Shown: in pieces, positions 1 through 64,000 of the stretch
Position numbering within the stretch: position 1 is the stretch's first letter
How the letters are laid out: each line of letters opens with the position of its first letter
NCBI RefSeq assembly: GCF_003479425.1
Contig: NZ_QUHC01000001.1
Coordinates: 930,001-994,000 of the forward strand
Reading direction: 5' to 3'
DNA from: Odoribacter sp. AF15-53
GTDB taxonomy: Bacteria; Bacteroidota; Bacteroidia; Bacteroidales; Marinifilaceae
DNA length: 64,000 nucleotides
Made by a program: the position numbers and the translations under genes
The notes under the pieces: generated by a model
Told to the model about the DNA's origin: nothing
The model's database searches: none
Seen by the model: only the letters and a program-made list of their open reading frames with translations

Positions 1-1140
1 GGATTGGATCGTTTCAGCACGGCTGACAACAAGAGAATTCTGGAAAGGAATTTTGAAAACTGGGCAAAAAGCAACGGGAAAACAAAATATATCGGTTTGA
101 CCGATCGTTTTAAAGGGTTATATGATGCCCGCCGGGAATATATACTGGCTGCAGCCTATGCTTCCGAGGCCGGGTTGGGAGGAGCTGAAGTTATCAAGTT
201 TGCCCGTGGGATCGAACAGGCTTTGGAAAACTATGATAAATTTGAAGACAAGGATAAGCTGAAACAGTCTTTGAAAGATTACGTGGAGGCTTTCTACAAA
301 GATTATGACGTGGCGACGGACCAACAGATTTTGACGGAAATGTTGAAGTTGTATAATAACGAGGAAGTAGGTGATCAGTGGATTCCTTCCGTTGTACGCC
401 TTAGTCCGAAATACGCCAAGAATAACGCGTACGACCGTTTCGCCGCGGATATATTCAAGAAATCACTTTTCACGAATAAAGAACAGCTATTATCGTTTAT
501 TGATCATTTATCGGCTAAATCAATCGAAAAATTAGAAAAAGACCCGGTTATAATATTATCAACGGGTATTTACACGTTGTATTCAGAGAAAATTCGTCCG
601 GAATTAAGCAAGATCGAGAATGAACTAAAATCTTTGAATCGTTTGTGGATGGCCGGATTGATGGACATGCAACCCGACAAGACTTTCTATCCGGATGCCA
701 ATTCAACCTTGAGAATTGCTTACGGGAAAGTGGCCGGATACCATGCTACTGACGCCGTGTATTACACGCATTATACCACCTTGAAAGGTATTATGGAAAA
801 AGATAACCCGAATATCTACGATTATGATGTTCCCCAGAAATTAAGGGATTTGTACAAGAATCGTGATTTCGGACCTTACACGCAAGACGGGGAAGTGCCA
901 GTTTGTTTTATCGCGACAAATCATACCACGGGAGGAAATTCCGGTAGTCCGGTGTTGGATGCGGAAGGCAATCTGATAGGTCTGAACTTCGACCGTGCTT
1001 GGGAAGGAGTGATGTCGGATATGCAATATAGCCCGGAAATCTGTCGGAATATCGCTGTTGACATTCGCTACGTTCTTTTTATCATAGACAAATATGCGGG
1101 TGCTCAACACCTGATTGATGAAATGGAAATCATTCGATAA
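1..1140 (+). CDS. S46 family dipeptidyl-peptidase, DPP11 type (5' truncated by window edge)
   Basis: C-terminal part (about 380 residues) of a periplasmic serine dipeptidyl-peptidase of family S46; family members are about 700 residues, so roughly half lies upstream of the window. The reading frame is open from base 1, so the apparent TTG start at 4 is not a real start. The catalytic serine lies in GGNSGSP (codon 940-942). Exactly 18 residues later, in NFDRAWEG, is Arg (codon 994-996). In the Porphyromonas enzymes this position (673) separates DPP11 (Arg, cleaving after Asp/Glu) from DPP7 (Gly, hydrophobic). The gene therefore probably releases acidic dipeptides from peptides in the periplasm, as in amino-acid-fermenting Bacteroidales. 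It is convergent with the superoxide dismutase gene and shares a hairpin terminator with it. Confidence 0.9.
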   Translation, partial: GLDRFSTADNKRILERNFENWAKSNGKTKYIGLTDRFKGLYDARREYILAAAYASEAGLGGAEVIKFARGIEQALENYDKFEDKDKLKQSLKDYVEAFYKDYDVATDQQILTEMLKLYNNEEVGDQWIPSVVRLSPKYAKNNAYDRFAADIFKKSLFTNKEQLLSFIDHLSAKSIEKLEKDPVIILSTGIYTLYSEKIRPELSKIENELKSLNRLWMAGLMDMQPDKTFYPDANSTLRIAYGKVAGYHATDAVYYTHYTTLKGIMEKDNPNIYDYDVPQKLRDLYKNRDFGPYTQDGEVPVCFIATNHTTGGNSGSPVLDAEGNLIGLNFDRAWEGVMSDMQYSPEICRNIAVDIRYVLFIIDKYAGAQHLIDEMEIIR

Positions 1141-1149
1141 ATAATAAAG

Positions 1150-1178
1150 AAAAATCGGGAGCAAAGCTCCCGATTTTC
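1150..1178. terminator. bidirectional rho-independent terminator
   Basis: Perfect 13-bp stem (GAAAATCGGGAGC, loop AAA, GCTCCCGATTTTC) between the convergent peptidase and superoxide dismutase genes, with A-rich sequence on one side and T-rich on the other. It can serve both strands and abuts the sodB stop codon. Confidence 0.85.
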
Positions 1179-1180
1179 TT

Positions 1181-1837
1181 TTATCCTAATCGTTTGTTTA
1201 CGATGTCCCAGTTTACAATATTCCAGTAATTTTCGATGTATTTCGGTCTTGCGTTTTGAGTATCCAAGTAGTAGGCATGTTCCCAAACGTCAATCGTTAA
1301 AATTGGTTTTTTACCATGTTTCAGTGGCGTATCAGCGTTACCAGTTTGCACGATTTCCAGTTTACCGCTCTTGTCAACAACCAACCAGGCCCATCCTGAA
1401 CCAAATAAGGTAGTGGCTGCTTTAGCAAAAGCTTCTTTGAAGGCGTCAAAGCTACCGAATGATTTATCAATTAATTCTTTCACTTTTCCCGTTGGGGTAA
1501 CTTTCGTTGCGTTGTGAGCTTGGAAAGCCTCGAAATAGAATATATGGTTGTAAGTTTGTGCCGCATTGTTGAATATACCACCTTCGGATTTCATCACGAT
1601 ACCTTCCAAGCACATTTTCTCGAATTCGGTTCCGGTGATCAAGTTATTCATGTTCGTGATATAAGTGGCAAGATGTTTGCCATAGTGGTATTGAATGGTT
1701 CTCTCACTAATATAAGGCTCTAATGCGTTTTCTTTATAGGGGAGAGGAGGTAATTTAAATTTGTTGTCTTCACCTCTTGCATTTATAATATCCGATGACA
1801 TTAGCACGTCTAGATCTTTGTACTCTTCTGTTTTCAT
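1181..1837 (-). CDS. sodB: superoxide dismutase, iron type
   Basis: Dismutates superoxide to peroxide and oxygen. At 218 aa it is about 20 residues longer than usual because of an N-terminal extension before the KLPPLPYKENALEP segment. Predicted metal ligands are His51 (QYHYGKH), His98 (YNHIFYF), Asp183 and His187 (DVWEHAYY). Iron preference is suggested by Gln94 in NNAAQ (the Fe-SOD active-site glutamine), no Gln at the Mn-SOD position (TGNADTPL) and Thr181 before IDVWEH, where Mn or cambialistic enzymes have Gly. Phe replaces Trp in the usual NHTFYW motif, which I also recall in the Porphyromonas enzyme. The start at 1837 is preceded by AAGGAT; a second Met at residue 13 is possible. Monocistronic. 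Confidence 0.95.
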   Translation of the reverse strand: MKTEEYKDLDVLMSSDIINARGEDNKFKLPPLPYKENALEPYISERTIQYHYGKHLATYITNMNNLITGTEFEKMCLEGIVMKSEGGIFNNAAQTYNHIFYFEAFQAHNATKVTPTGKVKELIDKSFGSFDAFKEAFAKAATTLFGSGWAWLVVDKSGKLEIVQTGNADTPLKHGKKPILTIDVWEHAYYLDTQNARPKYIENYWNIVNWDIVNKRLG

Positions 1838-2023
1838 ATCCTTATGTTTTAAAATTAAACTGTTTTAAATTTACTAATTCTATTAGATAGATACGACAAA
1901 ATGTAAAAAGAGGTTTCATTTTTAGACAAAAAATATGATTTTCTTTTTTTCGGATAGGAAAGTAAAGATTATTATCGTGAATACAGGAGGGAGGAGTCCT
2001 TTTTTGGGGGTGACAACGAATCT

Positions 2024-2066
2024 AAAACACCCCAAAAAATCATTATCGGACTTTTTGGGGTGTTTT
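2024..2066 (-). terminator. terminator downstream of the lipoprotein gene
   Basis: Perfect 15-bp inverted repeat (AAAACACCCCAAAAA and its complement) around a 13-nt loop, 24 bp beyond the stop codon of the minus-strand lipoprotein gene. It probably ends the TonB receptor-lipoprotein transcript. Confidence 0.75.
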
Positions 2067-2089
2067 AAATTTTACTTTCCGGCTTATTT

Positions 2090-2752
2090 CTACCGTTTTA
2101 AAATAACCCCGAATTCAAGCGTATTTGTTTTATTCATTACTCCCGTGACATAGGCGGTAATACCTGCAATCTCTGCGGGTGTGGCATCCGGCTTAATTTG
2201 ATTTACAAGCATGGGCAACATCGTTTGAAGCATTCCCTGAACAGCGACTTTATTCAAGTACATAATCAAATTTCCGTCTTCAAATTTATATATCAAGCTG
2301 ATTTCCGGAATGTTAATTTCTTTTTGTGCAATTTTTTCAAGAGCATCTTTATCAATCGTGACCCCGATTACATTGTTTTGTACGACGTAGGCTGCCTTTA
2401 AAGAGGCTGCTTTTCCGTCCATGGTCATCATAATCTCAAGTTCCGAATTCGAGACAAACTTGATACCGGTGAAATAATCACTCATTTTATCATTTGCAAT
2501 CTCTTTCAAGAATCCGGCTGCGAGATTTGCAGGAACTGCCGTCAGTCCACTTAATGCCGGATTAATAAAACCCAGATCGACGCCTTCCGGCAATTGAATG
2601 TTTGCATCTTGATAATCAAATACTAGATGGCAATTTTCATATTTCCAAGTCCCGGTTAAATCTTCCGTGTCTTTATCATCATCATCACTACAAGAATAAC
2701 ATGTACATACCGTCAATAGCACGGCTACTAAGTAAATTAATTTGTTTTTCAT
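2090..2752 (-). CDS. putative surface-exposed lipoprotein, unknown function
   Basis: 220 aa with an SPII signal peptide; the predicted lipidated Cys21 (CYSC) is followed by SDDDDKD. Acidic residues straight after the cysteine match the lipoprotein export signal that sends Bacteroidota lipoproteins to the cell surface. The mature part begins with a short GTWKYENC segment, as seen in lipocalin-like or DUF49xx-type Bacteroidales lipoproteins, then has alternating beta and helical stretches. I could not assign a named family. It lies 17 bp downstream of a TonB-dependent receptor on the same strand, so it may be a ligand-capturing partner of that receptor. That role is inferred from position only. 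Confidence 0.75.
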   Translation of the reverse strand: MKNKLIYLVAVLLTVCTCYSCSDDDDKDTEDLTGTWKYENCHLVFDYQDANIQLPEGVDLGFINPALSGLTAVPANLAAGFLKEIANDKMSDYFTGIKFVSNSELEIMMTMDGKAASLKAAYVVQNNVIGVTIDKDALEKIAQKEINIPEISLIYKFEDGNLIMYLNKVAVQGMLQTMLPMLVNQIKPDATPAEIAGITAYVTGVMNKTNTLEFGVILKR

Positions 2753-2769
2753 ATCGCGTATTATTAAAA

Positions 2770-4905
2770 TTATAATTTTATAGTTATTGAAGCTCCAAAG
2801 CGAGATGGTGCTCCGGATTGTCCCGACTGCAAGTATTCCGGCAAATTCCTACCAACCGGACTGTTGAACATATAACAGAAGAATGCCTTGTCAAGAATGT
2901 TCTTCCCCCACACGTGGAAGTCTATATGTTTGCCGGAAACACTCAAATCTAAATTCCATAAGAAATAAGGTTTTTGCTTCATCGTGTTCGCCTCGTCGAA
3001 ATATTGGGTTCCGAAACCGGTGACTGATGTATTCGCCATGAAAGTTTTAAACAAAGATGATCTTACATTCTTGGAATATGCGAATCCCGTGTTCATCGTG
3101 AATTCCGGGGCCATCACTATCTTATTACCCTCGTATTCTTTCGTTAGATGATGGTAATATTCCGAGTTACTGTAACCGGAAGAGAGGAAGTAAATCAATT
3201 GTGGCATACATTCCCAGCTCAGGTCGATTTCTGCCCCTAGGCTTCGTGCATCTCCCGCATTCTTAATGATCGGACCCATCATTTCCATCACGAAAATCTG
3301 CTGATCTTTCCAGTCAATATAGAAAAGAGCCCCGTTCATGTTAAAACGTCCGTTAGGACTAAAATATTTGGCTCCGATCTCGTAATTCCACAAAGATTCT
3401 TTGCTGTAGTCCAGTTTCACGATTTGAGTGGTCATCTCATTAGAAATAATGTTGTATCCCCCGGCTTTGTAACCTTTGGAAACATTCACGTAAGTTGATA
3501 ACATTTCGTTCCATTTTTGTAAAATGGAAAACTTGGGTAACCAGGATGCGTACGAGTGGTCTTCGTCCCAATCATGATAGCCTTCCAATTTACTGGCCCC
3601 GTGAAATAACAGGCTATCCCGGTAGGTAAGGGAGGCTTTCTCGTAATCATACCTGATCCCGGCCGAGACGAACAATCCCGGTAGAAGGTTTTTCAGCGTG
3701 ATTTGCCCGTACCCGGCAATTCCCCAAGTCGAAGTATTGTTATAATACGCGGCTTGATCCAAGTCCAAGGGAAGCAACAGGTGACGTTCTGTTCCGAAAG
3801 TTGCCAAATAGTCGTTCGTCAAATCCTTGTAGAACCCGAAGCTCCCGATCGTCCAATCCATTTTTTCTCCCTGTGTGGATTGATAGTTGATTTCCTGCGT
3901 GATCAGGTCTTGATTGGACTCTTTACCGTTCTGGAATACATCGTGATACGTGAAATCGGCATCGAGTTCCTGCTTGTCTTTGGACCACGCGTAAGAAGTT
4001 ATCCAGTTTAACGTGGTTCGCGAAAAATGCTTTTGTACATTCACGTTGGCAGACAATAAATCCCGTTTGTAGGAGGCGTCCGCATTGTAATTTACCCGAT
4101 AACGATGTACTTTCAGTGAATCAATGGCATGGTAGGCGTAACCGTCATCAAAGCTATGATTGTAATTCACGCCGAAAGCGATTTTCCAAGAGGCATCCGT
4201 GAATACGCTTGCCTGGTAGCGGATGTCGTACGAATCGGATTTGTTTGGTTTACCCCCGGTAAAGTCATTTTTAAAATAGCCGTCGGTACGGTTATAGGCA
4301 AATGACAGTTTGTTATACAAAATTTTTTCGATGGGAAGGTTCGCCATAACCATATAATTTTGTGAATTATAGCTGGAATACCCGGCTTTTGCCTGTAATG
4401 AAAATTTCGTGGCAGGTGGGTTGGTTCGGATATTTATTAATCCGATAATACTGTTTCGCCCATACAAGGTTGTTTGCGGACCTCGCAACACTTCGATCTG
4501 TTTGATGTCGTAAAGATCAAAGATAAAAGCGTTTTTATCAAAGATCGGTACACCGTCAACATATAATCCCACGGGAGGAGTTCCCGATACAGTTCCGATT
4601 CCGCGGACGTAGAGTGGGGTTGAAAGTTTTAGCCCGCCTTCCTGCATGTAAAAATTAGGGACAATTCCCGATAAGTTTCGGAGGTCCGGGTTGTTCTCGT
4701 TCAACAGGTTTTTACCACTGATCACGCTAAGGGCTATGGGAATCTCGCTGATAGACAATTCTCTTTTCTCTGCCGTGATAACGACTTCTTTTAATTGCTT
4801 GATGACATTGAACGTTGAATCATTTGTCTGTACGGTCTGCGACCGTTGTGCAAATAAACAACCGGACATAAAAGTCAATAGCAACGTGCTATATATTATC
4901 CGCAT
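2770..4905 (-). CDS. TonB-dependent outer-membrane receptor
   Basis: 711 aa. A signal peptide (about residues 1-19, ending FAQ) is followed directly by a plug domain with a TonB-box-like LKEVVITAEKRE segment, RGIGTVSG, LYVDGVPIF, IEVLRGPQTTLYGRNS and a long beta barrel ending ASITIKL. There is no N-terminal carboxypeptidase-like domain, so it is not a SusC/RagA type and is closer to siderophore, haem or cobalamin receptors. The substrate cannot be read from sequence. It is followed after 17 bp by a lipoprotein gene, and a small predicted secreted protein is encoded 65 bp upstream on the same strand. perR is divergent from this group. Confidence 0.92.
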   Translation of the reverse strand: MRIIYSTLLLTFMSGCLFAQRSQTVQTNDSTFNVIKQLKEVVITAEKRELSISEIPIALSVISGKNLLNENNPDLRNLSGIVPNFYMQEGGLKLSTPLYVRGIGTVSGTPPVGLYVDGVPIFDKNAFIFDLYDIKQIEVLRGPQTTLYGRNSIIGLINIRTNPPATKFSLQAKAGYSSYNSQNYMVMANLPIEKILYNKLSFAYNRTDGYFKNDFTGGKPNKSDSYDIRYQASVFTDASWKIAFGVNYNHSFDDGYAYHAIDSLKVHRYRVNYNADASYKRDLLSANVNVQKHFSRTTLNWITSYAWSKDKQELDADFTYHDVFQNGKESNQDLITQEINYQSTQGEKMDWTIGSFGFYKDLTNDYLATFGTERHLLLPLDLDQAAYYNNTSTWGIAGYGQITLKNLLPGLFVSAGIRYDYEKASLTYRDSLLFHGASKLEGYHDWDEDHSYASWLPKFSILQKWNEMLSTYVNVSKGYKAGGYNIISNEMTTQIVKLDYSKESLWNYEIGAKYFSPNGRFNMNGALFYIDWKDQQIFVMEMMGPIIKNAGDARSLGAEIDLSWECMPQLIYFLSSGYSNSEYYHHLTKEYEGNKIVMAPEFTMNTGFAYSKNVRSSLFKTFMANTSVTGFGTQYFDEANTMKQKPYFLWNLDLSVSGKHIDFHVWGKNILDKAFFCYMFNSPVGRNLPEYLQSGQSGAPSRFGASITIKL

Positions 4906-4970
4906 GGATGTTGTTTTTGATTAAAATATACTGTTTTATTCTACACTTTGTGAAAGTATGTGGCTCTGAA

Positions 4971-5291
4971 TCAAACTACCGGGGGAGCCCGAAGGGCTGT
5001 TATAGAGAGATTGGGATCTTTGTATATGAAACAAGTATATCGTCTGATATTTGACGGATCATTTTTTACACTTACGCGGGGAAGTTCTTTTTTAGAAGCC
5101 GTGTCTTTTTTTTCCGTAGTCCGGTAACTATAATAGACCTCGTTTTCGTTCACTTTATAGGTCGCAACAGTCTCGTATCCAGGAAGTGCATCCGGGAGCT
5201 TTGTTTCGTTTTGTGAATAAAAACATATCACGAAGAATGCAGAAACAAGCAAGTAAACAAATATGTTCGTAGATGGTCCTATAAAAAACAT
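4971..5291 (-). CDS. small hypothetical protein with N-terminal membrane segment
   Basis: 106 aa with a hydrophobic N-terminal stretch (IFVYLLVSAFFVICFYS, about residues 10-26) that could be a signal peptide or anchor, then a polar domain rich in Lys, Glu and Tyr. No family recognised. It lies 65 bp upstream of the TonB receptor on the same strand and diverges from perR, so it may be the first gene of that unit. Support is only an open frame, a plausible export signal and position. The start is uncertain. Confidence 0.45.
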   Translation of the reverse strand: MFFIGPSTNIFVYLLVSAFFVICFYSQNETKLPDALPGYETVATYKVNENEVYYSYRTTEKKDTASKKELPRVSVKNDPSNIRRYTCFIYKDPNLSITALRAPPVV

Positions 5292-5401
5292 GGTGCAAAT
5301 CTATAAAATATTGGATTGGTATATACCGGGTTAGACAAAAAAAATCAGATAGATTCTCTAATTAGAACAGTTCTAAATTTTCTCGAAAAAAGGAAGTGAG
5401 T

Positions 5402-5432
5402 GTTGCATTTATAAAAAAGATAACGATATTTG
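5402..5432 (+). promoter_or_regulatory. predicted perR promoter
   Basis: GTTG (5402-5405), 19-nt spacer, GATATTTG (5425-5432): one mismatch in each box from the Bacteroidota consensus TTTG-N19-TAnnTTTG. The perR start codon is 37 bp downstream. Confidence 0.5.
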
Positions 5433-5468
5433 CACTCGATATAAAATTGTAACAATTACAAATAAACA

Positions 5469-5912
5469 ATGAATACAGTTCAAGATACGAGAGAGTATTT
5501 GCTGAAATATAACATCAAGCCGTCAATGCAGCGAATGGCTATCATGGATTTCTTGATAGCTAACCGGATTCATCCCACGGCTGACGAGATTTACAATGCT
5601 TTATATCCGACGATTCCCACGTTGTCAAAAACAACCGTGTACAATACGTTGAAATTGTTCACGGAACAAGGAGCCGTAAAAGCGCTTGTAATTGACGAGA
5701 AAAACGTGCGTTTTGATATTGACACGACAAGTCACGCCCATTTCATGTGTTTGGGATGCGGGTGCGTGTACGATCTCCCGATAGAGAACCAAGAGGCAAT
5801 ACAACTGGAAGGCGTGGGGGAGTTGACTATCACTGAAATTCACCTTTATTACAAGGGGTATTGTAAAAAATGCGCCGAGGGAAAAGGAAAAAACATATTA
5901 TTATTACATTAA
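5469..5912 (+). CDS. perR: Fur-family peroxide-responsive repressor (PerR-like)
   Basis: 147 aa. N-terminal winged helix (about 1-80) with recognition region [12 protein letters not shown], then a dimerisation/metal domain. Two zinc-binding CxxC pairs are visible (Cys94/Cys97 and Cys132/Cys135). The candidate regulatory metal site (His35, Asp83/Asp85, His89, His91, Asp102) aligns at constant offset with Bacillus PerR; the Asp of VYDLP corresponds to PerR Asp104, where Fur has Glu. PerR senses peroxide by metal-catalysed histidine oxidation and represses peroxide-defence genes. The rubrerythrin gene begins 11 bp downstream, which supports PerR over Fur. Confidence 0.88.
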
Positions 5913-5923
5913 AAAAGTGCGTT

Positions 5924-6472
5924 ATGAAAAAATTTATCTGTACAGTATGCGGTTACGTTCATGAAGGAGATGAAGCCCCGGAATTTTGTCCTCAATGCAA
6001 ACAACCGAAGAGTAAATTCAAGGAATTGGTTGAAACTGAAGGAGCTTTGACTTTCGTTGATGAACATCGTATTGGAGTTGCTAAAGGTGTTGATCCGGAA
6101 GTTCTTGAAGGACTAAGAGCTCATTTTAACGGAGAATGTACGGAAGTCGGTATGTATTTGGCAATGAGTCGTCAAGCTGATCGCGAGGGATATCCTGAAA
6201 TTGCGGAAGCATTCAAACGTTATGCTTGGGAAGAAGCGGAACACGCTTCTAAATTTGCAGAACTTCTGGGTGAATGCGTGTGGGATACCAAGACGAATTT
6301 GAAAAAACGTATGGAAGCAGAAGCCGGGGCTTGCGAGGACAAAAAACGTATCGCCACGCTGGCTAAAAAATTAGATTTGGATGCGATTCATGACACCGTG
6401 CATGAGATGTGCAAGGACGAAGCGCGTCACGGTAAAGGTTTCGAGGGATTGTATAATCGCTATTTCAAATAA
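5924..6472 (+). CDS. rbr: rubrerythrin with N-terminal rubredoxin domain
   Basis: 182 aa from ATG 5924; a longer open frame starting inside perR is discounted because [11 protein letters not shown] is the natural N-terminus. A rubredoxin-like iron site (CTVCGY and CPQCK, residues about 4-25) precedes a diiron four-helix domain with EEAEHASKF and DEARHGKGF. In classical rubrerythrin the rubredoxin is C-terminal; this order is that of reverse rubrerythrins. The family reduces hydrogen peroxide (and in some cases oxygen) with electrons from NAD(P)H via redox partners. Probably cotranscribed with and controlled by PerR. Confidence 0.93.
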
Positions 6473-6510
6473 TCAAAGTACCTTATAAATCATAAGTAGT
6501 ACTTCTAATT

Positions 6511-6553
6511 AATCAACAATGGATCATTGCAAATCATTGATCTGTTGTTGATT
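6511..6553 (+). terminator. probable terminator after rubrerythrin
   Basis: 16-nt arms (6511-6526 and 6538-6553) with two mismatches around an 11-nt loop, followed by an AT-rich stretch. It lies 38 bp beyond the rubrerythrin stop and probably closes the perR-rbr transcript. Confidence 0.55.
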
Positions 6554-6647
6554 AATATTTTATTTCAATTTTTATACTTGATTAGCGTAACTTTGCTTCT
6601 TATCTTCTCGTAATACAAACAAATTAGAACTTAACACGGAAATTTGT

Positions 6648-7232
6648 ATGAGAACTTATAGATGCGAAGACGTCACTTTATCAGATAAAGGCATAGACAG
6701 TAGAGGTTGGTTGTGTAATCCTCAGGAAAAAGGTAAAAAACCAGCGATCCTAGTTTTAGGACCTAAAAATACTTCAACAATCCCTGTATTATTACAATAC
6801 GCCACGCGTTTGGCAAATTATGGTTTTGTTGTTTTGGGACTGGAAGAAACTCAAAATGTGAAGGCGGCTATTGATTATTTGAGTTTGAAGGATGAAGTGG
6901 ACCCGAATAAAATGTATGCCATGGGTATATGTAACGGGACCAATGAAGTCTTGGCAAGTACGGAAGCTGAAAAACGCTTAAAAGCGATTGCCCTCGTGGC
7001 CGGATGTTACAAACGGAAAGAGGCTTCCCGGGTAAAAGTCCCCACGATTGTCATTCACGGGGGAGAAAACGAGCAAGGGTATCAATCGGCAAGACGTGTG
7101 TACGATACGATCTGTGCTGAAGAGAAACTCGCTATATGGGAAGGTTCTGTTTCCCATGCCCAGTATTTTGATGATCCACTCGTGTTGGACAAAACGGTAC
7201 GTAACGTTTTCCGTTGGTTTAAAACACATTGA
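6648..7232 (+). CDS. small alpha/beta-hydrolase, dienelactone-hydrolase-like, Cys nucleophile
   Basis: 194 aa, shorter than typical dienelactone hydrolases (about 230-240). The nucleophile elbow reads AMGICNGTNE, giving G-I-Cys95-N-G, so the nucleophile is Cys rather than Ser as in dienelactone hydrolases. His170 (GSVSHAQYF) is the likely catalytic histidine. The usual acid after HG is replaced by a GGEN sequence, so the acid is uncertain. No signal peptide, hence cytoplasmic. Substrate unknown. It follows perR-rbr but is separated by a hairpin, so it may have its own promoter. Confidence 0.75.
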   Translation: MRTYRCEDVTLSDKGIDSRGWLCNPQEKGKKPAILVLGPKNTSTIPVLLQYATRLANYGFVVLGLEETQNVKAAIDYLSLKDEVDPNKMYAMGICNGTNEVLASTEAEKRLKAIALVAGCYKRKEASRVKVPTIVIHGGENEQGYQSARRVYDTICAEEKLAIWEGSVSHAQYFDDPLVLDKTVRNVFRWFKTH

Positions 7233-7255
7233 CAACCACACTATATATTTGAAAA

Positions 7256-7281
7256 GACCGCCGCTAGTACTAGCGGCGGTC
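7256..7281. terminator. bidirectional terminator
   Basis: A 26-nt perfect palindrome (13-bp arms beginning GACCGCCGCTAGT), flanked by AAAA and TTTT, between the convergent hydrolase and thiD genes. Confidence 0.85.
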
Positions 7282-7288
7282 TTTTATT

Positions 7289-8098
7289 TTATTCCCACCA
7301 TTGATAAAAGTGATGGATGGCACCATGACCGTGTCCGATCCGGTATTCGGCGGCCGTCTCGATAGCCCCGTGCAGGTATTGTAATGCGGCGGCCACGGCT
7401 TGCTCCAAGGGGAGGTCGTGAGCCAGATAAGCGGCGATAGCGGAAGACAAGGAGCACCCCGTACCATGCGTGTTTGGAGTGTCGATCTTCTTCGAGGGGT
7501 AGCGGTATTCCTGATCGTTCGTGCAATCAATTAAAACATCTGTTATTTCCTCGCATTCCAGATGCCCCGCTTTCAGTAACACATTACGAGCCCCGACCTT
7601 TTTTAAAGCGGGAATTGCGAGATACAAATCTTCTTGTGTTTGTATCTTCTTACCGGATAAAATCTCAATCTCGTAAATATTCGGGGTGATTAACGTGGCC
7701 AGCGGGAAAAGTTCTTTCTGGAGGACTATAATCGCCTCTTTCTGCACCAATAAATCTCCAGATGTGGCCACCATGACGGGGTCTACCACGATATGTTTGA
7801 TCGGGTAATCCGCAAGTACGCGGGTTATTGTCTGGATGACTTCCACGGAATGTAACATCCCGATTTTCACCGTGTCAGCACCGATATCATCCAGGCAGGC
7901 CCGAATTTGGGCTTCGATAACCTGAACGGGGAGCGGCTCAATCGCTTTCACTCCCAACGTGTTTTGCGCCGTGACGGCAGTTATCGCGGTCATGGCAAAA
8001 CATCCGCAAGCGGAAATTGATTTTAAATCCGCCTGTATTCCTGCACCGCCACCACTATCTGATCCGGCAATGGATAAAACTCTTTTATAAGTCTTCAT
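7289..8098 (-). CDS. thiD: hydroxymethylpyrimidine/phosphomethylpyrimidine kinase
   Basis: 269 aa from ATG 8098 (MKTYKRVLSIAGSDSG); an upstream in-frame Met at 8182 lies inside the neighbouring gene and is discounted. PfkB/ribokinase fold with the hallmark AGSDSGGGAGIQADLK near the N-terminus, the VDPVMVATSGD segment and the anion-hole motif NTHGTGCS. It phosphorylates HMP and HMP-P to make the pyrimidine half of thiamine. Other thiamine genes are not in the window. The methyltransferase gene ends 15 bp upstream on the same strand, so the two may be cotranscribed. Confidence 0.95.
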   Translation of the reverse strand: MKTYKRVLSIAGSDSGGGAGIQADLKSISACGCFAMTAITAVTAQNTLGVKAIEPLPVQVIEAQIRACLDDIGADTVKIGMLHSVEVIQTITRVLADYPIKHIVVDPVMVATSGDLLVQKEAIIVLQKELFPLATLITPNIYEIEILSGKKIQTQEDLYLAIPALKKVGARNVLLKAGHLECEEITDVLIDCTNDQEYRYPSKKIDTPNTHGTGCSLSSAIAAYLAHDLPLEQAVAAALQYLHGAIETAAEYRIGHGHGAIHHFYQWWE

Positions 8099-8112
8099 CG
8101 TTTTTCTATTAA

Positions 8113-8820
8113 TTAGAAAGATCGGGCATAAAGCACAAAAATAGCCGGACGTTTGTTTATGTCCGGTTTTACGTGTTTCCAATCTTTTATTGACATGGTT
8201 TTTATATATTCGTTTTCTGTCGTGATATCACAGGCTATCGTGAGCCGGGTCGTGGGAGATAGAGCGGAAATAATGTCTTCGAACAATTGCAGGTTTCGGT
8301 AAGGAGTCTCGATAAACAACTGGGTGCGATTTTCTACTGCTGATTGTTTCTCGAAAACTTTCAAGGCCTTGATCCGCTCCGGTCGGGTAACCGGCAAATA
8401 ACCATTGAACGAGAAATTCTGACCGTTGGCCCCGGATGCAATAAGTGCCAATAGGATAGAAGAAGGCCCAACCAAGGGGATAACCTGGTAATTATGTTTA
8501 TGTGCCAGAGCCACTAATTCGGCTCCCGGATCGGCAATGCCGGGACATCCGGCCTCGGAGATGATCCCCACATCCTGATCCGCAAGGTAAGGAACGTAAG
8601 TCTCTATATCCTTAATGTCCGAATGTTCATTCAAGTCCAGAAAAGTAAGTTCATCGATATTGATCGATTTCTCTATCTTTTTCAGATAACGACGCGTGTT
8701 TTTCACGTTTTCAGTCGCGAACACCTTGATATTCTTTATAATATGAACCACATCTTCGGGGATAACCCCACCTATCGCTGTTTCCCCAAGAAGATTGGGG
8801 ATTAAATATAGTTTTCCCAT
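8113..8820 (-). CDS. SAM-dependent tetrapyrrole-methylase-fold methyltransferase, RsmI-like
   Basis: 235 aa from ATG 8820 (MGKLYLIPNLL); the longer frame to 8883 adds an implausible N-terminus. Motifs of the family are visible: YLIPNLLGE, GIISEAGCPGIADPGAELV, VIPLVGPSSILLALIASG, and FIETPYRN near the middle. RsmI methylates the 2'-OH of C1402 in 16S rRNA. This protein is shorter than E. coli RsmI (about 286 aa), and Bacteroidota often carry a short paralogue, so the exact rRNA target is uncertain. CAAATATA at 8837-8844 gives a minus-strand TATATTTG -7 box just upstream. Confidence 0.85.
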   Translation of the reverse strand: MGKLYLIPNLLGETAIGGVIPEDVVHIIKNIKVFATENVKNTRRYLKKIEKSINIDELTFLDLNEHSDIKDIETYVPYLADQDVGIISEAGCPGIADPGAELVALAHKHNYQVIPLVGPSSILLALIASGANGQNFSFNGYLPVTRPERIKALKVFEKQSAVENRTQLFIETPYRNLQLFEDIISALSPTTRLTIACDITTENEYIKTMSIKDWKHVKPDINKRPAIFVLYARSF

Positions 8821-8941
8821 AATAAAATGTTTGCGGCAAATATACTGGATTATTCCGAATCTTATTAATTTTGCAATGCACATAAAGCATCCCGTACAGA
8901 GTTTTCTTATCGGGAAGTAATATATAAGCAGTTTTCAACGA

Positions 8942-9703
8942 ATGAAAGTAACAATTTTAGGGAGTGGAACCTCGCAAGGTGTTCCCGTTATCGCGTGTGA
9001 TTGTGAAGTTTGTCGGTCAACCGATGAACATGATAAACGTTTGAGGTGTTCGGCCATGATTGATATCGGGGAGAAAAAATTAATTATAGATGCTGGTCCC
9101 GATTTCCGCACGCAAATGCTACGGGCCGGGGTGAAAGATGTAACCGCCTTACTGTTGACGCATGAACATAAGGATCACATCGGGGGGCTGGATGATATCC
9201 GGGCATTCAACTGGGTGAAAAATGGAGAAGTGGATATCTACTGCAACCAACGTACCAAGGATGTTATTTATAAAGACTATGATTATGCTTTTGCCGAGTT
9301 CAGGTATCCCGGAGTTCCGGAGATGAATATTCACGTGATCGACGAGGCCCCTTTCCATATTGATGATATCGAGGTGATCCCGGTGACGGTTATGCATTAC
9401 AGGCTTCCGGTATCCGCTTTCCGGATTGGTAATTTTGCTTATGTCACGGATGCAAATTTCATTTCGGAGGAGAGTATGAAAAAACTGGAAGGAGTGGAAT
9501 ACATGGTGATTAACGCCTTACGCAAAGAGATTCATTTATCTCATTTTACATTGAATCAAGCGATTCAGGTCGTACAACGATTAAACGTGAAGCAAGCGTA
9601 TATCACGCATATCGGGCATCAAATGGGACTGCACGAGCAGGTTTCTTTGGAATTGCCGGAGAATGTAAAGTTGGCATACGACATGTTAACATTTGAATTT
9701 TAA
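8942..9703 (+). CDS. metallo-beta-lactamase-fold hydrolase, PhnP-like
   Basis: 253 aa. N-terminal LGSGTSQGVPVIACDC with a Cys cluster (CDCEVC) resembling the structural zinc site of PhnP, followed by the canonical THEHKDHIGG dinuclear metal motif, the VMHY metal-ligand histidine segment and a terminal THIGHQ segment. PhnP is a cyclic-phosphate phosphodiesterase; no phn genes lie nearby, so a general phosphodiesterase role is safer. TAATTTTG (8866-8873) is a possible -7 box. Divergent from the methyltransferase gene. Confidence 0.85.
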   Translation: MKVTILGSGTSQGVPVIACDCEVCRSTDEHDKRLRCSAMIDIGEKKLIIDAGPDFRTQMLRAGVKDVTALLLTHEHKDHIGGLDDIRAFNWVKNGEVDIYCNQRTKDVIYKDYDYAFAEFRYPGVPEMNIHVIDEAPFHIDDIEVIPVTVMHYRLPVSAFRIGNFAYVTDANFISEESMKKLEGVEYMVINALRKEIHLSHFTLNQAIQVVQRLNVKQAYITHIGHQMGLHEQVSLELPENVKLAYDMLTFEF

Positions 9704-9785
9704 AATCTTATTACCGGGTCCGGGGCTTATTTTGTTAAATAAGCATTGAAGAAGTGGAAACACACGAATAAAAAAAGGTTTAAAA

Positions 9786-9817
9786 TTTCCGTTAATCCAC
9801 TGTTTTTATTACATTTG
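9786..9817 (+). promoter_or_regulatory. predicted gyrA promoter
   Basis: TTTC (9786-9789), 20-nt spacer, TACATTTG (9810-9817), close to the Bacteroidota consensus. The gyrA ATG is 81 bp downstream. Confidence 0.5.
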
Positions 9818-9898
9818 TGGGATTTTAGCATGATAGGGGTGAAATTTAAATTAAATCCCTGTCAGATAATGCGTTAATAGAGTAATTTAATATTATAA

Positions 9899-12421
9899 AT
9901 GGAAAACGTCGGAGAAAAAATTATCAAGATCAACATCGAGGAGGAGATGAAATCTTCGTACATTGATTATTCAATGTCGGTGATTGTGTCGCGTGCATTG
10001 CCTGATGTTAGGGACGGTTTGAAACCGGTACAGAGAAGGGTTTTGTTTGGAATGAGTGAATTGGGAGTTACCTCTGGTAAACCATTCAAAAAGTCAGCGA
10101 GAATCGTGGGAGAGGTACTCGGAAAGTACCACCCGCACGGGGATAGCTCGGTTTACATGGCGATGGTTCGTATGGCTCAGAGTTGGTCTTTACGTTATCC
10201 CTTGGTTGACGGGCAGGGAAACTTCGGTTCGGTGGACGGTGATAGTCCGGCAGCAATGCGTTATACCGAGGCTCGTTTAATGAAAGTTACGGAAGATACT
10301 TTAGCTGATTTGGACAAAGACACGGTAGATATGATCCCGAACTTTGACGAATCATTGAAAGAACCTAGCGTATTGCCGACAAGAATACCCTTGTTACTTG
10401 TAAACGGTGCATCCGGTATTGCCGTTGGTATGGCAACAAACATGGCGCCTCACAATATAGGGGACACGATTGATGCCATTTGCGCGTATATTGATGACAA
10501 CGATATTGAAATCGACGAGTTGATCCGGATCATCAAAGCCCCGGATTTCCCGACAGGAGGTACAATTTACGGTTATAGCGGCGTGAAGGAAGCTTACCAC
10601 ACGGGAAGAGGACGTGTCGTTATCCGTTCAAAAACATCCATTGAAACCACACCTCACGGCAGGGAAAAAATTATCGTACACGAGATCCCGTATATGGTAA
10701 ATAAGGCGGAATTAATTTCCCGTATCGCGGATTTGGTGAATGACAAGAAGATAGAGGGTATTTCCAATATTAACGACGAGTCCGATCGTAGCGGTATGCG
10801 TATCGTTATTGATTTGAAGAAAGACGCGATCGCTAATGTCGTCCTGAACACATTATTAAAACATACGGCACTTCAAACTTCATTCGGGGTGAATAATATC
10901 GCCCTGGTTGGCGGAAGACCACGGTTGTTGAATCTGAAAGATTTGATTCGCCTTTTCGTGGAACATCGGCATGACGTGATTGTTCGCCGGACGCAGTTTG
11001 AATTAAAACAAGCCGAGGACAGGGCACACATCCTGGAAGGTTTAATCATTGCCAGCGACCATATCGACGAGGTAATCCGGATTATTCGCGCTTCCAAAAC
11101 ACCGGAAGAAGCGAAGAACAATTTAATTGAACGTTTCTCCTTGACTGAAATTCAAGCTCGTGCTATTGTAGAGATGAGATTGCGTCAATTGACGGGTCTG
11201 GAGCAGGATAAACTGAGAGCCGAGTATGACGATATAATGAAATTGATCGAGCATTTGAAGGATATCTTAGCTAGCTTGGAATTGAGGATGCAAATTATAA
11301 AGGATGAATTGATTCAGGTAAAAGCTCAATATAGCGACGAGCGTAAAACAGACATCGTTTATGCTTCTGAAGAATTCAATCCCGAAGATTTCTACGCTGA
11401 CGAAGAAATGGTGATCACGATTTCTCATATGGGATACATCAAACGGACCCCGTTGTCAGAATATAAAGTTCAAAACAGAGGAGGAGTTGGTTCCAAGGGA
11501 TCGGCCACACGTGACGAGGATTTCCTAGAACACATGATCATGGCCACGATGCATAATACCATGTTATTCTTCACGGAAAAAGGAAAATGCTTCTGGTTGA
11601 AAGTATGGGAAATTCCCGAAGGATCAAAACAATCCAAAGGAAGAGCAATCCAGAACTTGTTGAATATAGAACCGGATGATAAGGTAAAAGCATATATCAA
11701 CACGCTTGATTTGAGAGATAATGACTATATTAATAGTAATTATATCGTGTTATGTTCTAAACAAGGTATTGTCAAGAAAACGACGTTGGAGGCTTATTCC
11801 CGTCCGAGAGCAAATGGAGTGAACGCGATCACGATCAAGGATGGTGATCAACTTCTGGATGCCAAGATGACAAACGGAGAGAGTGATATTATGATCGCTA
11901 TAAAATCCGGTAAAGCCATCCGTTTCCCGGAAGAAAAAGTGCGTCCGATGGGTAGAACGGCTTCCGGCGTGAAAGGTATTACGCTTGTTAACGAGGGAGA
12001 CGAGGTAATTGGCATGATTTGTGTTGAATCTGGGAAATCAGACGTGTTAGTTGTATCCGAGAATGGATACGGTAAACGTTCCAGCGTGGAAGATTATCGT
12101 ATCACGAACCGGGGAGGTAAAGGGGTTAAGACGATCAATATGACCGATAAGACCGGAAATTTAATAGCCCTGCTTGACGTTACCGATGAAGATAACTTGA
12201 TGATTATAAACAAATCAGGTTTAACGATCCGTTTGGATGTCAGCACGTTAAGAGTTATGGGACGTAACACGCAGGGAGTTAGATTGATTAACCTGAGAAA
12301 TGATGATGCTATTGCTGCCGTCGCTAAAGTGTCTGCTTCCAAGGAAGAAGAGAATCTTCCGGAAGAAGGACGGGAGGGGGCTGAAGCATCAGAAGCCGGA
12401 GAATCGAATAATGAAGAATAA
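9899..12421 (+). CDS. gyrA: DNA gyrase subunit A
   Basis: 840 aa. N-terminal breakage-reunion domain with catalytic Tyr122 (AAMRYTEAR) in the same numbering as E. coli. The quinolone-determining region contains [15 protein letters not shown]: Ser83 is present but residue 87, Asp in E. coli, is Met. The C-terminal beta-pinwheel repeats carry a GyrA-box-like QNRGGVG at residue 525 that departs from the consensus Q(R/K)RGG(R/K)G, and ITNRGGKG in a later blade. It ends in an acidic tail. GyrA rather than ParC is preferred from the length, the first-blade box and the downstream TPR gene. With GyrB it introduces negative supercoils. Confidence 0.95.
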
Positions 12422-12464
12422 TTATTTACACATGATATCTAATTGGAACACAAATTTTTAACGT

Positions 12465-13688
12465 ATGAAAAAACTACCTTTTATCATTGCCCTTCTGCTT
12501 TGCGTGAATATCTCTTTCGCGCAAAAGGGGAAAGTAACATCGGCTGTTAGCTTTTTCACGCAGGGAAAGCTAGATAAAGCGAAAGAACTGATAGATGAAG
12601 CTATCAAGCATGAAAATTGCGTGAATTGGGATAAGGCTTATTTCGTGAGAGGACAAATCTATCAAGCTATCTTTGAAACTCAGGATGAGAATTATAAAAA
12701 GCTGGCTAAAGATCCCTTATCCGTGGCATGGGATTCTTATCAAAAAGTTATTCAGTTGGACGCCAAGAAGAAATTCGAGAAAGATCTGAAAACTCAGTAT
12801 GCTAACTTGGTTATTGACTTTACGAATCAAGGTGTTGTCTGTTATAATCAAGGAATGAAAACAGATGACATTAAGGATTTCAAAGATGCTGTAAACAATT
12901 TCAAACGCGTATTAGAAATCAATGCTTCTCCGCTAGGAACACAGAAAGTGGACACGACGGTTATCTATAATGCCGGGGTTGCTGCTCATAAAGCCGGAGA
13001 TTTGGATGAAGCGATCAAATTCTACAAAAAATCCTTGGAATTGAATTACGAAGCCGGAAAGATTTATGCCATGGTAGCTAATATCCTTTTAGGACAAAGT
13101 CGGGCTGCTAACGAGGCTGGAGATTCTGTTACCGGGAAAGCAAAACAAGAAGAAGCGGTTAACTTCTTGCACGAAGGTCACAAATTGTATCCGGATGATA
13201 ATTATATGTTGGTTGAATTGATCAACTATTATTTGATGGGGGATACCCCTGCTAAAGCAGAAGAATTCCTGGATGCCGCGATCAAACAAGAACCTACTAA
13301 ATCCGAATACTATCGGGCTAAAGGATCTTTGTACGAGAAAATGAATCAGCCGGAAAAAGCCGAAGAAATGTATATCAAGACGTTGGATTTGAATCCGGGA
13401 GATTTCTTTGCTCAATACAATCTGGGTAACATTCACTTGAACCGGGTTATTGAGGCTCACAAGGTTGTACAGGACATCGTGGATGCTAAAGAATATAACG
13501 CGGCTCTAGATAAAGTTATGGAACAATACGAAGCTGTTATTCCTTATTTTGAAAAAGCGTTAGAATTGAATCCAAAAGATAAAAACACGTTGACCACGTT
13601 GAAAGAGTTGTATTTCCGTTTAAGAACTAAGAACAAAACTTATCAAGAGAAATATGACGCAACAATGGCAACTTTGAATAGTTTGTAA
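12465..13688 (+). CDS. TPR-repeat protein, predicted periplasmic
   Basis: 407 aa with a cleavable signal peptide (ends NISFAQ, about residue 19). Repeated helix pairs follow, e.g. VIYNAGVAAHKAGDLDEAIK and AKGSLYEKMNQPEKAEEMY, consistent with at least five tetratricopeptide units. No catalytic motif, so probably a periplasmic scaffold. It starts 43 bp after gyrA with no terminator between and ends at a strong hairpin, so the two are probably cotranscribed. Confidence 0.88.
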   Translation: MKKLPFIIALLLCVNISFAQKGKVTSAVSFFTQGKLDKAKELIDEAIKHENCVNWDKAYFVRGQIYQAIFETQDENYKKLAKDPLSVAWDSYQKVIQLDAKKKFEKDLKTQYANLVIDFTNQGVVCYNQGMKTDDIKDFKDAVNNFKRVLEINASPLGTQKVDTTVIYNAGVAAHKAGDLDEAIKFYKKSLELNYEAGKIYAMVANILLGQSRAANEAGDSVTGKAKQEEAVNFLHEGHKLYPDDNYMLVELINYYLMGDTPAKAEEFLDAAIKQEPTKSEYYRAKGSLYEKMNQPEKAEEMYIKTLDLNPGDFFAQYNLGNIHLNRVIEAHKVVQDIVDAKEYNAALDKVMEQYEAVIPYFEKALELNPKDKNTLTTLKELYFRLRTKNKTYQEKYDATMATLNSL

Positions 13689-13712
13689 TCTTGTAAACTA
13701 TATCTAAGATAA

Positions 13713-13747
13713 AAGAAGAAAGGAAAAATCCTTTCTTCTTTTTTTAT
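13713..13747 (+). terminator. terminator of the gyrA-TPR transcript
   Basis: 12-bp perfect stem (AAGAAGAAAGGA, loop AAAA, TCCTTTCTTCTT) followed by a T tract, 25 bp after the stop codon. Confidence 0.85.
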
Positions 13748-13893
13748 TGTGGTATAATTTCATACAGGAGAGACATGTATAAATGGTGTGTTTTTCAAAT
13801 CTATTGATTATTATTGTTTTAAAATATAATCCTTATCATAATATAAATTATAAGACATATATATTGTTCTACTAAAACTACAATCCAATCCCG

Positions 13894-14313
13894 TTATCTA
13901 TCTTTTTTCATACTTTGTTCTACCCAAATCCCATCAAAACAATTTCCAGATTGTAAACCTACAAATAATTGCCGGGGGTATTCATATTGATTTTCATCAA
14001 CATGAATAATAAGTTGATGAGAAGATCGTTTAATTGAATACCAATCTCCTTTAATTGGATTACGCATACTGTCTACTTCTAATTGTGGATATAAAGTATC
14101 TTGTCCTACAATAGTTTTTAATGACGTGATCCACCAAATACCATTTTTGACTTTGAAAGAATATAAACTATCCTTTGCTGTAATATTTATATAATTCTCT
14201 TCAAGACCAACTTCTTCACCACAACCTAATTGCCGATTATCTTCTTTACACATATTGAATGTGAGAACAAAACTAGTAATTACTACCATGCTAAATATTA
14301 ACTTAACTTTCAT
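13894..14313 (-). CDS. hypothetical exported protein, possible lipoprotein
   Basis: 139 aa with a hydrophobic N-terminus (residues 4-20) ending TFNMC. Met before the Cys makes a poor lipobox, so lipid attachment at Cys22 is uncertain. The mature part has Cys31 and Cys124 (GNCFDGIW) and predicted beta strands. No family recognised. The gene and its flanks are AT-rich compared with neighbours. It is isolated, convergent with the gyrA-TPR unit and divergent from the SDR gene. Confidence 0.65.
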   Translation of the reverse strand: MKVKLIFSMVVITSFVLTFNMCKEDNRQLGCGEEVGLEENYINITAKDSLYSFKVKNGIWWITSLKTIVGQDTLYPQLEVDSMRNPIKGDWYSIKRSSHQLIIHVDENQYEYPRQLFVGLQSGNCFDGIWVEQSMKKDR

Positions 14314-14673
14314 AAGCGATTAATTTATAATCTATTTGTAAGCAGAAAGACTCTTTAGTACAGTCTTTTTAATCTAAATATTTGATTCTAGGGTCGATAA
14401 ATTGTCTTGCGCAAGGCTTGTTAATTATTTGTATATACATTTTCAAAGGTACAAAATAAAAATGTGAAAGTAAGCCTGTATAGTATATTTTGTGACAATA
14501 TTATTGGAATATATCTTTTTTTTTCTTGTTAACATAGCTCATCGCTATTATTTGTGGGTGGGTAATAATTTCCTTTTCTCGCTAAAAAGCCTCCATTTTC
14601 TTTCCTTGATCCTGCAAAGTTACTATATTTGTAGGTTACAAAACAAAACTTCATTAATCTAAGAAAATTATTC
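14314..14673. other. AT-rich intergenic region between divergent genes
   Basis: 360 bp. It holds the SDR promoter and, on the minus strand, a possible -7 box for the hypothetical gene (CAAAGGTA at 14444-14451, reading TACCTTTG) about 130 bp before its start codon with no good -33 partner. No convincing small gene, RNA gene or long repeat was seen in the rest. Confidence 0.5.
14601..14631 (+). promoter_or_regulatory. predicted promoter of the SDR unit
   Basis: TTTC (14601-14604), 19-nt spacer, TATATTTG (14624-14631). The first start codon is 43 bp downstream at 14674. It probably drives the run of same-strand genes through mltG. Confidence 0.5.
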
Positions 14674-15483
14674 ATGCATAATAAAGTGGTGATTATTACG
14701 GGAGCCTCTTCTGGTATTGGTAAAGCGTTAGTTTATGAATTTGCAAAACGTGGAGCGAAAATTGCCATGGGTGCCCGGAATTTGGATGAATTGCTGAAGA
14801 TTGAAACGGATTTAAAATCTCAGGGAGTTGAAAGCCTTTCCGTTCAAACGGATGTAACCCAAGAATCGGATTGTAAGAACTTGATAGATAAGACGGTTGA
14901 AAAGTTTGGAAAGATTGATGTTCTCGTGAATAATGCGGGAATATCCATGCGGGCCATATTTGAGGATTTGGAACTGGATGTTATTCGTCGTCTTATGGAT
15001 GTAAATTTTTGGGGAACAGTTTATTGTACGAAATTTGCGATTCCCTACTTGTTGCAATCCAAAGGGAGTTTGGTCGGGATTATTTCTGTTGCCGGGTTCT
15101 TGGGATTGCCGGGAAGAACCGGTTATTCTGCCAGTAAATTTGCCGTACGTGGTTTCCTGAACACGTTACGGGTTGAAAATCTGAAAAAAGGACTGCATGT
15201 TCTCGTTGCCGCACCGGGATTCACTGCATCTAATATACGAAAGACAGCTTTGGTTGCCGACGGACACCAACAAGGAGAAAGCCCGCGGGTTGAAAGCAAT
15301 ATGATGAGTGCGGAAAGATGTGCCCAAATCATTGTAAATGGTGTTGTGAAGCGCAAACGAGAGATCGTGATGACTCTGGTAGAAGGAAAAATATCTGTAT
15401 TTCTGAGTAAATGGTTTCCCAGTCTATTGGATAAACTTGCTTACAGTCACATGGCCAAAGAACCGGATTCACCGTTTAAATAA
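14674..15483 (+). CDS. short-chain dehydrogenase/reductase
   Basis: 269 aa classical SDR. NAD(P)-binding TGASSGIGKAL at the N-terminus, the NNAGIS motif near residue 90, catalytic Ser in IISVAGF and the YSASK Tyr-x-x-x-Lys pair near residue 150. The C-terminal segment after 230 resembles DHRS7-like members with a hydrophobic tail. Substrate not readable. The DUF3078 gene starts 10 bp later. Confidence 0.92.
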   Translation: MHNKVVIITGASSGIGKALVYEFAKRGAKIAMGARNLDELLKIETDLKSQGVESLSVQTDVTQESDCKNLIDKTVEKFGKIDVLVNNAGISMRAIFEDLELDVIRRLMDVNFWGTVYCTKFAIPYLLQSKGSLVGIISVAGFLGLPGRTGYSASKFAVRGFLNTLRVENLKKGLHVLVAAPGFTASNIRKTALVADGHQQGESPRVESNMMSAERCAQIIVNGVVKRKREIVMTLVEGKISVFLSKWFPSLLDKLAYSHMAKEPDSPFK

Positions 15484-15492
15484 ATAGAGCAC

Positions 15493-17097
15493 ATGAGAAA
15501 TCTTGTACTTGTTATTCTTGTATCTCTACTATCATTTAATTCTCTTTTCGCGCAAAAGAGAACACATGTTCGTGTGATGCCGGAAGTACAGAATTCATAC
15601 ATTTTACCTTTAAAACATAATCGCGTGGACTCCCTTAACCGAGTGTGTCCTCGGCTAAAATATATTTTCCGGACTTATAAAAATCAACATATTGACGATC
15701 CGGCCGTTCGTTACGCTTTGGATAATTTGAAAAAAGAACGGGCAAAATATTACGAGTTATACCGGGCTATCAACACCTTGAGCGATTATGCTGAAAACGA
15801 GCATATCAAATATATGCTAAACTACGTGAGGCATTATTTTGAGACCGTACAGGCCAAGGAGGAAGCTATCCGGAAAATTGAGGAGCGTATTAAAAGAGAT
15901 AGTGCAGAGTTTTATATCAGACACCCAGAAGATACGACGCGGCACGATGAATTATTGAACCAGAATTTGAAGACTCTCCTCTCCTTCATGGATCGGGATG
16001 TTAATTACCAATGGTTGAAAGAAAAAAGTCGGGATTCCGTGCAAATCACCTTGTTATCCGCCTCGAACCACCCTAAAAATCTATGGCTCAATACCGGGAG
16101 GACACAATATTACCGTTTTATGGCGGAGAATTTTATCGGTGATACTATCGGGACTTGGGTAAAAGTAATGCCACGAGGTAATCAGTTAAAATTCTTCCTG
16201 GACGAAAATGTCTATCAATACAAGAAGTACACGCAACCCAAAGAAATAAAAGAAGAGTGTCGCTTGGAAGCATCCGACTCGATCTATTTCGTGCTGGCGG
16301 AAATGAACGTCGGGAAGTTAACGAAAAGACACTGGATGTATTATTCCGATGTAACCCTTTCGTTCGGACAGGGATACATCAGTAGCAATTGGGCAAGCGG
16401 TGGAGAAAACTCGTTATCTATACTCTCTGATATAAAGTACTTTATCACTTATAAAAAGAAAAATACGACATGGGAAAATTCATTCCGTTATCGAGTGGGT
16501 GCTTTAAAAAGCGGTAGTGAAGATCTGAGCAAAAACGAGGACAAGTTGGAAATCCAATCCAAGCTGGGAATGAAGGCTTTCAGACACTGGAATTATGCTA
16601 CCCAGTTTGACATGAATACGGTGTTGTTCAAGAGTTACAATAACCCCAAAGATAAAAAAGTGATTGCCACGTTCTTGACTCCCGGAAATTTCACCTTGTC
16701 ACTGGGTTTGGATTTCAAGCCACGGAATAATATTTCATTATACCTTTCTCCTATTGCCGGACAATGGATTTATATGCGGGATACGAACCTGGTGGAACCC
16801 AGTCGTTACGGCTTGGAAAAAGGCAAAAAAATCAAAAGTGATGCCGGTGCTAAAATTGAGTTGAAGAACCAGCATGATTTTTTCAATTTTTTGAAACTAG
16901 ACAATCACCTGATAATATTCTCCAGTTATTACGAGCAACCGGAGAAATTAACGCTAGACTGGCGTCTGACATTGACTTTCAAGATAAATTATTTCATGCA
17001 GACCTCTGTCTACGCCAATGCCGTATATAATCAGAATGATTCGAAAAAGATACAAATGAAAGAGACACTTAATTTAGGAATATACTTTAGATTTTAA
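15493..17097 (+). CDS. DUF3078 outer-membrane beta-barrel protein
   Basis: 534 aa with a signal peptide ending SLFAQ. The N-terminal third (to about residue 180) is helical. The C-terminal part starting near DVTLSFGQGYISSNWASG and continuing in alternating strands to a terminal Phe is the DUF3078 domain, a Bacteroidota outer-membrane barrel of unknown function. Tail residues LGIYFRF fit a BAM-recognised barrel end. It starts 10 bp after the SDR gene and ends 6 bp before the nucleoid-associated protein gene. Confidence 0.88.
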   Translation: MRNLVLVILVSLLSFNSLFAQKRTHVRVMPEVQNSYILPLKHNRVDSLNRVCPRLKYIFRTYKNQHIDDPAVRYALDNLKKERAKYYELYRAINTLSDYAENEHIKYMLNYVRHYFETVQAKEEAIRKIEERIKRDSAEFYIRHPEDTTRHDELLNQNLKTLLSFMDRDVNYQWLKEKSRDSVQITLLSASNHPKNLWLNTGRTQYYRFMAENFIGDTIGTWVKVMPRGNQLKFFLDENVYQYKKYTQPKEIKEECRLEASDSIYFVLAEMNVGKLTKRHWMYYSDVTLSFGQGYISSNWASGGENSLSILSDIKYFITYKKKNTTWENSFRYRVGALKSGSEDLSKNEDKLEIQSKLGMKAFRHWNYATQFDMNTVLFKSYNNPKDKKVIATFLTPGNFTLSLGLDFKPRNNISLYLSPIAGQWIYMRDTNLVEPSRYGLEKGKKIKSDAGAKIELKNQHDFFNFLKLDNHLIIFSSYYEQPEKLTLDWRLTLTFKINYFMQTSVYANAVYNQNDSKKIQMKETLNLGIYFRF

Positions 17098-17102
17098 ACA
17101 AT

Positions 17103-18149
17103 ATGATGAATTTTGATACTTGTGAAATAAATAATATCGTGATCCATGATATTGGTAATAAATACGAGGACGGGAAATTACGTCTTTCCGAGTCTTGTTT
17201 TTTGCCGGATGACATGGATGTTCATAATTTGCTGAAAAGCTATTTTTTGGCTCCTTTTAAAAAGGATGCATATTACCGCTTCGCTCCCATCGAGGATAAC
17301 CTGTTCCACAACTTGATCTATAACGCGGTAAATTCTATTTTCGAGGATAACACGAATTTTTACGAGGCCTCGTTGAATATAGCACAACACTTGTTCGATC
17401 AATCCAATCACCCCAACATCAAAGCCGGGGAATTGTACATGGTACATTTCAAGGACTGCGTGTTGGAAGAAGGCCCCTGTGATGCTATCGGCATTTTCAA
17501 GTCGGAAACAAAAGATACCTTTTTGAAAATCATCATGAACGAGAACAGCTATCAGCTGGAGAGCGAGTCCGGGATTAATATCAAGAAACTGGATAAAGCA
17601 TGTCTTGTCTTCAATATTGAAAGCGAAAACGGTTACCGGGTAAGTATTCTGGATAAAACGAACTCCACGGAGGCTGTTTACTGGACAACGGATTTCTTGG
17701 GACTGGAACAGTGCGAGGACAACTATTTCCAGACTTCCAACTATCTAAAACTCTGCAAAGACTTCGTGCAAGAGGTATATAATCAGGAGAATGATATCCC
17801 TAAAGCGGATCAGATCGACATGCTCAATCGTTCGCTCGACTATTTTAAAAAGGCCGACACGTTCAACGAGAGTCTGTTCAAGGAAGAAGTTGTCTCGGAC
17901 CCACAAGTGATTAATGCTTTCGAGAATTTCAAGAACTATTACGAGGAAAAGAACGAGCTTGCCCTGAAGGATCAGTTTGATGTATCAAGCAGTGCGGTAA
18001 AGGACGAGAAAAAATACTTCAAGCACATCCTGAAACTGGATAAAAATTTTCATGTCTACATTCACGGGCAAAAGAAATATATAGAGAAAGGTTATGATGC
18101 CGAGCGAGATATGAATTTTTACAAACTATATTTCAGAGAAGAAAACTAA
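17103..18149 (+). CDS. nucleoid-associated protein (NdpA/YejK-like)
   Basis: 348 aa. Matches the NA37 family by its N-terminal IVIHDIGNKY segment, FEDNTNFYEASLNIAQHLFD, the KAGELYMVHFKDC strand and a C-terminal ENFKNYYEEKNEL helix followed by a basic HIHGQKKYIEKGYDAERDM-like segment. E. coli YejK is a low-abundance nucleoid-bound protein of unclear role; some relatives sit in defence loci, but here the neighbours are envelope genes. ATG 17103 and ATG 17106 are both possible starts. Confidence 0.85.
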   Translation: MMNFDTCEINNIVIHDIGNKYEDGKLRLSESCFLPDDMDVHNLLKSYFLAPFKKDAYYRFAPIEDNLFHNLIYNAVNSIFEDNTNFYEASLNIAQHLFDQSNHPNIKAGELYMVHFKDCVLEEGPCDAIGIFKSETKDTFLKIIMNENSYQLESESGINIKKLDKACLVFNIESENGYRVSILDKTNSTEAVYWTTDFLGLEQCEDNYFQTSNYLKLCKDFVQEVYNQENDIPKADQIDMLNRSLDYFKKADTFNESLFKEEVVSDPQVINAFENFKNYYEEKNELALKDQFDVSSSAVKDEKKYFKHILKLDKNFHVYIHGQKKYIEKGYDAERDMNFYKLYFREEN

Positions 18150-18161
18150 CATTCCGGTTCT

Positions 18162-19199
18162 ATGAGTAAAAAGATCAGGAGAATAATTATCGCCCTAGTA
18201 TTGCTGGTCGTGATTGTAATCGCGGCTGGAGGCTTGGGCTACTATTATATTCTGGCTCCCAACACAACCGTGAATGATGACGGGATTGTATACGTGCGGG
18301 ATTCAGCGAATAGCGTGTCCCGGGTGTTTGAAACGTTGCGAAGGCAGGGGTATATTAAAAGCATACACACCCTCAGTGGCGTGGCGAAGTTAAAACGCTT
18401 TGTTTCCCAGGTAAGACCCGGAAGATACAAAATCCGGGACGGGATGAATAATAATGAACTGATCAACATGCTCCGAGCCGGGAACCAGTATCCCGTGATT
18501 TTCACGTTCAACAATATGCGCACGCTGGAAGAGTTTGCGACAAAAGCGACCGAAGAATTAGCCGTTTCGAAGAATGAATTGTTGACTTTACTAAAAGATA
18601 CCGACGTGCTCGCTAACCTGGGATTCGATTCCTGCACGATTATGGCCATGTTTATTCCCAATACCTACCAGATATACTGGAATACTTCGGCCCTCGATCT
18701 GTTGAAACGTATGAAGAAAGAATATGATCGCTTCTGGAATGAAAATCGAATGGCCAAAGCCACGGCCATGGGGTTATCGCCGGAAGAAGTCATCACGTTA
18801 GCTTCTATTATTGAAGAAGAGACCGTCAAACCGGAAGAATACCCTGTCATCGCGGGGGTTTACGTGAATCGGTTGAACCGGGGAATCAAACTGGACGCCT
18901 GTCCCACGCTGAAATACGTGTTGGGTGATTTCACGATTAGCCGAATTCTAGATCGTTACTTGAAAATAGATTCTCCTTACAATACTTACATGTATGCCGG
19001 ACTTCCCCCCGGCCCTATTCGCATGGCCTCAATCAAAGTGATTGACAGCGTGTTAAACTACCAGAAGCACGATTATCTATTCTTCTGCGCCAAGAGTGAT
19101 TTTTCGGGTTATCACAACTTTTCGAAAACACTCCGCCAACACAACATCTATGCCCGAGAGTATCACCAGGAGCTGAATAAACGCAAGATTTGGAAATGA
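18162..19199 (+). CDS. mltG: endolytic murein transglycosylase
   Basis: 345 aa with one N-terminal membrane helix (about 7-27) and a YceG catalytic domain. Catalytic Glu218 in ASIIEEETVKPEEYPVIAG has the same number as in E. coli MltG. GLPPGPIRMASI and the YLFFCAKSDFSGYHNFSKT tail are also typical. It cleaves nascent glycan strands at the inner membrane and sets their length. It follows the nucleoid-associated protein gene by 12 bp. Confidence 0.95.
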   Translation: MSKKIRRIIIALVLLVVIVIAAGGLGYYYILAPNTTVNDDGIVYVRDSANSVSRVFETLRRQGYIKSIHTLSGVAKLKRFVSQVRPGRYKIRDGMNNNELINMLRAGNQYPVIFTFNNMRTLEEFATKATEELAVSKNELLTLLKDTDVLANLGFDSCTIMAMFIPNTYQIYWNTSALDLLKRMKKEYDRFWNENRMAKATAMGLSPEEVITLASIIEEETVKPEEYPVIAGVYVNRLNRGIKLDACPTLKYVLGDFTISRILDRYLKIDSPYNTYMYAGLPPGPIRMASIKVIDSVLNYQKHDYLFFCAKSDFSGYHNFSKTLRQHNIYAREYHQELNKRKIWK

Positions 19200-19220
19200 T
19201 CGAATGTAGAATACAAAATA

Positions 19221-19275
19221 ACTTACAACTTGTAATCTGTCAACTTGTAACTCGCCACAGACGAATAAATTGAAG
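19221..19275 (+). repeat. dispersed intergenic repeat (family D), copy 1
   Basis: Contains AACTTGTAACTCGCC then CGAATAAATTGAA just upstream of the rpsF promoter. A close relative (AACTTGCAACTCGCC then CGAATTTCGTGAA) lies just upstream of the uvrA promoter at 20899-20945. Confidence 0.6.
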
Positions 19276-19280
19276 ATTTT

Positions 19281-19311
19281 TTTGTAATTCCGAAGTAAAA
19301 TCGTAACTTTG
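19281..19311 (+). promoter_or_regulatory. rpsF-rpsR-rplI promoter
   Basis: Exact Bacteroidota-type promoter: TTTG (19281-19284), 19-nt spacer, TAACTTTG (19304-19311). The leader before rpsF is about 45 nt. Confidence 0.8.
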
Positions 19312-19362
19312 CGGGCGATAAATAAAATTTATTTACATTAATGTATTAATAAACAATCAGTT

Positions 19363-19713
19363 ATGTTGAATCATTACGAAACCGTTTTCATCACAACTCC
19401 CGTTTTATCTGAAATACAGGTAAAGGAAGCGGTAGAAAAATTCAAGGCTGTTATTACCGAGAATGGAGGTAATATCGAGCACGAGGAAGCTTGGGGTCTA
19501 CGCAAGCTGGCTTATCCAATCCAAAAGAAAACGACAGGTTTTTATCACTTGTTCCAATTCGAAGGAGAAGGTACTCTAGTTGACAAACTGGAAACTTCTT
19601 ACAGACGCGACGAAAAAGTGATTCGTTTCTTGACGTTCAGATTAGACAAGTATGCTTACGAGTATGCATTGAAAAGAAGAGCTAAAAATCAAGTAAAACA
19701 AGAGGAGAAATAA
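19363..19713 (+). CDS. rpsF: 30S ribosomal protein S6
   Basis: 116 aa. Characteristic start [17 protein letters not shown], then [20 protein letters not shown] and the terminal [16 protein letters not shown] region. It binds S18 on the central domain of the 30S subunit. First gene of the S6-S18-L9 operon, with rpsR starting 4 bp later. Confidence 0.98.
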
Positions 19714-19716
19714 GCC

Positions 19717-19986
19717 ATGGCACAGAACGAAAGCGAAATTAGATATTTAACCCCCCCAACGGTTGAAATCAAAAAGAAAAAGTACTGTCGATTCAAAAAA
19801 GCGAAAATCAAATTTATCGACTACAAAGATCCGGAATTTTTAAAGAAATTCTTGAACGAACAAGGTAAGATTCTTCCCAGAAGAATTACCGGAACTTCTG
19901 TTAAGTTCCAAAAGAAAGTAGCAACTGCCGTGAAAAGAGCAAGACATCTTGCTTTGTTGCCCTACTTAACCGACTTGATGAAATAA
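19717..19986 (+). CDS. rpsR: 30S ribosomal protein S18
   Basis: 89 aa, basic. [19 protein letters not shown] and [20 protein letters not shown] are the S18 core, ending [13 protein letters not shown]. Partner of S6 in the 30S subunit. Second gene of the operon. Confidence 0.98.
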
Positions 19987-20007
19987 TTTTAAGGAAGGAG
20001 GACACAA

Positions 20008-20448
20008 ATGGAGATAATATTATTGACAGATATAGCAAACTTAGGACATAAGGATGACATCGTTGATGTAAAACAAGGTTACGGTCGTAACTACCTTATC
20101 CCTCAAGGTTATGCTATTTTAGCAACACCTTCTGCAAGAAAAGTCGTTGCAGAGAATTTGAAACAAAGAGCTCACAAAGAAGCTAAATTGAGAGCTGAAG
20201 CTGAAGAATTAGCAGCACAATTGGCTGAAGTGAAACTTACTATCGGGGCTAAAACCAGCTCTACCGGTAAGATCTTCGGTTCAGTAAACAGCATTATGAT
20301 TTCTGAAAGTCTGAAAGAGAAAGGATTCGATATCGACCGCAAGAAGATCATGCTGAAAGATGTAAAAGAGGTTGGAACTTACACCGCTCTTATCAAACTT
20401 CACAGAGAAGTGAAAGTTGACGTTGAGTTCGAAGTAATTTCCGAATAA
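20008..20448 (+). CDS. rplI: 50S ribosomal protein L9
   Basis: 146 aa. N-terminal globular domain MEIILLTDIANLGHKDDIVDVKQGYGRNYLIP, long connecting helix rich in Glu, Lys and Ala (about 45-75), then the C-terminal domain with GKIFGSVNS and HREVKVDVEFEV. Preceded by a purine-rich AAGGAGGA ribosome-binding sequence, unusually strong for this group. Last gene of the operon, followed by a hairpin terminator. Confidence 0.98.
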   Translation: MEIILLTDIANLGHKDDIVDVKQGYGRNYLIPQGYAILATPSARKVVAENLKQRAHKEAKLRAEAEELAAQLAEVKLTIGAKTSSTGKIFGSVNSIMISESLKEKGFDIDRKKIMLKDVKEVGTYTALIKLHREVKVDVEFEVISE

Positions 20449-20503
20449 TTAAAACGAGTCATAAACAAGACTTAAACGTATTTCCAAACATATTCCAAAC
20501 GCT

Positions 20504-20535
20504 AAAGCACCCCTCGCAAGGGTGCTTTTTTATTT
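20504..20535 (+). terminator. terminator of the ribosomal protein operon
   Basis: 9-bp stem (AAAGCACCC, 7-nt loop, GGGTGCTTT) followed by a long T tract. Confidence 0.9.
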
Positions 20536-20567
20536 TTTCCCCCCGGAACTCGCTCCTTCTTTCGTTT

Positions 20568-20688
20568 GGCCAAGGCTTACATCTTTTCGTTATGTCTTTG
20601 TTATCTCTTCGTTATCTCTTCGTTCCTATAGAGCTAGTTTTAACGAAAGTATAACGAAAAGATAACGAAGAATATGTAAGCCAAGGCC
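20568..20688. repeat. imperfect palindrome with iterated CGTTATCTCTT units
   Basis: The outer arms begin GGCC..GGCTTACAT at 20568 and end with its complement at 20688. The inner arms CTTCGTTATCTCTTCGTT (20607-20624) and AACGAAAAGATAACGAAG (20653-20670) pair with one mismatch. The left arm contains tandem CGTTATCTCTT units. It could form a stem of about 50 bp as DNA or RNA. Confidence 0.7.
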
Positions 20689-20694
20689 TTTAGT

Positions 20695-20915
20695 AAGTTA
20701 CAGGTTGCATTTGCCCTCGGCAAGTTGCAGGTTATCTATTGTGATAAATAACTACCCCCTCCGGCTCCCCCTTACACAGGGGGAGAGCTGATTACCAAGC
20801 GGTTTCCCCTCCTGTGTAAGGAGGGGCTAGGGGTGGTAGTCAAGGTAATGGGACTTTTTCAGCAGCCTCGTGTAAGGGGGAGCCGGAGGGGATAGTAACC
20901 TGCAACCTGTAACTT
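20695..20915. repeat. nested palindromic repeat element (family A, copy 1)
   Basis: Three nested inverted repeats: outer AAGTTACAGGTTGCA (20695-20709 with 20901-20915, 15 bp perfect); middle 22 bp perfect (20756-20777 with 20870-20891, starting CCCCTCCGGCTC); inner CCCCTCC/GGAGGGG hairpin (20806-20812 with 20820-20826). Related sequence occurs at 43592-43681 and 50027-50082. It has no coding capacity, so a small non-autonomous or REP-like element is one possibility. Confidence 0.7.
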
Positions 20916-20945
20916 GCAACTCGCCAAAGGCGAATTTCGTGAATT
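20899..20945 (+). repeat. dispersed intergenic repeat (family D), copy 2
   Basis: AACTTGCAACTCGCC followed after 5 bp by CGAATTTCGTGAA, closely matching the copy at 19221-19275. It overlaps the right end of the palindromic element and lies just upstream of the uvrA promoter. Confidence 0.6.
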
Positions 20946-20955
20946 TGAACGAAGT

Positions 20956-20987
20956 CTTGGGATATTGCATGAAAATCGGTACCTTTG
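20956..20987 (+). promoter_or_regulatory. predicted uvrA promoter
   Basis: CTTG (20956-20959), 20-nt spacer, TACCTTTG (20980-20987), with the ATG 25 bp downstream. This argues for the start at 21013 rather than the longer open frame from 20914, which would put the promoter inside the gene. Confidence 0.65.
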
Positions 20988-21012
20988 TACATATTTTGGG
21001 AAGGAAAAAAAC

Positions 21013-23775
21013 ATGAGCAAGCAGAGCATAGAGTTGAAAGGTGTACGGGTCCACAACCTGAAAAATATAGATCTGAATATCAAGTTAAACCAGTTTGTTG
21101 TCATTACCGGGGTTTCCGGAAGCGGCAAATCATCATTGGCTTTCGATACTTTATACGCAGAGGGACAACGGCGTTACGTGGAAAGTTTATCTTCTTACGC
21201 CCGCCAATTTCTCGGCAGGCTGAACAAACCGGAATGTGACTATATTAAAGGTATTCCTCCCGCCGTGGCTATCGAGCAAAAAGTGAACACTTCAAACCCG
21301 CGTTCTACGGTCGGGACCTCCACGGAACTTTACGATTATATCAAATTATTATACGCCCGGATCGGTAAAACTTATTCCCCTATTTCGGGAGAAGAGGTCA
21401 AACGCCATAGCGTGGATGACATCAGTCACTACGTTCTGGAAGGACATACCGATCAGACGGTGATCATCATGGCCAAACTGGTTGAGGCCACTACTGATAA
21501 TCTTCCCCTCTTGATCAGTCAGGGATTTTCCCGGATAAAATACGGGAACGAATTTATACGAATCTCCGATTTACTGGAGAAAAATATTCCACTTGATCTC
21601 TCGAAAGAGGTGTTTCTAGTGGTTGACCGGACACGTGTAAATGATGAAAAAGACACGGTTTCTCGTATAAAAGATTCTATCGAGACAGCCATTTACGAGG
21701 GTGAAGGTACATGTTATATTGAATTGGACGGTGTGGTTCGTTCGTTCTCCAATAAATTCGAGGCCGACGGAATCACATTTCAGATCCCGACAATCAACAC
21801 GTTCAGCTTTAACTCCCCGATAGGTGCCTGTCCCAAGTGTGAAGGATACGGAAAAATATTAGGAATAGACGAGGATTTGGTTGTACCGAACAAATCTTTA
21901 AGTGTTTACGATGACGCGGTCATGTGTTGGCGGGGCGAAAAGATGAGTGAATGGAAACACTATTTCGTTCAGAACGCTCACAAGATAGACTTCCCGGTTC
22001 ACAAACCCTATTATGAACTAACAACGAAAGAGAAAGATCTTCTCTGGAACAGCGAAAGCGGCATTTACGCGTTCTTCGAGTATTTGGAATCCAAGAAATT
22101 CAAAATACAAAACCGAGTGATGATTGCACGTTATACGGGTAAAACCAAATGTCCCGTATGTCACGGTACTCGCCTGAAAGAAGAAGCTACCTACGTGAAG
22201 ATAAACGGACGGTCCATCACCGAATTGGTGGATATGCCGATCACGGAACTGAAAGAATATTTCGATAACTTACAATTATCCGATCACGACAAGGTTATCG
22301 CGGCACGGGTGCTTCCCGATATCCATAACCGGATAAACTTCTTGTTGGATGTCGGGTTGGGATACTTGACACTCAATCGTTTATCTTCTTCTCTTTCCGG
22401 GGGGGAATCCCAACGAATCAACCTGGCGACCTCGTTAGGTTCAGCCTTGGTCGGCTCTCTGTATATTCTGGATGAACCGAGTATCGGGCTTCATTCCAGG
22501 GACACGGATCGGTTGATACAAGTGCTACATCGTCTCCGGGATATCGGGAACACGGTTGTTGTCGTGGAACATGATGAAGACCTGATCAATGCGGCCGATG
22601 AAATCATTGATGTCGGTCCACTGGCGGGAAGATTGGGAGGAGAAATTGTTTACCAGGGAACATTGAAAGACCTGAAAAAGGCCGACACTCTCACGGCAGA
22701 TTACATATATGGCAAAAAGAATATTCCTGTCCCGACAACGAGAAGAAAATCAAACCGTTACTTGCTTCTCACCGGGGCAACGGAAAATAACCTGAAGAAT
22801 ATAGACGTTAAAATTCCCCTAGGAGTCATGACGGCCGTTACCGGGGTCAGTGGTTCCGGTAAAAGCACGCTGATAAAAACGATCTTGGTTCCCGCCTTGA
22901 AAAAATACTACGGGGATTATTCCGATCGCACGGGAAGCTTTAACCAGTTGAGCGGGGACGTTGATTTGTTGCATGGAGTGGAATTTATAGATCAAAATCC
23001 TATAGGTAAATCCTCTCGTTCCAACCCGGTCACCTACTTGAAAGCGTGGGATGACATTCGTAAAATATACGCGGACGAGAAGTTGTCCAAGTTAAATAAT
23101 TTCAAGCCGGCACATTTCTCATTCAATGTTCCGGGAGGACGTTGCGAAGAGTGTCAGGGTGAAGGGATTATCAAGGTAGAGATGCAATTCATGGCGGATG
23201 TTTACCTGGAATGTGAACATTGTAAAGGCAAGCGCTTCAAGGATGAAGTGCTGGAAGTCAAATACAAGGATCAAAACATATACGATATCCTGGAAATGAC
23301 CGTGAATCAAGCAGTTGAATTCTTTTCTTCCGGGACAAGTCACAGTGAACGAAGCATCGTCAGCAAGTTGCAGAAACTAGTGGATGTCGGGTTAGGATAT
23401 ATCAAACTGGGTCAGGCATCCAGCACGTTAAGCGGAGGTGAAAGTCAACGTGTTAAACTGGCCTATCACTTGAGTCAGGAAAACGCGGAACCGACTCTTT
23501 TCGTGTTTGACGAACCGACTACCGGACTGCATTTTCACGATATCCACAAACTGATGGATTCGCTGAATGCCTTGATAGACCGGGGACACACGGTATTGAT
23601 CATCGAGCATAACATGGACGTGATCAAGTGTGCCGACAACATTATTGATTTAGGCCCGGAAGGGGGAAGTGAAGGCGGGTACCTTGTTTTCGAGGGAACT
23701 CCCGAAGCGCTGGTCAAGTGTAAGAAATCCTACACGGGTAAATATCTCGCGGAAAAATTACGGGATCAGAAATAA
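21013..23775 (+). CDS. uvrA: excinuclease ABC subunit A
   Basis: 920 aa from ATG 21013 ([19 protein letters not shown]). Two ABC ATPase modules: Walker [14 protein letters not shown] near the N-terminus and [13 protein letters not shown] in the second half, each with a signature ([12 protein letters not shown] and [12 protein letters not shown]). Zinc-binding clusters are visible: [24 protein letters not shown] and CEHCKGKRF. It recognises bulky DNA lesions and loads UvrB in nucleotide excision repair. No SOS-type box was recognised in front of it. Confidence 0.98.
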
Positions 23776-23804
23776 TGAACACGCTTATTTGGAAACACTA
23801 AAAT

Positions 23805-24566
23805 ATGAAGAAGCTAATAGATTTCACAGTCACAGAAAACAAAAGATTGAACCAGGACACCCTGTTACTGGTGTTACATTCGGATGAACTCCCGGATATA
23901 CAACCGGGGCAATTCGTGAATGTACGGGTGGATCATTCCCCTTCGACTTTTTTAAGAAGACCTATTTCCGTGCATGACGTGGACGAGACACGTGGATTGC
24001 TCTACCTGTTTATCAAGATCGTGGGCTGCGGCACTTCGACGTTGGGAGAATTGCAACCCGGAAACAAGGTAAACGTGATGCTGCCTCTTGGGAATCATTT
24101 CTCTATACCCGACTCCGGCAGGCCTTTACTGATCGGCGGGGGGTGCGGCGTGGCCCCGATGTTACATTTATCACGGATCATGAAAGCTAACGGCTTGTCG
24201 CCCGTGGTATTAATCGGGACCCGGACAGATAAGGATATCCTTCGGAGAGAAGAATTTGAAAAATACGCCGAGGTATACTATACCACGGAAGACGGTTCTT
24301 TTGGGGAGAAAGGTTATGTCACGCAACATTCCGTGCTGAATGAAAAGTTCGACCATATCTTTTGCTGCGGGCCGGAGGTTATGATGAAAGCGGTTGCAAG
24401 TTACGCGGCCCAAAATAATATTGATTGTGAAGTCTCCCTGGAAAATACCATGGCATGCGGAATCGGAGCTTGCCTGTGTTGTGTCACTGACACGAAGGAA
24501 GGTCACAAGTGCGTGTGTACGGAAGGTCCTGTTTTTAATATAAAAGAATTAAAATGGCAGATTTAA
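23805..24566 (+). CDS. pyrK: dihydroorotate dehydrogenase electron-transfer subunit
   Basis: 253 aa. FAD-binding N-terminal barrel ([11 protein letters not shown]), an NAD-binding segment starting [15 protein letters not shown], and the C-terminal [2Fe-2S] site with Cys residues in [10 protein letters not shown] and HKCVC. It passes electrons from the PyrD flavin to NAD+ in the class 1B enzyme. It overlaps pyrD by 13 bp, indicating coupled translation, and starts 29 bp after uvrA. Confidence 0.96.
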
Positions 24567-25459
24567 GTATAAATATCAACGGTTTATCATTAAAGAACCC
24601 CGTGTTAACCGCTTCCGGGACTTTCGGGTACGGAACTGAATTTCAGGATTTTATTGATCTGGAACGTCTCGGTGGATTTATAGTGAAAGGTACGACTCTC
24701 AAACACCGGGAAGGTAATCCTTATCCCCGCATGGCCGAAACCCCGGCCGGGATGTTGAACGCCGTGGGATTACAGAATAAAGGAGTTGACTACTTCATCG
24801 AGCATATCTACCCGACGATTAAAGATATAAAAAGTAATATTCTGGTAAACGTTTCCGGTTCTACCGTGGCTGATTACGTCACAACCGCAGAGAAAATCAA
24901 CGCGTTGGACCATATTCCCGCTATAGAATTGAATATATCCTGCCCGAACGTGAAAGAAGGTGGTATGGCATTCGGAACTAGCTGTGCTTCAGCCTCGGAA
25001 GTCGTAACGGAAGTTAGGAAAGTATACAAGAAGCATTTAATGGTCAAGTTATCCCCTAACGTCACGAGTATACAGGAAATTGCCTTGGCGGCAGAAGCCT
25101 CTGGTGCGGATTCCGTGTCTTTGATCAACACGCTAATGGGGATGGCAATTAATGTCAAAACCCGTAAACCGGTATTAAGCACGATTACCGGGGGATTAAG
25201 CGGTCCTTGCGTGAAACCGGTTGCTCTTCGTATGGTGTGGCAGGTTGCTAAAGCGGTTAAAATTCCGGTTGTCGGCTTAGGAGGAATCAGTTGCGCGAAT
25301 GACGCGATCGAGTTCTTGTTGGCCGGGGCATCAGCCATCCAAATCGGTACGGCCAATTTTATCGACCCGACGATTTCCGTGAAAGTTGTTGACGGGATAA
25401 ACGAATACCTGAATCAAAACGGATTCAAATCTGTCAAGGACATCATCGGACTGATATAA
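24554..25459 (+). CDS. pyrD: dihydroorotate dehydrogenase, class 1B catalytic subunit
   Basis: 301 aa FMN-binding TIM barrel. [11 protein letters not shown] near the N-terminus, [17 protein letters not shown], and the active-site Cys130 in [12 protein letters not shown]; Cys rather than Ser marks class 1. The C-terminal phosphate-binding part is [24 protein letters not shown]. It oxidises dihydroorotate to orotate in pyrimidine synthesis; with PyrK this gives the NAD-linked heterotetramer. Cotranscribed with pyrK, ending at a hairpin. Confidence 0.97.
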
Positions 25460-25540
25460 AAGAAAAAGGGAGTGTTTCATGTCGTAAAACAACTCAGCGA
25501 GAATTGGATATTTGAAAAAAATTCTGATAAAGATTCAAAA

Positions 25541-25585
25541 AAGAGGCCTATCGCCAAATAACGGTTTCGAGCGGCCTCTTTTTAT
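25541..25585. terminator. bidirectional terminator
   Basis: AAGAGGCC (25541-25548) and GGCCTCTT (25573-25580) with an A-rich left and T-rich right flank, between convergent pyrD and the XRE regulator gene. The 24-nt loop contains further short complementarity. Confidence 0.7.
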
Positions 25586-26019
25586 TCTTTCTCGTAATCT
25601 TCAAAACTCCCGTCTTCAAAAAACAAAATAATTCGTTTGATCTTCTTCGATGTTTTCGGGAGAGTCTTGATCATTTTTACCTGATCGTCTTCCTCTGAAA
25701 TTATACTACTTTTTTCCGGAATAACTGGAGTCACTTGTTTCTCGGAATTTTCATCCAAGTTAAATAACGTCGGTTCCTGTACCGGAGTTTTTTTTTCTTT
25801 CTCTACGGTTGAATCATCCATCGAGCCATTACCCGTGATCAACCAATTCAGACTAATATCCGGGTAAGCTTTCGCAATATTACTTATAATATCAAACCCC
25901 GGTTTATTTCTGCCAGCAAGAATATGAGATATTGTCGAGGCATTCACACCAATCATAGCTGCAAATTTGGTGGCAGTTAATCCCTTTTTCTCGATAATTT
26001 GGTTTAAACGTTCTTGCAT
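25582..26019 (-). CDS. XRE-family helix-turn-helix regulator
   Basis: 145 aa. N-terminal XRE domain (about 1-65) with TATKFAAMIGVNASTISHIL as helix-turn-helix, then the conserved SLNWLITGNGSM segment, a low-complexity acidic linker (70-115), and a C-terminal basic patch KTSKKIKRIILFFEDGSFEDY. No protease or ligand domain recognised. Its promoter -7 box is embedded in a perfect TTACA-NN-TGTAA motif, and further copies lie upstream, suggesting autorepression and control of the divergent aminopeptidase. That control is inferred. Confidence 0.9.
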   Translation of the reverse strand: MQERLNQIIEKKGLTATKFAAMIGVNASTISHILAGRNKPGFDIISNIAKAYPDISLNWLITGNGSMDDSTVEKEKKTPVQEPTLFNLDENSEKQVTPVIPEKSSIISEEDDQVKMIKTLPKTSKKIKRIILFFEDGSFEDYEKE

Positions 26020-26046
26020 AAGTATGTTATATTGTAAATCTTGAAT

Positions 26047-26141
26047 TTACAAATGTAATGATTCGATTCGAGAATTCAAAATTACATTTGTAATATGCGA
26101 GAATTACAGATGTAACACGAGAAAGACGTGGTCATTTGTAA
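26047..26141. promoter_or_regulatory. motif cluster 1 (candidate operators of the XRE regulator)
   Basis: Four copies: 26047-26058 TTACAAATGTAA, 26082-26093 TTACATTTGTAA, 26104-26115 TTACAGATGTAA, and a degenerate copy 26130-26141 GGTCATTTGTAA. Starts are 35, 22 and 26 bp apart. The first copy overlaps the -7 box of the XRE promoter. Confidence 0.65.
26050..26080 (-). promoter_or_regulatory. predicted XRE gene promoter (minus strand)
   Basis: On the minus strand TTTG (26080-26077), 19-nt spacer, TACATTTG (26057-26050): an exact fit to the Bacteroidota consensus. The start codon is about 30 bp downstream. The -7 box is part of a palindromic motif copy. Confidence 0.7.
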
Positions 26142-26501
26142 TGTTATTGTTTAGAACTGTAAAACGCTCGCTATCAAGATGTTTGCAATAAAAATGCCTC
26201 TTAAAATAATAAACAATAGTTTTGTTTTTACTAAAATGTTTATTTACTGCATGTTACTATATAGAAAACGTTGTTTCTTATGTGTTATTTAAACTTCAAA
26301 TAATGACACATAATAGCATGGTTTTCAATAACATAATATATCATTTTCACATTTATTCACTCGAATTATCATGAAAGATTCACGTTATGATTAGGATATA
26401 CTTAAACAATTACAATACAATATACATTATTATATACTGGAAATAAATGATTTAGAATTAAATGTTTCTATTTGTTAATGTACAATTTTATCCCGACTCA
26501 T

Positions 26502-26652
26502 TTCCAAATGTAATTATTACATTTGTGTAGAACACCCCTCCCCTTGCGATTTTATCGTGTTACATTTGTAATCCTCGTTTCTCATTCATTCCACTTTACA
26601 AATGTAATATTTTTCTATTTTGTAATCTCCTTTAAAAACTTTACATTTGAAG
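26502..26652. promoter_or_regulatory. motif cluster 2 (candidate operators near the aminopeptidase gene)
   Basis: Copies at 26502-26513 (TTCCAAATGTAA), 26517-26528 (TTACATTTGTGT), 26560-26571 (TTACATTTGTAA), 26596-26607 (TTACAAATGTAA) and 26641-26652 (TTACATTTGAAG). The third and fourth are perfect; the last overlaps the aminopeptidase -7 box. Confidence 0.65.
26619..26649 (+). promoter_or_regulatory. predicted aminopeptidase P promoter
   Basis: TTTG (26619-26622), 19-nt spacer, TACATTTG (26642-26649): an exact consensus match with the ATG 20 bp downstream. The -7 box coincides with the last motif copy of cluster 2. Confidence 0.7.
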
Positions 26653-26669
26653 AACTAAAAAATTAAACC

Positions 26670-28451
26670 ATGAATATACCCGAAAATTTAAGAGAATTGA
26701 GACGCATTATGGATCGTGAAAATATTGCGGCTTACATTATATCCGGAACAGACCCTCATAACAGTGAATATCTTCCCGCCCCGTGGCAACAGAGGAAATG
26801 GATCTCCGGCTTTACAGGATCATTTGGAACAGTCGTCGTGACGGCAAACGATGCCGGCCTGTGGACTGATACCCGTTATTTTATCCAAGCAGAACTGGAA
26901 TTGGCCGGGTCCGGCATAAAACTTCATAAATTACGGATTCCCGGAGCTGTAGATTATCCTCAATGGTTGGCCGAAGTGTTGGAACCGAACACGAAAGTGG
27001 GTATAGATGGTTTCTGTATGTCCGTTAGTGATGTACGTAATTTGAAAAACACGTTAGCCCCTAAAAATATATCAATTCAGGAACAAACTGATTTGTTGGG
27101 AGAAATGTGGCTGGATCGTCCGGCTTTCCCCATGGGAAAATTGATTCGTCTGGATACGAAATATGCCGGGGAAACGGCTGCCAGTAAAATAGCCAAGGTA
27201 AGAGAGTTCATCCGACGTAATCAAGGAAATGCCATGTTGTTCAGCTGTCTGGATGAAATAGCCTGGTTATACAATATTCGTTGTAATGATATTTCTTACA
27301 ATCCGGTTGCAATATCCTATGCTATCGTGGAGGAAAGCAAGGCACACCTTTTTATAAAACTGGATAAAGTGTCTCGTGAGGTCGCCGGACAACTGGAAGC
27401 GGACGGGATTGAATTACACGATTATCACCACTTGTTCCTCTTCTTGGATGAACAGGACAAAGATAACAGGTATTTGGTGGATACTAATACCTGCAACTAT
27501 GCCGTTTTTAATTATCTGGCAAAGAAATTCAACGTACGAGAGATAGAATCCCCGATTCCATTGATGAAATCCGTGAAGAATGAAATAGAATTAGAAGGAT
27601 TCAGATTAGCTTGCCGTAAAGACGGTGTTGCCTTGACAAAATTCTATTATTGGCTGGAAAACAAGTTGTCGACTCAAACGATTACAGAAATTGAGGCAGC
27701 GGAACAGTTAACCAAATTCCGTGCGGAAGACAAAGAGTATATTTCAGATAGTTTCGGTTGCATTTCTGCTTACGGGAAAAATGCAGCACTACCGCACTAC
27801 TCCGCAACACCCGAACAACAATCGGATATACACCCGAAAGGTTTGTATCTGGTTGATTCCGGTGCTCAATACATGCATGGCACGACAGACATTACCCGAA
27901 CGATGCCTTTAGGAGAATTAACTTCTTTAGAAAAAGAAGATTACACGCTCGTGTTGAAAGGAATGATTGATCTGAGTATGCTGTATTTCCCGAAAGGTTC
28001 CAAGGGATGTAACATTGACGTGGTTGCAAGGTTGCCTTTGTATATGAATCTGAGGAATTTCGGGCATGGAACCGGGCATGGCGTCGGCCATTTCTTAAAT
28101 GTACACGAAGGCCCTCAATCTATCCGGCCGGATTTAAAAAATCAGGAAATGTTACCGGGTATGGTGACCTCGAACGAGCCCGGATTGTATCGGGAAGGTT
28201 CGCATGGCATCCGCCACGAGAACCTGATCGTCTGTCAACCGAAAGCGATAAACGAGTTCGGTGAATTTTACCAGTTTGAAACAATAACCCTTTGTTATTT
28301 TGATACCTCTGCCCTGTTGGTTGAATTGTTGACTAAAGAGGAAATTAGTTGGTTGAACGCTTATAACGAGCGGGTTTATCAAGAGGTTTCTCCTTATTTG
28401 GAAGAACAGGTGAAAACTTGGCTACGGGATAAAACGAAAGCCATATTGTAA
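26670..28451 (+). CDS. Xaa-Pro aminopeptidase (aminopeptidase P family, M24)
   Basis: 593 aa, the long three-domain form. Two creatinase-like N-terminal domains (about 1-310) precede a pita-bread catalytic domain. Dinuclear metal ligands are visible: Asp in LVDSGAQY and TDITRTM, His in HGTGHGVGHFLNVHEGP, Glu in TSNEPGLY and RHENLIV. It removes N-terminal residues preceding proline and probably acts in the cytoplasm, as no signal peptide is seen. Divergent from the XRE regulator across the motif array. Confidence 0.96.
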   Translation: MNIPENLRELRRIMDRENIAAYIISGTDPHNSEYLPAPWQQRKWISGFTGSFGTVVVTANDAGLWTDTRYFIQAELELAGSGIKLHKLRIPGAVDYPQWLAEVLEPNTKVGIDGFCMSVSDVRNLKNTLAPKNISIQEQTDLLGEMWLDRPAFPMGKLIRLDTKYAGETAASKIAKVREFIRRNQGNAMLFSCLDEIAWLYNIRCNDISYNPVAISYAIVEESKAHLFIKLDKVSREVAGQLEADGIELHDYHHLFLFLDEQDKDNRYLVDTNTCNYAVFNYLAKKFNVREIESPIPLMKSVKNEIELEGFRLACRKDGVALTKFYYWLENKLSTQTITEIEAAEQLTKFRAEDKEYISDSFGCISAYGKNAALPHYSATPEQQSDIHPKGLYLVDSGAQYMHGTTDITRTMPLGELTSLEKEDYTLVLKGMIDLSMLYFPKGSKGCNIDVVARLPLYMNLRNFGHGTGHGVGHFLNVHEGPQSIRPDLKNQEMLPGMVTSNEPGLYREGSHGIRHENLIVCQPKAINEFGEFYQFETITLCYFDTSALLVELLTKEEISWLNAYNERVYQEVSPYLEEQVKTWLRDKTKAIL

Positions 28452-28643
28452 CAGAGTTCTGTTACTGTTAAGGAAGAGTTCCCATACAGATAAGGCTACA
28501 TAAACAGATCACAGCCGTTTCGCCTACGTGGAATACCCGTTTGATAGAACGGCTTTGGACTGTAGATTAAACATTTGTACTACATACGTATTTCCTTATT
28601 TCTCCCTTATCACTTATGGATTTCAATTAGAACTCTTTTAAAT

Positions 28644-28674
28644 AAAAAGAACGCTATCAGATAGCGTTCTTTTT
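28644..28674. terminator. bidirectional terminator
   Basis: 15-bp arms (AAAAAGAACGCTATC and its complement) separated by one base, between the convergent aminopeptidase and lipoprotein genes. The innermost pairs will open to form a loop. Confidence 0.85.
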
Positions 28675-28697
28675 ATTTATAATTTTAAGCAAGTATT

Positions 28698-29435
28698 TTA
28701 TTTTTTCTCAAAGACTGCAGTTTTATCACTTTCTTGATATAAAAGGATTTGCGAAGAAGAATTTATAGTCGCGGCTATTGTTAAATAGTAGGTTCCTGCT
28801 GTCAAATTACTAACTTTTGACGCGTAAGTATTTTCATCTATAGTTACAGCTCTTGTTGTTGCAAGTTGAGACTCTGAATAGCTTGCTATAATAGCAACAG
28901 ATTCAAAGTAAGAATCAGATTTTTTTTGTTTCAAGATGATCCAATAATTTGTTGCATTTTCTACCTTATTAAATTCAGCTTTGATAGTATTACTCTCCAA
29001 TTGGATGTTACCTACCAGCCTCGTTTTCATTTCAGTAGTATTATTTATAGATACAGGAAACGTTGCACCTTCTCCTTCTTGATTAGAAGCACTTATTGTA
29101 AAAGTACCACTTGGGATTGTTGAAGACGGCATAACTAAAGAGGTATTTGTAATCCAATAATACGGATTGCCAGTCGTTTGGGTCATTGTAAATTTATTGC
29201 CTGAGGGGAATGTTCCTGAGCAAGAATTTATAACTTCATTTCCCATTACTAGGATAACGGGTGTAAATTCACTTGATGTTGCTTTTCCATCTTCTCCTTC
29301 TGTGATTACGACTTGTTGAATATATCCAGTTCCACCTATTGTAAACGGATCATCCTCGCTATCCAAACATGATGTCATCGCAAAAGCCGCGATCAGCAAA
29401 ACCACATACTGCTTTAAATTTAAAATTGTTTTCAT
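28698..29435 (-). CDS. putative surface lipoprotein, unknown function
   Basis: 245 aa from ATG 29435 (MKTILNLKQYVVLL); the longer frame to 29594 adds an unlikely N-terminus. SPII signal with lipobox MTSC, followed by LDSEDD, an acidic start that fits the surface export signal. The body is rich in Ser, Thr, Asn and beta strands (e.g. TIPSGTFTISASNQEGEG), like two small beta-sandwich repeats. No family assigned. It is divergent from the ECF sigma factor gene, so it could be a target of that sigma factor. Confidence 0.8.
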   Translation of the reverse strand: MKTILNLKQYVVLLIAAFAMTSCLDSEDDPFTIGGTGYIQQVVITEGEDGKATSSEFTPVILVMGNEVINSCSGTFPSGNKFTMTQTTGNPYYWITNTSLVMPSSTIPSGTFTISASNQEGEGATFPVSINNTTEMKTRLVGNIQLESNTIKAEFNKVENATNYWIILKQKKSDSYFESVAIIASYSESQLATTRAVTIDENTYASKVSNLTAGTYYLTIAATINSSSQILLYQESDKTAVFEKK

Positions 29436-29495
29436 TTTTAGTTGTTTTATAGTTTCAAAATATTCGTGATTACGCACCACTTTATGTAATTTTAC

Positions 29496-29509
29496 TGCGA
29501 AGATTCGCA
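29496..29509. promoter_or_regulatory. 14-bp palindrome between lipoprotein and sigma factor genes
   Basis: TGCGAA-GA-TTCGCA, a perfect inverted repeat 61 bp upstream of the lipoprotein start and about 120 bp before the sigma gene. It could be an operator; no binding protein can be named. Confidence 0.35.
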
Positions 29510-29627
29510 AAAAAATAATACTATGCAAAAAAAACGACAGCTTTTTAGTTGATAATGATTTTTTTTTATTTTTTTGCGCAGTGAACGCAACCATTTATAA
29601 AACGGTGCATCTAACCAATAGTTATCG

Positions 29628-30161
29628 ATGTGTAATTTGGACAAAATAGTAGAGCGATGCAAGAAAGGAGACAGAAAAGCGGGAGAACAACTTTATCACA
29701 TGTTCTCGGCTAAAATGTTTGCCGTATGTATTCAATACTCCAAATCACGCGAAGAGGCTGAAGATAATTTGCAGGATGGTTTTATAAAGGTGCTAGAGTC
29801 GATCGGACAATACAAGAGTAAAGGCTCATTTGAAGGCTGGATGAAGCGTATTTTTATCAACACGGCATTGGAGAAATTCAGGAAAAATCGTACTGTACAA
29901 GTTGTCGAGGAAGTCCCGGAGATAGCGGACGAAGATGATATTGATGATGATCTGAGTATACCTCCTGAGGTGCTGTTTGAATTTGTCAATCAATTACCGG
30001 AGAAATACAAGTTGGTATTTAACCTGTACGTCATGGAAGACATGCAACACAAGGAAATAGCAGCGTTGTTGGGTATATCCGACGGTACATCGAAGTCTAA
30101 CCTGGCACGGGCAAAGGATATTTTGAAGAAGAAGATAAATGCATATTTGAGAGATGAGTGA
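29628..30161 (+). CDS. ECF RNA polymerase sigma factor
   Basis: 177 aa. Sigma region 2 (about 10-80) with EEAEDNLQDGFIKVLESIGQ and EGWMKRIFINTALEKFRK, an acidic linker (ADEDDIDDD), and region 4 (115-170) with QHKEIAALLGISDGTSKSNL as helix-turn-helix. Its stop codon overlaps the start of the next gene by 8 bp, so the two are translationally coupled, the usual arrangement for a sigma factor and its regulator. Confidence 0.93.
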   Translation: MCNLDKIVERCKKGDRKAGEQLYHMFSAKMFAVCIQYSKSREEAEDNLQDGFIKVLESIGQYKSKGSFEGWMKRIFINTALEKFRKNRTVQVVEEVPEIADEDDIDDDLSIPPEVLFEFVNQLPEKYKLVFNLYVMEDMQHKEIAALLGISDGTSKSNLARAKDILKKKINAYLRDE

Positions 30162-31428
30162 GAAGATAGAAAAACTATTTAAAAACGCCTTGGAACAAGT
30201 TTCCGTTGAACCTCCGTCACGAGTGTGGGAAGGCATAAATTCCCATTTCGCGATGAAACAGAGACGCATGAGGCGAATTTACACGTATAGCGGTGTCGCC
30301 GCCGCCGTGCTTCTATTATTCTGCGTGGGATATTTCATGCAAAACCAGCACGCTAATATTTATACCCCCTCCTCTATCGTGGCATTGAATTTTGACAATA
30401 ATCAAGATAGCAATAAGATACTAGCATTTACTTCAACTTCTCATTCAATACCAGAAATTAAAAAGAGAATCGTACAATATTCAAATAAAAATCTTGTCCC
30501 GGTGCCCACGTCAACGTCGGTATGGGAAGGGTTGGAAAACGAGCAGCCGGAAGGTGATTTGAAAAACAACGCCATTCGCTCCGAATTTATACCATTGGTT
30601 AACCAGAGTGCCATTGAGAATCAAAGAAAATACACGGAACTTCTTGAGGGAAAAAGTAGTACCCCTGTCAAGACAACTAAGGTAAAATCCGAGAATGAAG
30701 CTAAGATATTTAGTGTCGGCGGGTATATTTCACCGGGATATTCATCGGGTAATTATCGCACCAGTGGCTCCAATACCCGTTCCGCTCAATACGAAAGCAG
30801 TCAGATGAGCGGTATTCTTAACATAGGTGGAGGGTTGACTTTTGCCGTAAAACCTACAAAACGAATCTCTATCGAGACAGGATTGGGGTACTCCCGCCTG
30901 GGACAAAAAACGGATGACGCGCAAGTCTACGTGCCGAGTGGCGATATGGTTTCCTATAATGCCAATACACACGCCTATACCCCACTGGGAAGCGTGAAAA
31001 ATAAAGCCACCGCGACGGTTTCCACCCCGGAAAACTTTATTTCGTTGAAAGGAGAGCAAGATAAAGAAGGAAGTATTGAACAACAGTTTGATGCCATCGA
31101 AATCCCTCTGATTTTCCGTTATCACCTGAATGACAATAAAGTAAGATTCAGCGTTCTTGGTGGATTCGGAGCCAGTTTCATGGTGCGCAACCACACGTAC
31201 GTGAATTATAACGGGAAAAAAGAGTTTATGGGCGAAGCGGAGGATATCAGAACTTTTAATATCAGCACAAACATCGGTTTCGGGATAGAATACCCGATCA
31301 CCAAGTCGATTGCAATAAAATTGGAACCCGGATTCAAATACTACTTGCAATCTTTGAGCAAAAGCGAGTTTATTGATTTCAAACCTTACTCGTTCACATT
31401 CTCCACGGGTATCGGGATAAACTTCTAA
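30154..31428 (+). CDS. probable anti-sigma/outer-membrane beta-barrel fusion protein
   Basis: 424 aa in three parts. Residues 1-42 are a basic cytoplasmic segment with the VEPPSRVWEGI motif found in membrane proteins next to Bacteroidota ECF sigma genes. Residues 43-62 are a single membrane helix. After a linker of about 120 residues, 185-424 is a PorT-like beta barrel (SVGGYISPGYSSG, RISIETGLGYSRLG) ending GIGINF with a terminal Phe. Whether the barrel reaches the outer membrane while the helix sits in the inner membrane, or stays periplasmic, cannot be told. Overlaps the sigma gene by 8 bp. Confidence 0.8.
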   Translation: MSEKIEKLFKNALEQVSVEPPSRVWEGINSHFAMKQRRMRRIYTYSGVAAAVLLLFCVGYFMQNQHANIYTPSSIVALNFDNNQDSNKILAFTSTSHSIPEIKKRIVQYSNKNLVPVPTSTSVWEGLENEQPEGDLKNNAIRSEFIPLVNQSAIENQRKYTELLEGKSSTPVKTTKVKSENEAKIFSVGGYISPGYSSGNYRTSGSNTRSAQYESSQMSGILNIGGGLTFAVKPTKRISIETGLGYSRLGQKTDDAQVYVPSGDMVSYNANTHAYTPLGSVKNKATATVSTPENFISLKGEQDKEGSIEQQFDAIEIPLIFRYHLNDNKVRFSVLGGFGASFMVRNHTYVNYNGKKEFMGEAEDIRTFNISTNIGFGIEYPITKSIAIKLEPGFKYYLQSLSKSEFIDFKPYSFTFSTGIGINF

Positions 31429-31782
31429 GATCAAAACTTGTTTTCAACTTCACAAGAATCCGATTAAATATTGGATTTAGGCTATTACCGAAATTCGATT
31501 TATCGAGGCCTATCCACGAAATGACACATCCCTTGGCTATACTTACGGTTGCCCATGAACATTAAAGGTATCCATATACAATAACAACGGAACATATACC
31601 CTCGTCGTCGTTTATACATTGTTGTTGTTATGTACTTGTTGTGTTCATGAGCAAGAGAAAAGGTAGCTCCTCCCCAAACAACAGTTAGATTACCGGAGAC
31701 TCATGGGGATAGAATGTAAATTCAACCGAAAGGCAAGAAAATCGGTGAGGCGGAAAGCTTATTAAAGGATATTTAGACCGGC
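31429..31782. other. intergenic region, nothing recognised
   Basis: 354 bp between the convergent barrel protein and a small membrane protein gene. No gene, repeat copy or clear terminator was seen. ATAACAAC and GTTGTTAT near 31582 and 31624 could form a weak stem only. Confidence 0.5.
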
Positions 31783-32247
31783 CTAGTATTTGCGATTCAA
31801 AATTTCACTGGAAATAATAGCTTTACGGATATCGAATTCAAAATCGCTAAAACCATTTTCTTTTGGTTGCTCGTTAGACGTTTCCTCGTCATCTTTAAAG
31901 ATAACGGTTGTCTTCTTCTCCCGTCCTCTTCTGGCTTGCTGTAATTTTTCTAACATGGCATAACGTTCTTCGTCTGTTTTCCCGAACCCTTCTATACTTA
32001 CCTCTTTTTCTTTCTTCATTTTCTCGGAAAGCGCATCATCAATAGGCAGCACGGATGGGAATGTCATTTCTGGTTCCCGCGTGATAATCACGTCGTCTTC
32101 CAAATCTTCATTCTCTTCTTCCGGATAATGAAATATAGGTGGTGTGGCTTTTGCTTTCTTCTCTTTCGAAGATTTAAAAAAGCCAATAGCACTCGCTCCA
32201 ATAGTCAATGCCAAGTAAATGATCAAATCAAGCCCGTTATCGCTCAT
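31783..32247 (-). CDS. small hypothetical membrane protein
   Basis: 154 aa. One N-terminal membrane helix (LDLIIYLALTIGASAIGFF, about 6-24), then a highly charged cytoplasmic part with an acidic stretch (EEENEDLEDD) and a basic cluster (QQARRGREKK). Similar short anchor-plus-charged-tail proteins occur in Bacteroidales, but I know no function. Monocistronic and divergent from purH. Confidence 0.7.
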   Translation of the reverse strand: MSDNGLDLIIYLALTIGASAIGFFKSSKEKKAKATPPIFHYPEEENEDLEDDVIITREPEMTFPSVLPIDDALSEKMKKEKEVSIEGFGKTDEERYAMLEKLQQARRGREKKTTVIFKDDEETSNEQPKENGFSDFEFDIRKAIISSEILNRKY

Positions 32248-32365
32248 AATATCAATAAATAAACGGTGACAAACACCCTTGTGAAAGATTCAAATTTTTA
32301 CCAAATATACTCTTTTTTTGGACATTCGGAAACGATCGCAAGAAAAATATTACATGAAATTATTT

Positions 32366-32401
32366 TTTGTGTAAAAAAATAGTATTCTTTTTTTACCTTT
32401 G
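32366..32401 (+). promoter_or_regulatory. predicted purH promoter
   Basis: TTTG (32366-32369), 24-nt spacer (slightly long), TACCTTTG (32394-32401). The purH ATG is 47 bp downstream. Confidence 0.45.
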
Positions 32402-32448
32402 TCTGCAAGTAATATTACGTTTGGAACAATATAAAATTAAATATCCGG

Positions 32449-33987
32449 ATGAGAACGAAAAGAGCATTAATCAGTGTATTTGACAAAAGTGGGATTGTTG
32501 ATTTTGCTAAATCGCTAAATTCTATGGGTTGGGAAATTATTTCTACCGGAGGAACCTCTAAGAAATTGAAAGAAGAGGGAATACAGGTAAAAGATATTTC
32601 AGATTTAACCCAATTCCCAGAGTGTTTTGACGGTAGAGTAAAGACTCTCCACCCGAATGTAGAGGGAGGTATCTTAGCGATACGAGACAACGAAAAGCAT
32701 AAACAGCAAATGACCGAGTTAGGAATCGAACCGATCGACATGGTCGTTTGTAATCTATACCCTTTTAAGGAAACTATCCTTAAAGAAGGAGTTTCACACG
32801 AAGAAATTATAGAAAATATTGATATCGGCGGGCCGACCATGATTCGTGCTGCCGCGAAGAACTATCCTTTCGTGACGGTGATTACCGATCCGGAAGATTA
32901 TTCGAGAGTTATCGAGGAAATTCGAGCACAAGGAGACACTTCACTCGAAACTAAAGAGCTATTGGCCGCGAAAGTGTTTATTCATACGTCACACTACGAT
33001 GCTCTAATAGCCAACTATTTCTCTAAACGATTGAACATTCAATCTCCGAAGACCCTGACGCTTACTTTCGAGAAAAAACAGGACCTTCGTTACGGGGAAA
33101 ATCCTCACCAGTCTGCCACGTTCTACGCCCAAGTACAGGAAACAGAGGGAACGTTGACGGGTGCGGTTCAATTACATGGAAAAGAATTATCTTATAATAA
33201 TATCGGGGATACCGACGGTGCGTTGGAGACGTTGAAAGAATTCGAAGAACCGACGGTGGTGGCTGCCAAACATGCTAATCCTTGCGGTGTGGGTAGTGCT
33301 GCCACTCTGGCGGAAGCTTTCAAGAAAGCCTATGACGCAGACCCAGTTTCTATTTACGGCGGAATTGTTGCTGCCAACCGGGAAATTGATAAGGCCACGG
33401 CTGAAATCATGTCTCCCGTTTTCTTGGAGGTAATTGTCGCTCCTTCCTTCTCGGAAGAAGCGTTGGCGATCTTCTCGAAAAAGAAAAATTTGAGATTATT
33501 ACAGGTGTCCAATATTAGTAAACGGGATTACACCGCACCAAAAGCCAAGACCGTTTTGGGAGGGCTATTGATACAGGATATGGACCTGCAATTGCTTGAC
33601 GGGGAATTAAAATACGTGACTAATCGTCGTCCGACAGAAAAAGAACTGGAAGATTTGTTGTTCGCGTGGAAAGTTGTGAAGCATACTAAATCTAACGCTA
33701 TTGCGATTGCAAAAGACAAATGTACCACGGGAGTCGGTCCCGGACAGGTCAGTCGGATCTGGGCTTTGGAGAACGCGATTCGTCAAGGCGGCGAGCGTAT
33801 TGCCGGTAGCGTGATGGCATCGGATGCCTTCTTCCCTTTCGCCGATTGTGTTGAAGCCGCCCACAAGGCCGGTATCACCGCGATCATTCAACCGGGTGGG
33901 TCTATCCATGATCAGGATTCGATTGACGCGGCGAACAAGTACAATATTGCGATGATTTTCACAGGAATGAGACACTTCAAACATTAA
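32449..33987 (+). CDS. purH: bifunctional AICAR formyltransferase/IMP cyclohydrolase
   Basis: 512 aa. The N-terminal MGS-like cyclohydrolase domain starts [14 protein letters not shown] with [14 protein letters not shown] and [14 protein letters not shown]. The C-terminal formyltransferase domain has [41 protein letters not shown] and a terminal MRHFKH. It catalyses the last two steps of IMP synthesis. mreB begins 6 bp downstream, so purine synthesis and cell-shape genes may share a transcript. Confidence 0.98.
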
Positions 33988-33993
33988 TTGAAT

Positions 33994-35016
33994 ATGGGAT
34001 TGTTTTCTTTTTTAACACAAGATATAGCGATCGACTTGGGAACGGCGAACACGATCATTATCATGAATGATAAAATGGTTGTGAATGAGCCTTCCATTGT
34101 TGCAGTCGACAAAAAAACGGAAAAAGTAATTGCCATCGGCGAGAAAGCGCGCCAGATGCAGGGTAAGACACACGAGTATATTAAAACCATACGTCCTCTC
34201 CGGGATGGTGTTATCGCGGACTTTAACGCTGCCGAACAGATGATCCGGGGAATGATAAAGATGGCCAACGGGAAAAGCAAGTTCTTCTCTCCTTCTTTGC
34301 GGATCGTGGTTTGTATACCTTCCGGAAGTACCGAGGTCGAATTACGTGCCGTTCGTGACTCGGCAGAGCATGCCGGGGGACGTGACGTTTATATGATTTA
34401 CGAACCGATGGCTGCCGCTTTGGGTATCGGCTTGGACGTGGAAGCCCCGGAAGGAAACATGATCGTGGATATAGGTGGTGGTACAACAGAGATTGCCGTG
34501 ATTTCTTTGGGTGGTATCGTTACGAATAAATCTATCCGTATCGCGGGTGATGATTTGACGGATGATATCCAGGAATACATGAGACACCAGCATAACATCA
34601 AGATCGGTGAGCGTACGGCGGAGGAAATCAAGATTCACGTGGGTTCTGCTCTATCCGAACTAGACGAGCCGCCTGCAGATTTCGTGGTACAGGGACCGAA
34701 CCAGATGACCTCTCTTCCGGTGGAAGTACCCGTATCCTACCAGGAGATTGCCCACTGTATCGAAAAATCAATTTCAAAGATTGAGATTGCTATTCTGGCC
34801 GCGTTGGAACAAACGCCACCGGAACTGTATGCCGATATCGTGAATAAGGGAATATACCTGGCCGGAGGTGGTGCATTGCTTCGCGGTTTGGATAAACGTC
34901 TGTCAGATAAATTGAATATTCCATTCCATATAGCAGAAGACCCGTTACGGGCCGTGGCCAGAGGTACGGGAATTGCGTTAAAGAACGTAGATAAGTTCTC
35001 ATTCCTTATAAGATAG
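33994..35016 (+). CDS. mreB: rod-shape-determining actin-like protein
   Basis: 340 aa from ATG 33994 (MGLFSFLTQDIAIDLGTANT); an in-frame TTG at 33988 is less likely. Actin-fold motifs: phosphate 1 IDLGTANT, phosphate 2 IVDIGGGTTEIAVISLGG, and adenosine LAGGGALLRGL. The N-terminal GLFSFL can act as an amphipathic membrane-binding stretch. MreB filaments guide side-wall peptidoglycan synthesis. First gene of mreB-mreC-mreD-mrdA-rodA. Confidence 0.98.
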   Translation: MGLFSFLTQDIAIDLGTANTIIIMNDKMVVNEPSIVAVDKKTEKVIAIGEKARQMQGKTHEYIKTIRPLRDGVIADFNAAEQMIRGMIKMANGKSKFFSPSLRIVVCIPSGSTEVELRAVRDSAEHAGGRDVYMIYEPMAAALGIGLDVEAPEGNMIVDIGGGTTEIAVISLGGIVTNKSIRIAGDDLTDDIQEYMRHQHNIKIGERTAEEIKIHVGSALSELDEPPADFVVQGPNQMTSLPVEVPVSYQEIAHCIEKSISKIEIAILAALEQTPPELYADIVNKGIYLAGGGALLRGLDKRLSDKLNIPFHIAEDPLRAVARGTGIALKNVDKFSFLIR

Positions 35017-35020
35017 TGAT

Positions 35021-35848
35021 GTGAAAGAGATTATAAAACTGATATTAAAGTATCACTTTACTATAATTTTTATATTACTGGAAATCGTAAGTTTCTCTCT
35101 GATCATTCGCCACAACGAATATCAGAGAGCAATTTTCTCAGAAAGCGCCTCTATACTATTCGGTAACATATCGGCAATTGCTACCGACGTGAAAAATTAT
35201 TTTCGTTTGAAAGAGACCAATGAATCTTTAGCAAACGAGAATATTTTGTTGAAAAACCGTTTAGAGCAATACGAACTATCACGGGATACGATTGTCCAAG
35301 GCACTTTCATGCAGGACAGTATACCCGTATACGAATATATCGGGGCAAAGTTGGTTAATGCGACATTCAATCGGACCAAGAATTATTTAACGCTGGATCG
35401 CGGGCTTAAAAATGGAATCTGGAAGGAAATGGGCGTTTGCAGTCCTGACGGTATTGTTGGATTAGTACAGGATTTGAGTGGCCAGTTTGCTATCGTGATC
35501 CCGCTCATTAACGTGGACTCCCGTATTTCGGCTAAAATAAAAAAGAATAGCTATTACGGTTCCTTACAATGGGATGGAGTTGATTACCGTTACTCTTACT
35601 TGAATGATATTCCTTATCACGTGGAAGTAAACGAAGGGGACACGATTGTCACATCCGGTCTTTCAAAAATATTCCCGGAAGGGATTACGGTGGGCTATGT
35701 TGAATCTGTCGACAAAGAGACGGCAAACTTCTTGAAAATAAAAGTCCGGCTGGCTGTTGATTTTAAACGTCTGGATTACGTGTATGTCATATTAAACAAC
35801 AAGAAAAACGAGCAAACAGGATTAGAAGCCATAAACTATCATGAATAA
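35021..35848 (+). CDS. mreC: rod-shape-determining protein MreC
   Basis: 275 aa starting at GTG 35021, 4 bp after mreB; no earlier ATG fits. One N-terminal membrane helix (FTIIFILLEIVSFSLII, about 13-29), a coiled coil (about 62-90, LKETNESLANENILLKNRLEQ), and the double beta-barrel periplasmic domain with NRTKNYLTLDRG and VNEGDTIVTSGLSKIFPEG. It links the cytoskeleton to PBP2 and RodA and overlaps mreD by 8 bp. Confidence 0.95.
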   Translation: MKEIIKLILKYHFTIIFILLEIVSFSLIIRHNEYQRAIFSESASILFGNISAIATDVKNYFRLKETNESLANENILLKNRLEQYELSRDTIVQGTFMQDSIPVYEYIGAKLVNATFNRTKNYLTLDRGLKNGIWKEMGVCSPDGIVGLVQDLSGQFAIVIPLINVDSRISAKIKKNSYYGSLQWDGVDYRYSYLNDIPYHVEVNEGDTIVTSGLSKIFPEGITVGYVESVDKETANFLKIKVRLAVDFKRLDYVYVILNNKKNEQTGLEAINYHE

Positions 35849-36347
35849 TATAAATTATCTCATTCATTTGTTGATACTATCTCTCTTGCAGATCGTGATC
35901 GTGGATAACATCCACCTTGGCTCCTATTTTTACTTGAATATTTATATTCTCGCCATATTCCTTCTTCCTTACAAGTTGAAAGGTGTACCACTCTTGTTGT
36001 TCGGGTTCTTGCTTGGTCTGCTTATGGACTTTGCTGATAACACGGTTGGTATACACGCGGCCGCTTCAACTTTTGTAGCATACATTCGTCCCCGACTGCT
36101 GCAACTAACCTCTACCCGGGAAGAATTGGAAGACGCTCACGGAGTACAAGGACTGACGGATTTCAGATGGTTTCTTAAATATTCTTTCATGTCCACGCTG
36201 TTATTTAACGTGGTACTCATTTTTGCAGAGGCCTTTACTTTTAGAGATATACTTATCACGATGATCCGGATTATTTTAAGTACTTTTATCTCCATGTTGT
36301 TCATGTTGCTTTATTATTTCATCGGGATCAAAAGAGCGCAGAAGTAA
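35841..36347 (+). CDS. mreD: rod-shape-determining protein MreD
   Basis: 168 aa, nearly all hydrophobic with about five membrane helices. LLPYKLKGVPLLLFGFLLGLLMDFADNTVGIHAA-like sequence (about 45-75) is the MreD signature region. Weakly conserved family; identity rests on this segment plus its place between mreC and PBP2. Overlaps mreC by 8 bp. Confidence 0.9.
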   Translation: MNNINYLIHLLILSLLQIVIVDNIHLGSYFYLNIYILAIFLLPYKLKGVPLLLFGFLLGLLMDFADNTVGIHAAASTFVAYIRPRLLQLTSTREELEDAHGVQGLTDFRWFLKYSFMSTLLFNVVLIFAEAFTFRDILITMIRIILSTFISMLFMLLYYFIGIKRAQK

Positions 36348-36380
36348 CCGTGGATTCGAATCAAATAACAGACTTTTGAA

Positions 36381-38222
36381 ATGAATAAATTCGGATATAG
36401 ACAAGGGATCATATCAGGGATCATGATTAGTGTATGCGTCGTATTCATTCTACGATTGTTTACTTATCAGGTGGTATCCGACAAATATAAAATCTTGGCT
36501 GAAAATAATTCCCAGCGCACGGAAACTGAATATCCGGCACGGGGGTTAATATATGATCGGAATAATAAACTCCTAGTAGATAATCAGGCAGCTTACGACC
36601 TAATGATTATACCTAATCAGGTAAAAACATTCGACACGCTGGAATTAGTTTCGATTCTTGAAATCACGCGAGAAGCACTGGACAAGAGTATCCAACGTTG
36701 TCGGACCTACTCGACTTTTAAACCTTCCATACTGGTTTCGCAAATTCCGGGTAACAAGTACGCTGTCCTTCAAGAAAAACTTTATCGTTATCCCGGTTTT
36801 TACATACAAACCAGAACGTTACGAAAATATAATGTAAACCACTCTGCCGACGTGTTCGGTTATATCAGCGAGGTAAATGCGGATCAAATAGCACAGGATA
36901 CTTGTTATGCCATGGGCGATTATATCGGGATAAGTGGTCTGGAGAAAACGTACGAGAAGCATCTTCGCGGTACAAAGGGGAAACGAATCGTGCTGGTAGA
37001 CAATAAGAACCGGATTAAAGGTTCATTCGCGGACGGGGCATACGATGAAGAAGCTATCGTGGGAGAAGATTTACATACAACCTTGGATGTTGATCTGCAA
37101 GAATATGCCTACGAGTTGATGCGTAATAAAACGGGGGGGATTGTCGCCATTGAACCCAGCACGGGTGAGATTCTGGTAAAAATGTCGAGTCCCGGTTATG
37201 ACCCACAATTAATGGTCGGTTTGGATCGGGGAAAAAATTACGCGAAATTAACGAATGATCCGTTGAGACCACTGTTTGACAGAACGACGCAGGCCCAGTA
37301 TCCTCCGGGGTCTATCTTCAAGACCGTACAAGCCCTGATCGGATTACAAACAAAAGCCATATCCCTACAAACGACATGCACGTGTAACGGGGGAGCTATT
37401 ATCGTGGGAGGAAAATTCATGAAATGCCACCATCATAGTTCTCCGGTTAATTTATTGCAATCTATAGAGAATTCATGTAATCCTTACTACGCGAATGTAT
37501 TCAAACGAATACTGGAATTACCCGAATATAAAACTGTCCGGAACGCGTACGGGGAATGGCGGAAATATGTAACATCCTTTGGATTCGGCAGCAAAATATG
37601 TCCGGATTTCTTTGAGGTTCCAGGTTCTATCCCCACGCAAGAATATTACGATAAAGTGTTTAAAACCCAAAAGTGGTATCCCTCTTACATGATATCTCTT
37701 TCAATCGGTCAGGGAGAATTGATGATCACGCCGATTCAAATGGCCAATTTGGCCGTCATCCTGGCTAATCGAGGATATTACATGACTCCTCATATTGTAA
37801 GGCCTACCGAAGATTTGGTTGCCAACCGGATCGAGAAGCACGTTATTCCTATTGACCGGAAACATTTCGACCCGATTATCGAAGGGATGCAAATGGTTAT
37901 TAAAGGAGGTACCGGACGACGGGCACAAGTGGATTCTATCACAATAGCGGGAAAAACGGGTACGGTACAGAACCCGCATGGTGATGATCACTCCGTGTTT
38001 ATCGCCTTCGCACCCGTGGAAAATCCCAAAATCGCCTTAATCGTGTATGTTGAAAAAGGAGTATGGGGATCACGTTATGCCGCTCCTATTGCCGGTTTGC
38101 TGATCGAGAAATATCTGAAAGGGAAGATTTCAGATAAAAAGAAACCGCTCGAAAAGGAAATGTTCGAAGCGAGCTTGATAGATATTATACCCAACAAAGT
38201 AAAAGAAGAGAGCAATGAATAG
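36381..38222 (+). CDS. mrdA: penicillin-binding protein 2
   Basis: 613 aa class B PBP. One N-terminal membrane helix (about 9-30), a pedestal/dimerisation domain with ARGLIYDRN and GYISEVN, and a transpeptidase domain with catalytic Ser311 in PGSIFKTVQ, SxN in IENSCNPYY, and KTGT in IAGKTGTVQNPH. It cross-links side-wall peptidoglycan in the elongasome with RodA, encoded next with an 8-bp overlap. Confidence 0.97.
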   Translation: MNKFGYRQGIISGIMISVCVVFILRLFTYQVVSDKYKILAENNSQRTETEYPARGLIYDRNNKLLVDNQAAYDLMIIPNQVKTFDTLELVSILEITREALDKSIQRCRTYSTFKPSILVSQIPGNKYAVLQEKLYRYPGFYIQTRTLRKYNVNHSADVFGYISEVNADQIAQDTCYAMGDYIGISGLEKTYEKHLRGTKGKRIVLVDNKNRIKGSFADGAYDEEAIVGEDLHTTLDVDLQEYAYELMRNKTGGIVAIEPSTGEILVKMSSPGYDPQLMVGLDRGKNYAKLTNDPLRPLFDRTTQAQYPPGSIFKTVQALIGLQTKAISLQTTCTCNGGAIIVGGKFMKCHHHSSPVNLLQSIENSCNPYYANVFKRILELPEYKTVRNAYGEWRKYVTSFGFGSKICPDFFEVPGSIPTQEYYDKVFKTQKWYPSYMISLSIGQGELMITPIQMANLAVILANRGYYMTPHIVRPTEDLVANRIEKHVIPIDRKHFDPIIEGMQMVIKGGTGRRAQVDSITIAGKTGTVQNPHGDDHSVFIAFAPVENPKIALIVYVEKGVWGSRYAAPIAGLLIEKYLKGKISDKKKPLEKEMFEASLIDIIPNKVKEESNE

Positions 38223-39639
38223 CAGATCCAATAACTTACTTGCCAATATTGATTGGATATCCATCCTATTATACATGCTGCTCGTGCTAATCGGATGGTT
38301 GAATATTTATGCCGCCGTTTACGATGAAAATCACAGTAGTATCTTTGATATATCCCAAAAATACGGAAAACAGTTGATCTGGATCGGGGCCGCATTCGTG
38401 CTTGCCTTTCTGGTTCTGCTCACGGACAGTAAATTCTTCACGACTTTCTCGATGGTGATTTATGGCATCATGATATTCCTGTTGATAGCCGTCTTGTTTT
38501 TTGGTACGGAAACCAAGGGAGCCCGTTCCTGGTTTGAAGTCGGGGATTTCCGGATACAACCCGCCGAGTTTGCCAAATTCGCGACCAACCTGGCCATTGC
38601 TTACGTCATGAGTCGCCACAATTTTAAGGTGATGCGTTTCTCCAGTCTCGTGACAATAGGCGTGATCCTGGCTCTTCCGGCGGGATTGATCATATTGCAA
38701 AACGATACGGGGTCAGCCCTGGTATATAGCAGTTTTATCCTTGTACTTTTTCGGGAAGGCCTGCACGGATCAATACTATTGCTTTGTTTTGTTGCCGCCG
38801 CCATATTTATCATGGCGTTATTATACTCCCCTTTCACGGTTTTACTCGTGATCATCGGGGGAACGTTAATCGCGTTTTATTATTACAGACATGATATCCG
38901 GGAGTTGTTCCAGATAATCTTGTTTATCGGGGGTGGATTTGCCCTTTTTGAAGGTATAAAATGGATTTTCCATTTATCTATATCCGATTACTACATGTTG
39001 TTGATTGTTTACGCAATCACCAGTATCGCGGCTATATTTCCTATTTACAAGCGAAAAATGAAGCACATGATAACGTTGCTGGCTATCTCGTGGCTTTGCG
39101 TGGGTGCCGCTCCTTCCGTGACTTACGCTTTTGATCATCTTCAACCCCATCAACAAGACCGTATCAATGAATTATTGGGTATAAAGGTGGATCCCAAGGG
39201 AACCGGGTACAATGTTACTCAATCTAAAATTGCTATTGGTTCCGGGGGATTCTTCGGAAAGGGATTTCTGGAAGGTACGCAGACCAAATTGAATTTCGTT
39301 CCGGAACAAAGTACCGACTTTATTTTCTGTACTGTCGGCGAAGAGTGGGGATTTATCGGAAGTACATTCGTGATCGTGCTATTATTGGCATTTATTTTAC
39401 GAATTATCAAGTTGGCAGAACGTCAACGCTCCAGTTTTTCCCGGATATACGGTTACGGGGTAGCCTCTATCCTATTTTTTCATCTGGCTATCAATATCGG
39501 GATGACTATAGGTATGGCACCAGTGATTGGTATACCACTCCCCTTTTTCAGTTACGGGGGATCATCCCTATGGTCTTTTACCATACTTATATTCATATTT
39601 TTAAGACTGGATGCCAATCGTTTACAAGTATTCAGATAA
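38215..39639 (+). CDS. rodA: rod-shape-determining SEDS glycosyltransferase
   Basis: 474 aa, longer than E. coli RodA (370) because of an extra hydrophobic stretch in the middle (about 180-290). SEDS features: ETKGARSWFEVGDFRIQPAE, LQNDTGSALVYSSF, a loop ending near VTQSKIAIGSGGFFGKGFLEG, FVPEQSTDFIFCTVGEEWGF and PLPFFSYGGSSL. It polymerises lipid II into glycan strands. The longer middle is usual for Bacteroidota RodA as far as I recall. Last gene of the cluster. Confidence 0.95.
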   Translation: MNSRSNNLLANIDWISILLYMLLVLIGWLNIYAAVYDENHSSIFDISQKYGKQLIWIGAAFVLAFLVLLTDSKFFTTFSMVIYGIMIFLLIAVLFFGTETKGARSWFEVGDFRIQPAEFAKFATNLAIAYVMSRHNFKVMRFSSLVTIGVILALPAGLIILQNDTGSALVYSSFILVLFREGLHGSILLLCFVAAAIFIMALLYSPFTVLLVIIGGTLIAFYYYRHDIRELFQIILFIGGGFALFEGIKWIFHLSISDYYMLLIVYAITSIAAIFPIYKRKMKHMITLLAISWLCVGAAPSVTYAFDHLQPHQQDRINELLGIKVDPKGTGYNVTQSKIAIGSGGFFGKGFLEGTQTKLNFVPEQSTDFIFCTVGEEWGFIGSTFVIVLLLAFILRIIKLAERQRSSFSRIYGYGVASILFFHLAINIGMTIGMAPVIGIPLPFFSYGGSSLWSFTILIFIFLRLDANRLQVFR

Positions 39640-39722
39640 TCGGAAAACTTTCTGAACGCTTTCCTTGTGGATTTTCAAGGATTTTAATACATTCGTTCCC
39701 AAATGAATTAAACACGATAAGG

Positions 39723-40976
39723 ATGAAGACATTAATTATAAACATCAAGCAACTCGTTCAGGTTGAGGATGAACCGCGTAAATGGGTGGCTGGAGCCGAC
39801 ATGGCAAAATTGGGAACAATCGACGATGCTTACCTCTTAATCGACGGAGATCGTATTGAAGCATTCGGTAAAATGAGCGAATTGAATCAGGAGGCGATAT
39901 ACGAGGGAACGGATACCGTGCAAGAGATTGACGCCACGGGCCGCTTGGTTCTCCCCGCTTATTGTGATTCCCACACGCATCTGGTGTACGCCGGAAGTCG
40001 TGAAATAGAATATATTGATAAAATTAAAGGACTTTCTTACGAGGAAATCGCCAAAAGAGGCGGTGGAATCCTGAACTCATCGGAACGTATCCGTAAAGCT
40101 TCGGAAGAAGAGTTATATGATTCTGCTTACGGGCGTTTGCAGGAAATCGCTTCCCTAGGAACCGGAGCCGTGGAGATCAAGAGCGGTTACGGGCTGGATA
40201 CTGAAAGCGAGCTCAAAATGTTACGGGTTATCAGACGATTAAAAGAAGAAACACCCTTGACAATTAAAGCCACGTTCCTCGGTGCACATGCCGTTCCACT
40301 GGAATATAGAGGACGTCAGACCGAATACGTGGATCTGATCATTAACGAAATGATTCCAGCCGTGGCAGGTGAAGATTTGGCCGATTATATAGACGTGTTC
40401 TGCGATAAAGGATTCTTCACGGTGGAAGACACGGACAGGATGCTGAACGCAGGAATGAAATACGGATTACGTGCGAAGATACACGCAAACGAGCTGGACT
40501 ACTCGGGTGGTATACAAGTCGGGGTGAAATATAACGCTCTCTCCGTCGATCACCTTGAATATGTCGGGGATGAAGAGATTGCCGCGTTGAAAGGAAGCGA
40601 AACCATGCCGACCGTTCTGCCGGGGGCAGCTTTCTTCCTGAATATGCCTTATTCTCCCGTGCGTAAAATGATTAACGCCGGATTGCCTGTTGCTCTGGCC
40701 TCAGATTTTAACCCAGGCTCCTCTCCTTCCGGAAATATGAAATTCGTGATGTCTCTCGGATGTGTTAATTACAAAATGCTCCCCGAAGAGGTTATCAACG
40801 CGACAACAATAAACACGGCATACGCCATGGGTGTGGAAGATGAACTGGGAAGTATTGCCGTGGGTAAGAAAGCAAATTTTTATATCACCATTCCTATCAC
40901 GGGAATCGAGTATCTGCCTTACGCTTACGGAAGCGATCTGGTTGAAACCGTATTCCTGAACGGGGAACAAATTTAA
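39723..40976 (+). CDS. hutI: imidazolonepropionase
   Basis: 417 aa from ATG 39723 (MKTLIINIKQLVQVED); the open frame reaches back into rodA and is discounted. Amidohydrolase-family metal ligands in CDSHTHLVYAGSRE, then SLGTGAVEIKSGYGLD, AKIHANELDYSGG, VDHLEYVGDEEI and ALASDFNPGSSPSGNM. It opens imidazolone propionate to formiminoglutamate in histidine degradation. The next gene takes up its product. Confidence 0.96.
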   Translation: MKTLIINIKQLVQVEDEPRKWVAGADMAKLGTIDDAYLLIDGDRIEAFGKMSELNQEAIYEGTDTVQEIDATGRLVLPAYCDSHTHLVYAGSREIEYIDKIKGLSYEEIAKRGGGILNSSERIRKASEEELYDSAYGRLQEIASLGTGAVEIKSGYGLDTESELKMLRVIRRLKEETPLTIKATFLGAHAVPLEYRGRQTEYVDLIINEMIPAVAGEDLADYIDVFCDKGFFTVEDTDRMLNAGMKYGLRAKIHANELDYSGGIQVGVKYNALSVDHLEYVGDEEIAALKGSETMPTVLPGAAFFLNMPYSPVRKMINAGLPVALASDFNPGSSPSGNMKFVMSLGCVNYKMLPEEVINATTINTAYAMGVEDELGSIAVGKKANFYITIPITGIEYLPYAYGSDLVETVFLNGEQI

Positions 40977-41045
40977 GGAAGCTATGCCCTATTCACATTA
41001 CAAAAAAATATGGATCCGGAAAGCTTACCGGATAAGGTACCCATA

Positions 41046-41093
41046 GTGATTCTGTGATTTACGATTTTGTGATTTAGTGATTACGAAATTGGC
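41046..41093 (+). repeat. short tandem TGATT-rich repeat
   Basis: Imperfect tandem units of the form TGTGATTTACGATT and TGTGATTTAGTGATTACG between hutI and ftcD. A diverged relative (GATTTATGATTTCCGATTAAGTGATT) lies near 61050-61077 upstream of pepD. The same intergenic stretch holds a near-palindrome at 41014-41033 (ATCCGG..CCGGAT) that lacks a T tract. Confidence 0.45.
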
Positions 41094-41161
41094 GGTCCGA
41101 ATTGAAAGATCGTGGGGGATTTACTTTATTTACTTTGTCAAATTACAACTTAATAATAGAT

Positions 41162-42862
41162 ATGAAAAAATTAATAGAATGCGTTCCGAATTTCAGTGAA
41201 GGGAACGATATGCACATTATAGATCAGATTACAGCAGAAATCAAGGCTGTTGAAGGGGTTAGTTTGATTGACGTGGACCCGGGAAAAGCAACGAACCGCA
41301 CGGTGGTAACCATGGTCGGTACCCCGGAAGAGGTTTGCGAAGCAGCCTTCCGTGCCGTGAAGAAAGCATCTGAATTGATTGACATGAAAAAACATAAAGG
41401 AGCACACCCCCGTTTTGGAGCAACAGACGTGTGTCCTTTGGTTCCGGTGTCTAACATCACCATGGAAGAAACCGTAGAATACGCCCGTGCTTTGGCTAAA
41501 CGTATCGGTGAAGAATTGAATATCCCCGTGTATTGCTATGAAAATGCAGCCTTCACTCCAGAAAGGAAAAACTTGGCAACTTGTCGTGCCGGAGAATATG
41601 AGGCTTTAGGCGAACGTTTGAGCAGCGAGCAATGGCACCCGGATTTCGGGCCTCGTGAATTGAACGAGTGGACGGCTAAAACGGGAGCAACTGCCGTGGG
41701 AGCCCGTAACTTCTTGGTTGCTTATAATGTAAACTTGAATAGTACCTCTACCCGTCGTGCTAATGCTATCGCTTTCGATGTACGCGAAAGAGGAAGAGCC
41801 AAAAGAGAAGGTAACCCTATTACCGGGAAGATCGTGAAAGACGAGAAGGGAAAGAACGTGATGATTCCGGGAACACTGAAATCAGTAAAAGCCATCGGTT
41901 GGTTTATCGAAGAATATGGAATCGCTCAGATTTCCATGAACTTAACAGATATTTCCGTTACCTCCGTGCATGAAGCTTTTGATGAAGTTTGTCGCAAAGC
42001 ACAGGATCGCGGAATCCGCGTAACTGGTTCTGAGTTGGTGGGAGTAATTCCGTTAAAAGCCATGTTGGATGCCGGACGTTATTTCTTGCGCAAACAACAA
42101 CGTTCTACCGGAGTTTCTGATAAAGAGTTGATCAAGATCGCCGTGAAATCCTTAGGTCTAGACGAACTTTATCCTTTTGAACCCAGAAAGAAAATTATCG
42201 AGTATATCCTGGAAGATGAAATGAATCAAGGCAAGAAATTCTTGATTGACATGAATCTCCGTGAATTTGCTGACGAAACAGCTTCCGAATCTCCCGCACC
42301 TGGAGGTGGTTCTATTTCCGCTTACATGGGAGCATTAGCCTCTTCATTGGCAACGATGGTAGCCAATCTCTCCTCTCACAAACGCGGTTGGGATGAACGT
42401 TGGGAAGAATTCAGCAATTGGGCTGAAAGAGGAAAAGCTTATCAAGTTGAATTGATCAAAATGGTTGACGAGGATACCAACGCTTTCAACCGTATCATGG
42501 ATGCTTTCGGATTACCAAAGAAGAGCGAGGAAGAAAAAGCCGCTCGTCACCAGGCTATCCAAGATGCAACCAAGTTTGCGACGGAAGTTCCGTTCAAGAC
42601 CATGATGCTTTGCTACGAGTGTATGGAAGTAGTGAAAGCGATGGCCGAAATCGGTAATCCGAATTCAGTAACCGATGCCGGGGTTGGTGCATTGGCTGCT
42701 CGTTCCGGTGTAATCGGTGCTTTCCTGAATGTAAAAATCAACGCTGCCGGCTTGGATGACAAGGAATATGCTAACGACATCATCGCCAGAGGTGAAAAAG
42801 TTGTTGAAATGGCTAAACAACTGGAAACGGATATTTTGAATATCGTGAATTCCAAGATTTGA
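41162..42862 (+). CDS. ftcD: bifunctional glutamate formimidoyltransferase/formimidoyltetrahydrofolate cyclodeaminase
   Basis: 566 aa from ATG 41162 (MKKLIECVPNFSEG). Residues 1 to about 330 are the formiminotransferase, with GAHPRFGATDVCPLVP and AVGARNFLVAYNVNL. From about 355 a cyclodeaminase domain follows, with ASESPAPGGGSISAYMGAL and SVTDAGVGALAARS. Together they move the formimino group of histidine-derived formiminoglutamate to tetrahydrofolate and deaminate it to methenyl-THF. The fused order is as in animal FTCD; Bacteroides genomes usually carry separate ftcD and fchA. No hutH or hutU is in the window. Confidence 0.96.
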   Translation: MKKLIECVPNFSEGNDMHIIDQITAEIKAVEGVSLIDVDPGKATNRTVVTMVGTPEEVCEAAFRAVKKASELIDMKKHKGAHPRFGATDVCPLVPVSNITMEETVEYARALAKRIGEELNIPVYCYENAAFTPERKNLATCRAGEYEALGERLSSEQWHPDFGPRELNEWTAKTGATAVGARNFLVAYNVNLNSTSTRRANAIAFDVRERGRAKREGNPITGKIVKDEKGKNVMIPGTLKSVKAIGWFIEEYGIAQISMNLTDISVTSVHEAFDEVCRKAQDRGIRVTGSELVGVIPLKAMLDAGRYFLRKQQRSTGVSDKELIKIAVKSLGLDELYPFEPRKKIIEYILEDEMNQGKKFLIDMNLREFADETASESPAPGGGSISAYMGALASSLATMVANLSSHKRGWDERWEEFSNWAERGKAYQVELIKMVDEDTNAFNRIMDAFGLPKKSEEEKAARHQAIQDATKFATEVPFKTMMLCYECMEVVKAMAEIGNPNSVTDAGVGALAARSGVIGAFLNVKINAAGLDDKEYANDIIARGEKVVEMAKQLETDILNIVNSKI

Positions 42863-42865
42863 TAT

Positions 42866-42923
42866 ATAGAATAAACAAAAAAAACGATCTTCCTCAGAAG
42901 ATCGTTTTTTTTGTTTATTCTAT
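42866..42923. terminator. very long perfect bidirectional terminator
   Basis: 27-bp perfect arms (42866-42892 and 42897-42923) around a CTCA loop, with GC-rich core ACGATCTTC next to an 8-A/8-T run on either side, between ftcD and a convergent lipoprotein gene. The length and perfection exceed those of the other hairpins here. Confidence 0.9.
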
Positions 42924-42928
42924 TTCAG

Positions 42929-43495
42929 TTATTTTGTCGTCACCGAAACTTTCCCAGCCTCACGTGTAATCCAAATTCCTTTTCCCGACACGTAATCATC
43001 ATTTTTGATCACGGTGGTATTATTGTAATCCAAACGAACAATATCTACACAGATACCATCTCCGCCGACACATCCCTCCCGATAAAATTTAAATTTCACC
43101 TGAATAGAGTCTATTTCTGTCTCGTTGAACACGACGTAAAGTTTCTTATCCACGTATCCTTGATTACCTGAAATACTTGTTGTCCAAAAATGCTTTCCAA
43201 CACGAGAATCATATCCTACTGTATGTTGATTGCCCTTGTAACTGTATGACTTATCTTCATCTACATTTTCCGGAACAATTTGCGGCTTCCCACCTTTCTC
43301 CTCGTAAACCATAGGTAACACACTCCCTTGTTTTAAAGATAACAGGTCATTCCCCTCCCCGTCCACGAAATAGAAAAGCCAAGGATTCGCTCTTACAAAA
43401 TAATCCCCGGTCTTCGGAATACTATCACCACTATCACTACAAGCATTTACCACAAATAACAGGCAAATGATTACGAAACAATTAATTACACGCAT
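42929..43495 (-). CDS. putative lipoprotein, unknown function
   Basis: 188 aa with SPII lipobox VNAC at residue 19, followed by SDSGDS. The mature part has beta-type segments, two nearby cysteines (EGCVGGDGICVDIV) that may form a disulfide, and a DYVSGKGIWITREAGKVSV tail. No family recognised. A minus-strand -7 box (TAGCTTTG at 43527-43520) lies 25 bp upstream of the start with no clear -33 element. Monocistronic. Confidence 0.75.
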   Translation of the reverse strand: MRVINCFVIICLLFVVNACSDSGDSIPKTGDYFVRANPWLFYFVDGEGNDLLSLKQGSVLPMVYEEKGGKPQIVPENVDEDKSYSYKGNQHTVGYDSRVGKHFWTTSISGNQGYVDKKLYVVFNETEIDSIQVKFKFYREGCVGGDGICVDIVRLDYNNTTVIKNDDYVSGKGIWITREAGKVSVTTK

Positions 43496-43591
43496 GCGCT
43501 TTGCTATTCATATTCTATGCAAAGCTAATAAAAATATTGTTATGTAGCGGGTATACACAAAATAAGAATGTTCTATAAATCAGCATACATC

Positions 43592-43681
43592 CACGCCCCC
43601 TCACCCCCTCTTTACACAGGAGGAGAAACTGTCTGGTGATCAGCTCTATCCTTGTCTAAGGGAGTTGGAGGGAGTAGTGGT
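43592..43681. repeat. family A intergenic repeat, copy 2 (diverged)
   Basis: The left part CGCCCCCTCACCCCCTCTTT then ACACAGGAGGAGA aligns with the start of the element at 20751; the right part TAAGGGAGTTGGAGGGAGTAGT aligns with its right arm at 20874. The inverted arms are kept but imperfect. Confidence 0.6.
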
Positions 43682-43724
43682 TTTTCACGCAAATAATCTT
43701 GTGAATACCTTCTATATAATTGAC

Positions 43725-44327
43725 TTACTTAAAAATCCGAATTCTATCCTCGATCGGTCTGAATTCCTTCATATCCGGTTCGTGCAAGGGAACCCCGAAA
43801 GGCATTTGTGCATTCAATATCCAATTCTCCGGTAATTTCCATTCACGAATGACCGCCTCGTCAATTAATGGATTATAATGTTGTAAAGAAGCCCCAAAAC
43901 CGGCATCTTCCAACATGGTCCACACGGCTAGTTGATGCATGGCAGAAGTTTGCTCTGACCATACCGGAAACTTCTCTTGATAAAGAGGAAATGCCTTCTG
44001 TAAACCCTTTACAATTGTTTGATCCTCAAAGAAAAGAACTGTTCCGTACCCCGCTAAAAACGATTTGTCGATCTTGTTTTCAGTGGCTTTAAAAGCTTCT
44101 TGGGAAACAATTTTCCGTAGGGTATCCTTAACAATATTCCATAATTTCACGTGTTGCTCTCCCAGCAAAAGGACCAATCTCGTGGACTGGGAATTAAAGG
44201 CTGAAGGAACATGCTTCACGGCGAATTTCACGATGTCCTCGATTTCACGATCGGAAATCGAAGATTTATTGGTAAGAGAGTAATAACTTCTTCTATGTGC
44301 TAATGCTTCTTTCAATTTTCTTTCCAT
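43725..44327 (-). CDS. nitroreductase-family protein (Frm2/HBN-like)
   Basis: 200 aa FMN-dependent oxidoreductase of the fungal nitroreductase-like subgroup: N-terminal HRRSYYSLTNKSSISD, AFNSQSTRLVLLLGEQH in the FMN-binding part, AVWTMLEDAGFGASLQHYNP and PENWILNAQMPFGVP. Members reduce nitro compounds or quinones; the native substrate is unknown. It lies 78 bp downstream of the LytTR regulator on the same strand, but TATCTTTG (minus strand, 44374-44367) may be its own -7 box, so membership of the upstream operon is unsure. Confidence 0.87.
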   Translation of the reverse strand: MERKLKEALAHRRSYYSLTNKSSISDREIEDIVKFAVKHVPSAFNSQSTRLVLLLGEQHVKLWNIVKDTLRKIVSQEAFKATENKIDKSFLAGYGTVLFFEDQTIVKGLQKAFPLYQEKFPVWSEQTSAMHQLAVWTMLEDAGFGASLQHYNPLIDEAVIREWKLPENWILNAQMPFGVPLHEPDMKEFRPIEDRIRIFK

Positions 44328-44405
44328 TATGCTATAAATTTAATTTTTATAATATACGCATTTTTTCAAAGATAGTTACTTCCCACCACCTTTTTAAAGA
44401 TAAGC

Positions 44406-45113
44406 TTATCCCATTTTCATAAAGGCATCGAAAAAAGCATCCCGGTAAGTGTTGCCAATGGCGATTTCATGCGTTCTGATAAAGATATCATTGTTGTCAA
44501 AAGAATCTATATGTATAGTATTCACGATATACGATTTATTCACCCGCAGGAAATCATGCTTGGGTAACAACTCGAATATATTCTTTAAGTTCATACGAGT
44601 AATCACACGTTGATCAGCCAATTGAATAATCACGTAATCTTTCAGCCCCTCGATAAACAAGATATCCTTGTAATAAATTCTAAAATACCTCCTCTCTGAT
44701 TTCACGAAGAAATATTCCGCGTTAACCGGTTCGATATTCTCTTTCTCCCCGGTTAATAATAGAGAATGATAAGAAGTTGCCTTGTTGACCGCCTTCATGA
44801 AACGGTCCGGATCAACGGGCTTTATCAAATAGTCGATAGCGTCCACCTCGTAACTATCTAAAGCATATTCCGTGTATGCTGTCGTGAAAATCACCAACGT
44901 TCTTTTGGATATCGTTCTGGCAAACTCGATCCCGGAAATTCCCGGCATCTGAATATCGAGAAAGATCAAATCTACCGGATGTTCTTCCATGAATTTTGAT
45001 GCGGAAAGAGCGTTATTAAACATACCGAGCAAATTTAGTTGGCTAGTATCTTTTACTAGTATTTCTATCGCTTCACGCGCTAAAGGTTCATCATCTACAA
45101 TAATACAATTCAT
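44406..45113 (-). CDS. LytTR-type response regulator
   Basis: 235 aa. Receiver domain (about 1-120) with acidic pocket VDDEP, phospho-acceptor Asp53 in LIFLDIQMPG, Thr in FTTAYTEYA and Lys in YLIKPVD. A LytTR DNA-binding domain (about 135-235) has FFVKSERRYFRIYYKDILFIEGLKDYV and HDFLRVNKSYIVN. It overlaps the kinase gene by 4 bp and is probably its phosphorylation partner. Targets unknown; the operon itself is a likely one. Confidence 0.95.
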   Translation of the reverse strand: MNCIIVDDEPLAREAIEILVKDTSQLNLLGMFNNALSASKFMEEHPVDLIFLDIQMPGISGIEFARTISKRTLVIFTTAYTEYALDSYEVDAIDYLIKPVDPDRFMKAVNKATSYHSLLLTGEKENIEPVNAEYFFVKSERRYFRIYYKDILFIEGLKDYVIIQLADQRVITRMNLKNIFELLPKHDFLRVNKSYIVNTIHIDSFDNNDIFIRTHEIAIGNTYRDAFFDAFMKMG

Positions 45114-46168
45114 AATGTCAAGTGTAAATATACGGTATAACTTGTCTCGTCTTCTCTTATATCCAGCGTGTAATGTTCCGGAAATAATAGTTCTAATCTA
45201 CGTTTTATATTCTTTAGTCCCAATCCACCTACTTCATTCTTCTTCGAGGCGATCACGGGTTTTGAATTTATACATTGAAATTCCAGATTTTTGTCCCATA
45301 CCTTGAAACCGAGATAAACGTAGGAGGAATTTTCACTATCCACGTTGTGTTTCACCGCGTTCTCCACGAAAGGGATAAACAGAAGCGGTGGAAGCCACAC
45401 CTCGCTGATATTGCCCTCTTTTGAAATAACGTATTCGAACTTATCCCGTCGTATTTTTTCCAAGTTCAGGAAATCATTCAGGAAACGGATTTCAGAGTCT
45501 AATAATACCTGTTCCTTCGCACTATCGTTGATCTGGTAACGCAACATATCTTCAAGCTTGAAAAGCACCCGTGAAGCCTCTTCCGGGTTCTTTCGGAGCA
45601 ACACGTTCGCATTATTCAACATGTTGAACAGAAAATGCGGGTTGATCTGTTTTTTCAGGAACTTTAACTCCGATTGTAACGTGGAAGAAGCCAGCTCATC
45701 AATCCGCTGGTTGTAACCGATCCAGTATTTAAATAGTAGCAGGGCCGACGTTCCAAATATCAATAAGCTCAAAGAGACCATTGATGCCAGCACGTTCAAT
45801 ATGATATACAGGTTACCCTCCTCGTACGTTCCGCCAACATCGTGAAACCAACTCTGCAATACCACGATAAGACAAAGTGACAACAAAATCAAACATGCGA
45901 CCGAAATCAAATAACTCAATATTTGTCCCCTGATCAGGAAACGAGGGGCCAATACGTACAAATTGAAATAAATAATAGCACTCGTGATCACGAAATAATA
46001 AAGCCACCCGTAAAAGCGTTCCAGTGTTAGTACAAGTTCTCCCGACTGGTTGGCAAATATACTGATCGTGATACAGAAAAGAGTCAATAACAACAGGAAG
46101 TGTCTCGCGAACTTGAAGCGGGGAGCCAGCAGGAAATCTGGGACACGACTATCAACAAGATTACTCAT
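45110..46168 (-). CDS. LytS-type sensor histidine kinase (intact)
   Basis: 352 aa. Four predicted N-terminal membrane helices (about 22-150), then a His_kinase domain with phospho-acceptor His178 in KQINPHFLFNMLNN and an ATP-binding domain with N-box PFVENAVKHN and G-box GGLGLKNIKRRLELL. No extracellular sensor domain, so it probably senses through its membrane part or a partner. It overlaps the preceding paralogue and the following response regulator by 4 bp each. Confidence 0.93.
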   Translation of the reverse strand: MSNLVDSRVPDFLLAPRFKFARHFLLLLTLFCITISIFANQSGELVLTLERFYGWLYYFVITSAIIYFNLYVLAPRFLIRGQILSYLISVACLILLSLCLIVVLQSWFHDVGGTYEEGNLYIILNVLASMVSLSLLIFGTSALLLFKYWIGYNQRIDELASSTLQSELKFLKKQINPHFLFNMLNNANVLLRKNPEEASRVLFKLEDMLRYQINDSAKEQVLLDSEIRFLNDFLNLEKIRRDKFEYVISKEGNISEVWLPPLLFIPFVENAVKHNVDSENSSYVYLGFKVWDKNLEFQCINSKPVIASKKNEVGGLGLKNIKRRLELLFPEHYTLDIREDETSYTVYLHLTL

Positions 46169-47223
46169 AGTTTTAGCATATTAAGTTTCAACATAATAAT
46201 CCTTTTGGATATTGACAGGGAATAGTTATCCCCGTACAATAATTCCAATCGCTGTCTGATGCTCGAAAAATCATTCTGATCCGGCAAATTCCCGTTATCA
46301 AAGCTACAAACAAAATGTATCCGGCTATTCTCGACCCGAAATTGGAGATCGATAGCGGTAAACGTATCCTGCCCGTAAACATGAACAACAGCCTGCTGCA
46401 CGAAAGGGATAAACAACAAGGGGGGCACGAAAGTCCGGTCAACCTCTCCTTCCGCGGAAACCGAATACCGGATACGTTTCGAGTACAATTGTTCCAAGGC
46501 CAGATAGTTTGTCAGAAAATTAATCTCAGCCTTCAACAACACCGCTTTCCGGCTGCAATCGTAAAGTTGGTATCTTAATATCTGGCTCAACTTCAACAAC
46601 ATTCCGGAAGCTTCATCCGGTTCGCCACGAGCCAAGACAGCCGTGCGATTCAGTATATTGAACAGCAATTGAGGATTCACCTGCGCTTTCAATTGTTCCA
46701 CTTCCGATTGAATATGTATCCTCTCCAACTGGTTCACTCGTTTATTATCTATCGTCCAATGTTTTAACGCAATCGTGATCGCTCCTCCAAGCAGGCACAA
46801 AACAATCGTGGCAAAAGAAGACACGTAATTCAGGATAAATACCGGATTGAGAAAATAGGATACATCCTGACCCAACATGACACGTACCCCCTCCTCGATA
46901 ATCGTCAGCAAACACATGAGTACAAACACGATAACGAACAACACGATTGTGTAAAGCAGGTATCTTTTCCGCATAAGATACCGGGGTATCAACAGATAGA
47001 TATTCAAATAAGCTACAACCAGATAGGAGGCCAGGTTACAAAGAGTTATCCAGTACAAGTCTGTCCCAAGTTCCGTGACGTCCTGTTGAAAAATAACATA
47101 GGTCTGGTTGAAAGATATGGCAGTCAGCGCCACGACAAACAGGACGTGCCGCCATACCCGCAATTTTGAATTCACCAAAAGATTATAAAGAAAGGTTTGT
47201 CCCCTCAAGTTGATCTTAAACAT
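46165..47223 (-). CDS. degenerate histidine kinase paralogue (predicted pseudokinase)
   Basis: 352 aa, exactly the length of the downstream kinase and with the same layout of four membrane helices and cytoplasmic His_kinase-type domain. The phospho-acceptor motif reads AQVNPQLLFNILN: Gln185 (codon 46669-46671, CAA) replaces His. The N-box reads PFVQQAVVHV instead of ENAVKH, and the glycine-rich box is replaced by NDFSSIRQRLELL. All three elements needed for phosphotransfer are lost while the frame and fold are kept, so it is probably a non-catalytic partner of the intact kinase, not a pseudogene. Encoded 57 bp after the TonB receptor gene. Confidence 0.88.
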   Translation of the reverse strand: MFKINLRGQTFLYNLLVNSKLRVWRHVLFVVALTAISFNQTYVIFQQDVTELGTDLYWITLCNLASYLVVAYLNIYLLIPRYLMRKRYLLYTIVLFVIVFVLMCLLTIIEEGVRVMLGQDVSYFLNPVFILNYVSSFATIVLCLLGGAITIALKHWTIDNKRVNQLERIHIQSEVEQLKAQVNPQLLFNILNRTAVLARGEPDEASGMLLKLSQILRYQLYDCSRKAVLLKAEINFLTNYLALEQLYSKRIRYSVSAEGEVDRTFVPPLLFIPFVQQAVVHVYGQDTFTAIDLQFRVENSRIHFVCSFDNGNLPDQNDFSSIRQRLELLYGDNYSLSISKRIIMLKLNMLKL

Positions 47224-47280
47224 CCCGTGTGTGTGCTTTTTTCAATAATACAAATGTACGATCTTTATTCTTAGCCCGGC

Positions 47281-49647
47281 TTAAAATTCCAACTTATAAC
47301 TGATATTCGGCAAGGATGTGGCTCCACGGATAGGTTTTATCCGGTTAGTCTTGAAATTGTACTCGTGACCGTAATATTCCTTGCATCCAGTCGTGTTCAG
47401 GCTCTTGATAGCGAATTCGTGCGACACTCTTTTCCGGTTAATCTTGTATCCCACCGATAAATTTGTGATAAACATGGGAGAGAATTGTCGGGAAAAAGCC
47501 TTGGTTTCATCGTGTTGCACCACCCTATCCGGATCAAGCAGCGTGGCTGCCTCGTCTACCGGAGCGTAACGATCACCGCCCTGTATCGTCATCTTCAAGT
47601 TCACGCTGAACATGTTCTGTTTATCCCGACCGACCATCCATTCCTTACCTCCCAGCAGGTTGACAATATAATTCCGGTTGTACAACGTGTTACGCCACTT
47701 CCGATCACCGCCGTAATATCTCGAATCAAAGATAGAGGCTGTCACCATGTAATAAAGTCCCTTGTTCAGATAGCGTTCCAGCGTGAGATCCACCCCGATA
47801 TTACGTCCCTTACCCCGGTTTACCAAAGCATCTTCCACGTAAAAATCACGCCTGTTCTGCACGGAATAAGAACTGTCTGCAATAACCGGAACATCATACA
47901 AGTATTGAAAATAAGGTTCTATCTTCACGTTCACGTTGTCCGACACCTTGAATCCGTAAGATAACATCACATGATGAGCTTTCGTGAAATCCAGGTCTTT
48001 ATTCACGGAACGATCGCCCGTGCCTTGCGTCTTCACGAAATACACGTCCATTTTCTCCATCCGGCTATGCAACCCGTAAGCGAGAGCGAAAGAGCTTTTC
48101 GGCGAGGCCTGCCACTTAACACCTGCACGGGGTTCGAGCATCCAGCTATTATTCAATGTCAGTATTTGTGCGTTAATCCCCACATTCAACGTCACCTGAT
48201 CACTTAATCCGATAGATGAACTCGTGTAAGCGGAAATCAGATCCGTGTTGCCCTTCCCCTCGGAAATTAACTCCAAGGGTTGCGTCAGATGCGGGGCCAA
48301 GTTCATATCCATGTTGTAATACATCTTCGTATAAGTAAATCCTGTTTTATTCGAAAATTTGGCACTAAACTTCCGGGTCAGTGCAGTAGTGAATATCAAA
48401 TTCGTATTGCTCCGGTTCAGATCGAGATAAGGAGCCGACTTCAGATTCCAGTCATAACTATCTATCGTTCCCTCGTGCCGGAAATAGGTCACGGCCAACG
48501 TCGTTTTCAGTTGAGTCTCGTTGTTAAAGAAATAGCGATGACTTATACCGCCTGCTCCCATATACTGGCTCGTGTTTGATTTCGTCATATCACCCGTGGT
48601 TTCCCATTTATCGGTATCCTCCTCGAAATCCCCTTTCGATTTATCAACCAAGCCCGTTCCCCAAACCGAGAACACACCCGCCTTGCGTGTAGGCATATTA
48701 AACTTGAAATTCAAATCTTGGTAATCCAACGTTCCGTCGATATCCATCATCCCCAGTTCTCCCAACAACCCCGTGGTGGAGTAACGGTAATTAAAAATGT
48801 AAGAAGAATTGTGTCGCCGTGTCAATGGGCCTTCCGAGGCAAAGTCTATCCCTAGTAAACCCAACTGGAAAGTATTTTCAATCTTCCGGTTATTCCCGTT
48901 CCGCAATTTCATATCGAAAACGCCCGATACGGCATTGTCATACTCGGCGGGGAAAGCACCCGTGAAGAAATCCGAATTGCCCAGTACATGATTGCTTAAT
49001 CCCGACAATATACCTCCACCAAGAATGGACAAATCCGCGAAGTGATTGGGGTTCGGTATCTCCACGTCTTCCAATTTCCATTGTAGCAGATGCGGGGCAT
49101 TTCCATGAATAGATATCCCGTTTGTCGACATGCTAGGCGAGATTCCAGCGAAAGAACTTGCCAAACGTGCCGGATCATCCATTCCTCCGGCATAACGACT
49201 TGCCTCCTCCACGCTAAACATCCGGGCTCCCGTGGTCACCATCTTGTTTAACGGTTGCTCTTTATTCAATTGCGGTCGCACCATAACTTCATCCAGCTCT
49301 TTAATACTTTCTTTCAATGGAATATTCAAACTGACTTCTTTCGAGGACGTTACCAGTATTTCCCGGAAAATAGTCGGCTCGTATCCCACGAAAGAAGCCT
49401 GTATATTATGTCGCCCTATCGGGACGTTTTTAATAACAAAACGTCCCAAACTATCTGTCACAGACCCGATTTCAGGTTTATCCACCAAATTCACTGTCGC
49501 ATAAGCCACCGGATAACCCGAAGCCGCATCCACGACAAAACCTCGTACAACCTGAGTCAAAATCTTGTTATTCTTTTGCCCGATCACGTTCACAGACAAA
49601 CACAAAAGAACAAAGAACACACTCCATTTTTTTATTCCACACTTCAT
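47281..49647 (-). CDS. TonB-dependent receptor with carboxypeptidase-like N-terminal domain
   Basis: 788 aa. Signal peptide (1-23, ends NVIGQ), a CarboxypepD_reg-like beta-sandwich (about 32-113, VRGFVVDAASGYPVAYATV and FVGYEP), then a plug-like domain with GARMFSVEEASRYAGGMDDP, TNGISIHGNAPHLLQWKLED and FPAEYDNAVSGVFDMKLRNG, and a beta barrel ending ISYKLEF. This subgroup is not paired with a SusD protein, and none is nearby. Substrate unknown. It precedes two kinase-type genes and a LytTR regulator, suggesting it supplies or senses their signal. Confidence 0.92.
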   Translation of the reverse strand: MKCGIKKWSVFFVLLCLSVNVIGQKNNKILTQVVRGFVVDAASGYPVAYATVNLVDKPEIGSVTDSLGRFVIKNVPIGRHNIQASFVGYEPTIFREILVTSSKEVSLNIPLKESIKELDEVMVRPQLNKEQPLNKMVTTGARMFSVEEASRYAGGMDDPARLASSFAGISPSMSTNGISIHGNAPHLLQWKLEDVEIPNPNHFADLSILGGGILSGLSNHVLGNSDFFTGAFPAEYDNAVSGVFDMKLRNGNNRKIENTFQLGLLGIDFASEGPLTRRHNSSYIFNYRYSTTGLLGELGMMDIDGTLDYQDLNFKFNMPTRKAGVFSVWGTGLVDKSKGDFEEDTDKWETTGDMTKSNTSQYMGAGGISHRYFFNNETQLKTTLAVTYFRHEGTIDSYDWNLKSAPYLDLNRSNTNLIFTTALTRKFSAKFSNKTGFTYTKMYYNMDMNLAPHLTQPLELISEGKGNTDLISAYTSSSIGLSDQVTLNVGINAQILTLNNSWMLEPRAGVKWQASPKSSFALAYGLHSRMEKMDVYFVKTQGTGDRSVNKDLDFTKAHHVMLSYGFKVSDNVNVKIEPYFQYLYDVPVIADSSYSVQNRRDFYVEDALVNRGKGRNIGVDLTLERYLNKGLYYMVTASIFDSRYYGGDRKWRNTLYNRNYIVNLLGGKEWMVGRDKQNMFSVNLKMTIQGGDRYAPVDEAATLLDPDRVVQHDETKAFSRQFSPMFITNLSVGYKINRKRVSHEFAIKSLNTTGCKEYYGHEYNFKTNRIKPIRGATSLPNISYKLEF

Positions 49648-49689
49648 ATATTTGATTTTTATTATTGATGAAACATATCTTTCCGATTC

Positions 49690-49887
49690 CTACTCCTGTT
49701 GCGTGTTCCTTTTATTCTTGACGTTACTCATGATTTTGAAAACCGTTTCAAATATCTCGTTTTTCCACCCTTTACGGGCCAATTCTTTACTTAAGACTTC
49801 TTCAAACGCATCCAATACTTTCGTGCAAGCGATAGGATCAATTCCCGTCATTTCCGCAACCCGTGATATAACCTCTGTCTTATTCAT
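49690..49887 (-). CDS. HU/IHF-like N-terminal domain protein (half-length)
   Basis: 65 aa. The first about 35 residues (MNKTEVISRVAEMTGIDP to AFEEVLSKEL) match the helical dimerisation half of HU/IHF proteins. The rest (ARKGWKNEIFETVFKIMSN) lacks the GFGTF strand and the DNA-binding arm. No downstream frame continuing the HU fold was seen. It is 42 bp upstream of the TonB receptor on the same strand with a promoter in front, so it may be the first gene of the signalling operon. Function unknown. Confidence 0.7.
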   Translation of the reverse strand: MNKTEVISRVAEMTGIDPIACTKVLDAFEEVLSKELARKGWKNEIFETVFKIMSNVKNKRNTQQE

Positions 49888-49914
49888 AACTGATTTGTTT
49901 TAATGATTACATGC

Positions 49915-49947
49915 CAAAGGTAGGTTTCCGCAGAAAGCTCTGGGAAA
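49915..49947 (-). promoter_or_regulatory. predicted promoter of the HU-like/TonB/kinase operon
   Basis: On the minus strand TTTC (49947-49944), 21-nt spacer, TACCTTTG (49922-49915), giving a leader of about 20 nt before the HU-like start at 49887. Confidence 0.5.
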
Positions 49948-50026
49948 AGAATATACGAAATGCCCGGTTTTGCATACGAAACCGGGCATTACTACTACTT
50001 GATAAAAAAGAATATATGTAGGGCAG

Positions 50027-50082
50027 TGTTGATTACCAAACGTTTTCCCTTCCTTTGTAAGGAGGGGTTAAGGGTGGTAGTT
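50027..50082. repeat. family A intergenic repeat, copy 3 (right half only)
   Basis: GTTGATTACCAAACGTTTTC and CCTTTGTAAGGAGGGGTTAAGG align with the middle of the 20695-20915 element (20787-20840), including the CCTCC/GGAGG hairpin and the GGTGGTAGT end. The left arm is missing. Confidence 0.65.
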
Positions 50083-50134
50083 CTATGTAAATTGACTTGT
50101 TAGACACTCGCTCTACTATTTATCGTATGAAATT

Positions 50135-52318
50135 CTACAAAAGACTGTATGCGCAAGTTACTCCTGCCATCACGATAGCCACCATACTCATCAACTTGAT
50201 CAGGATGTTCAAGCTCGGACCGGACGTATCTTTAAACGGATCACCCACTGTATCACCAATCACCGTGGCCTTGTGATTATCAGAGCCTTTCCCGCCCAGA
50301 TTGCCTTCTTCAATATACTTTTTAGCGTTATCCCATGCCCCACCAGCGTTGGCCATGAAAATAGCCAGTACGAAACCCGTACCCAAACCTCCTGCAAGCA
50401 AACCAATCACGCCGGAAACGCCAAAAATAAGTCCCATCACCACGGGTACGATAATCGCTAATAAAGACGGGAACACCATTTCATGTTGCGCCCCTTTCGT
50501 GGAAATCTCGACACATCTAGCGTAATCCGGTTCTGCCTCCCCGGTCATGATCCCCTTAATTTCGCGGAATTGACGACGTACCTCGTTCACCATCTTCTGG
50601 GCTGCCCGTCCCACGGCATTCATCGTTAACCCGCAAAACACGAACGACATCATGGAACCGATAAAAATACCGGACAACACTCTCGGGTTCATCAACGTCA
50701 CGTCAAAATGCGTCATAAAATCGGAAAGCGTGGCATCGGCCGTTTTAACCATCCTTTCCCCTACCGGTATAACCACTTGCTCCATACGCAACAATCCGAT
50801 CTTGATCTCCTCAATGTAAGAAGCGATCAGGGCTAACCCCGTCAAGGCTGCGGAACCAATTGCAAAACCTTTACCCGTGGCAGCCGTCGTGTTTCCCAAC
50901 GCATCCAAGGCATCCGTACGATGGCGGACCTCTTCGCCCAAATTACTCATTTCCGCATTTCCCCCGGCATTATCCGCGATAGGCCCGTAAGCATCTGTCG
51001 CCAACGTTATACCCAATGTGGAAAGCATACCCACGGCAGCAATACCGACACCGTACAACCCCATTGACATATTAGCAAAACTAAATTCCGCGGCGAACAA
51101 GAAAGAAAGAATAATCCCCACCACGATCGTGAACACGGGTATAGCCGTCGAGATCATTCCCGTACCGATACCTTTAATAATCACCGTAGCGGGGCCCGTT
51201 TCCGAACTTTTCGCAATATCCCGCGTAGGTTTGTAAGCATGAGAAGTATAATACTCGGTCGCTTTCCCGATAACAATTCCCGTCAGCAACCCAACGATAA
51301 TAGATCCACAAATCCAATAACTTAAACCAAGCAGGTAAATCACGAGGAAACTGGCTGCCACGATCAGAATCGAGCTGACATTAATTCCCCGGTCCAGCGA
51401 CCTCAGCAACTGCTGTTGAGTTGCACCTTCCTTTGTTTTTACTAAAAATATACCTAGCAATGATAACACAACCCCGAAAGCCGCGATCAACATAGGTGCC
51501 AGAATAGCGTTAAATTGAACTTCCGGTTCCAACCTGAAAGCTGCCGCACCCAATGCCGCCGTCGCCAGGATAGAACCGCAATACGACTCGTAAAGGTCCG
51601 CACCCATTCCGGCAACATCCCCCACGTTATCTCCCACGTTATCCGCGATCGTTGCAGGATTTCGAGGATCATCCTCCGGTATTCCGGCTTCAACTTTACC
51701 TACCAAATCCGCACCCACGTCTGCCGCTTTCGTGAAAATACCTCCCCCCACTCTCGCAAAAAGAGCCTGAGTGGACGCACCCATTCCAAACGTCAACATC
51801 GTTGTCGTAATCACGATCGCCTTTTCACTGGCAGTCGCCTCTTCCACGAAATAATCCAACAATAACCACCACAATGAAATATCTAAAAGAGCCAAGCCCA
51901 CGACAACCAATCCCATCACGGCTCCCGAACGGAAGGCAACCTTTAACCCGTCATTCATACTTCTACGAGCCGCATTAGCCGTTCTTGCAGAAGCGTAAGT
52001 AGCCGTTTTCATCCCGATGTAACCCGCCAAACCGGAAAAGAAACCTCCCGTTAAGAATGCAAACCACACCCACGGGTTTTGTAATTTCGGGCCATAAGCC
52101 ATCCATGCAAAGAGTACGCACAAAACGAGAAACACGATCGCCACGATCCGGTACTGTTGTCGCAAATAAGCCATAGCTCCTTTGCGGACGTGTCCGGCAA
52201 TACGTTTCATGGTGTCGGTTCCTTCCGACTCTTTCATCATTCCCTTGAAAAAAATCCTTGCGAAAAGGAGAGCGATAATAGCACACACGGGTACTATCCA
52301 AAATAGATCGTTTAACAT
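50135..52318 (-). CDS. hppA: membrane-bound ion-pumping pyrophosphatase
   Basis: 727 aa, about 15-16 membrane helices. Pyrophosphate-binding motif [24 protein letters not shown] with [17 protein letters not shown]. In the segment after GNTT the residues are A-A-T-G ([10 protein letters not shown]), the pattern of K+-dependent enzymes, whereas K+-independent ones have Lys. K+-dependent members in Bacteroidota pump Na+ or both Na+ and H+; the choice cannot be fixed here. It links pyrophosphate hydrolysis to ion gradients. Monocistronic. Confidence 0.96.
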
Positions 52319-52430
52319 GGTATTATATATTTGTAGTTAGTAAAAGTCATACAAAAAAATACTCGTCAAGATTTAAACGAACCCTGATGAGTAAAAGTAC
52401 AAATAAAAACGAAAAAATATTCTCTATTTG

Positions 52431-53732
52431 CTATTTTTTTATAACTAGATTTTTCCCGTAAAGCTCGAATGGCCCCGCATCGGTAATAAGTACTTCATGG
52501 AATTCCCCGACCTGTAAGGGTTTGTCACTCGTCACGAACACTTCCTGATCCACTTCGGGCGAATCATATTGCGTTCGCCCTACAAAATAATCTCCTTCCA
52601 CCCGGTCTATCAAAACTACAAATTTTTCCCCAACACAATCTTCATTCCAAGCGGCCGCAATCCCCGCCTGCAACTCCATTAACTCCTCTGCCCGCTTGTT
52701 TTTCGTCTCTTCGGGCACATCGTCCTGATAATGCTTGTCGCAATAAGTGTCCTCCTCATGCGAGTAAGGGAAAACGCCCAATCGCTCGAATTTCATCATC
52801 GAGACAAAATCTTTCAACTCTTCATAATCCTCTTCCGTCTCCCCGGGATGTCCCACCATGAGCGTCGTGCGCAAGGCGATTCCGGGTACTTCTTTCCGTA
52901 TTTTGTGAATGAGATCCAAGGTTTGTTGCTTGGTCACCCCTCTTCGCATCATTTTGAGCATGTGATCACTGCAATGTTGCAAGGCTATATCTAAGTATTT
53001 GCACACGTTTTTCCGTTCCCGCATCACGGTAAGCAACTCCATCGGGAACCCGGCCGGGTAAGCATAATGCAATTTAATCCATTCTACCCCGGGAATATCC
53101 GCAATCCGATCCACCAATTCCGCCAACCGATTCTTTCCGTATTTATCAATCCCGTAATACGTGATATCTTGTGCCAATACCAGCAACTCTTTTACTCCTT
53201 GCTTGGCCAAACGCTCCGCTTCGTCCACGATCTCCTCAAAAGGACGTGATTTATACTCACCTGTCATGATCGGGATGGCACAATAAGAGCATCCGCGATT
53301 ACATCCCTCGGATATTTTTAGATAAGCATAATGCTTTGGAGTCGTTAGGTGACGCTCGTTACGAAGTTGTTCGTCATACTTCTTACCCAATTCCGCGAGA
53401 ATTCCTTTCCAATCGAATTTCCCAAAATAAGCATCAACCTCCGGGATTTCCTTTTTCAAATCCTTATCGTAGCGTTGAGACAAACACCCCATCACGTATA
53501 TTCGTTCAACTTTCCCCTCGTTCTTTCGTTCCACCTGTTCCAGAATCGTGTTCACCGACTCCTCTTTCGCATCCCCGATAAAACCGCAAGTATTGATAAT
53601 GACAATCTTGGCTTTCGAATTCTCAACATCCACTTCAACACCGTACCCGGCTTTTTCCAATTGCTTCATCAACAACTCCGTATCCACTAGATTCTTGGAA
53701 CATCCCAAACTTATAATATTTACTTTCTTCAT
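52431..53732 (-). CDS. rimO: ribosomal protein S12 methylthiotransferase
   Basis: 433 aa from ATG 53732 (MKKVNIISLGCSKN); the frame extending to 53819 is discounted. N-terminal MTTase domain with cluster cysteines in LGCSKN, NTCGF and MGCLSQRY, radical-SAM core with EGCNRGCSYCAIP, and a C-terminal TRAM domain (about 365-433). It methylthiolates an aspartate of S12. The SLGCSKN start and CSYCAIP favour RimO over MiaB. TAACTTTG on the minus strand (53760-53753) is a likely -7 box. Confidence 0.96.
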   Translation of the reverse strand: MKKVNIISLGCSKNLVDTELLMKQLEKAGYGVEVDVENSKAKIVIINTCGFIGDAKEESVNTILEQVERKNEGKVERIYVMGCLSQRYDKDLKKEIPEVDAYFGKFDWKGILAELGKKYDEQLRNERHLTTPKHYAYLKISEGCNRGCSYCAIPIMTGEYKSRPFEEIVDEAERLAKQGVKELLVLAQDITYYGIDKYGKNRLAELVDRIADIPGVEWIKLHYAYPAGFPMELLTVMRERKNVCKYLDIALQHCSDHMLKMMRRGVTKQQTLDLIHKIRKEVPGIALRTTLMVGHPGETEEDYEELKDFVSMMKFERLGVFPYSHEEDTYCDKHYQDDVPEETKNKRAEELMELQAGIAAAWNEDCVGEKFVVLIDRVEGDYFVGRTQYDSPEVDQEVFVTSDKPLQVGEFHEVLITDAGPFELYGKNLVIKK

Positions 53733-54151
53733 CTTGGCTCCTGATTTGGGTGCAAAGTTAACGCTTACGAACGAAAATTCCTCTAATTTCATTGCACAAA
53801 ATAAACACCCCCACTCCAAAGCAAATCATACCTGAATCTTATTTGATAAAATCACATACTTTATATTTTACTTACTCTAGCTTCCATCTTTCTTCTATTT
53901 ACCTTCTATCAGGATTGCAAAATCATGATGTAATCGTAGAAAGCATAAACACGTTGAAGTCACTTTACCGGATACTATTTATACTTATCATATTTGATAT
54001 TCATCGGAAGTCGGCTAAAGATAGTTCTGATAAATTCTGTATCTTCATTGACTTTCCGTATCTTTGTGCTGGAATTCAAGCGAAACGCTTAGACTCGTAA
54101 AGTGTATCCGCAACACAAGCACTTTATGAACTTTATAAATTTAGGAGCTTT
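53733..54151. other. intergenic region between divergent rimO and ygiQ-like genes
   Basis: 419 bp. It holds the rimO -7 box, the ygiQ-like promoter and, just before the ygiQ-like start, a short CTTTATGAACTTTATAAATT repeat related to family B near pepD. Small open frames in between are not convincing. Confidence 0.55.
54036..54066 (+). promoter_or_regulatory. predicted promoter of the YgiQ-like gene
   Basis: TCTG (54036-54039), 19-nt spacer, TATCTTTG (54059-54066). The leader to the ATG at 54152 is about 80 nt and contains the TTTATGAAC repeat. Confidence 0.4.
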
Positions 54152-55987
54152 ATGAACTATAATATACAACAATGGTTGCCGACAACCAAGAAAGAAGTTG
54201 AACAACGGGGCTGGAAAAGTATAGACGTTATCCTTTTCACCGGTGATGCTTACGTGGATCACCCCTCTTTCGGGGGAGCCGTGATCGGACGGGTTTTGGA
54301 ATCATTGGGCCTGAATGTGGCCATCGTGCCACAACCCAACTGGCAGGATGATTTACGGGATTTCAAGAAACTGGGTAAACCGAATCTGTTTTTCGGTATC
54401 AGTCCCGGTTGTATGGATTCCATGGTAAACCACTACACGGCAGCCAAGCGGCGACGTTCGGACGATGCCTATACTCCGGACAACCGTAGTGGCGCACGTC
54501 CCGATATGCCCACGATCGTTTACACGAAAATATTAAAAGAACTCTACCCGGATACTCCCGTCATCATTGGCGGTATCGAGGCTTCCTTGCGACGCCTTAC
54601 CCATTATGATTATTGGAAAGATTTACTTAGACCGTCTATTTTATATGAAAGTCAGGCGGATATGCTAGTGTATGGTATGGGAGAAAAACCGATCACGGAG
54701 ATATGCAAAATGTTGCAGAAAGGTATACCTTTCGCAAGTCTCACGAATATACCCCAGACTTCCGTCATCAGGCATAAGGACGAAAAATACGCTACCAATA
54801 AAAAATGGCAGACCATCACGTTGGCTTCACATGAAGAGTGTTTATCGGACAAGCGAAAATATGCTACCAATTTCCGGTATATAGAAGAAGAATCCAACAG
54901 TATTCATGCCGCTAAGCTCGTGCAGGCTGTCGGGAATGAATTGATTATCGTGAATCCACCCTACCCGCCCATGACCACGGCCGAAATCGATGCGATTTAC
55001 GATTTACCTTTCACTCGTTTGCCGCACCCGAAGTACAAGGGAAAAGAGATTCCCGCCTACAACATGATCCGGCATTCAATCACCATGCACCGCGGATGTT
55101 TCGGGGGATGTGCCTTTTGCACGATTTCCGCCCACCAGGGAAAATTTATCGCTTCCCGTTCCGAAGAATCAATCTTGCGAGAAGTACAACGGGTTTGCGA
55201 AATGCCCGATTTTAAAGGAACAATTACCGATCTAGGAGGTCCCTCGGCCAATATGTACATGATGAAAGGCAAAGATTCGGGTATCTGCGAGAAGTGTAAA
55301 CGTCCCTCCTGTTTGCACCCGACCGTGTGTAAAAACCTAAATACCGACCATTCGCATCTTTTGGAGCTATATAACAAGGTTCGAAGGGATCCCCAGGTAA
55401 AACATTGCTTCGTCGGTTCCGGTATACGCTACGACCTGACTATGCATCGCACGGGGAACAAGGAAACTGATGCGGTCAACAGGGAATACCTGGAGACCGT
55501 TATCAAGCATCATGTGTCCGGCCGTTTCAAAGTGGCCCCGGAACACAGTTCCGACAACGTCCTGCACTTGATGCGTAAACCTTCTTTCAAATTATTCCAG
55601 GAATTGACCGCCCGTTTCAATGCGATCAATAAAAAAGAACATTTGAAACAACAAATTATCCCGTATTTTATCTCGTCACATCCCGGGTGTAGCCTGGTAG
55701 ATATGGCCAAATTGGCGATCGACACGAAAGAATTGGATTTCAAGCTAGAACAGGTTCAGGATTTTACCCCTACCCCCATGACGCTAGCCACCGATATGTA
55801 TTATTCAGGTTTTCATCCCTACTCTCTCAGCAAGATAGAATCAGCCAAAACGGAAGCCGAGAAAAAACGCCAGAATATATTTTTCTTCTGGTACAAGCGG
55901 GAATTCAAGAATGAAATTATCGGGATATTGTCGAAACTGAAAAGAAGTGATCTCGTAAAACGGTTATATTCAAATAAAAATAAATAA
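54152..55987 (+). CDS. YgiQ-family radical SAM protein
   Basis: 611 aa. N-terminal domain starting WLPTTKKEVEQRGW with DVILFTGDAYVDHPSFG, which resembles the cobalamin-type domain of related radical-SAM enzymes, then the radical-SAM cluster HRGCFGGCAFCTISAHQG and extra cysteines (GICEKCKRPSCLHPTVC) that may hold a second cluster. The C-terminal part has VAPEHSSDNVLHLMRKP and QDFTPTPMTLATDMYYSG. Widely conserved; the reaction is unknown to me. Confidence 0.93.
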   Translation: MNYNIQQWLPTTKKEVEQRGWKSIDVILFTGDAYVDHPSFGGAVIGRVLESLGLNVAIVPQPNWQDDLRDFKKLGKPNLFFGISPGCMDSMVNHYTAAKRRRSDDAYTPDNRSGARPDMPTIVYTKILKELYPDTPVIIGGIEASLRRLTHYDYWKDLLRPSILYESQADMLVYGMGEKPITEICKMLQKGIPFASLTNIPQTSVIRHKDEKYATNKKWQTITLASHEECLSDKRKYATNFRYIEEESNSIHAAKLVQAVGNELIIVNPPYPPMTTAEIDAIYDLPFTRLPHPKYKGKEIPAYNMIRHSITMHRGCFGGCAFCTISAHQGKFIASRSEESILREVQRVCEMPDFKGTITDLGGPSANMYMMKGKDSGICEKCKRPSCLHPTVCKNLNTDHSHLLELYNKVRRDPQVKHCFVGSGIRYDLTMHRTGNKETDAVNREYLETVIKHHVSGRFKVAPEHSSDNVLHLMRKPSFKLFQELTARFNAINKKEHLKQQIIPYFISSHPGCSLVDMAKLAIDTKELDFKLEQVQDFTPTPMTLATDMYYSGFHPYSLSKIESAKTEAEKKRQNIFFFWYKREFKNEIIGILSKLKRSDLVKRLYSNKNK

Positions 55988-56043
55988 ATATTCATTTTTT
56001 CATGATTAATCATTAACTTTGAATCACGTAATTACAAACGAAT

Positions 56044-56748
56044 ATGCGCTATTATACTTGGATAATGTTATTTTTTCTATTTACTTCATGTGCTCACCAC
56101 AAGGCTGTAAAGAGCAACGAGCGAGGCATGGACTACATTACCCGGGAGCAACCACGAAAAGCCTTACAGGAATTTAATAACGCTATCTCTCTGGATCCTA
56201 ACTTCTTTTCGGCCTATTACAACCGGGCAATTATTCTGGCCAACCTGAAACAGAATCAAGAAGCGCTTCAGGATATCAACTACGTGATCGCCAACGTTCC
56301 CGATCATGCTATGGCCTATTACAACCGGGGTATTATCTATGAAAATCTGGGAGAACCGACAAAGGCAATCAAAGATTACAGTCACGCGATCAACCTGCAG
56401 CCGGATTTGCTGGAAGCCTATCATTACCGCGGGATCGTTCGCTACGGGATGAAAGATTTGGAGGGTGCGCTTGCTGATTATAATAAAGCGATTTCGCTCG
56501 GGTTGAAATCAAGTGCCGTGTATTTCAACCGGGGCGTGATATTTCATCAAAAGGGACAACTCAGCAACGCTATTGAAAGCTATACTCGTTCGATCGAGAT
56601 CGATCCCTCGAACGCCAAAGCCTATTACAACCGGGCGATCTCGAAGCTAATCGTTGATAACTATAAAGAAGCTCTTGAAGATCTGGAAATTTCGAAACGT
56701 TTGGGTTACCCGAAAGCGGCGGAAGTCATTTCACAATATTATAATTAA
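56044..56748 (+). CDS. TPR-repeat lipoprotein
   Basis: 234 aa. SPII signal with lipobox FTSC (about residue 16), then at least five tetratricopeptide repeats with the motif AYYNRGIIYENLGEPTKAIK and variants. Probably a periplasm-facing or outer-membrane scaffold. TAACTTTG at 56014-56021 is a possible -7 box 23 bp before the start. Its 3' end overlaps the convergent hypothetical gene by 23 bp. Confidence 0.9.
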   Translation: MRYYTWIMLFFLFTSCAHHKAVKSNERGMDYITREQPRKALQEFNNAISLDPNFFSAYYNRAIILANLKQNQEALQDINYVIANVPDHAMAYYNRGIIYENLGEPTKAIKDYSHAINLQPDLLEAYHYRGIVRYGMKDLEGALADYNKAISLGLKSSAVYFNRGVIFHQKGQLSNAIESYTRSIEIDPSNAKAYYNRAISKLIVDNYKEALEDLEISKRLGYPKAAEVISQYYN

Positions 56749-57907
56749 TTTTCTCGCACAATAACTCATCATAAGCCTTGCTACAACGATCCTCTATTGT
56801 GTAGGGATATGTCTTGAATTCTTTATCTTGCATTTTTCGTATATTTTGGAACCACGGTTTTTGAGTTTCGTTTTTAACATCTATCCAAATATCACTATAC
56901 TTGTCTTCCGAAAGATTTATGGTATCAAGTAATTTTTTATCTTTAGCAACTTGATCAAAAAAAACTAACAAATCCTTTAACACGAGATAATGCACATATC
57001 CTTTTTTCCTACTGACAAATTGTTTCACGTATAAATAAATGATCTCTCCTCCATCTTTTGTCTTCAAGATTGGAGATCTTAAAATCTCCCTGATCATCAC
57101 TTGCACGGCATTGACCAACGGTTCATCCCAATTTTCTTCATACAAATCCTTGACAACATCTAGTTCATCTATACATTCAGACATGATAAACCCCACGTCA
57201 TAAAGATTCTGGAAACCGTGTCGGATACACCATCTTCGTGTTTCTTCCCGTTGATGATATTGAATTAAAAACATCACGGAAAGTTGTCTACCGAAAAACC
57301 ACATAGGTTTTACTAATTCCATTGATATACTTTCCCAATCCGGGGTAATTTCACTCAAAGACGATATTACATAGAAAACGAATTCCCCGTGTCGACCTAT
57401 CGTTTTCAAGGTTGGTAAAAACATCGGATGATGTGTTCCTCCCATAAGGATGATACCTAATTTCACGACTTCCCGATCAGGAGCCTTACGAACCATCCAG
57501 TAGGCAAATTCAAGAATTTTAGTATTGACTGGTATTTGTCTATTTTCCATTTCCTTAAAGAAAGCCTCGTAATAACCGACGATCGGATTATCTCTCACGA
57601 TCTTGTAAAAGGCAATTTTGGCTTTTAAGTCTTCGCCAATAGCACATGCCATAAAAAGATCTACCAATCTGTTTATAAATTGAGGTTTTACATCTTTTAT
57701 CGGATTAACATAAAGATCCCAGTAGTCGTCACATCCCGGATCGTAGAAACCCCACTCTCCTCTCAACGGAGCGTGGTCGGGTAACTCGTTATCCTCTTCC
57801 GGCTCGAACCCCTTTTGAGTTTCAAGCCCAAGAAGTAATTTCACGTATTCAAATAGAGAGAGTCTGCCTTCCCACGGTAATTTTCCCTTGTCAAATGCTA
57901 GTTCCAT
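56726..57907 (-). CDS. hypothetical helical protein
   Basis: 393 aa, cytoplasmic, no signal or membrane segment. N-terminal motif LPWEGRLSLFEYVKLLLGLET with an acidic HAPLRGEWGFYDPGCDDYWDLYV segment, then many helix pairs (e.g. LEFAYWMVRKAPDREVVKLG, QFVSRKKGYVHYLVLKDLL) suggesting a HEAT-like solenoid. I do not recognise the family. Somewhat AT-richer than neighbours and isolated; overlaps the convergent TPR gene by 23 bp. Confidence 0.75.
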   Translation of the reverse strand: MELAFDKGKLPWEGRLSLFEYVKLLLGLETQKGFEPEEDNELPDHAPLRGEWGFYDPGCDDYWDLYVNPIKDVKPQFINRLVDLFMACAIGEDLKAKIAFYKIVRDNPIVGYYEAFFKEMENRQIPVNTKILEFAYWMVRKAPDREVVKLGIILMGGTHHPMFLPTLKTIGRHGEFVFYVISSLSEITPDWESISMELVKPMWFFGRQLSVMFLIQYHQREETRRWCIRHGFQNLYDVGFIMSECIDELDVVKDLYEENWDEPLVNAVQVMIREILRSPILKTKDGGEIIYLYVKQFVSRKKGYVHYLVLKDLLVFFDQVAKDKKLLDTINLSEDKYSDIWIDVKNETQKPWFQNIRKMQDKEFKTYPYTIEDRCSKAYDELLCEKINYNIVK

Positions 57908-57997
57908 ATCCGCACATTTTAAGTTATTACACCTCCTACATTGTTGCTTTTCTCAAAATTACAAAAAATAATTCCAAAAGCCATGCACGAAGCATAA

Positions 57998-58032
57998 AAA
58001 AAGAGGATTAAGTTTTACTTAACCCTCTTTTT
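57998..58032 (-). terminator. terminator of the TPR gene at 58052
   Basis: Arms of about 16 nt (AAAAGAGG.TTAAGT with ACTTAA.CCTCTTTT) around a TTT loop. The single mismatch becomes a G-U pair in the minus-strand transcript. It lies 20 bp past the minus-strand stop codon. Confidence 0.8.
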
Positions 58033-58051
58033 ATCTATCGGTGTAAATTCG

Positions 58052-58816
58052 TTATTTCTTTTCAACTAACGGGGCAATAGCTTCTTTCACTTGTTTCAAA
58101 GTCTCTTTCACGCTCTCGTTTGCCGGCTCAACAGTTGCAGCCTGATTCAAATAATCCTGAGCTTTTTTGAAATCAGCCAAGGCTTTTGCTTTTTCTGCTT
58201 CATATTTTTCTTTCTCAGAATTAGCGAAAGGAGTTGCTTTTTGGAGAATAGAAGCACCATTATTAAAATAAAGCGTACCCAAGCTCAATAAACCGCGGGC
58301 TTTCAATTGTTTGTTGGAAACCTGAGAACTCTTCGTGAAATTCTCGGCTGCCTTGGCGATATTATTCGCTTTTTGGAATTTTTGTCCCTCTTTAGCGAAA
58401 TAATCGGAATACATCTTTTCCAACTTCACGTTCTGTCCCGGGGTAGCTTTAATTCCATCTTCCAAAGTTTTAAGCATTTCTGCTATCTTGTTCTGGTTTT
58501 CTTGAGCATCAGCTTTTCCTTGATAAGAAGAAGCAACCTTATAATTATTCTTGATTGACATATCAAAATACTTCTCCGCTTGCGGATAATTCTTCAAAAA
58601 CTTATAAGAAAGAAGGGCGACATTATACACACAAGCATCATCCTTGTAATCAATGGCTTTCAAATACTTCTCCCAATTCTCGACAGCTTCCTTGTAATTT
58701 TTTGCCTTGTATGCCGCATTCCCGGCATTTTTTAATTTACCAGACTCATCTTCTTGCGCAAAAAGAGCTCCTCCTACAAACAAGCTCGTTAGAACAAATA
58801 AAAGTAGTTTCTTCAT
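58052..58816 (-). CDS. TPR-repeat protein, predicted periplasmic
   Basis: 254 aa from ATG 58816 (MKKLLLFVLTSLF); the frame extending to 58864 places residues before the signal peptide and is discounted. Signal peptide ends ALFAQ (about residue 20). At least three helix pairs follow (NAAYKAKNYKEAVENWEKYL, LSYKFLKNYPQAEKYF), then a Lys/Glu/Ala-rich C-terminal coil. Resembles the TPR protein after gyrA in build. Monocistronic with its own terminator. Confidence 0.87.
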   Translation of the reverse strand: MKKLLLFVLTSLFVGGALFAQEDESGKLKNAGNAAYKAKNYKEAVENWEKYLKAIDYKDDACVYNVALLSYKFLKNYPQAEKYFDMSIKNNYKVASSYQGKADAQENQNKIAEMLKTLEDGIKATPGQNVKLEKMYSDYFAKEGQKFQKANNIAKAAENFTKSSQVSNKQLKARGLLSLGTLYFNNGASILQKATPFANSEKEKYEAEKAKALADFKKAQDYLNQAATVEPANESVKETLKQVKEAIAPLVEKK

Positions 58817-58926
58817 ATTTTCCGTGTTTTGTTTAACATGAATAAAATCGTTGTTTATGCCCACTAAGATAACACTCTCTTAAGAAATATCAAAAGCATC
58901 TTAACTTATTTTTCACATTTCTCGAA

Positions 58927-59406
58927 TCATTTCACGCTATCTGACTGATAAAGAAGAGACAATATTTTCTTTAAACCCGCCTCGTCTTCCCGGTCAAACG
59001 CCTCTAATTGATCGCTATCCACGTCCAGACAGCCGAAAATGCGCCCTTCCTGATCTCTTAAAGGAATTACAATTTCACTTTTTGATGCGGCGTTACAGGC
59101 TATATGCCCCGGAAATTCTTCCACGTTACCCACGATAACCGTCTCTCCCGAATTAATGGCAGCCCAACAAACACCTCCGCTTCGGAGTTTCTGACAGGCC
59201 ACGGGGCCTTGATAGGAACGAACTATCAAATCGCCATCGACCAACACATACACCCCGGTCCAGAAAAAGGTCTGCATCTTGTGGTGCAACACGGCTTCCA
59301 TGGTCGCTAAACGTGCCCAAATATCTTCCGTGGATTGGATATATTGCTTGATCTGATCATACAAACGATCGTATTTTGCCAGTTTTTTTGAAGTTTCCAT
59401 ATACAA
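58927..59406 (-). CDS. msrC: GAF-domain free methionine-(R)-sulfoxide reductase
   Basis: 159 aa single GAF domain. The three catalytic-type cysteines of fRMsr are present in CQKLRSGGVCWAA and GHIACNAASKSEIVIPL, along with GCLDVDSDQLEAFD near the end. The enzyme reduces free Met-R-sulfoxide, complementing protein-bound Msr enzymes. Start at the first Met or at the Met two residues later. Followed (minus direction) by the 58816 TPR gene after about 110 bp; no obvious operon. Confidence 0.88.
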   Translation of the reverse strand: MYMETSKKLAKYDRLYDQIKQYIQSTEDIWARLATMEAVLHHKMQTFFWTGVYVLVDGDLIVRSYQGPVACQKLRSGGVCWAAINSGETVIVGNVEEFPGHIACNAASKSEIVIPLRDQEGRIFGCLDVDSDQLEAFDREDEAGLKKILSLLYQSDSVK

Positions 59407-59550
59407 ATTAGTTTATAAGGTTCATAAAGTTCATAAGGTTTATAAAGTTGCAAAAGTCCTTAGAACTATATTTATCGGCAGCCAAGCTGCCGTAAACAAA
59501 GCGCCCCGCAGGGGTCCATAGACTTTATAAACTTTATAAACCTTACAAAC
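59407..59550. repeat. family B palindromic intergenic repeat, copy 1 (downstream of pepD)
   Basis: Iterated TTTATAAGGTTCATAAAGTT units on the left pair with TTTATAAACTTTATAAACC units on the right; AAGGTTTATAAAGTT (59435-59449) and AACTTTATAAACCTT (59530-59544) are exact complements. Between them lie a CGGCAGC/GCTGCCG hairpin (59476-59492) and a CCCCGCAGGGG hairpin. GCCCC-x-CAGGGGTCCATAGAC recurs at 61155-61175. Confidence 0.7.
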
Positions 59551-59561
59551 TTTCTAACTCA

Positions 59562-61013
59562 TTATAGATGTTGCAGTATATCCACCAGGTGACTCCACCA
59601 CATTTCTACGGTCTTGATATTTATTTTCTCATCCGGAGAGTGAACGCCTCTCAGTGTCGGGCCGAAAGAGACCATATCCATGTTCGGGTATTTTTCCAGG
59701 AACAGACCGCACTCCAATCCGGCGTGAATTGAACGCACGATAGGTTCTTTACCGAACAAACGCTTATAAGAGTCCACGGCCACTTTCACTACCGGAGAAT
59801 TCGGGTTCGGAGCCCAACCGGGATACCCTTCCCCGTGTTCCACTTTTGCCCCGGCCAACGTAAACACGGATTCCACCATATTGGCAATATTGAATTTCTC
59901 TGAATTAATATCGCTACGTTGTGATGTCGTGATCAATATATTATTGGGCTCGTTAAATCTTACAGCAGCCAGATTCGTGGAGGTCTCAACCAATCCCGGC
60001 ATACGATAACTCATCGAGAATACCCCGTGAGGACAAGCGTATAAGGCATTCAACAACGCCTTGGTACTTTCTTCCGTCAATCCGTTTTCCGGGACTTCAA
60101 TGGATTCCAACGCCAACTGTAATCCCGGTTCGGTAACTTTCCACACATTCTCCATTTCGGCGGTATATATATTGAAATCCGCTCTCACGTGTTCCCGGTG
60201 TTGATTTTCAAACGTGATCACGGCAAATGCCTCCCGGGCGATAGCGTTACGCAAATTTCCTCCCTCAAGCACGGAAACTCGAATCCCGTATTTTGCATTC
60301 AAGTCCCACAAGAAGCGATTTAAAATCTTGATCGCATTTCCCCTACCTTTATTTATATCATCACCGGAATGTCCTCCTTGAAGTCCCTTCACCTGTACTT
60401 TCACTGCAAAAGAATCTGCAGGTGTCTTTTCCGTCTTGTATCCCATATTTATAACGGTATCAATACCTCCGGCACACCCGATAAACAATTCTCCTTCATC
60501 CTCCGAGTCCAGGTTCAAAAGAATATTTCCACTCAGGAATCCCGGTTGTAGAGCAAAAGCCCCAGTCAAACCGGTCTCTTCATCCACGGTGAACAAACAT
60601 TCAATCGGTCCGTGAGCAATATCTGTTGATGTCAAGATAGCCATTTGTGCTGCCATCCCGATCCCGTCGTCAGCTCCTAATGTTGTTCCTTTAGCTCGCA
60701 CCCACTCTCCATCCACGTAGGGTTGTATCGGGTCTTTGTCGAAATCATGAATCGTGTCGGAATTCTTCTCGCACACCATATCCATGTGAGCCTGCAAAAT
60801 CACGGTCGGGGTATTTTCCTTCCCTTTCGTGGCTGGCTTTTTAATCAATACATTTCCCGCTTCATCCCGCTTAGCATCCAGATTGTGCTTCTTGGCCCAA
60901 TCCAACAAATAAGCGATAATCTTTCCTTCTTTTTTTGACGGTCTGGGGACCTGACATATTTCTTCAAAATATCCCCAAACAGCTTCCGGTTTTAATCCTT
61001 GAAAAACTCCCAT
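59562..61013 (-). CDS. pepD: aminoacyl-histidine dipeptidase (M20)
   Basis: 483 aa from ATG 61013 (MGVFQGLKPEAVWGYFEEIC). Metal and catalytic motifs of M20 peptidases: LQAHMDMVCEKN, LGADDGIGMA, TVDEETGLTGA, LDSEDEGELFIGCAGG and HAGLECGLFLE near the C-terminus. It hydrolyses Xaa-His and other dipeptides in the cytoplasm with zinc. Flanked on both sides by related intergenic repeats. Confidence 0.96.
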   Translation of the reverse strand: MGVFQGLKPEAVWGYFEEICQVPRPSKKEGKIIAYLLDWAKKHNLDAKRDEAGNVLIKKPATKGKENTPTVILQAHMDMVCEKNSDTIHDFDKDPIQPYVDGEWVRAKGTTLGADDGIGMAAQMAILTSTDIAHGPIECLFTVDEETGLTGAFALQPGFLSGNILLNLDSEDEGELFIGCAGGIDTVINMGYKTEKTPADSFAVKVQVKGLQGGHSGDDINKGRGNAIKILNRFLWDLNAKYGIRVSVLEGGNLRNAIAREAFAVITFENQHREHVRADFNIYTAEMENVWKVTEPGLQLALESIEVPENGLTEESTKALLNALYACPHGVFSMSYRMPGLVETSTNLAAVRFNEPNNILITTSQRSDINSEKFNIANMVESVFTLAGAKVEHGEGYPGWAPNPNSPVVKVAVDSYKRLFGKEPIVRSIHAGLECGLFLEKYPNMDMVSFGPTLRGVHSPDEKINIKTVEMWWSHLVDILQHL

Positions 61014-61149
61014 AACAAATATTTTAAATTTATGATCCAATCAATTTTTTGATTTATGATTTCCGATTAAGTGATTTCCTCTCACAACACTCTTTTTTCA
61101 TAATCACTGAACCTTCTCATTTTTAGTTTTTCTCTTTTAACTTTTATCT

Positions 61150-61215
61150 TCCTCGCCCCACAGGGGTCCATAGACCTTATGGACTTTATAAACTTTATGG
61201 ACTTTACAGCCCTCA
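61150..61215. repeat. family B intergenic repeat, copy 2 (upstream of pepD)
   Basis: CCTCGCCCCACAGGGGTCCA then TAGACC followed by TTATGGACTTTATAAACTTT units, matching the right half of the element at 59500-59550. Lies between the MarR regulator gene and pepD. Confidence 0.65.
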
Positions 61216-61218
61216 TTT

Positions 61219-61638
61219 TTAGTTGACATTGAGTTTCTTCAAAACCCATATCGCGGACTTCAATTCTTGCGAAGACAAGGTAAAACTCATATCCGTGTGT
61301 ACCTGCTCCACGATTTGACGCAAGGCATGCTGGGCTTCCACCCCTTTTTCCGTGAGTACGACAAAATTACTCCGCTTATCCTCTTTATCCATCTTCCGCT
61401 GAACATATCCCCGTTTTTGCAAAGTATTCAATAATTTCGTGACATTGTACTTATCTTTTTGAAGACGTTTGGAGATGTTTTGTTGATTCACGTGATCCTG
61501 TTCCCACAACACTTGCAAAAGCTCGTATTGCTCCCGGCTGAGATCATAACCGGCATTCAGAAAACTGCGATTCAAAATTTTCGTGTAACCTCTTTCCGCC
61601 TTGCTCAAGAGAGCTACTAATTCACTTACTTCTGTCAT
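61219..61638 (-). CDS. MarR-family transcriptional regulator
   Basis: 139 aa winged helix. LSREQYELLQVLWEQD, QNISKRLQKDKYNVTKLLNTLQKRGYVQRKMD as helix-turn-helix and wing, KRSNFVVLTEKG, and a C-terminal dimerisation helix. Such regulators respond to phenolic or oxidative signals and often act on neighbouring genes; pepD lies 205 bp downstream on the same strand. TAAGTTTG on the minus strand (61670-61663) is a possible -7 box. Confidence 0.92.
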   Translation of the reverse strand: MTEVSELVALLSKAERGYTKILNRSFLNAGYDLSREQYELLQVLWEQDHVNQQNISKRLQKDKYNVTKLLNTLQKRGYVQRKMDKEDKRSNFVVLTEKGVEAQHALRQIVEQVHTDMSFTLSSQELKSAIWVLKKLNVN

Positions 61639-61683
61639 AGTCGTTGCGTTTTATACTATGCACAAACTTAATTATTTTAATTT

Positions 61684-61721
61684 AAAAAGCGGTAATATCA
61701 ACTAAAATATTACCGCTTTTT
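61684..61721 (-). terminator. terminator of the DUF1904 gene
   Basis: 15-bp perfect arms (AAAAAGCGGTAATAT and ATATTACCGCTTTTT) around an 8-nt loop, just past the minus-strand stop codon. Confidence 0.85.
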
Positions 61722-61723
61722 TT

Positions 61724-62053
61724 TCATTTTATCACTTCCCCGTTTTCATAATATCGTTCCTTCTCTAAGAAAGAGAAATAAACATCACTATCCGGATACC
61801 CGGCTTCTTTCAGACACTCGAATATTATTTTTGCCAAAGCATCTTGCTGTTCTACAGGACGTTTAAAATATTCCACCTTCACGAAAGGATACGCTTGCAA
61901 ATGATCGTCTCCTGAAACAAAAGATGAATTCATCACCTCTAAAACAACCGTTTCCCTCGGGCATCCCAAGGTGCTGACAATCCCTGAAATCAACCGTTCT
62001 CCCACCCGGGCCAATTTATCTTTTTCTATCGCATGAAATCTTAAAAAAGGCAT
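61724..62053 (-). CDS. DUF1904/tautomerase-superfamily-like protein
   Basis: 109 aa from ATG 62053 (MPFLRFHAIEKDKLARVGER); the frame extending to 62113 would bury this N-terminus. Pro directly after Met, followed by a strand-helix-strand pattern repeated twice (LRFHAIEKDKL and FVKVEYFKRPVEQQDALAK), recalls the 4-oxalocrotonate tautomerase/MIF superfamily, in which the N-terminal proline is the catalytic base. Activity unknown. Lies 105 bp downstream of the DHH phosphoesterase gene. Confidence 0.75.
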   Translation of the reverse strand: MPFLRFHAIEKDKLARVGERLISGIVSTLGCPRETVVLEVMNSSFVSGDDHLQAYPFVKVEYFKRPVEQQDALAKIIFECLKEAGYPDSDVYFSFLEKERYYENGEVIK

Positions 62054-62158
62054 GTTATTAATTGAAAATACAGAATTGAAAATGATCTTCTCTCCTGCAA
62101 GGTTATACATCATATTATTTAAAGTATCTCTTTTTAATATCTCGTGAAGTAATAATTG

Positions 62159-63178
62159 TCAATTTTCAATTTCCAATTGCTTGAAGAACCATTCTGCCGT
62201 GTCTCGCACTTTTTCCACAACATTCTCTAAAGGTAACGGCATTTGTCCCCCCGCGGCATTCAGATGTCCGCCGCCATTGAAAAACTCCTTCGCCCACATA
62301 TTTACAGGAATATTTCCTTTCGAACGGAAAGAAAGTTTCACCTTGTCTTTTCGCTCGGTGATCTGCACGGAAACAAGCACATCCTCAATAGATAACGGCA
62401 CGTTTACCAAGCCCTCCAAATCCCCGTCTTTATAATTATATAATTCCAATTCCTGAAATGTAATCGGGATCACGGCCACGGGGAAATGTTCATCTATCGC
62501 CAATTTATTCAACAGACAATTCCCCGTCAAACGTAACCGGGAAAGCGTGTTTCGCTGGTAAAGTTGCTCGTGCACGTAATCTTTGTTCAAACCTAAAGCC
62601 AGTAAATCGGCTATCACCCGATAAGTTTCCGGGTGAGAAGAATTGTGACTTAATCCCCCGGTATCAGTTGAAATTCCGGTATAGATAGCATTAGCTATAT
62701 CCGTGTCAATGATTTCTTTACCCCACACGCCGGAAATGACATTATAAAGCAATTCACACGTCGAAGATACACTTGTATCCGAAATGCGATAAGTCACATT
62801 GTCCGGGTCCGGGTGATGATCTATCATGATAACATCACCTTTAAACTCCTTAACCAAAGGTTCTAAATCCCCTTCCCGGCTCACCGTGTTATGATCCAGC
62901 ATGAACAATACATCCGCTTCCCGAAGCCAATGGCGGCACTCTTTCGATCTGTTCTGAAAAGAAATTGCATCCGGAATTCGTTTCAACCATCGCAAGTAAT
63001 CCGGGATATAATCACATGTCATCAATTGCGCACGTATTCCCACTTTATCCAACACCTGCCACAAGGCTGAACACGACCCGACAGCATCACCGTCAGGTGA
63101 AATATGAGGTATTATTACCACTTTCAAATCCTGAGCGGAAAGTCTTTCCTTTATTTTTTCTATGATTGCTTCGTACAT
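62159..63178 (-). CDS. DHH-family phosphoesterase, NrnA-like
   Basis: 339 aa from ATG 63178 (MYEAIIEKIKERLSAQ); the frame to 63232 is discounted. DHH domain with HISPDGDAVGSC, LDHNTVSREGD, the signature VIMIDHHPDPDNVTYR and TGISTDTGGLSHNSSHPETY, then a DHHA1 domain with FRSKGNIPVNMWAKEFFNGGGHLNAAGG. NrnA-type enzymes degrade oligoribonucleotides and remove the 3'-phosphate of pAp with Mn2+. A minus-strand promoter is possible at 63230-63264 (TTTG, 23 nt, TATTTTTG). Confidence 0.93.
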   Translation of the reverse strand: MYEAIIEKIKERLSAQDLKVVIIPHISPDGDAVGSCSALWQVLDKVGIRAQLMTCDYIPDYLRWLKRIPDAISFQNRSKECRHWLREADVLFMLDHNTVSREGDLEPLVKEFKGDVIMIDHHPDPDNVTYRISDTSVSSTCELLYNVISGVWGKEIIDTDIANAIYTGISTDTGGLSHNSSHPETYRVIADLLALGLNKDYVHEQLYQRNTLSRLRLTGNCLLNKLAIDEHFPVAVIPITFQELELYNYKDGDLEGLVNVPLSIEDVLVSVQITERKDKVKLSFRSKGNIPVNMWAKEFFNGGGHLNAAGGQMPLPLENVVEKVRDTAEWFFKQLEIEN

Positions 63179-63602
63179 TAAATTAACTTTATTCCGATGG
63201 TATTCCACCATCCACGTTTTTGAATTGTGCAAAAATAAGAAAATGTTTTATTCCGAATTGCAAAACATTCAGAAAACAACTATCGCACCTTCACTTTCCA
63301 ATAATTACGTCTGTTTTCTAGCTTCTAAAAAAAGAAATGATATGTGAAAAAACCAACGTTAATTAATACGACAAATATAGGCTATTTATTGATATTTTCG
63401 CATCTAATCACATTTTGTTTAACGTTGTCATTCCCAACATACAACAAATATGGAAGTTGACTTTTCGAATTTCTTTTCAATCATGAACGAAGTATATTAA
63501 TAAACGTTCCATTTATGATACAAAAAAGCAACTATAATATTTGGTTGGAAATAACTGATTACAATACCGTTAACTTAATGATTAAAAAGCATTTCAAAAA
63601 TC
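63179..63602. other. intergenic region between divergent phosphoesterase and sigma factor genes
   Basis: 424 bp, AT-rich. Apart from the weak phosphoesterase promoter candidate at 63230-63264, no gene, hairpin or repeat copy was recognised. The sigma factor gene has no clear consensus promoter within 100 bp, as may be expected of an autoregulated ECF gene. Confidence 0.5.
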
Positions 63603-64000
63603 ATGCAGAATAGTTTTGTAGTAAACTTCACGGACAAAGAAAAAACTTTTCGCTATTTATACGAAAAATACGTGGTACTCTTACGCTATTTTGCCGTCAA
63701 ATACATTAATGATCAAACGATTGTCTCTGATATCATTCAAGATGCCTTTGTCCGGTTATGGGAAAAATTACACCTGTTTAAAGATGAAAATGAAGCCAAA
63801 GCATTCTTGTACAAAGTCGTACAAAATGCGTGCATCGACCTGATCCGGCATCATGAAGTTACCGAAAAATACGTGCAACACATCGTGTCCGAGAACGAAG
63901 AAGAAAAATCATTCTTAGACAACTTGTTTGAAGCCGAAATATTCGAGGCTTTAAGAACCGTGTTTAATGAACTCCCTCCCGCCTGCAAAGAAGTATACTT
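63603..64000 (+). CDS. ECF RNA polymerase sigma factor (3' truncated by window edge)
   Basis: 132 complete codons from ATG 63603, running off the window. MQNSFVVNFTDKEKTFRYLY, then sigma region 2 with SDIIQDAFVRLWEKLHLF and AFLYKVVQNACIDLIRHHE, a linker with NEEEKSFLDN, and the start of region 4 (LRTVFNELPPACKEVY). The LPPACKEVY segment is typical of the large Bacteroidota ECF group whose genes often precede FecR anti-sigma and SusC/SusD genes. What follows cannot be seen. Confidence 0.92.
   Translation, partial: MQNSFVVNFTDKEKTFRYLYEKYVVLLRYFAVKYINDQTIVSDIIQDAFVRLWEKLHLFKDENEAKAFLYKVVQNACIDLIRHHEVTEKYVQHIVSENEEEKSFLDNLFEAEIFEALRTVFNELPPACKEVY

Follow-up and report, generated by a model that had tools for sequence, protein, structure and literature searches.

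A candidate operator merged with the -7 promoter box of an XRE regulator gene and conserved with that gene across Bacteroidota

Which protein would read a dense array of palindromes lying between two divergent genes, and to which of the two genes does the array belong? In the window, the whole 64,000-nucleotide stretch of Odoribacter sp. AF15-53 DNA that was analysed, the 650-bp gap (26020-26669) between an XRE-family regulator gene and the divergent aminopeptidase P-like gene pepP holds nine TTACANNTGTAA-like copies at two or fewer mismatches: five with perfect half-sites, two with one mismatch and two with two mismatches. These are the same nine that a preliminary description had counted as four perfect, one with a changed centre and four degenerate, its "four plus one" being the five copies with perfect half-sites. 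The features of the locus are listed below; the copies are motif matches and are given without strand.

25582-26019, minus strand: XRE (HTH_3) regulator gene, 145 aa; helix-turn-helix (HTH) at about residues 1-70, flexible linker, C-terminal beta-hairpin KIKRIILFFEDGSFEDY
26047-26058: putative operator, perfect, over the XRE -7 box
26050-26080, minus strand: XRE promoter, TTTG-N19-TACATTTG, -7 box at 26050-26057
26082-26093: putative operator, perfect, immediately upstream of the XRE -33 box
26104-26115: putative operator, half-sites perfect, GA centre
26151-26162: putative operator, one mismatch
26502-26513: putative operator, one mismatch, pepP-side cluster
26517-26528: degenerate copy, two mismatches
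26560-26571: putative operator, perfect, pepP side
26596-26607: putative operator, perfect, its end 11 bp upstream of the pepP -33 box
26619-26649, plus strand: pepP promoter, TTTG-N19-TACATTTG, -7 box at 26642-26649
26641-26652: two-mismatch copy over the pepP -7 box, palindrome not kept in relatives
26670-28451, plus strand: aminopeptidase P-like gene pepP, 593 aa, divergent from XRE; Creatinase_N and Peptidase_M24

All five perfect matches of the window fall within this gap. Allowing one mismatch, eight matches occur in the window, seven of them in the gap, against a shuffle mean of 3.14, and a count of eight was reached by 1 of 100 window shuffles, so the window-wide number is only mildly unusual and the unusual feature is the clustering. 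A stretch free of copies does separate the two clusters, as first described, although it runs from 26163 to 26501 and measures 339 bp rather than 360 bp. Both promoters are exact; the earlier statement that each has its -7 box inside a motif copy holds in full for XRE, whose box sits in a perfect copy, and in a weaker form for pepP, whose box sits in a two-mismatch copy only. Two further genes (23805-25459, plus strand) point towards the XRE gene and are, we assume by eye, pyrK- and pyrD-like, names that rest on their likeness to the genes beside XRE in a relative (L264), which match the order of annotated dihydroorotate dehydrogenase genes. Given these neighbours and pepP in the window, and holA with pyrKD in Bacteroides-type relatives, a phage immunity region is not supported. 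An unverified phage record from human faeces (L267, 2501-2956), which may instead be a bacterial contig, encodes a distant relative (25% identity). Its gene is preceded by a perfect copy at -101 and by several one-mismatch copies, among them those at -24 and -65 and others farther out, so that mobile copies may exist.

The XRE protein matches HTH_3 (PF01381) at 42.1 bits, against a curated cut-off of 23. In its AlphaFold2 model (mean pLDDT 71, pTM 0.43), the HTH of residues 1-70 is well predicted, residues 72-119 score mostly below 50, and a C-terminal hairpin is formed by residues 129-133 and 139-143, with a block confidence of 91 for residues 131-140. The hairpin sequence is near-invariant in 47 selected homologues and variable in more distant members. 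A Foldseek search with the model returned small HTH proteins (DdrO, 434 Cro, P22 c2, C.AhdI, C.Csp231I and SinR) at a best E value of 2.5e-3 and no match below 0.001, and a sequence search of the PDB gave weak matches only. The nearest proteins in the genome collection come from Butyricimonas, at no more than 69% identity, and in the protein collection the XRE protein belongs to a 90%-identity cluster whose 29 members represent 193 contigs.

The array is conserved with this gene. Among 16 XRE relatives from named genome records, ranging from Butyricimonas and Odoribacter to Tenacibaculum, Croceivirga and Aquimarina, 15 carry a perfect copy in the 600 bp upstream, and the 16 loci together carry 44 perfect copies where dinucleotide shuffles gave 0.13. 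The exception is a Rikenella metagenome-assembled genome (MAG; L012, 2258-2782). There, three perfect copies lie within the XRE coding sequence (offsets 40, 259 and 379), and it looks as if the array had moved into the gene.

A wider search with the XRE family profile A1 (E 1e-12) found at least 46 places in at least 43 of 296 genomes sampled across the phylum, these being lower bounds because up to 13 candidates were scored per genome; all 46 places were read. Members were defined as scoring at least 99 bits, a limit set after the gap between 99 and 66 bits had been seen. The preliminary description had proposed looking for the motif upstream of XRE orthologues, and there it was found: in 33 of the 40 members the first 600 bp upstream include a perfect copy (74 copies against 0.14 expected), and in 39 they include a copy at up to one mismatch (153 against 4.24 expected). 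In the family of the seed genome G001, 48 of 56 genomes have an XRE match at E 1e-10, and among the 29 loci read, which are 29 of the matches listed, a perfect copy was seen in 18 and one at up to one mismatch in all 29. Seven of the 40 phylum-sample members and 11 of the 29 family-sample members thus lack a perfect copy over the 600 bp upstream, and one member (L095) has no upstream copy even at one mismatch. The phylum sample contains G001 itself (locus L003), and related genomes across the samples are not independent; as some loci are one genome twice, upstream regions identical over the last 200 bp were merged, which reduced 85 to 77.

The six weak relatives, with scores of 66 bits or below, lack perfect copies upstream. 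One of them (L111) has a family-like HTH sequence and three one-mismatch copies; the other five have divergent HTH sequences and no one-mismatch copy. The Parabacteroides and Bacteroides orthologues show, over 600 bp, no perfect copy and either one or no one-mismatch copy, and the Phocaeicola orthologue has four one-mismatch copies and no perfect one over the same distance. The Parabacteroides and Bacteroides orthologues are annotated in the order holA-XRE-pyrK-pyrD, and inspection by eye suggests the same order for the unannotated Phocaeicola stretch; the regulator could thus be one of the core genes of Bacteroidales. These three records (L264, L265 and L266) are labelled as plasmids yet carry housekeeping genes, and may be chromosomal pieces.

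Starting from the motif leads to the same gene. Pairs of the form TTACANNTGTAA-N8..38-TTACANNTGTAA were found in 15 of 296 genomes, as against one of 296 for a backwards control pattern, and in 13 of the 15 (12 of 14 when the seed genome is dropped) a family XRE gene lies within the 3-kb locus, L068 and L069 being the two without. Six XRE-bearing genomes have between six and 21 perfect matches each, 68 in total, of which 21 lie in XRE gaps (5 of 11 in G001, 4 of 13 in G002). The 47 matches elsewhere compare with 46 for the backwards control; the equal frequency in unrelated regions that the preliminary description had named as telling against its reading was not observed.

In Butyricimonas-type genomes, these other matches are shared, ahead of a similar gene, by three genomes at most (comparison of G001-G004, G307-G310, G312 and the listed part of G313, with G005, G006, G302, G306, G311, G315 and the rest of G313 left out), which makes the XRE locus the main conserved target. 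A wider regulon was accordingly rejected for these genomes, in which single copies elsewhere are not widely recurrent. Three genomes, two of Butyricimonas and one of Sanguibacteroides (L116, L117 and L122), have a perfect copy that starts 50-54 bp ahead of dps, the other 27 of the 30 dps upstream regions read (of 33 matches) having none at up to one mismatch, and a copy lies upstream of an EamA-type gene in three genomes; both sets of sites look lineage-specific or due to chance. One Odoribacter genome has copies before an rsmI-like gene and a gene that by eye is pckA-like.

Control genes point the same way. Of the 30 other HTH_3 genes read, out of 94 matches in eight array genomes, none carries a perfect copy upstream and four carry one with a single mismatch. 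Four family genomes carry pepP and XRE on separate contigs. The 600 bp upstream of these four pepP genes contain no copy at up to one mismatch, whereas three to seven one-mismatch copies, and no perfect one, lie within 700 bp of each XRE gene there; with perfect copies absent on both sides, the contrast is real but softer than elsewhere. In two genomes from that search in which pepP is linked to XRE, two one-mismatch copies (L190) and three perfect copies (L191) were seen. In other lineages the motif is kept at XRE genes beside a sensor kinase, Lrp, RarA or M14, and the eight family genomes without an XRE match are also without pepP. From these comparisons, the motif would belong to the XRE gene and not to pepP. 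The XRE protein, which the preliminary description had named as the natural candidate, came through the tests of conservation, of motif-first search and of control genes as the probable binder.

The gene on the other side of the gap varies. Of 55 family loci, 41 have a divergent peptidase gene, M14 carboxypeptidase-like in 32 and M24 pepP in nine; the remaining 14 show no M14 or M24 neighbour in the available flank, and many flanks are short (about 1.5 kb in L071-L099), so that divergent peptidases may be undercounted there. The profile used for M14 derives from 12 neighbours within this set of genomes, and Pfam confirmed M14 on six proteins. At 19 of 26 M14 loci with a gap below 360 bp, sites at up to one mismatch end 14-16 and 38-40 bp before the M14 start, and 17 of these 19 have an additional site 27-29 bp before the XRE start despite the varying gap; sites are again found close to each end of five gaps that measure 820-970 bp. 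At 19 of the 32 M14 loci, the M14 -7 box is part of TTAC[A/T]TTTGTAA, which begins 23-34 bp upstream of the M14 start; at the other 13 this palindrome was not seen. In relatives, the pepP -7 box drifts from the palindrome and the copies upstream of the box persist, so control of pepP would act from sites upstream of -33. The original suggestion that a bound protein would directly occlude both promoters is thus upheld at the XRE promoter and, in 19 of 32 cases, at the M14 neighbour; the pepP box is not conserved as a palindrome, and occlusion of the -7 box at pepP is weakly supported. At two loci, an Lrp/AsnC-type gene follows M14 (L147, 8199-8675) and a proline dehydrogenase gene lies near the XRE gene (L156, 6811-7980), neighbours that hint at peptide or amino-acid use.

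Judged on sequence comparison, the XRE protein is most likely a phylum-wide autorepressor that has TTACA-NN-TGTAA as its own operator and occludes its own -7 box, and it may co-control the divergent exopeptidase. The protein would bind the palindrome as a dimer, with one HTH for each half-site. A dimer on the gene-proximal copy would cover the -7 box TACATTTG and block RNA polymerase, resulting in autorepression. Spacings between adjacent copies are mostly 35-36, 24, 33 and 22-23 bp, and neighbouring copies at these distances would raise occupancy, probably cooperatively. In one subgroup of the family sample (L180, L183, L185 and L188), one-mismatch copies are tiled every 13 bp upstream of XRE, which suggests dimers side by side. 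Through the second cluster, at the far end of the gap, the same protein would control the exopeptidase, by occluding the -7 box at most M14 loci and from sites upstream of -33 at pepP, where the effect could be repression or activation. The signal may be related to peptides or amino acids. More tentatively, the operator could have grown from the Bacteroidota -7 box TACATTTG by completion to a palindrome, which would place polymerase and repressor sites in one, within a self-limiting or switch-like module whose exchangeable M24 or M14 exopeptidase couples peptide breakdown to the level of the regulator; the hairpin would then join dimers or dock the signal.

The choice between repression and activation at pepP bears on a possible, if rather unlikely, alternative: that the XRE protein acts as a repressor-activator switch, comparable to lambda CI, repressing itself from the -7 copy and activating pepP from the copies upstream of -33. 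The nearest perfect pepP-side copy of the window ends 11 bp before the -33 box, and relatives do not keep the pepP -7 box as an operator, as such a switch would have it, but the palindromic -7 box at 19 of 32 M14 loci argues for repression of both genes there.

The two-sided layout could also mean that a DNA loop bridges the clusters, as the preliminary description had envisaged, and at 20 of 21 compact M14 loci the distance between the two -7 boxes falls at 234-236, 244-246 or 254-257 bp (241 bp in the remaining one), classes about one helical turn apart. However, these loci are related and offer few independent lengths (11 of the 21 measure 255 bp), the distance between clusters varies widely, and with longer gaps (307 and 768-915 bp) included, 17 distinct lengths give a resultant R of 0.57 at a period of 10.5, four of 31 loci having yielded no distance. 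We regard looping as possible but unlikely.

That the copies are spare -7 boxes and the palindrome incidental is highly improbable, even though TTACATTTG includes the Bacteroidota -7 consensus TAnnTTTG (PMC7366714). Across the 77 distinct XRE upstream regions, the gene-proximal perfect copy has a TT centre in 47 of 48 cases, and with this centre the -7 box TACATTTG is formed. Among the other 113 perfect copies, the centre is TT (35), AA (27), AT (18), TC (10) or one of seven further kinds, so that 78 differ from TT when read in the XRE sense; the 27 AA centres make a -7 box on the other strand only and 51 centres make one on neither strand. Half-sites are retained while the centre drifts, save where a copy doubles as a -7 box, and this freedom outside the proximal copy argues for operators rather than spare promoters, as does the rarity of backwards pairs noted above (1 against 15 of 296 genomes). 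The reservation made at the outset, that some copies could simply be extra promoter boxes, is highly unlikely to account for the array. A -33 TTTG lies 17-22 bp before the embedded -7 box at 16 of 56 loci, ten of which are the window and L001-L009, a rate that fits the statement that Flavobacterium johnsoniae promoters have a -7 motif and no identified -33 motif (PMC7366714).

It is just as improbable that a winged-helix repressor of the BlaI/MecI/CopY type binds the array and the XRE gene is a mere target. The core TACANNTGTA is identical to the operator core published for CopY, BlaI and MecI, the CopY operator RNYKACANNTGTMRNY contains the same core as the array motif, and cop promoters carry one or two core copies (PMC7253601); a PF03965 protein is moreover encoded in 22 of the 25 array genomes searched. 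Three of these genomes (G051, G160 and G312, completeness unstated) are without a PF03965 match at E 1e-8, however, and motif-first pairs lie at an XRE gene in 13 of 15 cases. Within 300 bp upstream of PF03965 genes in array genomes, a perfect copy was found in none of 30 and a one-mismatch copy in two (30 of 45 matches read), and this binder was rejected on the lack of perfect copies and the presence of other palindromes instead. The commonest palindromes in these upstream regions (L234-L263) are AACTA-N6-TAGTT (15 of 30) and TAGTT-N4-AACTA (11 of 30). CopY, BlaI and MecI thus have the operator core in common with the array; their DNA-binding family is a different one, and they are not linked to it. 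The preliminary description had known of no regulon with this operator, which goes too far as regards the core (PMC7253601) and is right in that such repressors do not explain the array. The same core, TACANNTGTA, can be that of an XRE protein with no relation to these repressors, and annotation by motif only can mislead.

We recognised no description of this regulator or operator in Bacteroidota in the open-licence literature searched, and the exact motif strings gave no link to this regulator there, judged by titles and the starts of abstracts. Bacteroidota are a dominant phylum in the gut and in many seas, and to our knowledge an operator is known for few of their regulators. The present comparison predicts an operator together with its protein family and its promoter overlap over a wide range of the phylum.

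Among known systems, the HTH fold is shared with Cro/CI-type repressors (434 Cro and repressor, P22 c2, SinR and the C proteins of restriction-modification systems), which place several palindromic operators over their own and a divergent promoter. The XRE protein differs from them in its operator, in the C-terminal beta-hairpin carried on a long, low-confidence linker, and in its setting, with no phage or restriction-modification genes seen alongside and a peptidase neighbour in 41 of 55 loci. BldD of Streptomyces is an XRE-family autoregulator with a palindrome of the TNAC...GTNA type, but differs from the Bacteroidota protein in phylum and in its C-terminal domain. Beside these systems, the XRE gene described here would be a new case of an autoregulatory XRE repressor, one that stands out by its spread and by a predicted operator merged with the -7 box of its phylum.
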